Positions 1 to 64,000 of a stretch of DNA of 64,000 nt are shown here, piece by piece. Origin of the DNA: Tamarix chinensis (lineage: Eukaryota; Streptophyta; Magnoliopsida; Caryophyllales; Tamaricaceae); the NCBI GenBank assembly GCA_030549775.1, contig CM060181.1, forward strand, positions 53,202,218 through 53,266,217, read 5' to 3'. The translations under genes were made by a program, and so were the position numbers. A model generated the notes under the pieces. That model did not search any database. It saw only the letters and a program-made list of their open reading frames with translations, and was not told the DNA's origin. Positions within the stretch are counted from its first letter, which is position 1; each line of letters starts with the position of its first letter.

Positions 1-1944
1 TAAGTAGTCACACAATTTGGAAATTATGATTGACTAGGTGTGAGATGAGTTAATTACTTTGATCAACTAGTCGATTGGTTTCTATGAATAGTCGCTTAGT
101 TTCTATGAATAGTCGATCGGTGAGACCAAACCTATCGACTGGTGACTCTACAACAAAAGTGGTCTAGTCTCTACTTAGACACATAGATTGGTTGGAGCAA
201 ACCTATTGGCCAGTTTCCTATGAGTAGTCGATCAATGAGACTAACTAGTCAACTAGTCTGCTGGTGTTATTTTGGCTTATGTTTGGTATGACCAAACCGG
301 TCAAAAGGTTCTAGGGGCCGATTGATTAATCTCGCTATATGCCACCTAGTTTGGTTGTTAATTATTTATACTATTTTAGTTCCCTTGTGTTCCATGTGAT
401 TACAAAATTTAAATTATAATTTCAACCATGATTTTCCTCGAATTAATAAGAATCATATTGATGATAACTGGGATTGAATTGGTTAAGTTTAGTATCATCT
501 CTAAACACTAAATTAGTAGCTTTTATGCCTTGTGATGTGTTTGGTGTTATCACTTGAAATTACACAATTAATTATTTGTGGATTCAATCTATCAATTACG
601 ATATCACTTAATAATTTATAATAATGGAATAAGATGTTTGAGACTTTTTCTCTGACTCTCGAGGTTGCTGGCCAGGAGTTAGTGGGCGGATTTCCCTGTG
701 GTTTATATTTTTCATTCAGTACTGATTTACTTCTTTACCGGGTTGCGATTAGTAGGGATATGCTCATATCTTTTAGGTATAGGATTATACTATAGAAGGT
801 TTTCATGAAATTGATGTCTAGTACGAGTGGGTGAGGTATCCCATGTATAAGCCCCCTATCACTTCATATTGTCCATTTCTTAAGTGGGTGTGTTATACCA
901 ACTTCTTAGCCCTTACAATGGAGGCATTCAATGTGTGTGGGTGAAGTATTTTGGTACAAGATCCCTTGATATACTTTGACAAAGTGTGGTGAGTGTGGTA
1001 TTTCGATTTGTGTTAGCCCATGTGGAAGGAACACTAGATGTGTGGTGGGTGTGGTATCCCAAAAAAAAATCCCCTTGAATGTATTCTGACCCTGTGTGGT
1101 GGGTGTGATATTCCATTGTGTTTATTTGATGCCATAAAATTTGTTCATGGTGGAGAATTAGGTGTGGTCAAATGAACTATCTTAATAACTAAAATTATGT
1201 TATCACTAAATGAAGAAGTATAATATGATTTACATTGTGTGGATTATGTTGCATTTCCCGTATTAACTATTCTTCCATGATTTCGATGCAAGCAAGCCTT
1301 GTTGTATTACTACCATGATCCTACATGTTAATTTATATTGGTATGCTTATAATCATGCCACTATGCAACTTCTATGTGCTCATTGAGTCTTACCAAGTTT
1401 TAGGTAGTATGATTTGTCAATACTTCACAGTATTGATACTACACTTGTGTGGTCACGATGATGATCTGGCTTCTTGTCTGGGGAGTAGAGGATAATTTGT
1501 AGGTGTAAGACTCTTAGTTAGAGTATGTTTAGGGTAATGATGTGGGGTAGTAGCTGGCCATTTCTTAGGGATGGAGATTTATACTTATACTTAAGAGTTA
1601 GGCCAACAAGCTAGAGGTATTTTGCCCACTACATTGGAAAGTTTACGTTCTTTTGGTTATTTAAACTCTCAACTTTGATTCCTTATATTTAGATTTGTAA
1701 ACTCTCATGATCTATCTATCTATATTATTATTCTTGCTTTTATCATCATGTACTATTTTATTAATATTTGATCATGCATCTTTTCGTTCGTTATTCCATT
1801 TTACCTTACATCAGGCATGAGTTAGGTGATGATCATACCTCTCTTATGGTTGATGTGATAATAACATTCTATGATTTTACTTTTAAAAGGCTTCCACATT
1901 GTCTTTGAAATGAAATTCTCTACTTCATAAATTAGGGGTGTTAC
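1..1944 (-). repeat. Degenerate LTR-like repeat, partial (left end outside window)
   Basis: No gene is visible. The block ends with ggggtgttaca at 1934-1944, the same kind of end as the long LTR family found elsewhere in this window (ends ggggtattaca or gggggtgttata). Internal phrases, such as a bulb around 725 (accgggttgcgattag) and catcaggcatgagttag near 1812, recur around 12236 and 12860, so it shares ancestry with the repeat at 11280-12985. Short internal repeats occur at about 60-260 and 820-1130. Strand is inferred from the orientation of the copy at 24941-30295. It may be an old solo LTR truncated by the window edge. Confidence 0.4.
820..1130. repeat. Irregular minisatellite with a gtgtggtgggtgtggtatccc core
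   Basis: About six diverged copies of a roughly 21-bp G/T-rich core (variants near 824, 882, 932, 983, 1038 and 1095) are spaced irregularly by about 40-60 bp. The short histidine- and threonine-rich reading frame on the minus strand (928-1116) is a by-product of this repeat, not a gene. Its place in the LTR-like block parallels the CCGGTGG hairpin minisatellites in the long LTR copies. Confidence 0.55.
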
Positions 1945-3782
1945 AATTTAGTATGTCATAAGTTGGGAAATCGGAACCTTGGCCACTTTCATATATAGTT
2001 TAATTCTCAGTTTTTGTATTTTTGTGTTCTTGTGTGTTCCCTTTTTATCACAATTTTCATATATTCTAAAACAATTCCACTAATAAACTATTTGGACATC
2101 TACACATAGAGAAGTTTGATCCTCAATGTGGTGCTCATCCCCTAGTAGTCCCTATGGGGAAATACTCAGAGTGTTACTTTGAGTCGTGCACATGTGGTGA
2201 GGGTGTATCAAGTTTTTAGCATCATTGTCAGGTAGTTAGTAATGAGTGACATCTTAATATGAAGGATTTTTCCGTAATTTAGACATTCTTTTTTATTTAG
2301 CCTTTCTTTTTATTGTGTTTGTTTAATTTTGGATTGAGTGGCTTTCTATTTTAGTATAGGTACTTTAGTGCACCCATTCTAGTGGGATTGGAGTAGTGTT
2401 ATTTGGTCCCAAGATTGAGAGGACTTTCCATTGTCTATGCAGGCTTAATTTAGAAGAAGATCATATGGAAAGTGTTGGACGTTAACATACTCCTCCACAA
2501 GGGCATGTTACTTTAATAGGCTAACATCCTCCACTACCATAGTAAGATACTAATCCTTGTCATGTATAAGTTCCCATAGGAAGGTCACTTTGAGAATATG
2601 CTACTTAAAATATTGTGGGTGAAAATTCTAGCATCAGGATACCAAACATCAACCAAAACAATTTGAGGACAAACCTATTATTATCTAAATAATCCAAACA
2701 ACAATACAATTTGGATGCCTGCCTAACAATGATCCCAATGCTCATATAACAAAAGTTTTAGAGATATATGATACACTTAAATAGGGTGAGGTCTCTAATG
2801 ATGTCATAAGAATTAGAATTTTTCCATGTTCTCTTATGGATAAAGATAAGAATTAGCTACAATATTTACTTGTGGGGTCCATTACTACATGGGATGAGAC
2901 CCTAATTTAGGTCATTCCCCAAGAGAAAGAACCATAAAGCCCCTATGAGACCCTAATTTCACAAGACAAGTGTATCTCCTTCCATAACACTCACCAAAAC
3001 ACCAAAATCATCATAACATCCTAAAATATCATTATTAACAATATATCCAAAAATCAAGGCTTAACTTTAACACATTATAAATACAATAACAAGCATGACC
3101 TTAGGGTTACTATGCTCCAAAATAAGTTATTATCACATTTTATCAAACCTGTGCTACTTATAATTAACCTAAGTACTTAATGTAACATACGTAGCATATT
3201 TTAGCTTAATAACTCATTAGAAATACGAAATTCTCATATTTAATCAAAATTGACCAAAGTACCTTTGTTTAGCTTAAACACCTTAAAATTTCTTTTTATG
3301 TGTGTTTTATCATACTCAATCTTCAATCTATCATGTTACACATGAAAATAAGTATAAAAACCTCATCAATTACCATATCATTTTTATTTTCCCACAAAAT
3401 TCATAAAATGACCCAAATACCCTTAAAATAGCAACCACCCAAACATTTAATAAAAATCTACAAGTCCCAACATCATCAATTTCTAATCCTCAACATATTT
3501 TATCTGATAATACTTAATCTTATTTTTAAAGCCACTATTCATAACTCAAATAAAAAAATAGATCATGTCAACATGATAGGGTCAAAATAAAAGGCTTAAC
3601 CAAGCAATAACATATATGCTCATACTTTTACATAATAACTATACTTCTATAATACGATACAATAATATATTTGTGTAACATTAACAACATGATTTCCATA
3701 ATTAAACTATACTATCATAATATTGTATACAATCAACACATATAATCAAAATTTTATTCTAAGATATATATACATATACAAA
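1945..3782. other. Gene-free AT-rich DNA
   Basis: No credible reading frame, RNA gene or intact transposon was recognised. The stretch is AT-rich with scattered A- and T-runs. The part from about 2880 onward has an A/C-rich strand bias (accctaattt-type phrases) resembling the inner part of the long LTR copy at 15110-19698, so it may be an old remnant of it. That link is only impressionistic. Confidence 0.4.
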
Positions 3783-3940
3783 CATAAATTCCAATTCTTA
3801 TTCAATGACAAGCACTTTTGACCAAAGGTAAAAGCAAAGGTAAAAGCGGCCAAAAGCAAAAGAAGAAAAAATAAAGGAATCTGTGGCAAAGTACAGCATG
3901 TGGAGGACTTTTGAATTTCTTAAGTCACTTTCATAAATAG
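3783..3940 (+). repeat. Inverted copy of caulimovirid promoter/leader sequence
   Basis: 3820-3940 on the plus strand matches the reverse complement of about 5321-5480, including a shared tgtggaggacttttga core (near 3900 and 5345) and the flanking aaggaatct and cactttca phrases. A further short match, aaattccaattcttattcaa near 3785, equals the reverse complement of leader sequence at about 5070-5092, but in a different relative order. The viral end is therefore folded back and rearranged, a common state for endogenous pararetroviruses. Confidence 0.75.
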
Positions 3941-3944
3941 GTAA

Positions 3945-4767
3945 TTTGTTTATGTTTGTATTTGGTTTTGGAACTATTGGTTTCAGGTTATTTTCCTGGG
4001 GTGGTAAGGCATTTTCTAATGTCTGACCCTCAGGTAAGGATACTTCATTCCATTTTATTGTTTTTGGGACAACTATGTTTGATTTTGAGTTGTCGGTTTG
4101 AAGCATTAGGGTTTCACCTTTTATGCTTTGTATTTTTTCTTTGGTGTTGAATGCAGTTTTCATAACCTTATAGTGAATTCCATAAATCACAGCTACAAGT
4201 ATTGATCTCTCTAACATATCATAACCATGAGTTTTAATTTGTAAGGTCAATGCATGCACAATATTTGGGTCATCTAATGATGGTGCAAAATTTGGATAAC
4301 AATTAAAAAATATAGGACCGGCATACAAGCTACTTTCTAGGGTTCCTATCATGGAATCATTAAAATTTTTTAACCTACCATCTCGTAGTATTGCTAAGAC
4401 AGAAGTGTTTAAACCTTCTTTGGTTACTATTTTGAATTCTACTTGGACTAATCTTAAGTGGATGTATTTGAATTTATTATTTCTATTTTTTTAAATGAAT
4501 TGTTTTGACAGCAATTTGATTGTTTCGAATGGTTTTGAAAGTTGAATGTCACACTCTTCAATTTTGATGACATAGTTTGTTAATAAATTCCAATTTGAGG
4601 TTTTGTATATTAGTTCCTTATTCATTTTAGGAAGTTTCCATTCATCTACAGATCCTTGGAAATATTCAAATTCATATTCTTTAGTTTTTTTTGCCTATCT
4701 CTAAGTTCTCTAAGTAGTTCTTACTACTAGAACTAGAGGAAGAAGATGATGGAGAAAACAAATTCAT
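3945..4767 (-). pseudogene. Caulimovirid movement protein remnant (30K superfamily)
   Basis: The movement protein of caulimovirids binds nucleic acid and modifies plasmodesmata for cell-to-cell spread. The best open part runs from 4352 to about 3945 and holds the conserved core: a GTLESSLYAGPIFFNCYPNF-like segment, then ALTLQIKTHGYDMLE and IHYKVMKT. The upstream half (about 4767-4353) is recognisable in pieces and includes the nearby DGRL motif. It is broken by several stops and frame changes, with a serine-rich stretch just after a candidate ATG at 4765-4767. It follows the leader and primer site directly, as in related viruses. Downstream it runs into the inverted promoter fragment instead of a coat gene, so its C terminus is not viral. 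It is non-functional as it stands. Confidence 0.8.
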
Positions 4768-4936
4768 TTTTTCTAACCTATTCCTATATGTAGAACCTAC
4801 GTCTAAACTGTCTGGACTTACTACCCTACCCTTCGGGTCTTACTCCCAGAACACACAAGCAAAGATGCATTATGCTTCCTACACATAGAAAATCAGAAAG
4901 ATAGATAAACTTACTTCTCTCTCAATCTAATCCCTC

Positions 4937-4951
4937 TTGGCTCTGATAACA
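4937..4951 (-). promoter_or_regulatory. Primer-binding site for initiator tRNA-Met (caulimovirid)
   Basis: The minus strand reads TGTTATCAGAGCC, matching the tRNA-Met complementary consensus TGGTATCAGAGCC at 12 of 13 positions. Caulimovirids start minus-strand DNA synthesis here. It lies about 250 bp downstream of the TATA box and about 170 bp before the movement protein ATG, which is the expected order. Confidence 0.8.
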
Positions 4952-5196
4952 AGGACGCCTAGGATTTGAGGGATTGGAAAAAGACCTGAAGAATAAGAGA
5001 TTTGAAAAGATAGATAAATAATAAATTTTAGAAAATAAGATAATGAAAGGAAAGGAAGAAGAGAAGTTTGAATAAGAATTGGAATTTATTAATTTGAAGT
5101 TTGGGATACAAGTTTGGATAGGTGGTCGTGTTATACAAAGAGAGGAATTTTCGACCACAATTTTTCAACCCCTTGTAAATGAAACCTAAGTCCCCT

Positions 5197-5203
5197 TTTA
5201 TAG
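5197..5203 (-). promoter_or_regulatory. TATA box of the caulimovirid pregenomic promoter
   Basis: On the minus strand the box reads TCTATAAAAGGGG. It stands in the intergenic region between the downstream ORF (ending near 5581) and the primer-binding site, where the 35S-type promoter of caulimovirids lies. The upstream region to about 5480 is A/G-rich and is the part duplicated in inverted form at 3820-3940. Whether it still drives transcription is unknown. Confidence 0.7.
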
Positions 5204-5580
5204 ATGGAAGGGGTCTGACTATTACAACTTTTGAAAAGTGGATCAGAAATAATCCATCAAAAGTAAACAGTATAAAGTACACAGTAAAATGTATACTAAA
5301 AGATAAATAGTATAATTAAATAGTGAAAGTGACCTAAGAAAGTCAAAAGTCCTCCACATGTTGTACTTACCGTAGATTCCTTTGTCGTTTCTTCTTTTTC
5401 TTTGGCGGCTTTTTACCTTTGTCTTCACCTAAAAGTATCCTTGCGGATTCCTTTTGCTTTTGTTGACGCCACTTTTACTTTTGTCTTGTCCTTTTGCTGG
5501 TGACAGAATATTCTTGTCTGTCACATGTTTTGGTGTGTGCCTTCTTGTACGCCTTTTGTAGTAGAATACATACAGGACTA

Positions 5581-6959
5581 TTAGGGGATATTAGGGGGTA
5601 TACCGTAACAGTCATCTTCGTTTTCATCTACATAGTCTGGAGTTGGTTCAAATGATAATGATGATGATGCCTTCTTGTTTTGGGATAATACTTGACTGAG
5701 GATTGTCAAGTATTCTTCCTTGGATTTGGCCGCTACAAGCTTTGGTACGGTGACTGACTTCTAGGCTAGAAATTTTGTTTGTGATGAGCTGGCTTGAAGT
5801 TGGTTTGCCGGTGAACCTTTAATGAATCTTGATGTAGTTTTGCATGGCTTGGTTTGATAATTTATCAAATGCCTGGAGTTTGTTCCACCATTTGACCTTG
5901 AACCTGCGCACCAGTGTGGGTATTCCTTCTACCTCATGAATCTCTGTCATCCATGCAAAGACCTAGGGGTCGAACATTTTGGAGGAGAAATGGAAGATAG
6001 GGGTAATAACATATCCTTTTGTGTGGGTTTGAAGAGGGTTTTTAAGGTATTAAATGATTGTGATACATGGGGAGGAAGTATTTATGGGATGGATCCAAAA
6101 TCCTTCTACCATCTTATGAACTAGAAAGGAACTTCTTTTTCGTTGAAGTTATGAAAGAAAATTAACAAGGAGTGAGATTTCCTAGAATTTTTGGTATAAA
6201 AGGTGTTGTACCAGGCCTGCTGGTAGTCCCAATAGCTGAAGGTCAATTTTTTGTTTAGGATAGATTTGTACGAATCAGGAAGCCATCGAGGTTCGAGGCT
6301 TCTACCCCAATCCGCAGGAAGAATAACCCTGTGTATCTTATAGGTTGAGTAGGCGACTTCATTCTAGGTTTGGGGTAATGAAAATTTTTTGAATGAAGCT
6401 GAGCTTGTGTACTCAAGGATTAATAAATACAACTCTTGGGGTTTTTTTATATCCCAAGGTTTGAAACACCAACCAGAAAATAGTTTTGTCAAAGCAACAA
6501 AGGGATCTGGGTTGTAGAATCCATCTTCAAGGTTTGAAATTATCTAGGAATGAGGTTTGATAAAATATTCAGATTTCTTTTGGAAATCTTTTGTTTTGAA
6601 ACTAGTTCTTTTGAAATTGGTTTTTGTAAAACTGGTAAAGAAGAAGCATTTGAAATGCATTTTTGTGAAGGAGTTTTTGGAGTTGAAGATTCTCCTTCAA
6701 TCTTGAAAACTTGGTTTGAAGATATACCTGAGTGTCCAGGTTGGGAGCTCTGGATGGTATTTACCATTTGGAGTGCCTTAAGCACTTCTGGGGAATGGAT
6801 GAGTGATTCAACCCATTTTTGAATGTTTTGCTTTGATTCTTCAATTTGAGGGGATGAAGCTGCTGCTTCATCTTCAACCATTGCTTCAAACCATGAACGA
6901 ATGGATTTGGGTGCAAGGATTTCTTGAATTTTTTCCTTACCCTTCTTCTTTGATGCCAT
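5581..6959 (-). pseudogene. Caulimovirid ORF downstream of RNase H (function unassigned)
   Basis: An ATG at 6957-6959 opens a frame (MASKKKGKEK start) that overlaps the end of RNase H in a different frame. It stays open for 139 codons to 6540: lysine-rich, then acidic, then Ser/Pro-rich. Remnants continue with stops and frame changes to a stop at 5581-5583. They include a tract with a PTLVRRFKVKWWNKL-like segment near 5890 and an acidic tail with the DYVDENEDD motif near 5620. Caulimovirids carry either a translational transactivator or an unassigned second ORF in this position. The tryptophan-rich segment resembles proteins annotated with plant endogenous caulimovirids, but no biochemical role is claimed. 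Confidence 0.65.
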
Positions 6960-6961
6960 TT

Positions 6962-9100
6962 TGTGACTTTTCTTGGAGGAATTCCCGAGTAAGAAAGTCC
7001 AGTAAGGAATTTGCTTCACCCTTTATATATTCAATCTTAAAATTGAAGACTGAAAGGAGAGCTTGCCATCTGGCAAAGACCTATTTGGAGGTAATATTTT
7101 GGCATCTTTTTTGAGGATCTCTTTGGCATATTTACAGTCAATTCTTAACAGGAATTTTTGGTTAAGGAGATCGGACTAGAATTTTTTTTTATGGATTGGA
7201 CAATCGAGAGTATTTCCTTTTTAACTATCAAGTAATTTCGTTGGGTTTGGGTCCAGTTTCCAGAAGTGAATTGGATCACTATTTAAAATTTGGATTGGGC
7301 ATGTTTGGATTGGTCCAAGTATTTTTCATATGAATGGGCTTAGGCTTGTTTGAGCATGCCCCAGTATCCAATTTCTAAGGCGTTTGTTTCAACGATTTTG
7401 AATAAGTTTGGGTTGGCCAAGTTTAAACAGGGAATGGACTGAACTTGGGCCTTGATCTATTTAACTATGTTGGTATGGACCTGAGTCCAGGGTTTTAGGC
7501 TCTTTTTAAGGCGGTCATGCAAGGGCCTAGCTATTTGATTATGATTTGGACAAAATTCCAGAAAGTAATTGAGGCTACCCAAAAATCTTTGTAATTGGGT
7601 TTTGTCAAGGATTTGGTCTGGAAACTTAGATGCAAACTCTATGGACCTTTCTATTGGGACGATAGTACCTGCCTCGATATAATATCCTAAGAATCTGATC
7701 CTATTTTGGGCTAATGAGATTTTGGGCTTAGACACAACTAATCCATTTCTTTTTGCGACACTAAGGAATGCCCTAAGGTATCTAATATGTTGGTCTAAAC
7801 TATTTGAGAATATTAATACATCATTGATGTATACAATACAAGAATTTGAATAAGGATTAAAAATGTCGTTCATAATTCTTTGAAATTCAGAAGGTACATT
7901 TTTTAATCCAAATGGCATAATGTTCCATTGGTATTTAACAAATGGGACAGTGAACGCTGTTTTGTAATGGCCATTAGGGTTTATTTGAATTTTCCAAAAT
8001 CCTGATTTTAAATCAAAATTTGAAAATATTAACGATGAATATAACCTTTAGAGAAGTTCCTTTTTGTTAGGAATTGGGTACCTAATCCATTTGAGAGCAT
8101 CATTTAAGGGTTTGTAGTTAATTACTAATCTTGGTGTTCCTCTTTCAATTTCAAAAAATTTATTAACATAAAAAGGCTGCAAAAGACCATGGTGACCTAG
8201 ATTTTATAATTAGGTTTTTTGATTCTAAGTCTTGGATTTCTATTTTGCAATGTTCTATTCATTCTGTGTTCATTTGAATTGGACAAGCCTTTGTTGGTAT
8301 ATTTTTTTCATTGAAATTATCTTCATATGGTAGGTCGACCATATGGTTTTTTCTTGACCAAAAAGCATTTGGGAATTTAGAACACATTTCAGTTTCAATT
8401 TGGTTTTTGATTTGAAATATCTTGTCCTTGATCAATTTTGTTTCTAATTGATTTTGAATTCTAGATAAGGACACATTTTTTTAATAGCTTTAAATTGTTT
8501 TGCTTTCCTTGAATAAGGAGGTTAATTTGACTTTTATATATTGAATTTTCCTTTAATAGGTTAAGGTTTCTAGTCCTGGGAATTTCTAGGAATAAGAGGA
8601 CATTTTTGGATCCTTTATTTTTGAATGAAATTCCAGTTAGGTTAACCTTATAAGGGGTAATTAAATTTATGAATGGAGTGCCCAGAATGATACTATGACT
8701 TATGTCTGGGGTTATCAAATAGGTGGATTTGATTTGCAAGTTGTTACAAATTACACTTGCTTCACATTTGTTATTGATTATGAGTCTAGAGCTGTTTGTT
8801 GCAGACATCTTTTTATTTGTTTTGGAAAGGAATTGCTTGGGTATTATTCCTTCTTTTATGTAATTTAGGTGAGCATCGATATCAAATAGTGCGACTGAAT
8901 TAATTTGGAAGTCATCAGACAATTTGAGGGTTATGTTAATGATATATTTCCTAGAAGTTATTTCTTGTAACATATTAAGAAAATCTTCTGGGATTGGTAT
9001 ATTTTGAAATTGTTCATCTTCAGACTCATTTGGTTCACTGGGTTCTGGAGATGTGTTTTGCAATTATTTTGACAATATCATTTGAATAATTTGGCTATCA
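6962..9100 (-). pseudogene. Caulimovirid protease - reverse transcriptase - RNase H remnant
   Basis: Read from high to low coordinates. The protease part (9063-8461) has an ALFDIDAHLNYIKEG active-site region where the catalytic Asp-Thr-Gly has become Asp-Ile-Asp (D61 at about 8883). The reverse transcriptase part (8474-8259 and 7918-7457) has MPFGLKN near 7918 and a catalytic box YIND instead of YIDD at residues 30-33 of the 153-codon frame, then the FLGSLNYF connection region. The RNase H part runs from about 7456 to 6962 and ends with an ARWQALLSVF and YIKGEAN segment. In life this polyprotein would process itself and copy the pregenomic RNA. Frameshifts between 8259 and 7918, stops, and both changed catalytic motifs make it dead. 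Confidence 0.85.
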
Positions 9101-10095
9101 GTTCCCTGTTTTTGTTGTAATGATTTTAATTCCTTTTTGACTTCTTTAATTTCATGTTGTAATTTAGTAGTTGTTGGAATTAAATTCTTTGCTTTTTTTG
9201 TCTTTTTAATATTGATGTTAGGCCATATGTGTTTGTTGTTTTTTCTGGAATTTTAGATATTAATGGTTTTGGTTCATTAGGTTCTAATGATTCCATTAAT
9301 TTTTCTAGGTAATCCTTTTGTTTAAGGGGGGTCAGGGATGTGTTGGACAATATCTAATATTAATTTTTGTTCTTTGGTCAACACATTCATTTGATTTGCA
9401 AATGCATCTTCTTCTAGGTTAGAAGAGTGATATGAGGATGATGATGAAGTTACTATTTCATCTATTTGATCATCAATTTGATTTTCATTTTGGGAATCAT
9501 TTTCAGATGTTTCAATTAGGAAATTTTGAATTTTCTCCATAGTTTGTTCATCTAAATCTAATTCTCTGATTTAGCTATTTAACTTACAATATTTTTGAAT
9601 GTGCCCAGTTTACCACATTTGAAGTAGGTTAAATTGTTTCTTTTTCTATTCCCATATCCTGGTGTTTTTTATGAAGAAACTATTTATTTTTTACCTTCTG
9701 GTTTTGATTTTTGATAATAAGGTATTTATTTTTGAGGTTGGGGGGCTGGTAAATATTTCTGTTTAGATTTCTTATGATAAATAGGTTTACAATTACCAAT
9801 GCATCTTTTTCGTTTTTTTATGTTCCTATTATATAAAATTGTTTGCAAAAAGAACCTAGTCCTTGTTTTGTTTTATTTAATTCCCATTTTAGGTGTCTCT
9901 GAAGTTTTAAGTCTTGACATATTCTTAAACCTTCTTTTTGAGTGAGACTGATTAATTCACCATAAGTGAACCTATTGTATAGGATTTGATTGCCATGGGC
10001 TTCTTTGATTTTGTTTCTAACTCTTTCATTACCAAAACATCATTGGTCTCTAAGATATAAAAAGACTCTAAGTCTCCTCATCTAATGCCACTAAC
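9100..10095 (-). pseudogene. Caulimovirid coat protein remnant with degraded zinc knuckle
   Basis: The minus strand between about 9640 and 9580 encodes a decayed CCHC knuckle: FKCGKLG is present, but the expected histidine and the last cysteine are altered. Next comes an acidic, serine-rich frame (9540-9322, 72 codons), typical of sequence around caulimovirid capsid domains. A coat-like coding trace reaches about 10095 with many stops. Homology beyond 10095 is lost, marking the integration or deletion edge. Confidence 0.65.
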
Positions 10096-10099
10096 AGAT

Positions 10100-10975
10100 C
10101 ACCTAAAAGCCAAGAAAAACTCACAGATAAAGGCATGGGAAAAGTAATCAAGGAAATTGAAGGGAAAGGAGAAGGGAAAGAGAAAATAATAGAAGGAAAA
10201 GAGGTTGATAGCAACATGAGGGTGGTGTGCTTGATGAGACTAAATTATGGAAGGAATTCATGCTGGAAAGGGAGGGCACCATGTGACTTTCATATTGAAA
10301 AGGGGAGCATAATGTGAGGTGCTCACATTGGGTAAGGGGCACAACGTGAGGTTCTCACATAAGGTAGGGATACAACATAACGGGTAGATTTTATCAAGGT
10401 GTTGTTGTGTGAAGATGATGAAAGATGAGGTTAAAATGGGTGGTTGCATGAGTAGCTCATAAAAGTGAGGGGATGCAAGTTGAGGCATTTAGGCTAAGGA
10501 TGGTGGTGCAATGTAAGGTGTATGTGCTCGATAGATCTTACTACAAAAAAAAGGGGTAGATCATTGGGAGGAGAAAGCATAAAAGAGAGAGTTGGAAAAG
10601 CGAGAAGTAGTTGGGGATTAATTGGTGAAGTAATAAATGATATAAGAAGGGAGTGGGAAGGGGTATATGCATGACAATGTCTTGCAAAATGGTAGCGTAA
10701 GAGAGTTGAGGATGTGAGGGGTGCAAGCCTACAACTAATAAAATAGGAGGCGGGGATATAATTTTGGCGTGATCAACACTTAAATGATGGAAGGGAGATT
10801 GAATGAAGGTTTAGGAAATAGTAATGGAAGTTGGTTTGATTAACCAAACTTAAACAAACTTGGTTAGGCAAGGGTAAAGGTCACATGGGGAAGAAGAATA
10901 AGAAAAGAATAAAAAAGAAATAAAAGAGATAATAACTACTTAGAATTAGGGTGAGAATAAATTTTAGGTATTACA
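10100..10975 (+). repeat. Purine-rich repeat remnant, LTR-like end
   Basis: Strongly G/A-rich on the plus strand (aagggaaaggagaaggg-type runs), ending aggtattaca at 10966-10975. This resembles the GA-rich inner block and ggggtattaca end of the long LTR copies at 15110-19698 and 33468-38652. Several short frames on both strands are low-complexity by-products. It is probably the right part of an old LTR cut by the caulimovirid junction. Confidence 0.35.
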
Positions 10976-11279
10976 ATTTGAGAGAAAAGTGCAAAAAGAG
11001 CGGGCTAGAAGTTATAGCACATGAACCAAGGTATAGTAGATATTAGGCTAGCTAAAAAGGGAAGGGAAGGGAAATGGGGATTTAGGGTGTAAAAGACATC
11101 TAAAAAGTGAATCCACAAGGGAGAGAAGAGATATAAGGTGATTAAGAGCGAAATGAGTTAAAAGTGGAAAAAGGTGTGTGAATCATGTCAAGGAGGGTTA
11201 AATCTAAAATTTAGTTTGAAATGAGAGTTAAAAACACTCTAAAATTCATATATGATCAAAGTATACCATATGCCCAAGG
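10976..11279. other. Gene-free A/G-rich spacer
   Basis: No reading frame, terminal repeat or RNA gene was recognised. The composition is A/G-rich. Confidence 0.4.
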
Positions 11280-12985
11280 CTAGGTGAAGTATTAGAATGG
11301 ATTTGAGTTAAAACCATAATATAGATCCCCATTTGCAATAAAATGGGTATACTGGTTTTTGTGTACTAGTTAACTAGATCATAAAAAAAAAACTAAATAA
11401 ATACATAAATTATAAATTGACTAGTTTTATCACATTCATTGATTGATCCTCCATATCGAAGAACATTTTTTATAATTCATGTTTCTTTAAAAAATTATGC
11501 ACAAATAGTTTATATATACAAGGTATTACAAGACCAATAAATTGGTCACCCAGGATAACTCTATGATATTTTTAGGGTTTAACCTCAAAGGTTGAATAGC
11601 TTTGATTTTAGTATTTTAAATTAAATTATGATTTTTGGCCTTAAATAATTGAACATAAGGGAATACCAAAAAAGGCTTATTTATGTGGTTTGTGGCCTTA
11701 GATTATGTTTTGTGTTATCAAATTAAATGACTAATATTATTAACTAAGACTTTCTTCAAGCCTTCTTTTCCAACTATTGGGTTGGTTAGTAGGCTTATTG
11801 CCTTATAGTATCTACTTTCTCTTCCCTTAATACCCCTTATATGCTACTAAGTTGTGGCTTATAAGCAGAAATAGAAATAACACTAAGGTAGACTATCATG
11901 GCATTGATGCTCTATAGGGTTGCTACTATATATAGGGTGAAATGATTGATTATGTTTGGTGTCAGCACTTAAACATATATTTTGGAATGTTTAGATTGCA
12001 TTGTCTTTGTATACTCCCTATGATTTTAGTGTTATCACTTATAAACACCTATATTGTGATTGATGCTCTACCAAGTTGAGATCATTAGAGAGTGTGCCCA
12101 TGTTGAATTTGGTGTTATAGCCTACAAATACTCATATTAGGATTAACTCTCTACAATATTGAAACTTGTATAGGATATGCCCATATTTGCATTTGGTGTG
12201 ATTGCTTATAAACACCCATGTTGGGATCAGTGCTCTGCCGGGTTGCGGTTATGCAAGGGACCTATGTACCTTTATGTTGCTTCCATGACCTCCATTTACA
12301 GTGGAGGATTAATTAGATGTATCCTTATAATATCTTAAATAATTGGATAATGTGGTCACATATTAAAATATTAATAACATGGCTTATTCATAGTTGATAT
12401 GCATGAAGTTACTTTGTTTAGTTGTTACTATTCCATGATCATATGTTTAAACCTATTTTTTATTCCATGATTAGTATGAATTATATGTATAGTATGAAAT
12501 CTTTCTATGTGAATAGGATAAACTTGTTTTGGTAATAATTCATTATACTGAAACTACCTTGTGTTGTCACTATGTTGATCCAGCTTTTGTCTAGAGAGTA
12601 GATGACATTTTGAAGGTTTGATCTTGATGTGGACCCCTATATGGTCATTACTTGGGGAAAATTTATTGTATAGGAGATTTCAGCTAACCGAAACTTAGAA
12701 TTTTCCTATTGTGTTATACCGTTATATATTTTTTGGTTACAAAACTCTTGACTCTCTTCCTATGTTTAGCTTTATCATGTCATTTATCACATCGATACCT
12801 CCCTCTTATGATATATCTAACTTCTTGTGTATGGTTTTGTAAGTATATTAGCCTTGCATCAGACATGAGTTAGTTGGATGGTCATGCCTTTTTAATATTT
12901 AATGTGATGGGAACATCTCTTAGTTTTAATTATATCACTTCTATATTATCTTAAAATGATTTTTTATTTAAACAAATACGTTTTT
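11280..12985 (-). repeat. Degenerate LTR-like repeat related to 1-1944
   Basis: It shares ordered phrases with the first 2 kb: gccgggttgcggtt near 12238, a cagcttttgtctagagagtagatgac segment near 12581 (compare about 1468-1494), and catcagacatgagttag near 12859. Between them is a weak internal repeat of ttggtgt(t/g)atcac-type phrases from about 11955 to 12210. No gene is present. Clean terminal dinucleotides and a target duplication could not be fixed. Confidence 0.4.
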
Positions 12986-13841
12986 ACACATATTTTGAGC
13001 TTAATTGATGTGCGTCACTTTTTCATAAAAATATTTTATTCATGGTGATTAAAATAGTATAAATTTATGATTATTAAGTCATATACTTGAAAATCGAACT
13101 ACTTATATAAATATTGAAATGCTCTATAGTATGAACATAGCTATTATATATAATGATAATTATATTTCATATATGTAGCAATACACACACATATATACAA
13201 TGATTATATTAGTATATAAAACTACTATATACGATATAGTTATATGCGCGATGACTCCATCTCACTTATCTACTTATTTGTATATACAATTATTATATAT
13301 AGTTGATGAAAATGTACATGACATATACTATATTATTACATATGTGATTATTACAATAGTATATATTCATGTATTCATTGATACAAATACTTATACAAAA
13401 ATGTAGTTGAAGCGAACCTCAATACCTTAATTTACTTTACTAGTTGATAAGAGTTTTCATAGATATATTCGTATTATTTTTATAAGAATAAGAATATTAT
13501 TGTTACTAATTTTGGTCTATTATGATCTTCACATAATTAAAATTGATTAGATATCAATATGGATCAAGAGGGATGGTTGGGGATTGAGCTAAACTATATG
13601 AGAAAAAATTGGATTTTAGTATATATTTTCTTCATTATGCTTATTTTAGATATAGCGTTAGTTATATGATTTTACACGTTCTAAATGTATCCCAATAATT
13701 TATTTAGCCAAGTATATATTTTTTTTAGTCAGGCCAAGTGAGGGGTGTAAAGTTCATAATCCCTATTAGGTGTATCTTGCATTAATACATGCAGCTAGGG
13801 TATGAGGTGTTCTTGTTCTCGACAAATTGTTGGCTAAAAAT
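12986..13841. other. AT-rich gene-free DNA
   Basis: Rich in TATA-like dinucleotide runs (about 13140-13400). The 68-codon frame at 13200-13406 is low-complexity Ile/Tyr/Thr and is not credible. No terminal inverted repeats or target duplication could be established. Confidence 0.4.
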
Positions 13842-14100
13842 TGTTAGGATTATTTACCTACCATGTTAGAGTGTCTATTTATAAACTTTCCTCCATGTCA
13901 ATCCAATTAGTTTTGTACTTGATTAATTTGTGAATAAGAAAGGCCTTGAGCCATTGTGTTGATAGTTTTTCTCTCTTTTTTTTTCATAGTCTTTCTCTTT
14001 TAGTTTGTATTATGAGATTCTTGCCTTCCTTTGGATATTTTATACTATGTGTGCAAAGGATTAGTGTTTGATCATATCTTTCATTTGTTGACATTTTTTT
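13842..14100 (+). repeat. Possible Copia-type LTR fragment with promoter-like module
   Basis: Starts TGTTAGGATTATT and contains ctatttataaac (TATA-like, about 13877), followed by a T-rich pyrimidine tract near 13970-14000, the usual U3-R-U5 texture of short plant Copia LTRs. No partner LTR, primer site or target duplication was found, so this is tentative. Confidence 0.3.
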
Positions 14101-14329
14101 TATACAATTTAGGTCTTCAAGCTAAGACCTTGTCACTAGTCCTGATGCTATGAGACACAGGGTAAAGAGACAAATGAGGGATAATAATTTTTAATATTTG
14201 CTTTAGTATCAATAATGCATATTTATTTAATATAAATACATTCGTTATGTCAAAATTTTTAAATATGCCTACATTTTGTACTTAAGGATAATTAAGTTTG
14301 AAATAGTCATACTAGTTGTTAATCAGCCC

Positions 14330-14765
14330 ATGACTATTTCTTATTATTAGGCTGATTATTAGGTAGTTATGAGAGCATATTTCAGGATGTTAGAAAAGAT
14401 AGGAAAAGGCATGTACACTTGTGGTGTGTAGCCTAAGATTCCTATGATTATTTGTATATAAATAGGGAAGGCATGTTTAATTGTAATAATCAATCACAGC
14501 TAATAAACTTCCTTTGGTGTTTCTGTTAGAAATATTTTTTTTGAGTTGCTTTCTTCTTATGTTGTTTCCTTTGCTTGTTCCTCATCTTTTCTTCTAATTA
14601 GTCTTAATTCAAGATTTTATCTTTTCTACACAAGATTACTTAATGTGTTGCATAGATTAAGAGAGAATTATTCTTTCCTATTTCTAATCAAAGAGTAGTG
14701 AGTTCTTGAGGGCTAAAGGTGTTGTCTTGATCAGCATTGTTAACTCTGAATATCCTCAACAAAAA
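14330..14765 (+). repeat. Possible solo Copia-type LTR with TATA box
   Basis: A TATA box (gtatataaatagg near 14453) is followed by a leader-like tract and pyrimidine-rich DNA, ending near ...cctcaaca at about 14762. The texture matches a short Copia LTR. Exact ends and a target duplication could not be assigned and no coding partner is adjacent. Confidence 0.35.
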
Positions 14766-15764
14766 TAATAGTATTATAGACATACATGAAACTTTTGGTT
14801 AATTTTGTGATCTAATAACTTTCAAATTTTTGATAAAATAACATAATATGAGAACTTATTTGGTAAAAGCTTAAGTTTGGATTCTTTTTCAAACTATTTA
14901 TTAGTTTTTGTCAACTTTAAATGCACTGTCTATTTGTTTTTCATTTTTTTAGACATTTATTAATTTTAGCTTCTACATATTGAAAAGAAAAAAAATATGT
15001 ATCAAATATTCATTAAAAAACTTCTGATCTTCTACCATTTTGAGAAACAATGTCATCAATAAGTTCTTAAAAAAAGTTTTTCTAGAATATTATATTTGAT
15101 AATTAAATGTGTAACACCTCAAAATTCACTATTTTTTTAAAGCGGAAGTAATTAAAATAGTAATACTTAAAACCTGTGAATTCTAGGGATGTTACCGCCA
15201 CACTTAGTACCAGACCAGTTCTCTCCGACCGTTCCAGTACCAAGTGCTAAGGCTAAAAAAAAAGAAATAATCAATTATAAATCAATACAATCCATATTCC
15301 AAATAAGCATTAAACGGTTGTAAAACAAAAATCAGAGTACGCATAAGGAATTATTATTCAACTTAAAAAGAGAAATAGTTACAACCGATAAAAGATTAAT
15401 AAAAGGAAATAAAATCACATAAAGACTGAAATATGGCCACCACTCTCTCGAACTCGAGCCAACCACAAACTCAACACATAGCCCCGACTGATGTCTCGCT
15501 CACCTGCACAAGTCAGAAGGACATGCTACTCGTGGGAATGATCAGTACGCTACGTACTGAGTAAGGTAACCGAACACTAAGGCCAACACATAAGCACATA
15601 ATCCATGCAGAATAATAATAGGGCATAATCACCAACACAATAACATAAAGGTAATGAACGATCAGGTGAAAAACCCAAGATCTAATATAGTTCAGATTAA
15701 TTGCTTTATTAATCCTTTATCGAAATATTTTCACACCATACTCTTTATCAAGTACATACGATTA

Positions 15765-16105
15765 CGGGAACCCCAATATTTTAGCCGGTGGATCGATCGT
15801 AAGGGTAACATACCTTGCCACTATTTTAGCCGGTGGATCGGTCGCGAGGGTAACATACCCTACCACTATTATATGCCGGTGGATCGGTCTGGCCCCTTCT
15901 CGTACGGTGTTCCACTGTAAATCATTAGTATCTTCCCACATCTTATCAACATATATCGTTTGGTTTGTTGAGCTCGGGATCCCCCACTATTTTAGCCGGT
16001 GGATCGGTCGCGAGGGTGCATGCCCTGCCACTATTTTAGCCGGTGGATCGGTCGCTAGGGAAAACATTCCCTGCCACTATTATGCCGGTGGATCGGTCTG
16101 GGCTC
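15765..16105 (+). repeat. CCGGTGG hairpin minisatellite in LTR copy A
   Basis: At least six copies of ccactattttagccggtgg with variable tails (gatcggtcgcgagggtaaca and similar), about 42 bp apart where consecutive, in two clusters split by a 100-bp spacer (about 15890-15980). Each core is an imperfect palindrome (CCAC...GTGG). The frames at 15654-16143 only translate this repeat. Confidence 0.85.
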
Positions 16106-16689
16106 GTCTCAACATCTTCCACTTTACGTGTTTAATGTATTAAGTATCTTATTCAAAGGCTTTCACCCCTGGACATGCATAAGTCATCACACATCACAAA
16201 TCATAAAATTCCACCATCATAATTACACTTAAATCACCACATACACATGATAACACAAAAACCCTAATCAGCCACCACATGCCTCAATTAACCACAACAA
16301 ACCATAATTAACCACTCCAAACTCTATTTAACCATACCAACCATAATTAGCCACTCCACGCCTTAGTTAATCATAACAAACCACAATTATCCACTCCAAC
16401 CCTAGTTAATCACAACAACCCAGAGTTCATCACTCCAAACCCTAATTCAGTCTCTTCCATACCTTCATAATGCTCCACGTACTATCTTTCACCCAAAGTG
16501 TTTAAACGACCAAATAACACTTATATTACCTTCCTTACATCCCAAATTAACTTTCCACACATAAATTTCATACCCATGCAGACATTAATCTCCCCATGCA
16601 AACCTTCGAACCTTTTTCATACAAACCCTAAAATTCTACGTGAAACCCTAAATTCAACCATGCAAACCCTAATACCACCATACAACCAT

Positions 16690-17010
16690 CAATGCATATA
16701 AGACCATAAGTTAGATTCTCCCACATAAAATCATAAATTAGAATCTCCCAAGCAAATCATAAATTGGATTCCGCCAAACCAATCATAAATTAGATTCTCC
16801 CAATCAAATCATAAATTAAATTCTCCCAAATAACATCATAAATTAAATTCTCCCAAACACACCATAAAATCGATTCTCCCATATAACATCATAAATTAGA
16901 TTCTCCTAAATAAAACCATATATTATATTCTCCGCATAAAACCATAAATTATATTATTCCACATAAAACCATACATTAGATTATTCCTTATAAAACCATA
17001 AAATTAGATC
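16690..17010 (+). repeat. Short tandem array (cataaattagattctccca) in LTR copy A
   Basis: About ten degenerate units of roughly 28-30 bp (aaaccataaattagattctccc and variants) stand next to one another. The long LTR copies B and D carry different arrays in the equivalent inner region, so this expansion is copy-specific. Confidence 0.75.
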
Positions 17011-17540
17011 AACTCACTTCCCTTAGTCAACTTCTTTCCCCATCCTCATTTTTCATCCTTTATTCTACACAAACCACATCGACATCCTCTCATGCATGTC
17101 TTACAAGGTCACAACACATATCATCATACATAAATAATACACATGCTATACAAAAACATACTTCAACTCCACGTTATATCATATACGACATAATTAATAA
17201 CCATAAACATAGAATGCATAGCATATGAAGCACATAATGCATAGAAGCACACAATGGCCTTAGTAAAACCTTACCTAGAATGACACCGGTCTTGGAGCAC
17301 ACTCCTATATTACTTGAGAGCTTTGATTGGGCTCACCTACTATATCAAAGTATACTAGAATTAGACTCTCTTATATAATTTCATTATTCTCTAACTTATT
17401 CCAAGATTTGTTTTATTTATTTATTATTTATTTAAAATACTACTAATTAATGATCACTATAGAAACTATCACTGAAAATACAATTAAATTCTTATTTTCA
17501 TTCGAAGGGGGTGGTGATCTAAGGTTTTCCACCCTTCACA

Positions 17541-17547
17541 AAAACAG

Positions 17548-17597
<50 letters not shown>

Positions 17598-17610
17598 GTA
17601 ATAATAATAA
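17541..17610. repeat. (TAA/TGA)n microsatellite
   Basis: A run of ataatg/ataata trinucleotides of about 70 bp. Related shorter TAA runs occur nearby (17780-17800, 18080-18110). The polyisoleucine frames on the minus strand at 17519-17701 and 18021-18236 come from it. Confidence 0.9.
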
Positions 17611-19703
17611 AGTGTAATATTATTAATGATACTTTTATTAGTAGAAAATTAATATTAATAATACCAAAATTCTTAAAATTACAAGGTGGTTTTCGAACCA
17701 CTCCAATTTAATAATAATACCATTTGAAATTATAATAATGATATTAAAATTATATATACTTATAATATAAAGTTAATAAAGATAATAATAATAATAATAA
17801 TGTAAGTAGAAAAAAATGTTAAAAATGTTAATAACATTAATAAAAGTAAAAGTGTGAGGCTTAATTAGAACTTTTGGTTTCTGCCCCTCCTGAAATAATT
17901 ACAATATTAAATAATTAATTACATTAATAATAATAATATTAATTATATTATTAATAATAATAGTAAACATGTAATAATTCTATTAAAAAACTAAAATTCG
18001 AGGATAATAGTTTTTCTAACTCAAGAATACTCCCAAACCTGTAAATAAGATTTAACCATTAGATTACAGTTGATAACAATAATAATAATTATTATAATAA
18101 TAATAATTAGACTCGAATTAACATTAAAAATTAGGATAAAGGCATAATAATCCTCAATAATTTGAAAGTAAGTATTCAAAAGGTCTAGGATTTCAGCTTG
18201 AGTCGGCGGAAAAGGGCGGCACCGGCGGTGGTTCACGGCGGTGGCCGGAAAAATGATCTAAGAGGGAAAAAGATGAAGAAAAAGAGAGAAGGAGCAGGGG
18301 AAAAAATAAAATAAGGTTATGGTTAGGTGGAGGAGGATTAGAGGGAGTTCTTGGGTGGTTCAAAGGGCAGTAAAAGTGGTGGAAACGGCGGCAGACGGCG
18401 GCTTAAAGGTTGCGGGGTGAAAATTCTGGCGAGATGAGCAGCAAACTTTGCACGGTTATGGAGGCCCGTGCAAGAAGAATCGAAGGTTGAAAATGGTTTA
18501 ATTAATTAGATGGAGTTTCAGGGAATATTTTGAGGTGCAGAAGCGGCGTCGAGGTTGGCTAACGACGGAGAAAAGCGTGTCTGAAGTTGCGGTGGCGGGC
18601 GGTTCTCACTTAGGGTTTCGAGGAAGAAGAAACTCCAAAAACGTCCACAACTAAGCTATTTATAGAGTTTAGATGGTTTAATAGGGTTTTGGAGGTCGGA
18701 AGGATATTATTTGATGCTAGGGTTTGGGTGGCCGGTGGCAGAAATCGGCCGTCGATCATTTTGGTTGGGTCGAAGCTTCGAGAGGCTGGGGAGAGGAAAC
18801 GGGCGAGAGATAACGGATGAGAGTTATGCCAATTTATTCCTCGAGTCAAGGAGAATACAATGAGACAAGAAACGGCCGGTTAAAGTCTCTGTAGCTGAAG
18901 ACGCCATTGATGGGGTCGGAGCTGCAGCCACGTCGACGGAGGAGAAAGGAGGAAGAAGGAAGAGGAAGAGGAGGTGGACCGGTCGGCCGGGGAAAGAAAA
19001 GAAAAAGGGGGAGAACCGGGCGATCGGCGCGAGGGAGGAATTTCATTAATTCAAACAACGCGTTTTCTGGGAACGAAAAGAAAAACGTAGCGCGGAAAGA
19101 GAGAAGGAAGCAGCCGCTGCGTGGGCTGGGCCGCGCGCTTGAAAGGAAGAAGAGAAAAGGGGAACTGGGCCACGGTTGGCCCAGGCGGGGAAAAGAAAAA
19201 GAAAAAGAAAGGAAGAAGAAAGAAAAAGAAAGAAAAAGGAGAAAAGGAAAAGTGAAAAGGGGAAAATAATTATATTGGGTATTTAAATTAATTAAAATAT
19301 ATGGGATATTTAAAAATAATAATATTTATATAAAATAATATTTAACTCCCTTTTTAGGCTTATTTAGGATCTTTAAAAGATTTTCCATAAATTTCATTTT
19401 AATTAGCCAAACACCCTAATTTTCTTCCATTAAATTATTTATAAAATTAATATTAATTTGGAACTATTTTATCCTCCTTATTTTAAATAAAATAATTTAT
19501 TTAGTTAATTCCCAAATTAAAATCTTTAATTAGTTAAAATACCCAAATTCCTCCTAATTAAAATATTTATAAATTTATTATTGATTTGCCCTAATTAATT
19601 TCCTTTTATTTTAAATAAAGTAATATACTTAATTAACTTTTATAATAAAACCTCATTTAAATATAATATTTAAAATTAGAAATTTTCAGGGCATTTCAAA
19701 ATG

Positions 19704-22700
19704 CATCAAAACATTTAACCCTTTTTAGATATGGTATAACATACTTTCCATTTTATTTCCTTTAGTTTCAAAAGATTTATTACCAGCATTACTATAGCAA
19801 CATGCACAATTAATATTGTAAAATAAAGCCCCTTGATAATAATTAAAAGTTTTTTGCAAATTCAAGTATTCCAATACATGCTTTTGTTTTAGAAGGTAGA
19901 TAATTTAGTAATAATAGATTTTTTTTAATGTAGAATCAATAGTTGATTTGGAATTTGTGTCAAAGGAATTTTAATATATTCACACCACTGTTAAATAGAG
20001 CTAATTAATTAAATATTCTCATAAAAACAAATATTAATTGGCTACCTACAAGATTATAGATTTCTTCACTAAGTAATACATAGGTAGGAATGTATAATTT
20101 TTGATCCCAAGATAATCGTCCTTACTTGTAATGGTATACATGTGATTAAAATGATATTTACCATATAGTTGTATATGTGGCAATTACAATAATGTACATT
20201 GAGGATTATGCGTTGCATACCCGTTGATTGAAATACTTGTACATGATCATTATAATAGTTTATAGTTGATGCACATGCTATATAGTGCACTTGATTTTAA
20301 ACTCTAGCATAATTGATGATTAACTGTTGATTAAAATTGTCTATACAATAAAATACTATAATATTAAAACACTGTTACATAATGAATGTAATAGTCACGC
20401 CCAATGATACTTTATGCTTGAATATCTGATGGTTAAGTCTACATTTAAAACTATTAATCAAAAGTAGCTATTTAAGGCAATTATTTATTTTTAAAAATTA
20501 GCTTAAATATTTTAAATAAATAATTATTTTTAATAAGTAATTTAAAATATATATATTAAAAATTAATATATATAATTATTCATGATTAGTTTAAGGATGG
20601 GGATCCCAAATTTGTTTCAACCCTATCCTCAAAACCCCGATTAGAAATCTCTAACCTAATCTTCAAAATCTCTCTCTAATCTTGAATAAGGAATCCCTAA
20701 TGAACTTCAAATCTGCAAAAAGAATTGTCATCCATAGACAAGATGACTGCATGATCACTGAAAATACACTTTAGGAGGTGTATAATATAATTTACCATCA
20801 AAATTTAATGGTTTGATTTTATCGATAATATAGTGATGTCACATGTAGTAATACAATGAAGTTGTTTAGGAGAAAAAGGTCAAGAATAAAGGAAAATTTT
20901 TAATTATTGAAAAGATATAAATAAATATAAATATAACCAAAATAGACATATTACAAAATAAGATCTATCAATCTATTAGATATAGAATATGAGATTCAAA
21001 ATACAAAATGAAAATAAAAAGATAAAAAGAACTATAACTATATAACAATAATCAAATATGCAAGAAAGCGCTTTTCTTAAGTGAATTTTATTTGTATGTC
21101 AAACGTCGTTAGAAAAAGGGTGAAAGTTTATTTCTTCTACTTTTATTCATTTCCAAAAAAATTCAAAGCAAAATATGGTAGACACACATATAGTTTAAAA
21201 AATGATTTTTTTTCTTCTAAGAATTTAGCCCACATAAGACAAATAAAACTTTTGTCTTACATTATTTAAGGAAATATCTTTAATATATGTCAAATTGGTA
21301 GGTACGTGTATAAAGTGATTAGCAATGTAAGGGAGATCAACTCAAATAAGTAGGTTCCACGTTTAATCATTTTATTGATATTTGATCAATTAAATATCCA
21401 CAAATTTGTTAATCCTAAACTCAATAAGTAAATAAACTTTATCATTCTAGAAGAAGCGATTAATCGTTATGTGTTTATTTATGTATTGTGTATAAAACAC
21501 ACACACACACACACACACACAAATCCACATTATTACTTATTTAATTTACGAAAATGACCTTTGTAGCTTAGTCAAATTCAATAAGGGTCTTTTTTCTTTT
21601 GTCATCAGAGTTGTTGTATTAATATTTGAATGGAGAATTAAAATCTTGATTGTTTTTATCTTAAAAAAAACTGAAGTCTAATAAATTATAGTCTAGTAGT
21701 TATAAAGTTGAACTTTTATTAGTTATAATCAATATAATCAGTAAGTACGTATAAGATACGTTGTCTTTTGAATACCCAGTATTCCTCTTTTCAATTATTC
21801 CAATAAACTTTAAAAGATTAAAAGTCAATAAATCAAAAAGTTAACCTGGCCTATTACTACTTACAATTTTGCAGGTTTCTTATATATATATATGACCTTG
21901 AGGGATATTAAGTATTAATCTTTATTTTTTGGTTGTTGCCAACATTGTAAACAACAAAATTTAGTAATAAGAATTTAAGCATGCCATGGTCAATTTTATG
22001 GTTATATAGTATCTTAATAAGAAATTTAAAGTATTGATTAAATGTCGATTGTCTCTCATTAAATAAGTTGAAAGGGTTTGTTTGAATCTAATTAAAAAAA
22101 TTATTTAGCATAATAATTTATTTTAAAAAATTAGACTTAAATATATTTTAAATAAACTTTTTTAATAACTTCAAATAAAAGGTTTATTATTGGAAGCATC
22201 AGGTATCTTTTCTTCTTGCATCAAAATATGACGTTTTCCTTGAACGAGGAACACGAATACACGTTAGTTACGCTATGAGAATTGTTTGGTTACAGGATGA
22301 CGTGCTTTCTTAGATTAACAACTTGCGCAAGAAATGAACATCGTTTGCGCACTAGATTAATTAAAGGTTTCAATCATCCATGTCCTAGGAGTTTTAAGTT
22401 CTCTCATTATGAGTGGAGATAAAATATTACAAACAACAAGAGTAACGTAGCTTTGTGGAGAAAATTTGGGCGCATTGCATAGTATTACGTGATCTAACTA
22501 ATTACTTCAAGTCCTATTTTGATTATTTATTTATGGATAATTTCACCTTAGATACTATATGGCATTTGGCTTAATTTTATTTAGGTGTCATTTTTTAAAA
22601 AAAACAATTTTATTTAGATACAATGTATTTTTTTCACTTTAATAAAATTTTATTAGTAATTTCAGTTTTATATGACTCAAATAATAAATTTTTAATATTC

Positions 22701-23696
22701 ATTTTTTTTTAAATATGAATTTTAAAAATAGAATATTCTAAATGTAATTTTTTATTTTTATGCAAAAAAAAATATGAAAGTTTTAAAAATCCAAAACACA
22801 ATCTAAAAATTCTATTTAAAAAAAAACTATTCAAATTTTTAAATTCATATTTTATAAATATTCAATCTTAGTTAAATTTATTATTTTAATCATATAAAGC
22901 TAAATATATTAATAAGATTATAATAAAGTAAAACAAAATGTTATAACATGTGATATTAAAATGATATTGTTTAAAAGTTATTATACCTAAATAAAATTTG
23001 TCTTGTATTTATTAATAAAGTACCCGTGAATATAAATGCAAAATTATTACAATATAAAAAAATAAAATAAAATAAAATAAAATAAAATAAATAAAAAGAA
23101 GAAGAAGTAGTAGGAGAGATTCTGATAGATCCTGTAACACACGGGAATGAACCTTTAAGCATTTAGGCTAAATCTCGCCGGTCACTTCAAGTTAAGAATG
23201 TATCTTAAGAACCCAATAAAAAAATGTATATTAAATCCCATCATAATAGAAATTGGCACACCATGAATATGTACAAATGTATGTATACTATAGAGAGGAT
23301 GCATAGAGTATTTTAAACTGATAGAATCAATATTAAAATTGTACAAACAATGATGAGAAAATCAAGTGAATAATGGATTTACAAAGTATAGTAGTTAAAG
23401 CGACTTAACAAAGTCTCTTGATAATTATTAAAAAAATAGATCCTTCCTTTTGGATTTAGAATTAAGAATATTATATATAGATAAGTGTGTGTGGACAATT
23501 TCCTTGACTTTGAGAGTCTAATCCTCTTACAACTCGTCTTAATTACAAGTCACACATTAAAAAGTGAACATCACTTCTCTTGAGTTAAAGAACAATTCTT
23601 CTTCCAACTTCATGGTTAATAAAAAGCCTACAATCTTTTGATATTTATTGGTATATACTTACAACACTTCCACAATATGTTTGAAAATTTGAACAT
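19704..23696. other. AT-rich gene-free region with microsatellites
   Basis: No credible gene was recognised. It holds an (AC)12 run at 21498-21521, an (AAAAT)n run at about 23056-23095, and long A/T palindromic stretches around 20470-20580 and 22080-22190 that resemble each other and may be MITE-like remnants. Frames of 60-75 codons here (20069-20290, 21081-21269, 22971-23162) lack any recognisable domain. Confidence 0.5.
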
Positions 23697-24824
23697 CACT
23701 ACTCCAAAAGGGGTTTTAATAACGGTTATTTTATAGTTTTAATAACGGTTTTCAACCATTATTGAACCGCATGTTATTAAATCTTTAATAACGGTTCATA
23801 ACCGTTATAAAAAATATACAAAAACCCGCGAATATGTGCATAAACTTTATATTTAATAACGATTTTTATCAGAACCGTTATTAAAGCCTCAATTTTAATA
23901 ACGGTTCTGATGAAAACCGTTATTAAAATTATAGTTTTTTTAATATTTTTGCTGTTTTGTTCCTACCCACATACACAGTTGTATGTTCAAATAATTACCA
24001 AATCTGCATTGTAAAACAACATCAATTCATAACAAATATTATGGCCAACACATTCATTTGTTAATATATAACAATAACGCAACAAATTCAACAATGAACA
24101 GCAACATTTTCAACCAACACATTCAACAGCACATTTTTGAACAAAAAACTGCAATTTTTCAGTAACAAACAAAAGTAACCCTGTAGCAACATGTATGCAT
24201 TTCTATATATATATATATATATATGTAAGTAGAGAAAAATTTATGAGAGGAAGAAAAAACACATACGTAAAGTGAGCGGCGAAAAGCAAGAAACTAGTGG
24301 CGAGCAAGTTGAGAGTGGCAACAACCTACAAACACAATAAAGGATGAAGGTACAAGTGCTAGCTAGGTTTGGAACAATGACAGCACACACATGCAAAGTT
24401 GACAATGGCAGAGGGATGGTGGAAAGTTAGCGGTGCGAGGGTTTCCCTTACTTGAGAGGAGCCGGAGTAGTGGTGCATAGTGTGGTGGTGCGAGGGTTTT
24501 CAAGGATAAGGAGAGTAAGAGAAGGAAGGTGCAGAGAATCTAAAATTTTTGGCACGAAACAGAACTAAGCGAAATAAAAGTTTGATTTTAGAGTTTTAAT
24601 AACGGTTCCTGAAAGAACCATTATTAAAACCTCTTTTAATAACGGTTCTTTCAAGAACCGTTATTAAAACATCCGTGTAAATTTTAACATTGCCCTTTTA
24701 ATAACGGTTTTGAACTATAACCGTTATCAAAACTATCCCGCCCATTAATTTTCACGCATTTGACAACGGTTTTCGAACTACCGTTATTAATGTCCCGTTA
24801 TTATTTCCCGTTTTCGTAGTAGTG
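23697..24824. mobile_element. Non-autonomous CACTA (En/Spm-type) transposon, 1128 bp
   Basis: Starts CACTACTCCAAAAGGGG and ends with the reverse complement of CACTACTACGAAAACGGG: typical CACTA termini with imperfect terminal inverted repeats of about 17 bp. Both subterminal zones are packed with TTTTAATAACGGTT in both orientations (about 23715-23930 and 24595-24800), the expected transposase-binding repeats. The flanking trinucleotides are cat and gat, so the 3-bp target duplication is imperfect. The centre carries a (TA)n run near 24205 and no transposase frame, so mobility would depend on an autonomous relative. Confidence 0.88.
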
Positions 24825-24959
24825 GATGTCTCTTTTTGTGAGTTACAACAAAAGATCATCTCACTGATAGATGTTACAAGTAATTGAAATCAATGAGTTG
24901 CATTGAATCATAAAGTAAAAGTTTTATAATTGATTGTTTATTTAATACCCCAAGATTAT

Positions 24960-25200
24960 CGAAATGTTTTTGAACATCATTCCTTAAAGGAATTTTGTTG
25001 CCATGATCCTGAGGGCGATTATCGGTCACCGGAATGCTGTCAGTACGAGGATGAGGAGGAGAATGTAGCCGTGTTATGTCTGTTTTAATTTAAGCTGGCC
25101 CAACAGGCTTGTAAGGCTCTAATGAGCCGCGTATGGTTGTATTCTTGGAATGGTTGGCTACTGTAGCCTTATAATATTGACTCTTTTTTCCAAAAAAAAA
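24960..25200 (+). mobile_element. LINE 3'-end insertion with poly(A) and target duplication
   Basis: A roughly 240-bp GC-balanced segment ends in ttttttccaaaaaaaaa and is bracketed by near-identical 16-bp copies of the target (aataccccaagattat at 24944-24959; the same with one change at 25199-25214). A poly(A) tail with a long target duplication is the signature of LINE/SINE-type insertion. The sequence before the tail (aatggttggctactgtagcc) looks like a plant L1 3' UTR. It inserted into LTR copy B after that copy had integrated. Confidence 0.75.
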
Positions 25201-27189
25201 TACCCCAAAATTATAAAACAGAGAATTTATTGATTAACCCTCATTTGGAATAATCTACTTTTAAATTATTAATTTAATTATTTTGTGGGATTTTGATTTA
25301 TAAAAAAATGAAAATGATTATTTAATAAATTAAAATAAATATTTTGTTATTTTATCATACTATTTTTACTTAAATAATTTCTCAAACCTATATTTTACTA
25401 AAATTATCCTCTTAAATTATTATCTTAAATTTTAAATAAATAAATTTATCAAAATAATTTATCTATCTAAATAATTAAATACCCAAATTATAATAAAAAA
25501 ATATTTCATTTCCCCCTTTATCCTTTTCCTTTTTCTTCTTTTCTTCCTTCTTTGGGCCACCCAGCCCTTTTCCTCCTTTCTCCCCTCCCCCATTAGGCCG
25601 CTGGCCTCTCCCCTTTTGCTTATCCAGCCCCCTCCTTCCTTCTCTTCCTTCCTCCTTTCTTTCTCGATTGGGTTAGCCCAACACCTCTCCCTTCTTTCCT
25701 CCTCCCTCACATGTGGGCCGACCTTCCCGTCTTCCTTTTCTCCCCACTTGACCGGCCTACCTTCCCCCTTCTTCCTCTTCTTCTTCTTCCTTCATCCCTA
25801 CACTAAACCAAGCATCTCCCATGTCTACACTCTTTACCCCTCTACACATACCCCTCTCTCCCATCCCTTTCCCTTCCATTTTTAGCACCACATGTCCTCT
25901 ACACAACCTCCTGCATGCCTACACCTTTCCCCCTTGTTTCTCCCCTCCTTACCACCCTGAACCCTATGCACCTACAGCCTACAACCACCTAACCTAACCA
26001 TGCTAGTCCTCCTTTCCCCTCTTCCTTTTCTTCTCCTTATTTCCTTCTTCTCTATCCATTTTCTATCCCTCTCGAGATCCTTCTTCTCCCCTATCGAGCT
26101 TCTTCTTCTCCTTTCCTTCCTTTTTCTACTTCTCCCCTATTTTGCTTCATGGCCCTCAACCACTATCTCCACCACCCAACCATCCATGACACCAACCCCT
26201 GGCCTCCTCTACTTCCTCCCTACACCACCCAATAGCAGCCACTAGCCCCTACAGCCCACCTTTTTCTTCCTTTTTCTTTTCGTCTCCTTCTAGACCTCCA
26301 CCCTACACTACCATCTTGTGTCATTGTCTCCCCTCTTTCACCCTTGCCAAAGCTACCACTTAACCCCCTAATACCTCCTCTACCACCTCCCTACCTTAGC
26401 CAGCCGAGATCTCCCATACTGCCCCCTCCTTTCTTCTCTTCTTTTTCCTTCCTTCTTCTTCTTCTCCCTTCCTTCGCACCACTTTTCCAGCCTTGTTGTT
26501 GCCATCTCTACCTCCTTGAACCACCAATCTCTTGCCCCTGACCACCACCTCCACTCTGCCACCCTCCCTGCATCCAGCTACCACCCCAACTCCCCATGAC
26601 CACTCCCTCAAATACCCTTACCTGATACCCTTTAACTTCCCCTCATCCACCACCTTCCACCTTTACTCTCCCACTTCTCCCCTTCCCTTTATGCATGCAG
26701 CTCATGCTGCCATGCAACATGAGTTTTTCCACACATTATAAGCCTACTTAACAAAAATTTTGAGGTATAAATATAGTTAGTATTAGCATGTATTTATTAA
26801 TCTTTTGATAAAAAATTATTCTTTTAATTTTCTACTACTAATATGCTAATTTTTATATTATTTCTAGGTATAAATTTTACTAATCAAAGCTTAATCCTTT
26901 TAACTGGGGTACCAGTAAAGTTTAATTATTTCTATAAACAAGGTAACCGTTATACTCTATTAAAATGTGTGGATATACGTATGCTAGCACATTAGGGTTT
27001 TTAAATATATTTGTGTGCATGTTATATGGTATTAAGTATATCATGATTTGTAGCATATATTGCAAATTGGAACGAAAAGCATGTTATATTGTGTCATGTG
27101 TAGTAATGATGGTTAAGAAAGGAGCCTTGTTGTTAATAATAATGTTAGATGCATGTATATGTCATAATAAGCAAATATAGTTATTTGTA

Positions 27190-28280
27190 GTAGAGATAAT
27201 ATTAATATGAGCCCTAGGGGTATTTTAGTAATTTTAATTGTACAAAGGGCATGGCCTAAATGGGTATGTATGGTAGGTGATAATGGGTATTAATAATGAA
27301 TAATAATGGTTGGTGATGTTAGATGATGTATGTAAACCGTCAATATTAATATTTTATGTGTAAGGGTATTTAAGTAATTTTGGCCTGAAAAAAGGGTAAC
27401 TTGATAATTTTAGGCATAAAAAGGGTAATTTGATAAATTAATAAGTAAGAAGGCTATTTTAATAAGTAAGGGGTATCTTGATAATTTTATAAATAAAAAG
27501 GGTAACATGGTAATTTAGTAAGAAAGAAGGGTATTTTGGTAATTTTGACATGAGAAATGGGTAATTTGGTAAATTAATAAGTAAGAAGAGTATTTCAGTA
27601 ATTTTGGCATAAGAAAGGGTAATTTGGTGATTTTATGAATACAAAGGGTAATATAGTAATTTAATAAGTAAGAATGGTAGTTTGGTAATTTTGACATGAA
27701 AAAGGGGTAACTTGGTAATTTTATGAATAAAGATATTAATTTGATAAATGAATAAGTAAGAGGGATATTTTGAAAATTTTGGCATGAACAAGGGATAATT
27801 TGGTAATTCTATGAATAAAAGGGTAATATGGTAATTTACTAATTAAGAAGAGTAGTTTGCTAATTTTGGTATGAAAAACGGGTAACTTAGTAATTTTATG
27901 AATAAAGAGGGTAATTTGGTAATTTAATAAGTAAGAAGGGTATTTTGGTAATTTGGCATGAGAAAGGGGGAATTTAACAAGTATAAAGGGTAATTTAGTA
28001 ATTTAACATATATGAAGAATATTTTGATAATTATATGAGTATGAAGGGTAATTTAGTAATTTAACAAGTATGAGGGGTATTTCGGCGATGATATAAGTAT
28101 GAAGGATAATTTGGTAATTTAACAAATATGAAGGATATTTTGATAATTATATAAGTATGAAGGGTAAATTGGTAATTTGTTAAGTAAAGGGCTATTTTAG
28201 TAGATAGGTAAGCAAGAGGGGTAAATTTGTATTTTTGTAAGTAAGGAAGAGTAAATTGATAATTTGCATATAACATGGCA
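27190..28280. repeat. Degenerate tandem array (aagggtaatttggtaatttt) in LTR copy B
   Basis: About 1.1 kb of short units built on gggtaatttggtaattt(ta/g)gaataa and gaagggtattttggtaattttggcatgaga, alternating irregularly with a higher-order spacing near 60-120 bp. The frames at 27515-27697 and 28061-28276 on the minus strand only translate the repeat. Confidence 0.8.
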
Positions 28281-30300
28281 ATGGATTTAATAAACCTCCG
28301 TAATAAGACATAAGGGATGTTGAATAATAGAATAAAGGTTTATGACCTTAGTATCACTTGTTTAAGCATAACCATATAAATTATAAGGATAAGGATATTT
28401 CGTTAAATTAGTGAATATCATAAGGATCATGCATGGTATAGGGTGGAATGGATAATTAAGGGTATGATATAATGTTTATTTTATAATCATGTAAGAGGTG
28501 CTTTAACTATTAATTATGCATGGAAATGTATGTTGGATGTGTTAGAAGTACATAATAGGGTTTATGTGTTCAATTATCCCAAGTACTTGATTCTATAACC
28601 GGTAGTATAATTATGATATGATAACCTATTATGGCATGTGAATAAATAAAGTATATGATGGAAATAGATGATAAAAGGAAGCCTTAACCTTAGGGGCATT
28701 TTTATCATATTGACCTAAGGTGCCTAACTATAAGAATTAGAACCTTGGATGGCCCTAGTGGATTATTTAAGCTAACATGGACACTAATACGAATAAGGAT
28801 TACTTAATAATAATATAAAAAAATAAAAATGATTGAGTATGTGATTGATGTGTTATCATGGTTACCTTAATTAAGACACTAATAATGAAAATAGAAGACC
28901 GCGAGATTGGAAATAGTGGCTCTTTAGGTTTCGCTACCCCAAAGACACGGTTTAACTCATGATTATTTTGGATTTTGCTGGTATGCCTTTATGTCCCAAC
29001 CAGACCCTAAATCTTACTCTATTTAGCTCTATGGACCTACCTAAGGGATATGCATACTTATGGATTAGGTGTCCTTATCAATAGGATATTGTATGTCCTC
29101 ATATACCGATACAACCAGGTTACCTTTGTGTCTTGGGTTGATGGTTAGAGGGTACTATGTTACTTGTGTGTACCAGTATGATCGGTGTACCTTTATGTCT
29201 CCGAGTTCATGATCTCCCCTTCGAGTTAAATAAAAGGAATTGTTACATTAATTAATTAAAAAAATACTAATCAAGGTGAACGATTATTAAGTCGAGCCCA
29301 AATGGATTATATCATATGTACTGGTCCATCGATTATAATAATGGTCAGGTGCGTGTTGCCTTGGAGTATATTCCATTCCACTAGCTATAATAGTGGGGAA
29401 TCCAAAGCTCAATAAACCAAACATTGGATGATAATGAATCATGGGGAAGAGACAAATCACTTATAGTAGAATACCATAAGAGTCGGGGCTAAACCGATCC
29501 TCCAGTGAGAATAGTGGCCACTATGTGTTATTCCCTAGAGTGTATTTCTGATCCACTGGTTATAATAGTGAGGTTCCCGTACTCACGTAAACATAATTTA
29601 AGAGACGCTATTTAAAAATATTTGATTAATGGCTTATGACTAGAAGTTATTGATTTCACTGTTATGATCTATTGTCATAGTATAAATATGGTATTATGCT
29701 TGTCACTCTTGATAAGTGCTAGAAATGCTAAGTAACTGGACTTGTGATATACAATTCTTATTTTTTTTACTGTGTTATTTATATGCATTGTGTAATTACT
29801 CTTATGTTGTATAATATGTTATATGCTAGCCCTACCTTTTAATTTTGTATAAAATGTTACTCTGTATCGTAATACTAAAGGGTTTTGTTTGTGGGGTCCT
29901 TCCTATTCAATATGCAGAGTCCCTTGTACGATAGCTACATGTGCTATTAAAGTTATTATTAGGTAAGAACATTTGGACTTTTCTGGTAGTTTATGAAATT
30001 ATCTTTTAAACTTTCATATTTACTTGTGTGATTATTTTATTTTCTTATAAACACTAATAGCGGATTTTACTTTCTATAATGTCTTTAATGCTTAACTTTG
30101 ATTTAATTCTATAACTTGGTTTGGTGTAAAATGTATTCACTTTCCTTCTAAGCCTTAGCACTTGGTACTGGAACAGTAGAAGGAAACCAGTCTGGTACTA
30201 AGTGTGGCGGTAGCATCCCCAAAATTTACTATTTTTTCTTCTGCTTAACTTTTAATAAAATAAAATCTTTTAATAGTGAATTTGGGGGTGTTATAGTCTA

Positions 30301-30407
30301 ACTCTTGGAAGAAAGATCAAATTAAGCACTCACGAACTTTCTTGCAAATTCACAAGTATTAAATAAAAGTGGTAGAGATATTCCTTAGGAATCAATCATG
30401 GAGGTTG
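30301..30407. other. Unique flank of LTR copy B
   Basis: Short DNA between the target duplication of LTR copy B and a Copia LTR. Nothing was recognised. Confidence 0.4.
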
Positions 30408-30752
30408 TGTTGGATATCCAACTTTCACACAACTTGGATGGTATAATGTCTTGCAAGAGGGTCAATTATTACTTGTGAAAAAAAAGGCATTTTGAGCTTA
30501 TGACCAATAATGGGTGAACATATAGGGTCACACACCAAAATGAGTTAGATTTAATATAAACAGACTAAGATGTTTAATCTAATCAAATCTTAATGGATCT
30601 ATCTAATACTAGGCCGTATAGGATTTTAAGTGGTCTCGTATCCCTTATAAAAGGAAAAGTTTAATGTTGGAAATAACATATATAGAAAGTTAGATTTCCA
30701 AGAATTACCTCCACAGCCACCTTAGAGAGAGAAGATATGTCTCTATGTAGCA
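30408..30752 (+). repeat. Copia-type LTR (345 bp), followed by a tRNA-Met primer site
   Basis: Starts TGTTGGATATCCAAC and ends atgtagca. It has a TATA box at about 30645 (cccttataaaagg). Three bases after the end comes ttggtatcagatc (30756-30768), a match to the tRNA-Met primer-binding consensus. The downstream LTR of this element was not found, so it is a truncated or solo 5' LTR with its leader. Confidence 0.6.
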
Positions 30753-30755
30753 TAG

Positions 30756-30768
30756 TTGGTATCAGATC
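30756..30768 (+). promoter_or_regulatory. Primer-binding site, tRNA-Met type (Copia)
   Basis: tTGGTATCAGATC matches the TGGTATCAGAGC consensus with one change and sits just inside the LTR end at 30752, as expected for a plant Copia element. Confidence 0.65.
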
Positions 30769-30829
30769 AAGCTTATTTGTGTGGATACTAGTAAAGGCAT
30801 GACAATTGACATCCAAATTATGACACAAC

Positions 30830-31330
30830 TATGGATTAATTCATTCTTAATGTGTTAATATTAGTTTGACTAATCATAATTATGATAATTAATTTAATCT
30901 GCTTAAATCAAACTAAATATATGAATTAGTTTAGCTAAATCACAATTGGTTTGGCTAATCATGATTAGTTATCTTGATTAAGTGCTTTTGATTGGATTGA
31001 TTAATTATCATTAAGATTTCTCTTGATTAGTACCATAGTTAATTAGATTGCTAATATTGATTAGGATTGATCTTGATTAGGTCTCCAATCTTGATTAAGT
31101 CTCTAATCTTAATTAGGAAAAACCTTAATTAGTTCACTAATTTTGGTTAGTTTAATCTTAATTAAGTCACTAATCTTGATTAACACAATGCAAATTAGTT
31201 TGACTAATCTTAATTATGGGTGATCATTATTATTTAACTAATATTGGGTAAACCATGTTGATTAGTTTTACTAATCATAGTTTATATAACCTATAATTAA
31301 TTTTATTCCTTAATTGACATGTTTAGTCTG
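30830..31330. repeat. Degenerate TAATCTTGATTA repeat tract
   Basis: About 20 irregular repeats of taatcttgatta(ag/gg) and its near-complement gattag(t) make up this half-kilobase. The unit is itself partly self-complementary (TAATC...GATTA). It lies inside the leader region of the Copia relic starting at 30408. No gene is present. Confidence 0.7.
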
Positions 31331-31996
31331 ATTTCCATTGTTGTTAATCTTCAATTGTGATCTTGTTTAGGTTTTGAGGGTGGTACCCTTAATCCTCTTC
31401 AAAGGGTTGTTACCCCAAGAACCTCGCAAGTGGGTGTAACCACCTTGACTCCTAAATGGTTTTAGGTCTTATTATCAGTACATATGTATACTTGATCTTT
31501 TTATTCCAACTTTTCATTCCAAGTCATTTGATGAACTTAAAGGGTGTAACATATTTTACATGTTGTCTAAAACATACTATTTTTATGATTATCACTATTT
31601 TTGCATCTCTATGTTATAACATTCAGTTAAGTGATGTCTTCTAACTTTAGCACCTATCAAGGCTTAAATCTCCAAGGGTGAGTCTACCAAAGTAGAGTAT
31701 CCTTGATTACTTATTTAATATAGGATGAATGATGATGACACCTATTTGTATGAGTTGGTCTGGCTTAACAAGGTTATCAAAATATTTTTAGATCTTGAGG
31801 AATAAAGTTGTGTGTTTACACTTGAGATGTTGCCCTAACTACCAAGAGTTATATATTATATAATAAAAAAGGTGTTGCTAACCTAAATAGTTAGGTCCTA
31901 GATGCTAAGCCAAATCTTAGTTAATTATTGGTAAAATATGGATATTGGATCACTATATTCTTATTGGAACATTTTTATGAGTAATATATATATTAT
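31331..31996. other. Unassigned DNA
   Basis: No domain-bearing frame is present. The 62-codon frame at 31456-31644 is hydrophobic and AT-driven. The stretch may be degraded internal sequence of the Copia element that starts at 30408. Confidence 0.35.
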
Positions 31997-32521
31997 TGTG
32001 TAAATTTTGTGGATTTAGAAAGATCCACATCAAATTGAGATTAACAAGATTATTGATAATTGAGAACACATACACCAATTGAGGAAAAAAATAGAGATCT
32101 TATTCATGTTCTTGTGTAATTATAATATAATTAAACCAATCAATAACTCAATTACACAAGTTAATAATTCTCTTTAAAGGGATAATTCTATGGAGAAGAA
32201 GAAATTGGGGTGCATGGCTCTCAATGGATAGGGTTTCAAGATGTCTCCTTTTATAGAAAAAAAAAACTACAGAGCAAACTATGCTCCGGAAATAAGCAAA
32301 AATATAGTATGTATTTAGGAAATATGAGACTCCTATGTTTATTTCCTTACATTCAACTTTTTTCCAAACCATGTCACAAATTCATCAAGGAAACACAGTC
32401 CATGTAATATAACATGCCCTCGATGTTTCTCACACATAACTCTAAATTACACCAATCTTCTTCAACACATGCATGAACTAATATAATGTTATGTTGTGCT
32501 CAAACACCTATTCAAAACTCA
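31997..32521 (-). repeat. 3' LTR of the minus-strand Copia element
   Basis: Pairs with 40067-40579. It carries the TATA box as the reverse complement of ccttttatag at about 32249-32258. The frames at 32148-32407 lie within it and are not genes. Confidence 0.8.
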
Positions 32522-32559
32522 TAATTTTCCACGTTGATGCAATATTTATGATGCATAAC

Positions 32560-33462
32560 AAATAAATATCTCTACAAAAAAATCTGGCCCAACAAAGGAA
32601 CTCATGGCCTATAAAAGACCAATAAAGTCTGAGAAACACTCAAACTTACCATGGTTAGTGGCTTCATTAGCATAACAGCTAGATTATACAAAGTACCAAC
32701 TTTCTCTAATAAAACTTTTCCACCAAGCCACAAGACTTCTCAAAAATCATCTTTCATAGACAAACACACAACCTTAAAACCTCTAAGGTTGAACACTACC
32801 AAACTAATGTACCTCTGATCATTAGGAACACAACCAAGATTAGAGTAATCCGTCAATAGAATAGTCTACAACACATACTTAATAAAAGCCAATATCATAT
32901 ACCTTAGAAAGTGCACCACACCTAACCAAGGTATCTTTAAGAGACTCACTGCATACATTCTCACCACATAGTAGTCGGTACTAATCACATCGTACATCAA
33001 ACATCTCACACTTATAGAGTATGAACTAATGAATAAGCAAGCCACTACAACCACTTTGGATTTGGGCACATCCAAAGTCTTCATCTTGTTCTCCTCAGGC
33101 ATTTCTTTTGCCACAAGTAGTAAAATATAAACACGTAACAAAAGAATAGCTAGTAAAACATCACATACTAATGTTTGAGTCAACCAAAGAGACCACATCA
33201 CCTTAGCAACATCAACAGACTACCACAAGGTGGAATCAAGACCCAAAATAACCTTTAAGTGTAACACTAGCTCTTGCACACCAATACTACTCTCGGTATA
33301 AAGTGCATAACCAGATCTTCCTCAAGTAATGCCCACATGCTCCACCTACTGCTTAGATTCCTCCTCACAAGAAGAATTTGCACCAGCTAGATCAACAACA
33401 ACCTCCACCTTGTCTATAGCACCCAACAAACTCTCCTACTCCACCTTCTTATCAAGAAGGAA
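32560..33462 (-). pseudogene. Copia pol 3' end remnant (RT/RNase H)
   Basis: The minus-strand translation retains the register of a Copia RNase H tail: near 32680 a stretch ending in AVMLMKPLTMV recalls the conserved ADMLTKP motif that closes Copia pol. The upstream part (33201-32866, 111 codons open) is hydrophobic and badly diverged. It is dead: many stops and no catalytic aspartates were identifiable. Confidence 0.55.
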
Positions 33463-36400
33463 TTAAGTGTAACACCCCCAAATTTACTACTGAAAAATTT
33501 CGTTTAAAATAAAAAGGTTTAGCGGAAGCAAAGGATAAAACCATAAACTCGGGGGTATTACCACCACACTTAGTACCAGACCGGTTCACTCCTACCATTC
33601 CAGTACTAAGTGCTAAGGCTAAATCCGATCAACCTTTAGTACGAAGTATCAAAAACGCAAGACAACATTTAAAATACATCCTTAATAAGTGGTAAGTCAA
33701 ACAGAAGTTAGAATACGATTTAGGATTACAACCCCAGAATATGTTTCTCAAAACAGGAATGTAATACAAAATACAGCTAAACAAAAACAAATCCCGAAGG
33801 ATCAATATTCGGATTGCCTACTCACTCAAGTCAGGCCTTCCACCCCAAAACAGTATCCGATCTTAAACCTGCACAAAAGGTCTGCTCCCCACCATCGATG
33901 GATCATCACAGGACCCATTCAACCAAGGTAGTATCAGTACGGGTCCAATACTGAGTAAGTCCCGCTACCCTATCTTATAGGAGAGATATCATCAAGTGCA
34001 TATTAAATCCGGGTACAACACGTTGATACAATATCATACATATTCACAACCCACCGCATGAATCTTACCATACACCTAGAGTAACATATAAAACATAGGT
34101 AACATTCTATTTAAACATATAAGCGTGGTATAACCGAAATATAAAGTGGCTTATACGCCTCTGGTAGGAATAATCCATATTATTAAAACTCAATACGTGG
34201 CATACTCACATAAGCAACATGTAGCAATACAGATAATAAAGCCGGCCATGGTCCAATTAGACTTATTCTTTATTCTCATTAATCATATGTTCATTCCACA
34301 CATATTCTTTAATAGTCCATGTGAGTGCGGGAACCCCACTATTATAGCCGGTGGACCAGATGTAAACACACAAGGCAAAACGCCTCTGACCACTATTCTT
34401 ACCGGTGGATCGGACTGGCCTCGAATCACATGGTGTTTCACTGTAAGTACTTAGTATTTTTCCCATGGATTAACTTATTTATTTGGGTCTGTCGAGCTGA
34501 GATCCCCCACTATTATAACCGGTGGACCGGATGTAAACACACAGGGTAGAACGCCTCTGACCACTATTATAGCCAGTGGACCGGAACGAAACGCACAGGG
34601 CAGAACGCCTCTGACCACTATTATATCCGGTGGACCGAAACGAAACGCACAAGACAGAACGCCTCTGACCACTATTATAGCAGGTGGACCGGAACGAAAT
34701 GCACATGACAGAACGCCTCTGACCACTATTCTAACCGGTGGACCGGACTGGGCTCGGCTCAACAGTCTTTCGCTTTACGTTATTAGTGTCTTATCCGTGT
34801 CTTATTGAATCACACAACACCCTTGAAATGCATGCGGTTAATACCCTACTACTTTCCCCTCCAGAGGGACCATCCCATATTTTGAGACCCGTACCTCTTC
34901 TCACACCCGACATCCCCCTAGGGTTCCTCCTCGGAGACCCTAATCGGACCTATGTGGCCCAACTCTTTCTTACTTACCCAAACGTCACTTCGTCCTCTAT
35001 CTCGCACCTCATTTTTATTAGTAAATTCCCCAAATGTATTACTTTATTTCCCAAGTTCACATGTGACCGACAAACCCTAGTTGACCACCCAAAACCCTTG
35101 TTGACCACGCCAAACCCTAGCACTTTATTTCCCCCAACAAGTAACCTCCCTCTTTCACCCCAAAATCTCTTCTCTCATTTAGAAACCCATACTCATCCTT
35201 TATATAAGTGAGTTCTCACTCTCAACCCCATACTCCATCCTTCCTTGATCATTTTTACCCTTGTACCCTTCAAATTCATCATTTTCTCTCAAAACCCTAA
35301 TTGGGTCCCTTAGACACCCTTACATCGACCCATGTAAAATTTTGCACCCAAGTCTCCAATGGACCCATTACTTTGACATTATCTTATTTACTTCCTAAAT
35401 CAACTTTCATCATGTAAGATTCATCCCCATGCAAAATTTAAATACTCCATGCAGACTCCCCAACACCCAATTACTCGCAAAACCCTAATCAAGTCTCTTA
35501 TGCACCAATCCACATACTATCTTTCATACCAAGTCTCCAATCACTCTAAAGCTCTCCAAAACTCTTACTCACAACGCAAATCAACTTTTCCCACGTAAGG
35601 ATCATGCCCATGCAAGGTCTAGTCCCCCTATGCAAACTTCCCAAATGTCCACTTTCCCGTTGTTCTTTTATTATCATTTCATGCTACCAAAACCCTAGCA
35701 TGCATGTCCTAGAGGGCCATATCATGTCACATCATCAAACATCAAACATGGAACATGTCATGCTCGTATAATATAAGGCACACACATCATACCTCATTAT
35801 CCACGCTGCGCTACACAAAACAGGGTATTCATAACACATGCATAATACACATTAACATGGCATACTCATCATTCATCAACACATCACATCACACATAACA
35901 TTTGGCCATAGCTTCATCCTTACTAAACACTCATAATTAGAGGTAAGTAGAGACTTACCTGGATTCGAAGCTAGCTAAGCGAGATAAGAGGGAGAGAGAT
36001 CACTAGCTCATGGATCCACGAGAAACCTTTCCTAGATCAAATAGAAATCAAAAACTAAATTAGAAACTATTTTATCAATCAATAACTCGCGTATTCTAAT
36101 TAAATAAACACAAATGATCTTTCTTAGAAAACGTGTCCAAAACTTAGAACTTAAAAGCATAGCTTTATTAAGATTTAAGGTTAAAACTAAATCAAAACGG
36201 ATTAATACAAATATCACTCGGGACATTTCAACTTAATTTGGAAAGCCCGAGAAAGAATAATCGATCATAAGTTAATTTATCGAAAATAACTTATTTATTA
36301 GGTTTTACAACTAAATAGGTAATCTAACGATTTACATAGAACCAAATCCAACCCGATTAGGTTAAAACAGAATTTAAATGATTTAAAACCCAAAGATAGA

Positions 36401-38657
36401 ATTCGATCAGATAAAATACACATAGCAAAATCAATTTTATAAAATCATCCCTGAAAATTAGGGTTTAAAAGCCCATGACACAAACTTAAGTAATTTAATT
36501 TAATTAATTCAAATTAAAGGTGTTAGAAAGCAATTAATACCATTTCAACTATTTCTATTCATTCAATTTTAGAAAAACAACAATATAAGTAATCGATTTC
36601 ATAATTTCACTTCAAATTTAGGGTTTTAGGCCCGAAAATACAATTCGTTAAAATTCTATAAATTTAATCAAATTGAATGTCTGGAAATGCAATTAAACAC
36701 ATTTTATAACATATCAAACAATCAATTGCTCAAAACCAATAAAAGAAATACGCAATTTAGCACAATTAGGGTTTTTGAGCCCGAAATGCAAATCCGATCA
36801 ATCCTTGCCAAAACATATCAATTGACGGTTCGAAGATGTAATTAAACATATTATAATGTAATTTACATAGTCAATTGAATAAAATAACCCGATTACCCTA
36901 ACTAATTTAAACCCGCGGGAGTTTTGACCTAAAAATCCAATTTCGATCAATTACGCACAATTTTCCCAAATCAACATTGCCAATATAAAATTAAATACAT
37001 TTTAAACGATATTATAAAATCAATTCAGCGAGATGGCTCAATTATACGACCCAATTTCATTACACCCAAAATTTGACCTAGTAATCAAATTTCGGCAAAA
37101 CCTGCATAAATTTCTCAAATTGACGGTTCCAAAATGAAATTGGATACATTTTTAAAAACTTCGTATAATCAATTTATCAAAAATAGCTAAATCGAACGAA
37201 TCCGAAAAATTCGGGCATAACCCGGCAAAAAATCCAATTTTTCCAAAATTCCAACATAACCATACAATTGACATATCCAAATCAATCTTACAGCACATAT
37301 ATAAATAATCAAACAATCAATTTAGCTTTTCATAAGCTAATTCATACCCAATTAATCAAAACAAGGGTTAGGGTTTTTCGGAAATTATACTAAACGAAAC
37401 TAACAAATCAAGGCAGGTGAAAGCCGGGAAAGATGTGCCGGAGGTCGAGGATGGCTCGCCGGTCGTCACCCGAGCTCGCCGTGGCCGGACGGCGGCACGG
37501 CCGGTGCGGCTCGTTGTTGGACGCTTCGATGCTGCTATGCTGTCGCTCGCTGCTGCCGCCCGCCGCTGCTGTGTGTCGATTGTGGTGGCGGTCGTCCGAC
37601 GAGGGAGGAGCAGGGAAGAGGAGGCCGGTCCCCGGAGCAAAAGGGCAGGGAGAAGGAGAGAGGCAAAGGAGGTCATCTAGGGTTAGGGTTGCGGGACAGG
37701 GAGTCGGGGAACAGGGGCCACGGGAAAGAAATAGAGGAGAAGGGAGAGAAGAGAGAAAAGGGAAAGAGGGGGGGTCGAGGTCCCGATAGTTTTTTTTTAA
37801 AACAAATACACATAAAATAAAATACTAAATATTTAAATTATTATTAGAAGATTTTATCAAAAATTCATTAAACGAAAATTATTTTGCAAGGTTCCGAAAG
37901 GTTAAAATTAATAAAAGAACTATATAAAGAATTTCAGAAACATTTTCGAAAGAATTTACCAACGAACGAAACATTTATATTATTTACCAAAATACATTAT
38001 AAGACCCCGAAATAATATTTAAAAACATATAATAAAATATTTAAGTTAAATTCTAATAAACTGAGACTAATTTTAATAATTTCCGAAACCAATTTTCCGC
38101 AAACCAAAAAGCGTAAAACGAAAGAAAATTAATTTCAGAAAGAAATTCATAAATAAGCTCCGGAAATCCTTTTAAATTAAAACTTCCCGAAAATATTAAA
38201 TATTTCCGAAAATGAATAAATTTAAAGTCAGAAATATTTTCTACGGTTAAAATCATTAAAATAAATTTAACTATTTAAACAGAAATCCCATAATTTAAAT
38301 AATATATTTCGTTAACGAAATATAACTCCAAAATAAATTTATAATCACACGACGAAGTTATAATCGAAAACGAATCTAAAATATTAAAAATTAAAATAAA
38401 AGAAAGAATGGGAATACATATTTTTAACCGAACGTCGAAATCATAAAAATATAATAAAATCATGGTCGTGAACGAATTTATCTAAAATGGTTCACAACGA
38501 CAACGATTAATTAAATTAAAATATGAATTCAAAATTGTCGATAAATCCATAAAACAAATCAAAATTATATTAATTAATTTTTTTACATCAAATTACGCTA
38601 ATAAAATCATTAAGCTTAATAAAATTAGGTTTCAAGAATACGGGGTATTACATTAAG
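33463..38657 (+). mobile_element. Solo LTR of the long-LTR family, copy C (5185 bp)
   Basis: The LTR is 33468-38652, starting TGTAACACCCCC and ending CGGGGTATTACA, with a perfect 5-bp target duplication TTAAG (33463-33467 and 38653-38657). It has the same internal order as copy A: hairpin block (33567-33612), CCGGTGG minisatellite (34335-34745), C/A-rich region, AT-rich DNA, then a CpG- and GA-rich block (37420-37790), then AT-rich DNA. No internal retroviral genes or second LTR were seen. The arginine-rich frames at 37368-37789 fall in the CpG block and are on both strands, arguing against a gene. It inserted into the minus-strand Copia element. Confidence 0.9.
34335..34745 (+). repeat. 54-bp CCGGTGG hairpin minisatellite in LTR copy C
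   Basis: Units begin with ccactattatagccggtgg at 34507, 34561, 34615, 34669 and 34723, an exact 54-bp period, and two further copies lie at about 34335 and 34390. The tail (aacgcacagggcagaacgcc and variants) differs from that in copy A. The core is an imperfect palindrome. The frames at 34146-34762 on both strands merely translate it. Confidence 0.9.
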
Positions 38658-38845
38658 ACTCACAAAAGGTAATAAATCTAGAAGTATCCAGGTCATGACA
38701 TAAGGACCCCTGAGTCATGCCAATGACACTATCGTGGCTCATTCATATCAAATCAAGGCCAAAAACATCTGATTCACACACTTTCAATGTTACTTTGATA
38801 ACACAATCCAATAGTTGTGCCAAAAATCTCATATAATGTCCCGAC

Positions 38846-40019
38846 TTACTTGCCAAAAATCACCACCACAAATCCTTTAGCAATCTTCACTATGTCATTC
38901 TCAATGACACATCTATAACATTTGTTATCTAAGGAAAAGAACAAAATCAAGCTCTTGGACATATCAGGAACATGACAAACACCAGATAGTGTCCTAACCA
39001 CACCATCATGCCTCCTCACCCTCATAGTCCAAATCCCAGCAACTCTACATGAAGAACCATTTTCCAAAAGTATAACTCCACCCTAAATAGTGTCATATGT
39101 CTGAAACCAGCTTCTATTGGGACATACATGGTAGGAGCACCCCAAATCCAAAAGCCACCTATCAGCCATTTTAGTTTGTCTATCTGTGGTAGTTAGTATA
39201 TCACCATCATCATCGCCCCTAGCTATGACAACATCACACTCATCAGATACACCATTAGTAGTATTTGTAGCTTTTATATTAGGATAGTATCTCCTTATGT
39301 CGCCTTGTATGCAACAACCATGACATGTCACATTATTCTTTGAACTCTTGGATTTAGATCTGAACATCTTCTTATCATTAGACCCTCACTCCTATGGCCT
39401 CCCCTTGGCTACCAAACCATCACTGTATGAGTCCTTGGAAGTACTATTGCCAGTCAACTAGCTATTAGTTAACTACTGTTGTAGTAGGGCATATTTCACA
39501 TCCTCAAGGACTAACTCATTCTTCTCATACAAAATAGTCTCATAAAAAATGCTTAAATCTAGCAAGCAAAGAACATTATAATATCGTAGCCAAATATTCA
39601 TCACCTAATTTAACATTTATATTATGCAAATCCATAACAATAGAGTCAAGTTCATCCAGAATACTTTTTAAAGATTAATCCTCACCTAATTTTAGGCTAT
39701 GAAGCCGACTCGTCAACAGTAGTTAATTTGCTACTGACTATGTCATATAAAAAGACTCCCGCTTCAACCATAAGGCAACCGTTGTTGACTCTTTTCTCAC
39801 TTCCAGCAAAACCTCATTAGACAAGCATAATTGTATGGTGGAGAGGGACTTTAGATGTACTTCTTCAAATCTCTCATCTATCATCAATTTTGACTTCTTA
39901 GGATATCTAGATAAATCATTTTCAAATTTTCTCTAAATTAGAGTCACTCACATCTTCAATTTCCATGTTTCAAAATTAACAAATCGATAAAACTTCTCAA
40001 TATCAAATCTTGTACTCAT
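38846..40019 (-). pseudogene. Copia gag - protease remnant
   Basis: A candidate gag ATG lies at 40017-40019, 30 bp inside the primer site, with an MSTRFDIEKF-like start typical of plant Copia gag. A diverged zinc knuckle (CHGCCIQGDIRRYYP: the His and last Cys are lost) is at about 39320. The protease follows: WLLDLGCSYHVCPN near 39140, with the catalytic Asp-Ser-Gly changed to Asp-Leu-Gly. An in-frame stop near 39080 separates the 94- and 73-codon open parts. The sequence then reaches the LTR copy C insertion. Confidence 0.75.
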
Positions 40020-40049
40020 CTCGATAACCAGATCTTTTTAACAACACAA

Positions 40050-40066
40050 CTCTGATACTAAATTAT
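40050..40066 (-). promoter_or_regulatory. Primer-binding site, tRNA-Met type (minus-strand Copia)
   Basis: The minus strand reads TTTAGTATCAGAGTTG directly inside the LTR end at 40067, matching TGGTATCAGAGC with a changed second base and a changed end. The position confirms which LTR is 5'. Confidence 0.65.
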
Positions 40067-40579
40067 TGCAAAAATTTTGTGGAATAGAGAGATCCACACC
40101 AAATTGAGATAAACAAGATTATGCAAAATTGAAAACACACACACAAAATAGAGCAATTCAGGAAAAGGTAGAGATCTTATTCATACTCTTGTGTAATTAT
40201 AATATGATTAAACCAATCAATCACTCAATTAAACGAATCAATAATTCTCTTTAAAGAAAGAATTCTATGGAGAAGAAAAATTTGGGGCACATGACTCTCG
40301 ACAACTAGGGTTTCAAAACGTCTCCTTTTGTAGAACAGAAATCCTGGAGAAAAACAACGTATTTTGGAAATAAGCAAAAACACTAGAACTCGTATTTATT
40401 TCCTTACATTCAACTTTTGGTCAAAACACATCAATAATTCATCAAAGGAAAAGAGTCCATGTAATATAATATGCCCCTCTATGTTTCTCACACATAACTC
40501 TAAATTATACCAATCTTCTCTAACACATGCATGAACCAACACAATGTTATGCTATGTTCAAATACCCAATCAAAATCCA
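40067..40579 (-). repeat. 5' LTR of the minus-strand Copia element
   Basis: Pairs with 31997-32521. Its outer end (…aaaatcca at 40579) is directly followed by an (AC)n microsatellite at 40578-40598. Confidence 0.8.
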
Positions 40580-40599
40580 CACACACACACACACACATA

Positions 40600-41530
40600 C
40601 GTGTGAATATCCTTGAGAAGGAAAAGCTCAATGGAGATAATTTCCTTGATTATAATAGAAACTTGAGAATTGTTCTAAAGTAAGAAAAGGATTATGTACT
40701 TGAACATAAGTCCATAATGAGCCTACTATCAATTCTCCATGAGTTAAAATAGATGTTTAGAGGAAGTATGTTGATGATTCAACTAATTTCACTTGTCTCA
40801 TTCTACTACAATGATCTCAGATGTTCAAAATCAATTTAAATACATTATAACTTACAAAAGAATTACAAAAGAATTTCATGAAACTAAGCTAGTAAAGGGA
40901 ACCCAGTTAGTCCACACATGATTAAGATGAATGGTTATGTTGAGAATTTATAAATATTAGGTTTTCCTAGTAGCCAAGAGTTGGGTAATAATATATTTCT
41001 AAAGTGTTTGACACCAGCTTATGATAAGTTCATCATGAACTATAACATGCATAATATGAATAATACATTGACTAGGTTACATAGGATGGTAAAGATAACT
41101 TAATAGAGCATTGAGAAAAAGCCCAATATTTTTTATATGGTTAATAAGGGAAAATGTTTCAAGGAAAAGGAAAGGGCAAAAGTTAAAGAAATGATAAGGG
41201 TAATTGGAAAACCCAAGTTGAGAACTCGAGCAACAAATCCAAATCCAACCCCAAGCCTTGCACTATGGATGATGTTACTTTCTTTAACTATAATGAGGTT
41301 AGTCATTAAAAGAGGATTTACAAAAACCATTCAGAAGATCTAAAAAATAATAAAGGAAGTGAGACAACCATTTAAATTATTTATGTTGTCGAAGTAAACG
41401 TTTCTATTGTTGCTTCCAACTCATGGGTAATGTACAACTTGTATTTCTCACATTTGTATAAATGTGTGGAGACTCATAAGGAGTAGACAATTAGCTAAAG
41501 GATAAGTCTAACTATGTGTGGAAAATAGGG
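40600..41530 (+). pseudogene. Copia gag - protease relic, plus strand, different element
   Basis: Plus-strand translation in broken frames recalls a plant Copia gag: LNGDNFLDYNRNLRIVLK near 40630, a SPHMIKMNGYVENL stretch near 40910, YDKFIMNYNMHNMNNTL near 41020, then a basic tract in the open frame 41137-41343. A protease trace (SNSWVMYN) follows near 41420. Orientation and sequence differ from the minus-strand Copia next to it, so this is a separate element whose LTR is gone. It has many stops. Confidence 0.65.
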
Positions 41531-42159
41531 TAATATTTGTTTCATTAGTTATAATAACTTTTCTTTTAACTTTACTTTCTGACATGGTTTTAGAACTCAA
41601 TAATTGTTATTACGTACTTGCTAGACTATTATTTCTATTTCATTTTTGGACATGGATGATTTTTATTTTTCTATAAAGAATAATTATTTTTATTCTTATT
41701 TAAATAAAATATTTTATGGTAGTACCTAAATGTAAATGGGTCTTTATGTTTTAAACCTTATTGTTGTTATTTAATACTATTAAGAATTTGTTAGTAATAA
41801 GTTAAAATAATAATTAGTACCACTTGATAAAAAAATATTTAATAGTAATGTTAATAATATTAATAATTTATAACATATTTGTGAGGATATTAATTATAGT
41901 CAATGATAAACTAACATTAATTAAATAATTAATTAAAATAATCAAAATAAATAATTTATTAAGAATAATAATCATTATTAGTAACAATTAATAATTATAT
42001 TGATCATAATTATAATATTTATATTAATAAAAATAATATAAACTATAAATAGTAATAAATCCATCAAAGAAACTTAATTAGAAGAACTATGGTAGTATTT
42101 CTACTAGAGTACAAAAAGCTCGTAAAGAACTAAGGAAGATACAAATAGTCTTAGATGTT
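41531..42159. other. AT-rich gene-free DNA
   Basis: Mostly A/T with taataat-type repeats (41800-42060). No frame or repeat boundary was recognised. Confidence 0.45.
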
Positions 42160-44537
42160 AGCCTAGATTATATTTCTCTTATAGTAAGGATTAGAAACAT
42201 ATTAAACACTTGAATCACCTCTTAAAGTGTGAAGAGAGCTTCTACCACCAAAAAATAAGAATTCAATGGATGAGGGGGTGGAGATGCAAATACCAAGTAC
42301 ATTCATATAGTGGTTAAGGGTAAAGCTCAGGGTAATAGAATTATTTTTATTTAGGATGCATCAAGAAGGACCCAAAATGACATTTTTGAGGTGTTCTCTT
42401 AGTTTTATGAAGGTTTACAAGTCTCTAAAGTAGTTGCTATAGAAACTTTTTCAAAAGAAGATTTGCTTAGTAGCTCAAAAGTTTCAAATCATGTAAAACA
42501 CTTTTATTACTAAGGTTGAAGTAAGAAAATCATTATTTAGTATGGGGGATGATAAGGCTCCAAGCCTAGATGAATATAATGAATATTTTTTTAAGGTCAC
42601 CTAGCACATTACTAGAGAAGTTTGGCAAGTAGTGAGGGATTTTGTTACAACTGGAGAGTTGCCTTAGAGCTTGAATGCCAAAACTCTTAACTTAATATCA
42701 AAAATTCCAAATGTTGAATAGGAAAGAGACTATATCCCTATAGCTTGTTATAATACAATTTGCAAACTTATTGCTACGGTGCTTATTGATAGGATTCAAC
42801 CTTATCTATCAACTATTGTGAGGAAGGCTCAAGCTCCTTTTGTGCAAGGTAGACAGATAGATGATGCCATTTAAATGGACACTAAATTGGTTAATGGTTT
42901 TATCCTAAAACACTTCTCACCTAGATGTACAGTCACTTATGATTCAATAAGTTAGAAATTCTTAGAGAAAATTATTTTGGGCCTTAATTTTCCTCTCTAG
43001 TTTGCGAAACTTCTCATGAGATGTGTAAAAACTAGTAGTTATTCCTTAGTCCTTAATGGAGTATTACACTAGCCTTTAAAAGCAAGGAAAAGCTTAAGAT
43101 AAGGTGATCCCATTTCACCTTATCTCTTTGTCGTTGTCATGGAGTATCTAAGTAGACTTTTACACTTAGTGTAGGATAATCCTTAGTTCAAAGCCTATCC
43201 TAAGTGCAAGGGAATTAGATTAGTGTCATTATTATTTATAAATGATTTTTTGTTTTTATATTGATGAGATACACTATCCATTAAGGTTTTGATTGATATT
43301 TTTCTCCTCTTCATCTAATATTTATGGTTGACAACTTAATGCAACAAAGATTAATATCTTCTATGGGGATAAAGTAATTGATGCAACAAGATTTTAGATT
43401 TATCAACAGTTCCACATAATAGAGGGATCTATGGTAGTCAAATATCTATGAATCCCATTAGTTGGAACGAGTTTCAAAGTCACTGAATACCAGCCTCTTA
43501 TTGGTGAGTTCATGGCTAAAATAACATCATGGCAAAACAAGATTTTGGGCTAAAATAAAATATGTTATTATTGGCATTAAAGCTTGTTGAAGTCTTATGT
43601 ATTTTCTTCCAAAATATGTAATTAATGCTATTAAATGCTACATTTTGAGCCTTCTTATGGTCATGTAATCATCTCAATGCAAGAACCCTATAGCTTGGCA
43701 ACACATATACAAGACCAAACATGAGGAGGTTAGGCATTATTAAGCTCAATTGGTGGAACATGGAAATACAATGGAATATATGAATAAAGAAGGATGTATT
43801 TTAGGTTAAATAAATACACTCCTACTTCATAAAATACAAATTTTTATTGGAGTTACAAAGCACTACTATTACTTCATGGAGCTTAAAATGGCTACTTGGC
43901 GTAAGTTAGATATTTTACTAGATATCTCATACTCTCAAAGGACAATATATTTATGTTCATTGCTAATTTAATATTGTATAATCTATTTAATGAAATATGA
44001 CTGAGAGGTGAGAAGGTAAACTAGTGTAAAGTGATATGGAACCCAATTTCATTACCACAACAACATATCCATTTATGGTTGTTGCTTATCAAAGATTCTT
44101 TATCAATGATCAAATGATTCATATGGGTATCATAGTGGAACCTAGGTTCCACTATGATACCCATATGAATCATTTGATCATTCAATGCAACATATATTCT
44201 TTTCATGTGACTTTTTGAAGCAAATATGGGAGCCTCTCATTAATGGATTCAGTTGTACTCATTGAGTTAATGAAATCCGAAGGTATTTAGATGAATGTAA
44301 AGAGGAGGTTGAGGTCCACCATGTAGATTAAAAGTTTTGTATTATTCACTAGCTTCTATCACTTATCATATTTGGTTGGAACAGAACCAACAACTATTAC
44401 AAAGTGGGAGTGGAATGCCAGCTCAAATCACTCGAGGTTTAATCAAAGTGATATCAAGTCAAGTTGAGAGTAGAAACTAGTGCTAAGTCTCATAAGAGAC
44501 TAATTGATTTTGTAAATAAAAGTTTTAGCTAGTTAGA
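42160..44537 (+). pseudogene. L1-type LINE ORF2 remnant (reverse transcriptase to C-terminal zinc region)
   Basis: Broken frames on the plus strand keep the L1 reverse transcriptase order. These are DDKAPSLDEYN near 42550 (usually DKAPGPDG), LISKIPN and YIPIACYNTICKLIATVLIDRIQ near 42730-42800, then QAPFVQGRQI near 42830. GDPISPYLFVVVMEYLSRLL near 43107 follows, and FINDFLFLY near 43240 stands where the catalytic FADD box should be. A later trace (ITYHIWLEQNQ near 44360) matches the tail region of plant L1 proteins. It would have reverse-transcribed its own RNA at the target; now it is dead with many stops. Confidence 0.8.
44105..44182. repeat. 78-bp perfect palindrome with no spacer
   Basis: Arm 44105-44143 (starts aatgatcaaatgattc) is the exact reverse complement of arm 44144-44182. 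The centre is cctagg. Symmetry stops sharply at both edges (c at 44104 and c at 44183). Because of it, both strands encode the same peptide run in overlapping frames (44021-44218), which is not a gene. It lies within the LINE remnant. Confidence 0.95.
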
Positions 44538-46249
44538 CTAGTCACTAGAGCTGGCAATCGGGCGGGTCGGATCACTATCGGATCGGGTTATATGATAATC
44601 GGGTCATATCGGTTTCGGATAATTTCGGATCATTTTGTCGGGTCGGGCTAGGTCGGGTTTGAATCGGATCAACTCAGTATCGGATAATCTCGGGTCATTC
44701 TAAGGTCTCGGATCGGGTCTGGTTGAGATCGGATGAACTCGGATTCGGGTAAATTTTGGTTGTTCTAATTTCGGTTCGGGTTCGGATCGGACTCAGGTGA
44801 ATTTGAATTATTATATTTTTGGGTCAAATTTAGATTGGATTTAGGTTATTTCATATTTGAGTCATGCTTGTGTCATTTTTTTTATTCCAATATATTATTA
44901 AAAGCTAATTATTTTGAGATCATTTATTTTAATTTATCTTTTTCAATTAAAAGTGAATTATTATATTAATTGTTTTGGGGCCTTAGAATTTTTTATCATT
45001 ATTTCATCTTTGGAGATGTATTTGACATTTTAAATTTAAAAGTTTTCAAATCATATCACTTTTCTTTTTATGTTAAGGTGTAGCTTATAATTCAACTCCA
45101 TTATTAGCCTGGTCATATTGAGTTCGAGTATTATTTTAAGTTTATATTATATTTATATCTTATACGCTCCTTACATAATATTAACTTATAATAATAATTG
45201 ATAATTGATAACAAATGAAGGCTTCTAAGGTTGTGTTTCTCATATTATTTTTATAAAAAATTGATCACATCATATCAACATAATTTTAATAATAATAATA
45301 ATACAAAAATAATGATAACAATAATAATAGTAATTAATGAATATCAATTATGGCAAAAATAATAATAACAACACATAAGTTTTTTTTATTATATATTTTG
45401 ATTATATTATATCAAGCAAAATAAGATAAAAATTAGATAAAGTAAGTAATAATGACTATTATTGACAAAAGACCAACTAATATTGACTTATTACTATTTA
45501 ACACTGTTGATGTAATAAAAAATATTAATCTTCAATTTTCATAATAAATAACTAACATTCTCACTCTAGATTTTTTCTACTTTCCTATGATATTATAGGT
45601 GCTATATTGCAAGGTATGACCATATAGATACTAACATATAGTGTTCAAGGCCGCACTGTTATTATCTTATGGTACTAGATGGAATCATAGAAGTGAACTA
45701 ATATTTAGATGGCATAGTAGAGTTTTTCTTTTTTTTCTCTACTTTTATTTCTATACTTTTATATTGGTATCAATGGATATTTTATTTGTATATACATAAG
45801 TGATATAAATTTTATGATTTCTAGATTTTGATGTAAGTGCTAGTATGGATTAGTTGCACATCTATATTATTTCATGCTTTATGAAGTTTTGAAAAATTTG
45901 AGTTATGGGTTAATATTAATTTTCAGGTAGTACAAATTAGAATATTTATAGATTTATAATTTTTCAGATAATATCGGATTTCGAATAAATAATGGATCGG
46001 GTTGGGTCATTTCGGATTTATAGTTTTTCGGGTTATATCAGGTTTCGGGTGAGTAGCGGGTCGGGTCGGGTTTATTTCGGGCTTATAATTTCTCGGGTTA
46101 TATCGGATATCGGATATGTATCGGATCGGGTTGGATAGATTTCGGGCTTTTAATTACTCGGATAAAATCGGATCGGATGTCGGATGGATCGAGTCGGTAT
46201 TCGTCGAATTTTTCGGGTCGGGTCAACTTTTGCCAGCTCTACTAGTCAC
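44538..46249. mobile_element. Non-autonomous hAT transposon (1696 bp) with 8-bp target duplication
   Basis: The element runs 44546-46241. Its ends are TAGAGCTGGCAA and, inverted, TTGCCAGCTCTA, a 12-bp perfect terminal inverted repeat. It is flanked by an exact 8-bp duplication CTAGTCAC (44538-44545, 46242-46249). The 8-bp duplication and the TA-G ends indicate the hAT superfamily. Both subterminal zones (44555-44800 and 45960-46225) are dense arrays of tcgggt/tcggat units, probably transposase-binding sites. The middle is AT-rich without a transposase. It sits in the 3' end of the LINE remnant. Confidence 0.92.
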
Positions 46250-47434
46250 TATGGTTTATAGTTTTTGAGGTTGATGGTTTTTCTTTGTACAAACACTTTG
46301 TCGTCTATAATATACTACATACTTAAATAAGATTGATACTAATTATTATGATAAATGCTAATAACTTGAAATAACTGCTAACGAATCTTTATCAATAAAA
46401 TTTTATATCACCGATAATACATTGTTATTAAGATGATATTAATTAGTAATGATAATTGTATTCATTAATAATAACATAATCATGTAACTATAAAATGTAT
46501 GAATAATTAGTTTTAATAATAATTTTCAATAATATGTTGCTATTAGTGACTTATAATTATATATTGTTGCCATTATTGAGATAATATTGATGAGAAATAG
46601 TGATAAAAAATATATTAATAAAGATATTTAGATATTTAGTAATATATAGTAATAATATTATTTTATTATTAACTATTATCATATTTCATTATTACCGTTA
46701 AGGTAATAATAATAATAATAATTAATAATTAATAATGAAAAATGTTATTGGGGCTAAATAATTAAATACTAATAATTTTAAAAGTATCATTATATTAATA
46801 TCAACATTACTAATATTAATTGTAGATTAATAAATTATTATTATTATTATTATTATTATTTATTTTACACTTATTTTTAGTATCAATATATTAATTATTA
46901 TTTTTATTATATTAATATGATGAGCTTGCTCAATGCCAACGGATATGAAAGTTTTTGAGCCACTCCACTTGAAATGGAGTTCATACTCGGATATTATTGA
47001 TTGAATGCGAGTTCAATGTCCTCTTGAAATAAGTCAAATACCTTTCAAAAACGAAGAGAAACACATCTCGAAAAAAAAAAAAAAAAAGGAGTATGATACC
47101 GACATTTGAAGCCGTCCGGCGACATCATGGTACTTGAATCGTGACTATTCAATTATTCGACGGGTAGACATTTGTATCATGGACATAGAGGGAAGTTTGT
47201 TTTAAGGTAATAGAAAGCTGGGAATGAGACTAGAGATTTGGAATTTATTATATCCTGTGTTTATTTTAGGGGTAGGGTATTGGTTAGTGTACATAATTAT
47301 TGATCAAAGGCAAATTAAAATATTTGTTTTATTCCTGCTAATTCGTTATCAATGGATGGTACGGAATAATAAAAGAGAATAAAAATGAGAATAATTTTTT
47401 TATGTCCTTTATTACCATTTCTATTCTTACCTAC

Positions 47435-47481
<47 letters not shown>

Positions 47482-47642
47482 TTATTACAAATCAAATATA
47501 AAAATGGCTGATTAGGTAAAACACAGATATTGCACTAATTTGAACTGTAACTGATCCGTCAAATCTCGGACACATCTTTCAGGAAAAAGGAAACGATACG
47601 GACTCAGAATCCGGGTTCACTCTCTCACCCGTACGGCAGGGG
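46250..47642. other. LINE tail and AT-rich gene 5' flank with microsatellites
   Basis: 46250-46330 looks like the end of the LINE 3' UTR (ggttgatggtttttctttgtac). The rest is A/T-rich with (TAA)n at about 46690-46720, (ATT)n at 46836-46862, a poly(A) of about 18 at 47069-47088, and a (TA)n run of about 42 bp at 47438-47480. The last 150 bp precede the phytol kinase ATG; no convincing TATA box distinct from the (TA)n run was seen. Confidence 0.5.
47438..47480. repeat. (TA)n microsatellite upstream of the phytol kinase gene
   Basis: About 21 TA units, 163 bp before the first candidate ATG. Length variation here could affect the promoter, but that is inference. Confidence 0.9.
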
Positions 47643-49897
47643 ATGCATTCACTAATTATTCCGATTTCGGCGCCAGGAGCATGGTTTGTATCGCCGTCTG
47701 ACGCCAGCATGCGTCGGCGATGTCCCGATGCCCTTTCGATTCTTCTCCGTCGTAGATGCTTGAAACTTGGTTCACTGAATTCAGTCACTGTCCCTCTTTT
47801 CCGGCGTTCACGAACTTGGATGACTGATGTTACTGGCCGTCCTAGCTCACTCGTTTCTAGGTATTTCTTCGCTCGCAGTTGTGCATCTTCTTCCGCTATC
47901 GACTTTGTCGGACTCGGCGGATCGGTGGTGTTACGGGATACCGGGGCAACGTTGCTGGTTATGGCCGGCGCATATGGTCTCGTCTCCGCATTCGATATTC
48001 TTAGCCAGCATAACGTCATCCAGCAGGTTATCCTCAATTTTACTTTCCCTCTGCATATTTTACTTTGAGGTATGTTCGGTACGTCACTTTATACTTTACT
48101 TCTTTTCGACAGAAAAGTATGTTCGGTAATAATCTCGTATTCGACATTTTACCATATTTAGAAAAAGTAATTATTCAGTTATTCTAAAATACGTATTTAT
48201 AGTGACCTGTATGGTTCTCGGTGAAATAAATTTCGTAAATTGCTGATGTATTTGTTAATTCTATTTTTTTAACCGATCTGGACAGAGTTACTCTTTGTAT
48301 AATTCATCTTCATCTTCCTTGCTCCCTGCTTCCTCATCTCTCGTCTTGTCAGCTGGTTGGTGTTGAAACAAATCTTAACTCAACCTCAATCTATTTAGAT
48401 CTATCACTTTGATTCTTGCTATTGTCTCTCTGATATCTTATCCTTTTTTTTTTTGGGTGTGGCAAAGTAAGTTTAGTTGGAATTCAAGTCTCTGAGTAAT
48501 GGGAGGATAGAAGGTGAGTGTGGATGAGGTTGCAAGTTTGCAGTCGCTGTTTCTTGTGAAATTCAGACGAAAACAACTATTGGAGTGTAAATCCAGACGG
48601 CTACTTGTGTTTCCTCGTTAGATCTTGCTCCAACTAAGGCGAGCCATGAATGACAAAATCCTCTTGAAGTCAAAAGAATACTATATAAATGAGAATAGAA
48701 AGCAGTAGAAATTTTGTTTTCACCGTATCAGTACTTGTAGTTGAGATCACGATGCTATTCTCGGTCATTTTTATACGATTGAGTCTTTATTTTTATGATG
48801 ATGATTCCCAGTTTAATATTCTCTTATTATGTCAGAGTTTGAGCAGAAAGCTAGTTCATATACTATCAGGTTTGGTTTTCATGGGTGCATGGCCGCTTTT
48901 CAGGTATTCATCCCACTGGCCCTGATTTCCTTAAATACATTTGGGGGCTGTTTTAAACTTTCAAATTTTTTTACACTCAGATTGTTTTAATGCTTGAATA
49001 GCACCTCAACGGAGGCTCGTTACTTTGCTGCTATCGTTCCACTTGCTAATTGCTTGAGGCTTCTGGTATATGGCCTATCACAGGGAGCTGATCAAGCACT
49101 TATAAAATCACTTACCAGAGACGGGAACCCAGAGTAAATCCTCTATTAACTTATGGATGGATTTTTTTTTTTATATATTTCGTTTCTGTTATTTAGGTCA
49201 GGAATGTGTTTTGACTTGGAATTTATTGGTTAATGTCTGGATGCAGGGAATTACTTCGAGGTCCGTTCTATTATGTGCTGGTGTTAATATTATGCACTGT
49301 GGTCTTTTGGCGTGAATCTCCCGTTGGAGTTATCTCAATGGCAATGATGTGTGGGGGTGACGGTAAGAAATCTGCATTATCCACAACTACTAATTTTGCT
49401 TCTTTCAACCACTTCTGTTCAGACTACTTTGTTGATAGGGGTTGCTGATATAATTGGTAGAAGGTTCGGATCAGTGAAGATCCCTTATAACCAAAATAAG
49501 AGCTGGGTTGGTAGCGTTTCAATGTTTTCATTTGGTTTCTTGATCTCACTAGGGTAAGTACCCTGCTCTAATATTATGGCAAGAAATGTCAAACGATGTT
49601 ATCGGTGAATTATGCCCTTAAAATCGTATTGCTTTTTCATCCGAAGGGAATTCTGAAACAAGATCCGAACTTCATCTTGTTTCTCGAACCCTAACTATTC
49701 ATCATTACTACATATGTAGGATGCTGTACTACTTTTCAGCTCTAGGATACTTCCAGTTGGATTGGTTTGCGACTATGAAGAAAGTTGCTTTTGTATCTCT
49801 GGTAGCGACGGCCATCGAATCACTACCTGCAGAGCTAATTGATGATAACATATCTGTTCCTCTAGCCACTATGGCTATAGGTTATATGATATTTTGA
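47643..49897 (+). CDS. VTE5: Phytol kinase, chloroplastic (six exons)
   Basis: Phosphorylates phytol (CTP-dependent in the family) to phytyl phosphate for tocopherol synthesis and phytol salvage at plastid envelope membranes. Exons: 47643-48026, 48836-48903, 49002-49133, 49247-49362, 49439-49553, 49720-49897; all introns are GT-AG and phases join cleanly to 330 codons. The first exon encodes a basic, Ser-rich transit-peptide-like N terminus. An internal ATG at 47709 (residue 23) is an alternative start. Diagnostic segments: SLSRKLVHILSGLVFM (exon 2), STEARYFAA (exon 3), ELLRGPFYYVL and FWRESP (exon 4), CGGDGVADIIGRRFG (exons 4-5), ESLPAELIDDNISVPLATM (exon 6). Several membrane helices are evident. 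It resembles the VTE5 type more than farnesol kinase because of STEARYFAA and DDNISVPLAT. Oddity: the model ends GYMIF-stop by running past a possible donor at 49881, whereas family members usually end with a different short tail. Confidence 0.88.
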
Positions 49898-52751
49898 CTT
49901 ATTGTCATAACTCTAAATTGCCAACACATCATATTTATTAATGATTGTTTTATTATATCATTATTGTTCAAATTGATGTATTTTTTTTGTTCTCTTTTTT
50001 TTTTGGTAGGAAAAGGGTTATAGTTAAATGAATAGGAAGCTTGTGCCTACCGACACAATCTTGGTTGGATAGACTCATAATATCTTATGCAAATGTTTTA
50101 ACTTGTATGTTTATGGTTAAAGGAACCGGTTGATGGGTCTCCTTGAAATTAGGGGATAAGTCTTTGAGTATTTTATTTTTCAAAATTGAACAATAACGGT
50201 TGATTGAAATGTCAAACTAGTTGGTTGGTTTGTTGAATATATAAATAGGTCTTTCCTCACGTGGACAAACCCGTACCCTCAATTCTCAAGCCTGTTGATT
50301 CCTCTCTCGTACATCATCACTCTATCTCTCTTTTTCGCTCTAATCACTTATTTCTTTATCAAATTACATAATCTAGAGCTTGTTAGGACCGACTAAACAA
50401 ATCAAAGCCATTTGACAACAAGAATAACAACCTTGTTACTCGATTTCATCCATAATCAAGGGTAAGCCTTTACTAAACCCTAACTCTTATTTCGACAAAT
50501 TCAATGCAAAATTAGAGCTTATTCTGATTCAATTATGGTTCCATTAGAGTTCATTTAGCCTTTTAGTGTTTAATGGCAAGCCATATCATTATTTTTCATC
50601 TCATTTTTTGTTCCTAGCCCTAATTTTCATTTCAACCTTATTAGTTTCCATTTCTTCTCCTCAAATTTAGCTCTTGGTTGTGCCATCACTCAATTAAACT
50701 TCTCTCGTACATATGTTATTCTTCATTCGACATGATTAAACAAAAATCCACGGCTGCTAATTACCACTATAAATGGAAGGGTATATTTTAGGGTTCTCCT
50801 AAAAAGGCTTGAACATTATTGAATCATCCGACAATGTCATATACACCGATTGAGGAGCCATACAACAACTCCACATCTAGAGAGTCTACTCTACCCTCTA
50901 TGGAGCATAGGGGTCCATCACAACCACCTAGGCCTATTGCTTTTATACCGTCAGTACTAAGACTTGCGTTGAGTGTTTTAGGCCCCCCTCTATGTAGTAT
51001 CTCTATGATCTCCACCTTATTCCCTTCTTCATTCTCCATGATCCTATCTATGTAGACTTGGTTCATCTCTTTTACATTAACCTCACTATCGACATTCTTG
51101 GTTCTCGCCTTACTATACATATAATGGAGTCCCCATAGTCCTTGCTGAGGCTAGGATACTTGGGATTCATAGTGATATCTATATGGGGACAACATTTAGT
51201 AAGTGGATGCAGACTTGCACACGTGCTACCATCTTCACTAATATAGAGCAACACCATTATGTGCACGAAGTTACTGCTAGTTCCTACTATTTTCCACTCA
51301 TCAAGCAGGTATATCACTACCTCGTCTACTCCATAATCTCCACGAGATGGCTTAGTAGTTGATATGACAGCGAAGGATTGGTACAGGGTAGACCACATTC
51401 TTATCGGTACTCTAATGAGGTTTGGAGTTGAAGGTTGCTTTTAGATACAAATCAATTATCATAAGGATCCTTTGAAATTTTGGTATAACCTTCGATAACT
51501 TTCTAGCTACATAACTCTACCTTTAGAATGGGATGGACATACTAGATATAGTCACACTCCACATAATAGAATATGAGATGAGTGAAGATGGGCAGACCTT
51601 GGTGCTCATAACAAAGGCTTGTGCTACACTCCTTCGCATTGGTTGTGTCACAACTACACCTCAATCACAACCTCCAACTATAGATGGAGATGCCATCCCT
51701 CTACCATCTTATGACTCATTGGCACCTATTGATATCCCATTTATTTTTGGAGCTTCCACATTAACCGATCTACCTTTCTCATCCATTGTGCATCCACTGA
51801 CCAACACTTAGGGTTGTGTGATTGTATCTAGAATGTGCAATTTTTTGCTCTAGAGTATACGATGTTGGATACCAAAATAGCCGCTAATGAGAGGCACTAG
51901 GGGATCTTAGAGACCGATGTGTGCTATCTACTTATAGTTTTAACTTGACTTTGAGCCACACCATCAAAATGATATCGGGATGAGGTAAGTTGTAGGGGTT
52001 GCTGATGATGTCCATAGACTAAATACTAAAGATGTTGCCGCTCTAAATGTTGATGCTCTAGATGTTGTGGCTAGCTTGATACACACTATTGATCCTCCTC
52101 CATCTTCTTCCATTATTGATGAATCACTCGCAGAGGCTACTCGGATTAGTAGAGCTGCTCTTAAGACTACTAACTCTAAGGATACAGAAAATGAAGACCT
52201 AGATAACTTGTCTCTGCCACCATTCATCACAACCCTACACTCTACTCCACCTTCATATAATCTGGGCACATTTGACATTGATCAAGACTCTGTATAGTCC
52301 TTGGTTGCACCGATGAATGGGCTATATAGTTCTTTTTTATTGTATTTGGGTCATAGTTGTATTCATAAATTTTGTGATTATATGAACTTAGTTGACTCGG
52401 TAATCTCTAGATATTAATGTTATGTTGTTTTCTCATCTCATGTACTATGTTTACTGTTTTCATTATATATATAAGATGAGATTATTCAACTTTATGAATC
52501 CATTGTCTATTTATAATTTCACTACTATACTATGATCTATACTAATCACTACCTATGAGTATGCACTAGTTCATAGGATAATTCCTTTAAATTTGGAGTA
52601 TTCTCCCTTTTGTATGTAGGGTTCACGCATGAGTTTCCTATCTCATATTTTGTTGAAGCCAAAAAAAGGAAGAGAAATCCAAAACATATATTTAAAGTTG
52701 AAAATGTTAAGGAATTGGTGGTTTATTTGGGTATTTTAGCTTCAATCTTTT
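49898..52751. other. Gene 3' flank and unassigned, possibly retroelement-derived DNA
   Basis: A TATA-like tatataaataggt at 50238-50250 is followed by a pyrimidine-rich leader texture (50260-50400), suggesting an LTR-like promoter, but no matching partner was found. Between about 50820 and 52300 composition is more even and broken frames run on the plus strand (50819-51055, 51533-51811, 52067-52297, Ser/Thr/Pro-rich). No domain could be recognised in them. The minus-strand frames over the same stretch look like shadows. I see no supportable host gene here. Confidence 0.4.
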
Positions 52752-53982
52752 TGTAACACCCTAAAATTTCATAAACTTTTATTTTAGGCATTTAGCCTTT
52801 TTATTCAAAATATACCCTTTTTATTCAAAATATATCCTTAAGCCTTGGCCTAATTATTTTATTAATAATCTTTTACCTGTAACCTAAATAAATTCCTAAA
52901 CTTTTTTTTCCGATTGTTTTGACTTATTTCCTTTTTGCTATGCCTACTCTGATATGTATTGTATGTTGTTAAGCATGAAATTATGTGATCATGGATATAT
53001 TAGATACACATGCTAGGGTTTTTGTATGTAAAACCTTAAATAAAGGCAAATTGGTTATTTGGCTTATCTAATAATTTATCTGGATGATAAATTTGTTTAA
53101 TTATTATGTTTTAGCCTTTTTATGGAAACTTATTAAATAAAATGGCTTTAGTAATTGAAAAGGATGATAATGTAGTAATTATGACCTTAGGGGCGTTTTG
53201 CTCATTTTCTAACTAATGCGTCTAAATTAAAGTGAACAATTGAGCCTAGAATGACCTTAGTGTATTTTTACGGCTAACCTTGATCTTGATTATGCATGTA
53301 TCAGAATAATTGGAAGTGAGTAAAATGGTTAAAAGTATGGAAATCGGATATATGTGGTTCGTCTGCAATTTCATGTTCACCTTAATAAAATACTAAAGTA
53401 AAAGACTTCAAGATCGGAAATGGTGGTTCTTTAGGGGTCGCTATCCCTAAGATGTGGTTTAGCCCACAATTGATTTTGGATTTTTATTGGTATGCCTTAG
53501 TACCCCAGTCAGGCCCTATATGTTACTCTATTCTATTATGCTGATTGATAGGGGGTATGCATACTTATGGATTAGGTGTCCTTGTTAGTAGAGTATTGTT
53601 TTACCATCGTTTTGATCAAATTCTAGAATAAGGATAAATTGGTTATTTGACTTATCTAGTAATTTAACTGCATGATAAATTAGTTTAATTGTTATGTTTT
53701 ATCCTTTTTCTTCTTTTTCCCTGCTCCAAACCCTCACTTGTCTCTCCCACAATTACTCCCTCGGCAACGACAACTTTTTCCGTTGCTTTGGCATCCACTC
53801 CAGAACCCCTGACCACACCATCTCCACCGCTACCATCCCTCCCTCCTTCCCTCAACTTCTTTCTACGCTAAACCAGTCCTTGCACCAGATCCTCCTCTTT
53901 GGTCCATTTGGCCTCAACCTCTCAGCCTTCCCCTACCCTCCATTTTCATGTGCCACCCCTTCACAGCCCTACTTGTAGCCAG
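52752..53982 (-). repeat. Shuffled fragment of the long-LTR family, copy E
   Basis: Starts TGTAACACCCTAAAATTTC at 52752. 53395-53600 (agatcggaaatggtggttctttagg ... atacttatggattaggtgtcc) matches copy B at about 28895-29110 in the same orientation, but the pyrimidine block that precedes it in copy B is absent at that place. About 53625-53700 then repeats 53030-53120 (ttggttatttg(a/g)cttatcta) and leads into a C/T-rich tract up to 53982. The copy has thus lost, duplicated and reordered segments. The frames at 53689-53978 are pyrimidine-tract artefacts. Confidence 0.65.
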
Positions 53983-56946
53983 TGTAATACCCCAAATTTT
54001 TAAAACCAAAGTTTAAATATTTAACCCTTAATTGAGATATTTTAATATTAAATTTTATTTATTTATTTATTTATTTGGGGACTCTTGAGTTATAAAGTAT
54101 ATGGAATTATTTAATAAATTAAATGTAATTATTTTTATCATGTTACCTTATTTAAATAAATCCCAAATCCATAATTTTTACAAAAATTATTATCTTAAAT
54201 AAATACCTAAATTTGAGATAATTAATTTAATATTTTTTCTAAAAACTAATTTTATTCTAATCCCTAATCCTAATTCTAAAAAATATATTTCTTTTTTTTC
54301 TCATTTCTCTTTTCATTTTCATTTTCTTCTTTTTCTATTTTCTTTTTTTTTTCTTCCTCATTTTCCTCCCACCTTTCCCCCCTTGGGCCGCCCAGCCCCC
54401 TCCCCTTCTCCTTTTTCCCTTCTCCGACTAGGCCAGCCTACACCCACCTTCCCCCTTCTTCTCCTTTCTTTCCCCTCTTTCGCTTTGGGCCAACCTACTC
54501 CTCTCTCCCCCTTCTTTATTTTTCTCGCGAAGGGTCAACTCACTCTCCCCTCTTTCTCCTTCTTTTTCCCCCCGCCCCTCTTTCCCTTTCTTCTTCCCTT
54601 GCACCCCCTCCCGAGCCAAACACCCCCTAACCTCCCTCGCATGTCTTCTCCCCTATGCCCTACACCCTGACTACTCCAACACTGACCACACTTGCACAGT
54701 TGCACCACCTCCTCCTCATGTTGTCCTTCTTTCCATTTTTGGCCCAACCCCTTGGTCCCCTCCTTCATCCATAGACCTGCCCCCATATTTCACCCTTGAC
54801 GCCCTGCCATGCCTGACAAATGACAACAATCGTTTTCCCCGCTCTAGCACCCACTATCCTGCTCCCGCTCCCACTCGCCCTCCCTCTCTTCTCTTCTTTT
54901 TCTTCTTCTTCCCCTCCTATCTGCGTCACTTCCCCTTTGAGCCTCCCTCTCCCAACCAACCCTCTCTTCCTTTCTTCCCATATTTTCCCTTGTTTTTCCT
55001 TTAGCAAACCCACATCACCCCTTTACCACCTTTGCCGCCCAACTAGCCACCACGCCACCACGCCACCCTCCTACACCCTACACCCCCTCTACAACACCCT
55101 GAGCCACCGGCACCAACCACCCTGCGGCCTATCCTCCCATTTTTCTCCCTTCCACATTTAACCCCCTACATCGTGACCTTATCCCCCTCTCCTCCTCCCT
55201 TTTGCCGTCATTTCAGCCTCCCTTCAACTGCCAAGCACCACCCCAACATCCTCCCCTCCACCTAACCCGAGCCACCTACCCTCTCCCCTTCCCTTCTCTT
55301 CTTCCTTCCCCTTCCCTCCTCTTCTCCCTCCTTCTGATGCACCCTCTTCCCGCGGTCACTGCCGCCGTCTTTGCCACCCTTGAGGCGCCATACTCTGACC
55401 TGCAACCACCCCTTCACCCTGCCTCACACTGATAACCACCACACATCCCCCTACACCAGTCGCCCCTTCTCTTCCTTTCCTTATCCTTTCTTCCTCTTCC
55501 CTTATTTGGCACCTCCCTTCCAGTATCCCACAGAGCCACTGCCTTCACCTGCGAGCCGCCTACACCACACCCCAACACCCAACCACCTCCTTTCTCACCC
55601 CTATACCCAACAACCATCACCCATACCTCTCTAACACCTCCCCTAACCCCTTTACCCAAGCCTCCCCACCCTCCTTATTCCCCCCTTCATCCAAAATGCA
55701 TGGCTCATGTTGCATGGCAGCGTGAGTTATGCCATATATTTTGGTGTATATTTAACACATATTAAGGTATAAGACCATTATTTAATATTATATTTAATAC
55801 AAATCATTCTTTTATTTATCTAGTATTAATATGTTACATGTAACATTATTTTTAGGTATAATTTCTTCTAATCGAATCTTAAGCCTTTTAAGGTAGGAAT
55901 ATCGGTTAAGGTTGGTTTGGTTGAGAATAAAGTAGATGTTATAGTCATAAAATGTGTGGATTATCATATACTAGCACATTAGAATTTTTGGTATGTGATT
56001 TATGTAAAAATATAGTCTTACTTTCCAATCCCATGATTATTGTATTACCTTATATATGGTGTGATATGTGTGAAAGGGGTGACTAAGAAAATTGGGGATG
56101 ATGTTAATGAAAAAATGTTAGCTGCATATACATGCTAGGCTAGGAGATTATGGACACCTATAATGAAAAAGAACTAATAGGGACCCTAAAGGCAATTTGG
56201 TATTTTAGACATCTCCTAGTGTTTAAACCTAAGTGGGGTGCCTAATGAGTTAGGAATGTTGTTAAAAGTGGAGATAGGGGTTTAGTAGGTTATAAATGTA
56301 TGTGATAGTGGAAATATTAATATTTTTGGGTATAGGGTTATTATGGCGGTGATAATTACAAAAAATGTGATGGTTAAGGAATAAGTGGCACAAGAAATTA
56401 TAATAAGTGTTTTTTGGTGTTGGTAATACATGGTTGGGTATAAGTATTAGTGTTTTATGGCCTAGGAGCATTTTAGTAATTTGGCATATGCAATGGAGTT
56501 CAACTCGATAAGCATGCATGATAGATGGTAAAGAGGTGCTAGGTATTGAAATGGGGGTGTTGAGGTGTTAACAATACAAGTTTAGGTTACAAATGGTGAA
56601 ACATATAGAAAAGGAGTTATTTGGTAATTTTGGAGGTATAAGGATGAATATACTAATAAATGTGCATGTTAAGTGTTAAAGGGTGATTATTTGTGGAGAT
56701 AAGGTTTGGTGGTCCTAATATTTTATGTTTAGGTATAAATGGTGATAACAGATGGAATAGGGGTATTTTAATAATTTTAGAGGTATAAGAGTGAAGGTAC
56801 GAATAAATATGCATTCTAAGTGTTAAAGGGTGATTATGTGTGGAGATAATGTTTGATGGTGCTAGTACTTCATGCTTGGGTATAAATGGGGAAATATGTG
56901 GAATAGAAGTATTTTGGTAATTTTAGAGGTGTAAGAGTGAAGATAC
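53983..56946 (-). mobile_element. Long-LTR family, copy D, interrupted by the Athila-type element
   Basis: Starts TGTAATACCCCAAATTTTTA at 53983, then an AT-rich part, a 1.3-kb C/T-rich block (54290-55690), and a gcatggctcatgttgcatggc segment at 55697, matching copy B at about 26695-26725. A ctagcacattag segment near 55970 matches copy B near 26980. It stops at 56946 where the Athila LTR begins, so the rest presumably continues beyond the window. The proline/serine-rich frames at 54383-55634 and their opposite-strand partners lack domains and are by-products of the pyrimidine block. Confidence 0.75.
56591..56946. repeat. 146-bp tandem array in LTR copy D
   Basis: Units start with aaatggtga/aaatgggga at 56591, 56737 and 56884 (146- and 147-bp steps) and contain ggtaattttggaggtataag and aagtgttaaagggtgatta. 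About 2.4 units are visible before the Athila LTR cuts the array. The unit is unlike the arrays in copies A and B. Confidence 0.85.
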
Positions 56947-58481
56947 TGATGCACTGTCGTATGCACAACAAATTTAACAAATAAATCCTAATCCCCAAAT
57001 ACGTAGTATATGGCAAGAAGGAGTCGAACCCACAAGGAATGACGTTTTAATCACTAATTTTTCTATTGATGTTATAAACCCGTTTGTACAATTTCATTGA
57101 TTCCTAACTAAATTCAATTATACTAAAGCTTTAACCACGACTTTACAATTAGGGGAGGATTGAATTGATGATGGAATTAAAATGCCATACATTCACATAA
57201 AAGAATGACTCTAAATAGTTTAATGTTGACTTAAGAAATTCAGAATAATAATTTCTATACTTCCTCTCAACCTTAATAAATTGAATATGCTCTCAATTTA
57301 TTTTTGCATCCAATTAATAACCTAGGTTACGAACACTAGATTCAATTAATGGTAGCATTATGAACGGGAAGTAGCCAACTACAATCATAATCACAAAAGC
57401 TCGGATCATGCAATTGCACGAATTAATGGTCTTTTTTGCTACTATAGACAAATTAATTAACAATTACGGATTAATTTCATTGTCTTAGCAAAGACTAAGT
57501 CCTAAACCAAATAGGTGATCAATCTAATCAGTTCAAGAATCTTAATCTATGATATGGAATCATTCAATTCAGACCATTAATTCAATTAAACCTCATGTAG
57601 AATCAAACATTTAAATTGTGAAATGATAATTAAGTTATGATTCCATCTTCAATTCATCCTACCCTGTTCTACTTACTCAAATTTCTGCATATTCACAATT
57701 CATACAATTATACAGAAATATTATAAATTAATGACAACAACACATTCACAAATTCTATTATATCAACAATTAGATAACAATGAAATGATCACAAGTAAAA
57801 TTACACAAAAACTACTTAGATTCTGCAAAATGAAGATACAGAAATTTACAAAGGAATAGAGGAAACTTATCAATTGAAGTGCAGAATGTCAAATCATCAA
57901 TAGAATTCAAGAAGATCAAAGATTGGAATTGTGCATTACATGTATGTTCTAAAGGAATAAAGGAAGAAAAATACATTCGATCCTTTTTCTCTCGATATCC
58001 CGAACTCTGTTTTTCTATCCAATTTTATCAGGAACAAGTCGCGTGGCAGTTATACATTTTTAATCGAAAACACGGTCCATGTTTATGAAACACGGGACCC
58101 CCGTGTTTTCTTCCAACCGTTCTGCTGACAGAGCTTTACCGACTGCCATTCGGGATTAATAACACGGTCCGTGTTATGGAAACACGGGACCCCCCGTGTT
58201 TTTGACTCTTCCACTCAATTCCTTTGAAAGTTTGAGCTTCACTTCTCTTGATATATTTGTTTCCTTTCCAACTTTGCTCTCCTTGATTCGGCATTTCTTG
58301 ATGTGTTCTCTACTTGATTTCTTCTTCTCATTGATTTCTCCTTGAATTTCTTCAATTATTTTCTTTCCTGTAAAACTTATTCAAAGGAGGAAAATTCGAC
58401 GAAAAGATTAAATCTAGTAGAAATTATGAGGGATAAATGATATTTTTAGACATGAAAATAATCAATAAATCTCATCTATCA
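56947..58481 (-). repeat. 3' LTR of an Athila-type Ty3 retrotransposon (1535 bp)
   Basis: On the plus strand it begins TGATGCACTGTCG and ends ctatca, so on the minus strand it reads TGATAGATGAG...CAGTGCATCA, with TG..CA ends. The preceding gatac (56942-56946) would be half of the target duplication; the partner lies outside the window. The end near the polypurine tract and the cttgtgggttcgact phrase near 57030 are typical of Athila LTRs. Two copies of a near-palindromic cacggtcc(a/g)tgtt...cacgggacccccgtgtt unit lie at 58071-58115 and 58163-58205, related to the internal array at 61790-62300. The frame at 57879-58088 is not a gene. Confidence 0.8.
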
Positions 58482-58497
58482 AATACCCCCATACTTG
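58482..58497 (-). promoter_or_regulatory. Polypurine tract of the Athila-type element
   Basis: The minus strand reads caagtatgggggtatt immediately before the LTR start at 58481. A short G-rich tract abutting the 3' LTR primes plus-strand DNA in LTR retrotransposons. Confidence 0.6.
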
Positions 58498-59982
58498 AAT
58501 TATTGCTTGTCCTCAAGCAATATCATAACATGCACATGAATACATCAAGAAATGTAAGAGAAACAGATTATGGAATACAAGATTTATTAGATTGGAATTA
58601 TTCATGTACGAAGTTCAAATTGGACTGGGACTGAAAAATACTTGTAAATCATGAAATATCACTGATAGAAATATTTTTGGATCACATCTTAAATCACCTT
58701 AAAAACAGTCTTATCAAATGCTCAAACGTTTTAAGAACGAAAATTATAATAATTAGTATCTCATCATGCAAATTAGATCAAGACTAATGAAATTCAATTT
58801 GGTAAATTTTTACTTTCGGAATGTGGGAACGCTCACTCTTTAGTGTAAAGGGTAAGATGTGTTTACTCTCAAATTCTCTCCAAATGATGATGATCACCCA
58901 TATGTTTGCCATTATTCTCAATTCGCCACCACTAAAAGAACTAAATTATATAAGAATCAAAAGGTCTTAAATTTGGTTGTAATGGGGCTAGGGTTCTAAG
59001 GTGGGATGGAATTTTGGTATTGTAGCTAGACTCTACCAACTAGAGGAGCAGAATTTTTTTTTTCAAACCCTTCCATTCAACCAAACAACATCAAAAGACA
59101 TGAAATTTTATTCTCTTCTTCTTCTTTTCTTTTTCTTTTTCTCTTTTTTTTTCTTATTTTTTTATAAATATCCACACCCCCATACTTAGATTTTACCTTA
59201 TTAACAAAACAAAAGTTCTCCTTGAAAATATTTTTGCTCCACTAGTCGTAGAGTAAGGAAGGGAAATACATATGGAGATTAGTTGTTAATAAAGTTTAAA
59301 TCAATAAAACAGGTCTATAGGCTCAAAGGGGTATGCAATGGATAACAATTTTTCAAGGTAGGTTATTTGGCCTTGTAGCTAACAAAGAAAGAAGAGTGCC
59401 TTTATCATTTTCAAATATCCTAAAGTTCTATGCAGTCTTGAAGAGACTAATGGCAAATTCTAGTTTCACATATCATTGGAGAATGCACACAAAAGAGAAA
59501 TATATTTTGGATAAGCAATGTATCCAAAGATTAGGCCCAAACGCTCACCATGTTATATTCACCAATTTTGAATTTCATTGTATCTCATTCTTAGTCAATG
59601 CATGATTTGATCTCTAATCATTCTAACTTTCTTTCCTTCACTATTATCACATCTTCAATTTCTATCTTTAAGGTGTCAAAAGATGTTGATCAAAACATAC
59701 AATAAGTATATAAAATTATCCGTTTTGAAAATAATTCAGTCCCATACTTTGTTTTACTTCGTACATGGATTACTCAAATCTAATACTTACTATTTTTTTT
59801 TAAACAAAGGAATAAATTAACTAACTACCACTTAACAAACATATATAACATTTACTAACTATTTCTACGAAAAAGTAATCATAAGCCTACGAATACGAAT
59901 GCACCAATGCACCCCCCTTACTTAATGTGTTCATTGTCCCTAATGAACAAATGCAAGTGAAGAAAAAGATGAAGAATCAGAT
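58498..59982. other. Athila internal 3' non-coding region
   Basis: Sequence between the Athila ORF stop and the polypurine tract. It includes a C/T-rich run near 59110-59165 on the plus strand. The frames at 58437-58634, 59001-59189 and 59333-59605 have no recognisable domain. Long 3' non-coding DNA here is usual for Athila elements. Confidence 0.5.
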
Positions 59983-61236
59983 TCAAGAGGGAGGTGGAGG
60001 TGGGTCTCGGTTCCCGAGATGGAAATCATAGAGATTTTTCATCATCTCCATCATTTGATTTTGGTTAGCTCGAATGGAATCCAATTGGGAGTACACTTGA
60101 TTTTGAAACTGGAGGTGCCATTCAGGAACAAAAGTGTTTGAGGAAGAAGAGATGGCTTGGGATCGAGGTGGTGGTGGTGGTGGATGGGCACCATGAGGTG
60201 GAATAGGATGTTCGATTGCTAAGGGGGTAGGGTTATCATCATCCTCATTAGGTTGCCAATTCAAAGGATTTAAAGGATCAGTTTTGGTAGGGTTAGGAAG
60301 AGGAAAGAAAACACGCCCCTGATAAGAAAGGTACCACGCATTATTCCTACGCTCAATAAGATGCGTAAGGCGACAATGTTCAATATCAATGCGGGTACTC
60401 ATGGCCTCAATAGGCATATCCTCCGGAAGGGGTATGTCTAAACTCATACAGATGGTGGTAATTAAACCCCCGATAACAATGTCCCCTTGTTTGGAATGAC
60501 TGACCCTTTGAAATTGTTTGGCAATAAAATAGGCAGTATCAACAGAATAATGTTCAAGCATAGAGTAGAGAAAGAAAAGTTCAATTGAACGAACTACTCC
60601 TGTACTATCTCCCCTCCCAAATATGGTAGTAGCCAAATGCCTCTGAATGTATCGGAAAACTAAGTTAAAAATCCTAGATGATTTGGCTTCAGATATGCGG
60701 AATGTATCGGGAGTAGGCATATTCGTGGTATCACCTATTTTTGCGAAAAAATGGTTGGCATAAAACAAGGGTAACATGAATCTAACTCCCTGTGAAGGTA
60801 ACATGAAAATGTGGGCAAGTTCATGCACCGCTAATTGTCTATCCTCATTAAAAAGACGAAAAGAAACATACCCTTGATTATTCTTTGTATCACCAATATC
60901 ACCAATTTCAGCACACAATTCAAAGGTACTTAAAAATTCTAAAGTCAAGCGTCTGTAGGTGTGATTAGTACAATAGACAAAGTGTTGCAAACCTATAGTT
61001 TCGAGCATACGCATGACTTGATTATGAATGCCCAATGTGTGCAAACATCCATCATCTAGATATCTAGTACCAGTAATACGCCTCTGAGATAAGTAATCGT
61101 ACCTTTCTTGTTGTTTGGGGGAGGTAAAAATGATACCTAAATCGTTGGGTCGATTACGTCGTTGTCTTGCTTGCGTTGGTGATGATCGGGATCTCGAGGA
61201 ATCACCTTCAGCACGTTGTTTCTTTTTCGGTGCCAT
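59983..61236 (-). CDS. Athila-type ORF downstream of pol (env-like position), intact, 417 codons
   Basis: Uninterrupted from ATG (61236) to stop. The N terminus is basic (MAPKKKQR, then Ser/Arg-rich), a nuclear or nucleic-acid-binding type start. The middle keeps the pattern of Athila ORF proteins (Pfam ATHILA-type family): QERYDYLSQRRITGTRYLDD, TYRRLTLEFLSTFEL near residue 115, YVSFRLFN, LAVHELAHIF, then GDIVIGGLITTIC near 255. The C-terminal part is Pro/Ser-rich with a glutamine/methionine coiled-coil-like tail (NQNQMMEMMKNL). It lies after pol, where retrovirus-like elements carry env, but I see no clear signal peptide or membrane span. Function is unknown. An intact frame next to a broken pol suggests recent insertion. 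Confidence 0.82.
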   Translation of the reverse strand: MAPKKKQRAEGDSSRSRSSPTQARQRRNRPNDLGIIFTSPKQQERYDYLSQRRITGTRYLDDGCLHTLGIHNQVMRMLETIGLQHFVYCTNHTYRRLTLEFLSTFELCAEIGDIGDTKNNQGYVSFRLFNEDRQLAVHELAHIFMLPSQGVRFMLPLFYANHFFAKIGDTTNMPTPDTFRISEAKSSRIFNLVFRYIQRHLATTIFGRGDSTGVVRSIELFFLYSMLEHYSVDTAYFIAKQFQRVSHSKQGDIVIGGLITTICMSLDIPLPEDMPIEAMSTRIDIEHCRLTHLIERRNNAWYLSYQGRVFFPLPNPTKTDPLNPLNWQPNEDDDNPTPLAIEHPIPPHGAHPPPPPPRSQAISSSSNTFVPEWHLQFQNQVYSQLDSIRANQNQMMEMMKNLYDFHLGNRDPPPPPS

Positions 61237-61789
61237 CTACACAAAGATTACCACCTTTAAGTTAAAAATCAGTGGTGAAAGCATGAAAGTTCAGCATATA
61301 CATAAGATAACGACAATGATAATTTGGACAAAATTGCACTGAATGCATACATATGCTCTCATAATGGCAATCACCCAATCTTTCAATCACAGTAATGCGT
61401 GAAAACAGCATATGTAAGAAATCAATGAAACGAATTAACATTGCTGTCATAAGGGAAAGAAGACTTACCTAAATTCGTGAAAACTGGTATGAATGCGTGA
61501 GAAATCAAAAGAAAGATATATGAATACCAAATCCCACGAAAACCCTAAGTTAATTTGCAAAAAAAAAAAAATAGATGAGACAATGGTCGAATAAAATTAG
61601 GGTTGATACGAACGGTCGATTGCTCTGTTTTGGATATACAGAAATTAATCGACAGGGGAAAGAAAATTAATGGTGGAAAAAGAAGATGAGATGTTATTGG
61701 AGTAGAAGTTGTGAAGAATCGAAGATTTGAGTGAGAAAAATGGAGGAATCGAAGGAGAAGAGTGGTGCAAAGAACTAGAGAGAAACGAA
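61237..61789. other. Spacer upstream of the Athila ORF
   Basis: Leader of the Athila ORF on the minus strand. Only short frames without domains were seen (61262-61450, 61545-61823). Possible splice signals for a subgenomic RNA could lie here; none was assigned. Confidence 0.4.
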
Positions 61790-62300
61790 CGAGAGGGTCG
61801 TGTTTTTTCAGATCTGAAAACACGGGGGGAAAAAAGGCTCTGGAGAGAAATACGGTCCGTATTTCGGAAATACGGTGCCCCCGTGTTAAATTTTACACAT
61901 TGTGGTTATGACGGAGAAGGTAACACGGGCCGTGTTTCTGAAATACGATACCCCAGTGTTAAATTTTTGGCTCTCTGGAATTTTGAAAAGTTTTGCAGAG
62001 AAGGAAACACGGGCCGTGTTAACAAATACGGTACCCCCGTGTTAATTTTGAAGCTCTCTGGAATTCTGAAATTTTCTGCAGAAGAAGAAACACGGGCCGT
62101 GTTAACAAATACGGTACCCCCGTGTTAATTTTGAAGTTCTCTGGAATTCTGAAATTTTCTGCAGAGGAAGAAACACGGGTCGTGTTAAGAAATACGGACC
62201 CCCCGTGTTAAATTTTGAGCTCTCTGGAATTCTGAGATTTTCTGCAGAGAGAAAAACACGGGCCGTGTTTGTAAAATACGACCCCCCCGTGTTTTTTTTT
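61790..62300. repeat. 83-bp array of near-palindromic cacgggccgtg units
   Basis: Units begin cacgggccgtg (or one-base variants) at 61924, 62008, 62091, 62174 and 62257: steps of 84, 83, 83 and 83 bp; an older tacggtccgta unit is at about 61852. Each unit has a near-palindrome aacacgggccgtgtt, then aatacggtacccccgtgtt, then a spacer (gctctctggaattctgaaat...ttctgcagag). It sits between pol and the Athila ORF. The frames at 61727-62435 merely translate the array. Confidence 0.92.
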
Positions 62301-62450
62301 GTTAGTAAGAAAATAAACTACCAATGTTTTGCCACACATATACACATTATGTACATAAAAAGTCATACCAAATATGTAAAAAGAAAAGTATGTAATAAGG
62401 AAAACTTATATACAACACTTGGGTGTCCCAAGTGACAAAATGCAAGTCTT

Positions 62451-64000
62451 TCAGCTCTCATAATTGGGAGTGGTAAGATCAACCACTTCCAAATTGTGCA
62501 CTTGATGTCCTTCGTAGTAAGGTTTTAGGCGATGTCCATTGACCTTCCATATCTTTCCTGTTTTCTCACTCTTAATTTCAACTGCACCATGAGAAAACAC
62601 ATTAGTCACAACAAATGGGCCGATCCATCTCGACCTCAATTTTCCTGGAAACAACTTCAATCGAGAATGATATAATAAAACTTTCTAACCAATTTCAAAA
62701 CTCTTTCTATGAATGAACTTATCATGAACTGCTTTAGTTCTATCTTTATATATTAATGCAGTTTCAAAAGCCTCATTTCTTATTTCTTCCAATTCTTGTA
62801 ATTGGAGTCTCCTATGTTTTCCAATTTCAGTTGACTCCATGTTACATTTCTGTACGGCCCAAAAAGCTTTATGTTCTAACTCAACTGGTAGATGACAAGG
62901 CTTACCGTATACCAGACGATATGGAGACATACCAATTAGAGTTTTGAAAGCTGTACGATAGGCCCAGAGTGCATCATTAAGATGTAAGCTCCAATCCTTT
63001 CTTGTTGGTTTCACCATTTTTTCCAAGATTGATTTGATTTCCCGGTTAGATACCTCGGCCTGACCATTGGTTTGTGGATGATATGCTGTAGATATTTGAT
63101 GTGTCACATGATATTTCTTTAATAGAGCTTCTACGGTTCTGTTGCAGAAGTGTGAACCTTTATCGTTGATGATGGCCCTTGGTATGCCAAACCTTGCAAA
63201 AATGTTAGTTTGAAGAAAGTCTGCAACAACCTTTGCATCATCAGTATGGGTGGCCTTAGCTTCCACCCATTTTGACACATAATCAACAGAAACAAGAATG
63301 TATTTAAACCCGAAAGAAGATGGAAAGGGGCCCATAAAATCCATACCCCAAACATCAAAGATTTCGCATGCTATGATAGGAGTTTGTGGCATTTCATTTC
63401 TAGGACCTAATCCCCCAGTCTTTTGACAGTTTTCACATGTTTTACAAAATTCATGAGAGTCCCTAAACAATGTAGGCCAAAAGAATCCACTCTCTAGAAC
63501 TTTATAAGCCGTTCGCTTGGGACCAAAATGTCCCCCGCAAGCATAACTGTGACAAAAATGTAAAATAGACAAGACCTCACTATCAGGAATACATCTTCTA
63601 ATGATTTGGTCGGCACATTGTTTCCACAAGTATGGATCGTCCCATACAAAATATTTTGCCTGACTTTTCATTCTATCTTTCTGTGCTTTTGTAAAGTGAG
63701 AGGGAAATACCTTAGCTACGAGAAAATTTACCATGTCAGCATACCATGGTATCTCATCTCCAATGACATGAAGTTGCTCATCCGTAAATGCTTCATTGAT
63801 AGGTGCTTCAACTTCAACTTGTTTGATTAACCGACTTAGATGATCTGCTACTCCGTTTTTGGTTCCTTTCTTATCTTTAATGCGTATATTGAATTCTTGA
63901 AGTAGAAGAATCTATCTAATCAGTCGTGGTTTTGCCTCTTTCTTTGCTAACAAATATTTTAACGCTGCATGATCAGAGTAAACAATTATTTCAGTTCCTA
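62451..64000 (-). pseudogene. Athila-type Ty3 pol 3' part: RNase H end and integrase
   Basis: Continues past the window end. From 64000 down: the RNase H end (EIIVYSDHAALKYLLAKK), an in-frame TAG at 63912-63914, the linker, and the integrase HHCC zinc domain ([13 protein letters not shown] ... CKTCENC, about 63610-63430). Next is the DDE core with [11 protein letters not shown] (about 63340), [10 protein letters not shown] (about 63160) and the [15 protein letters not shown] glutamate (about 63060), then [21 protein letters not shown] second in-frame TAG at 62682-62684 separates the C-terminal part ([12 protein letters not shown] ... [10 protein letters not shown], 62660-62451), which stays in the same frame. 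Integrase would insert the element's cDNA; the catalytic D, D and E are all present, but the two stops disable the polyprotein. Gag, protease and RT lie outside the window. Confidence 0.9.

Follow-up and report, generated by a model that had tools for sequence, protein, structure and literature searches.

A perfect 78-bp palindrome in a decayed plant LINE, probably made by a single local template switch

Several described systems show how inverted repeats can be written into DNA by a wandering nascent strand. In rad27-deletion yeast, sequencing of passaged strains revealed long new palindromes, and in the case drawn in Figure 6 of PMC5677150, a 66-bp insertion, the nascent strand turns on itself at a 15-bp palindrome, copies 55 bp and returns. 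In great apes, genome comparison of close species yielded short-range template switches in which the four-point order 3-2-1-4, leaving a single inverted repeat, is one of two majority patterns (PMC7954356). Template switching has also been described as giving birth to perfect RNA stems from one mutation, in microRNA and rRNA genes (PMC8794818), and in yeast coding genes inverted-repeat templating within the frame makes the arms of pre-existing short repeats alike through multinucleotide changes (PMC8604942).

Here we analysed a window of 64,000 nucleotides from Tamarix chinensis and describe a palindrome at 44105-44182 that very probably records a single short-range template-switch mutation, replication-associated and of four-point order 3-2-1-4, in a long-dead LINE. 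The mutation type is already known, and the locus is a clean example of it. As in the yeast events of PMC5677150, a fold-back that copies tens of bases would give a long new palindrome in one step, but here the event is reconstructed from plant paralogues, and 30 nt were replaced. The order 3-2-1-4 and the single inverted repeat are those of the great-ape switches (PMC7954356), whereas ours is one locus, its paralogue references are at least 26% different and its spacer is zero. A perfect stem from one mutation is shared with the RNA genes of PMC8794818, although no Rfam family matches at its gathering score here. Inverted-repeat templating in a coding frame and a multinucleotide change are likewise shared with the yeast genes of PMC8604942; in place of the pre-existing repeats described there, one copy of the LINE (on contig C5 of the same genome) shows no more than a CTAG and a weak quasi-palindrome, and another (on contig C8) shows neither. 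Searches of the open literature led to work on yeast, mammals, bacteria and other organisms, and the titles and first lines of abstracts among these results contained no plant case of this type; a review of Triticeae chromosome fragility (PMC13393857) does use the relevant words.

A perfect palindrome inside a LINE relic

A letter-by-letter check confirmed the predicted 78-bp perfect palindrome: a left arm of 39 nt at 44105-44143 (plus strand) and a right arm of 39 nt at 44144-44182 (minus strand) are 100% complementary (39/39) and separated by a 0-nt spacer. The symmetry also ends as abruptly as had been claimed, the next outward pair, C44104 and C44183, being unpaired. Scanning all 64 kb for inverted pairs with arms of at least 20 nt (seed 14, at most 400 nt apart) gave 19, and the only other perfect zero-spacer pairs among them fall in an AT run at 47437-47480; by chance, a palindrome of this kind is expected about 64,000 x 4^-39 times, that is, not at all. 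Within the window, the inner 17 nt of the arm are confined to the two arms with up to 3 mismatches allowed. Exact searches with the inner 25 nt gave 0 matches in viral contigs and 0 in prokaryote genomes, and a plasmid search with 44060-44240 returned no match. Folded as single-stranded DNA, the 78 nt form a single long hairpin closed by a 4-nt loop, at -40 kcal/mol (z -14), compared with -8.7 kcal/mol (s.d. 2.2, n = 200) for shuffled controls.

By its order of domains, the surrounding sequence is evidently the 3′ part of a decayed L1-like plant LINE ORF2, in which a reverse transcriptase domain (RVT_1) is followed by a zf-RVT domain (zinc-binding in reverse transcriptase). The part recognised from domain matches and frames spans 42234-44481 on the plus strand, and a frameshift-tolerant profile alignment places the zf-RVT region (PF13966), which contains the palindrome, at 44025-44230 on the same strand. 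In joined, stop-masked translations, RVT_1 matches with an E-value of 1.1e-7 and PF13966, with the right arm masked as well, with 1.4e-7. Together with these matches, the many stops and frame changes, which break the ORF2 frame at many places besides the palindrome, uphold the predicted location inside a decayed LINE. A protein search with the LINE translation found 81 homologues, and those with a readable organism name are all from plants; the best match is a protein of Asparagus officinalis at 28% identity. A second protein search, with a 211-aa C-terminal piece, returned 12 candidates, none scored, and a separate gag search gave 12 hits of no more than 39% identity. Just 5′ of the LINE, at 40500-41400, translated pieces presumably resemble a Copia-type gag. 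Just 3′ of it lies a CGGGTCGGATCGGG-type repetitive tract (44551-44700), and a 65-bp tandem unit of similar flavour is found at 45951-46173.

Native and foreign sequence at the palindrome

Before any genomic copy of the LINE was known, the DNA was compared with a zf-RVT profile in an alignment that tolerates frame changes. A seed-profile search of the 81 homologues gave 50 aligned zf-RVT rows, and 43 of these were used for the scoring profile. In coding orientation the left arm reads NDQMIHMGIIVEP, corresponding to profile columns 28-40 (N-D-Q-M-I-H-M-G-I-I-V-E-P), and native coding is back from 44182 with S-M-Q-H-I-F-F-S-C, columns 51-59. Between columns 40 and 51, where 30 nt (ten columns) are expected, 38 nt are present; the profile path assigns columns 41, 43-44 and 46-50 to right-arm sequence, mostly at low or negative scores, and neither the Cys of column 42 nor that of column 45 is found in it. 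Taken by itself the profile alignment is no proof of replacement, and it is the genomic copies that we regard as proving it.

These copies came from a search of the 1.32-Gb assembly (28 contigs) with a 181-bp query, in which all match counts are lower bounds. The query matched its own locus and diverged LINE copies on C5 and C8; the remaining matches paired the palindrome with its reverse complement or with the C5 arm, and within this lower bound no arm copies were found outside LINE relatives. Over about 2 kb, BLAST identity to the window LINE is 68% for the C5 copy, whose alignment covers 42501-44481 of the window, and 65% for the C8 copy. Outside the right arm, K2P distances are 0.325 between the window and C5, 0.464 between the window and C8, and 0.451 between C5 and C8.

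Both copies carry the left arm ungapped and in the same orientation, followed by 30 nt up to a TCT Ser codon and then by the right flank; they are of a non-palindromic form, for which the original prediction had proposed to search the genome. The 30-nt native segment reads R-C-P-stop-C-M-L-H-D-E in C5 and A-C-Q-L-C-M-L-H-D-E in C8, and the Cys pair is present in both, with a stop between its members in C5. Relative to C5, the window differs at 12/60 positions of the left flank, 6/39 of the left arm and 13/60 of the right flank, and in the right arm at 15/30 positions plus an 8-nt gap; the corresponding figures for C8 are 18/60, 10/39, 25/60 and 17/30 plus an 8-nt gap. The 3173 bases around the C5 copy hold no inverted pair of at least 16 nt within 120 nt. 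Eight such pairs occur in the 3078 bases around the C8 copy, none of them at the palindrome site: seven belong to AT-rich sequence beyond the aligned LINE, and the eighth, a 76% pair, is found elsewhere. The palindrome had been called conserved, and it is absent from both of the relatives found.

Because C5 and C8 both carry the left arm in coding orientation, this arm is the original LINE sequence and the source of the copy. The right arm is an exact inverted copy of the left and the only foreign segment, set next to unchanged flanks. Relative to both copies, it has taken the place of 30 native nt that held the first two zinc-ligand Cys codons, with 38-39 nt put in. The exact bases of the window locus before the event are inferred from diverged paralogues rather than orthologues, since the closest copy found, C5, differs from the window at 26% of aligned sites.

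Two other readings of the arms were discarded. A 4-nt deletion at the left edge, taken from the profile path, is ruled out by the ungapped C5 alignment. The in-frame ESFDH of the outer right arm (44167-44181) was considered as a native E-S-x-D-H motif accompanied by a prior 16-bp inverted repeat, an idea that fails on two counts: the profile puts native SMQHIFFSC right after the arm, and the 30-nt segments of C5 and C8 end with an E codon, followed by the Ser codon. In a simulation, none of 200,000 reverse complements made from back-translated homologue arms (40 of the 50 rows usable) contained a motif of the ESFDH type, as against 18% when the NDQMIHMGIIVEP residues were kept and only codons varied, and on account of this difference we take ESFDH to be a by-product of this arm's residues.

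Proposed mechanism, age and alternatives

We propose that DNA synthesis through the zf-RVT region arrived at the CTAG at the centre of the palindrome (44142-44145), the putative entry point of the switch. The nascent end would then have left its template for an inverted one, which may have been its own strand bent back at the small palindrome or, across the fork, the opposite strand; there it would have copied 38-39 nt backwards over just-made DNA, from 44143 to 44105. Synthesis would have rejoined the first template 30 nt beyond the point of departure, at the Ser codon within the native E-S-x-x-H-[LI]-F-F motif, so that the native reading S-M-Q-H-I-F-F-S-C resumes at the return point (44182-44183). 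With the 30 skipped nt lost and the inverted copy substituted for them, a single step would have created the perfect palindrome with its zero spacer. In four-point terms, L to 1 would end at the centre, 2 to 3 would run from 44143 to 44105, and 4 would lie at 44182/44183.

Several sequence features of such a switch are found at the locus. The right arm is an exact reverse-complement copy (39/39), its source is present and the copy absent in the C5 and C8 paralogues, and native sequence is replaced, 30 nt by 38-39, before it resumes co-linearly. The 'fold-back error' offered among the earlier explanations is thus supported by the C5 and C8 comparison and can be specified as a local template switch. 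At the return point there is almost no microhomology, the shared sequence amounting to no more than about 1 nt. At the centre, C5 has CCTAG, and a 14-bp quasi-palindrome around it matches at 5/7 pairs in C5 and 1/7 in C8, so that symmetry before the event is suggested, not proven; because C8 is without CTAG at the centre, it is C5 alone that points to entry microhomology. We infer replication rather than repair synthesis, and likewise the strand used; repair synthesis could be the source of an identical product. Given the zero spacer, we judge a cross-fork switch to be as likely as a fold-back, two routes that the sequence cannot separate.

The arms also indicate when the event took place. The left arm and C5 disagree at 6 sites, and the right arm has the window state at 6/6 of them; the state at 44107 occurs in the window alone, C5 and C8 sharing another base. 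Where C5 and C8 are identical, the window differs at 191 of 1145 sites (right arm left out), which corresponds to a window branch of 0.19 substitutions per site after Jukes-Cantor correction. Had the palindrome spanned this whole branch, about 15 arm mismatches would be expected, and the probability of seeing none is about 4e-7. Because the arms have zero mismatches, the event is placed late, within the last 20% of the window branch at 95%, and 0/39 mismatches set an upper limit of 7.4% on the divergence between arms. The switch would thus fall within about the final fifth of the branch leading to the window copy, later than most of the decay, in keeping with the recent formation that had been predicted. 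This date is relative to the branch and not to the insertion, as the branch may include time before insertion. Plant substitution rates are about 0.7-1.3e-8 per site per year, and with these the age limit of the event is about 3-5 million years.

The original prediction named an assembly or library artefact as its main alternative. Fold-back artefacts of assembly, polymerase or library do produce palindromes, and palindromes arising from whole-genome amplification have reportedly been described in long reads (PMC6218980), but a fold-back read would be expected to mirror everything upstream, and the mirror here ends after 39 bp. Beyond it, moreover, native sequence continues in unchanged orientation, with 30 nt replaced in place, and the locus sits on a long contig (C11, 86.8 Mb). 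We consider an artefact improbable, since the copy stands where native sequence would be and native sequence follows it directly.

Repeated homogenisation of the arms of an older palindrome would account for their perfect match whatever its age, and template switching can also restore stems (PMC8794818). Against this, no intermediate exists in either copy found, and homogenisation is unnecessary, as one recent event accounts for all the data; active homogenisation, part of the earlier interpretation, is therefore not supported and has very little to recommend it. The claim of conservation is not supported either, while the decayed LINE, the recent date, the fold-back error and the non-palindromic copy all stand.

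Even less probable is an origin in reverse transcription at LINE insertion, or in a source copy that already carried the palindrome. LINE reverse transcriptases are known to jump between templates, but the palindrome is absent from C5 and C8, and the inverted copy includes the window-private base 44107. It is the timing that makes this origin probably wrong: 0 mismatches in 39 pairs at 0.19 substitutions per site has the probability of about 4e-7 given above, a figure to be read with the proviso that the branch may predate insertion. Scarcely credible is that a small fold-back transposon or MITE, about 78 bp long, was inserted, an origin which would fit the palindromic form and the TCAATG at both edges (44103-44108 and 44182-44187), resembling a 6-bp target duplication, but which is contradicted by a left arm of native LINE sequence found in C5 and C8, by TCAATG copies that overlap the arms unequally, by an own-genome query (a lower bound) without arm copies beyond LINE relatives and, decisively for it not being an inserted element, by a locus that is 8 nt, not 78 nt, longer than C5 and C8. 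The TCAATG-flanked candidate was rejected.

Possible consequences and other elements in the window

A search of the window against Rfam at gathering score gave 0 matches, a result with which a new family is still compatible. The lack of an Rfam match, a LINE frame broken elsewhere and a palindrome present in neither copy appear to give no sign of function. It is highly doubtful that the palindrome, a 39-bp perfect stem born of one mutation inside a LINE relic, is a newborn hairpin locus. On that reading, and if transcribed, the hairpin would enter the small-RNA pathways of the plant and could seed siRNAs directed at the LINE family or a young microRNA. The locus alone leaves the known mechanism unchanged. 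Comparison of repeat copies within one large plant genome can assign source, copy, entry and return points to a striking perfect palindrome that had seemed unexplained, and many-copy dead repeats could serve to count template switches in plants.

Several further elements lie elsewhere in the window. On the minus strand, a viral movement-protein domain (PF01107, E 9.2e-14) at 3798-4490 and, in a separate frame, a reverse transcriptase (PF00078, E 1.2e-27) at 7457-8044 belong to fragments at 3798-9063 that, from this combination of domains, look like an endogenous plant pararetrovirus. A cluster of imperfect inverted repeats at 23732-24670, with AATAACGGTT / AACCGTTATT in common (for example at 23842-23937 and 24593-24670), resembles a fold-back element family. 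Tandem arrays at 15773-16098 (44-45-bp units) and 34507-34747 (54-bp unit) lie far apart, and the units of both start with CCACTATTNTANCCGGTGGA. An LTR retrotransposon at 59983-63911 (minus strand) carries a gag of ATHILA ORF-1 type (PF03078, E 1.7e-27), open over 417 codons, and an integrase region (PF00665, PF17921), and between the two lies an 83-bp tandem array at 61914-62269.
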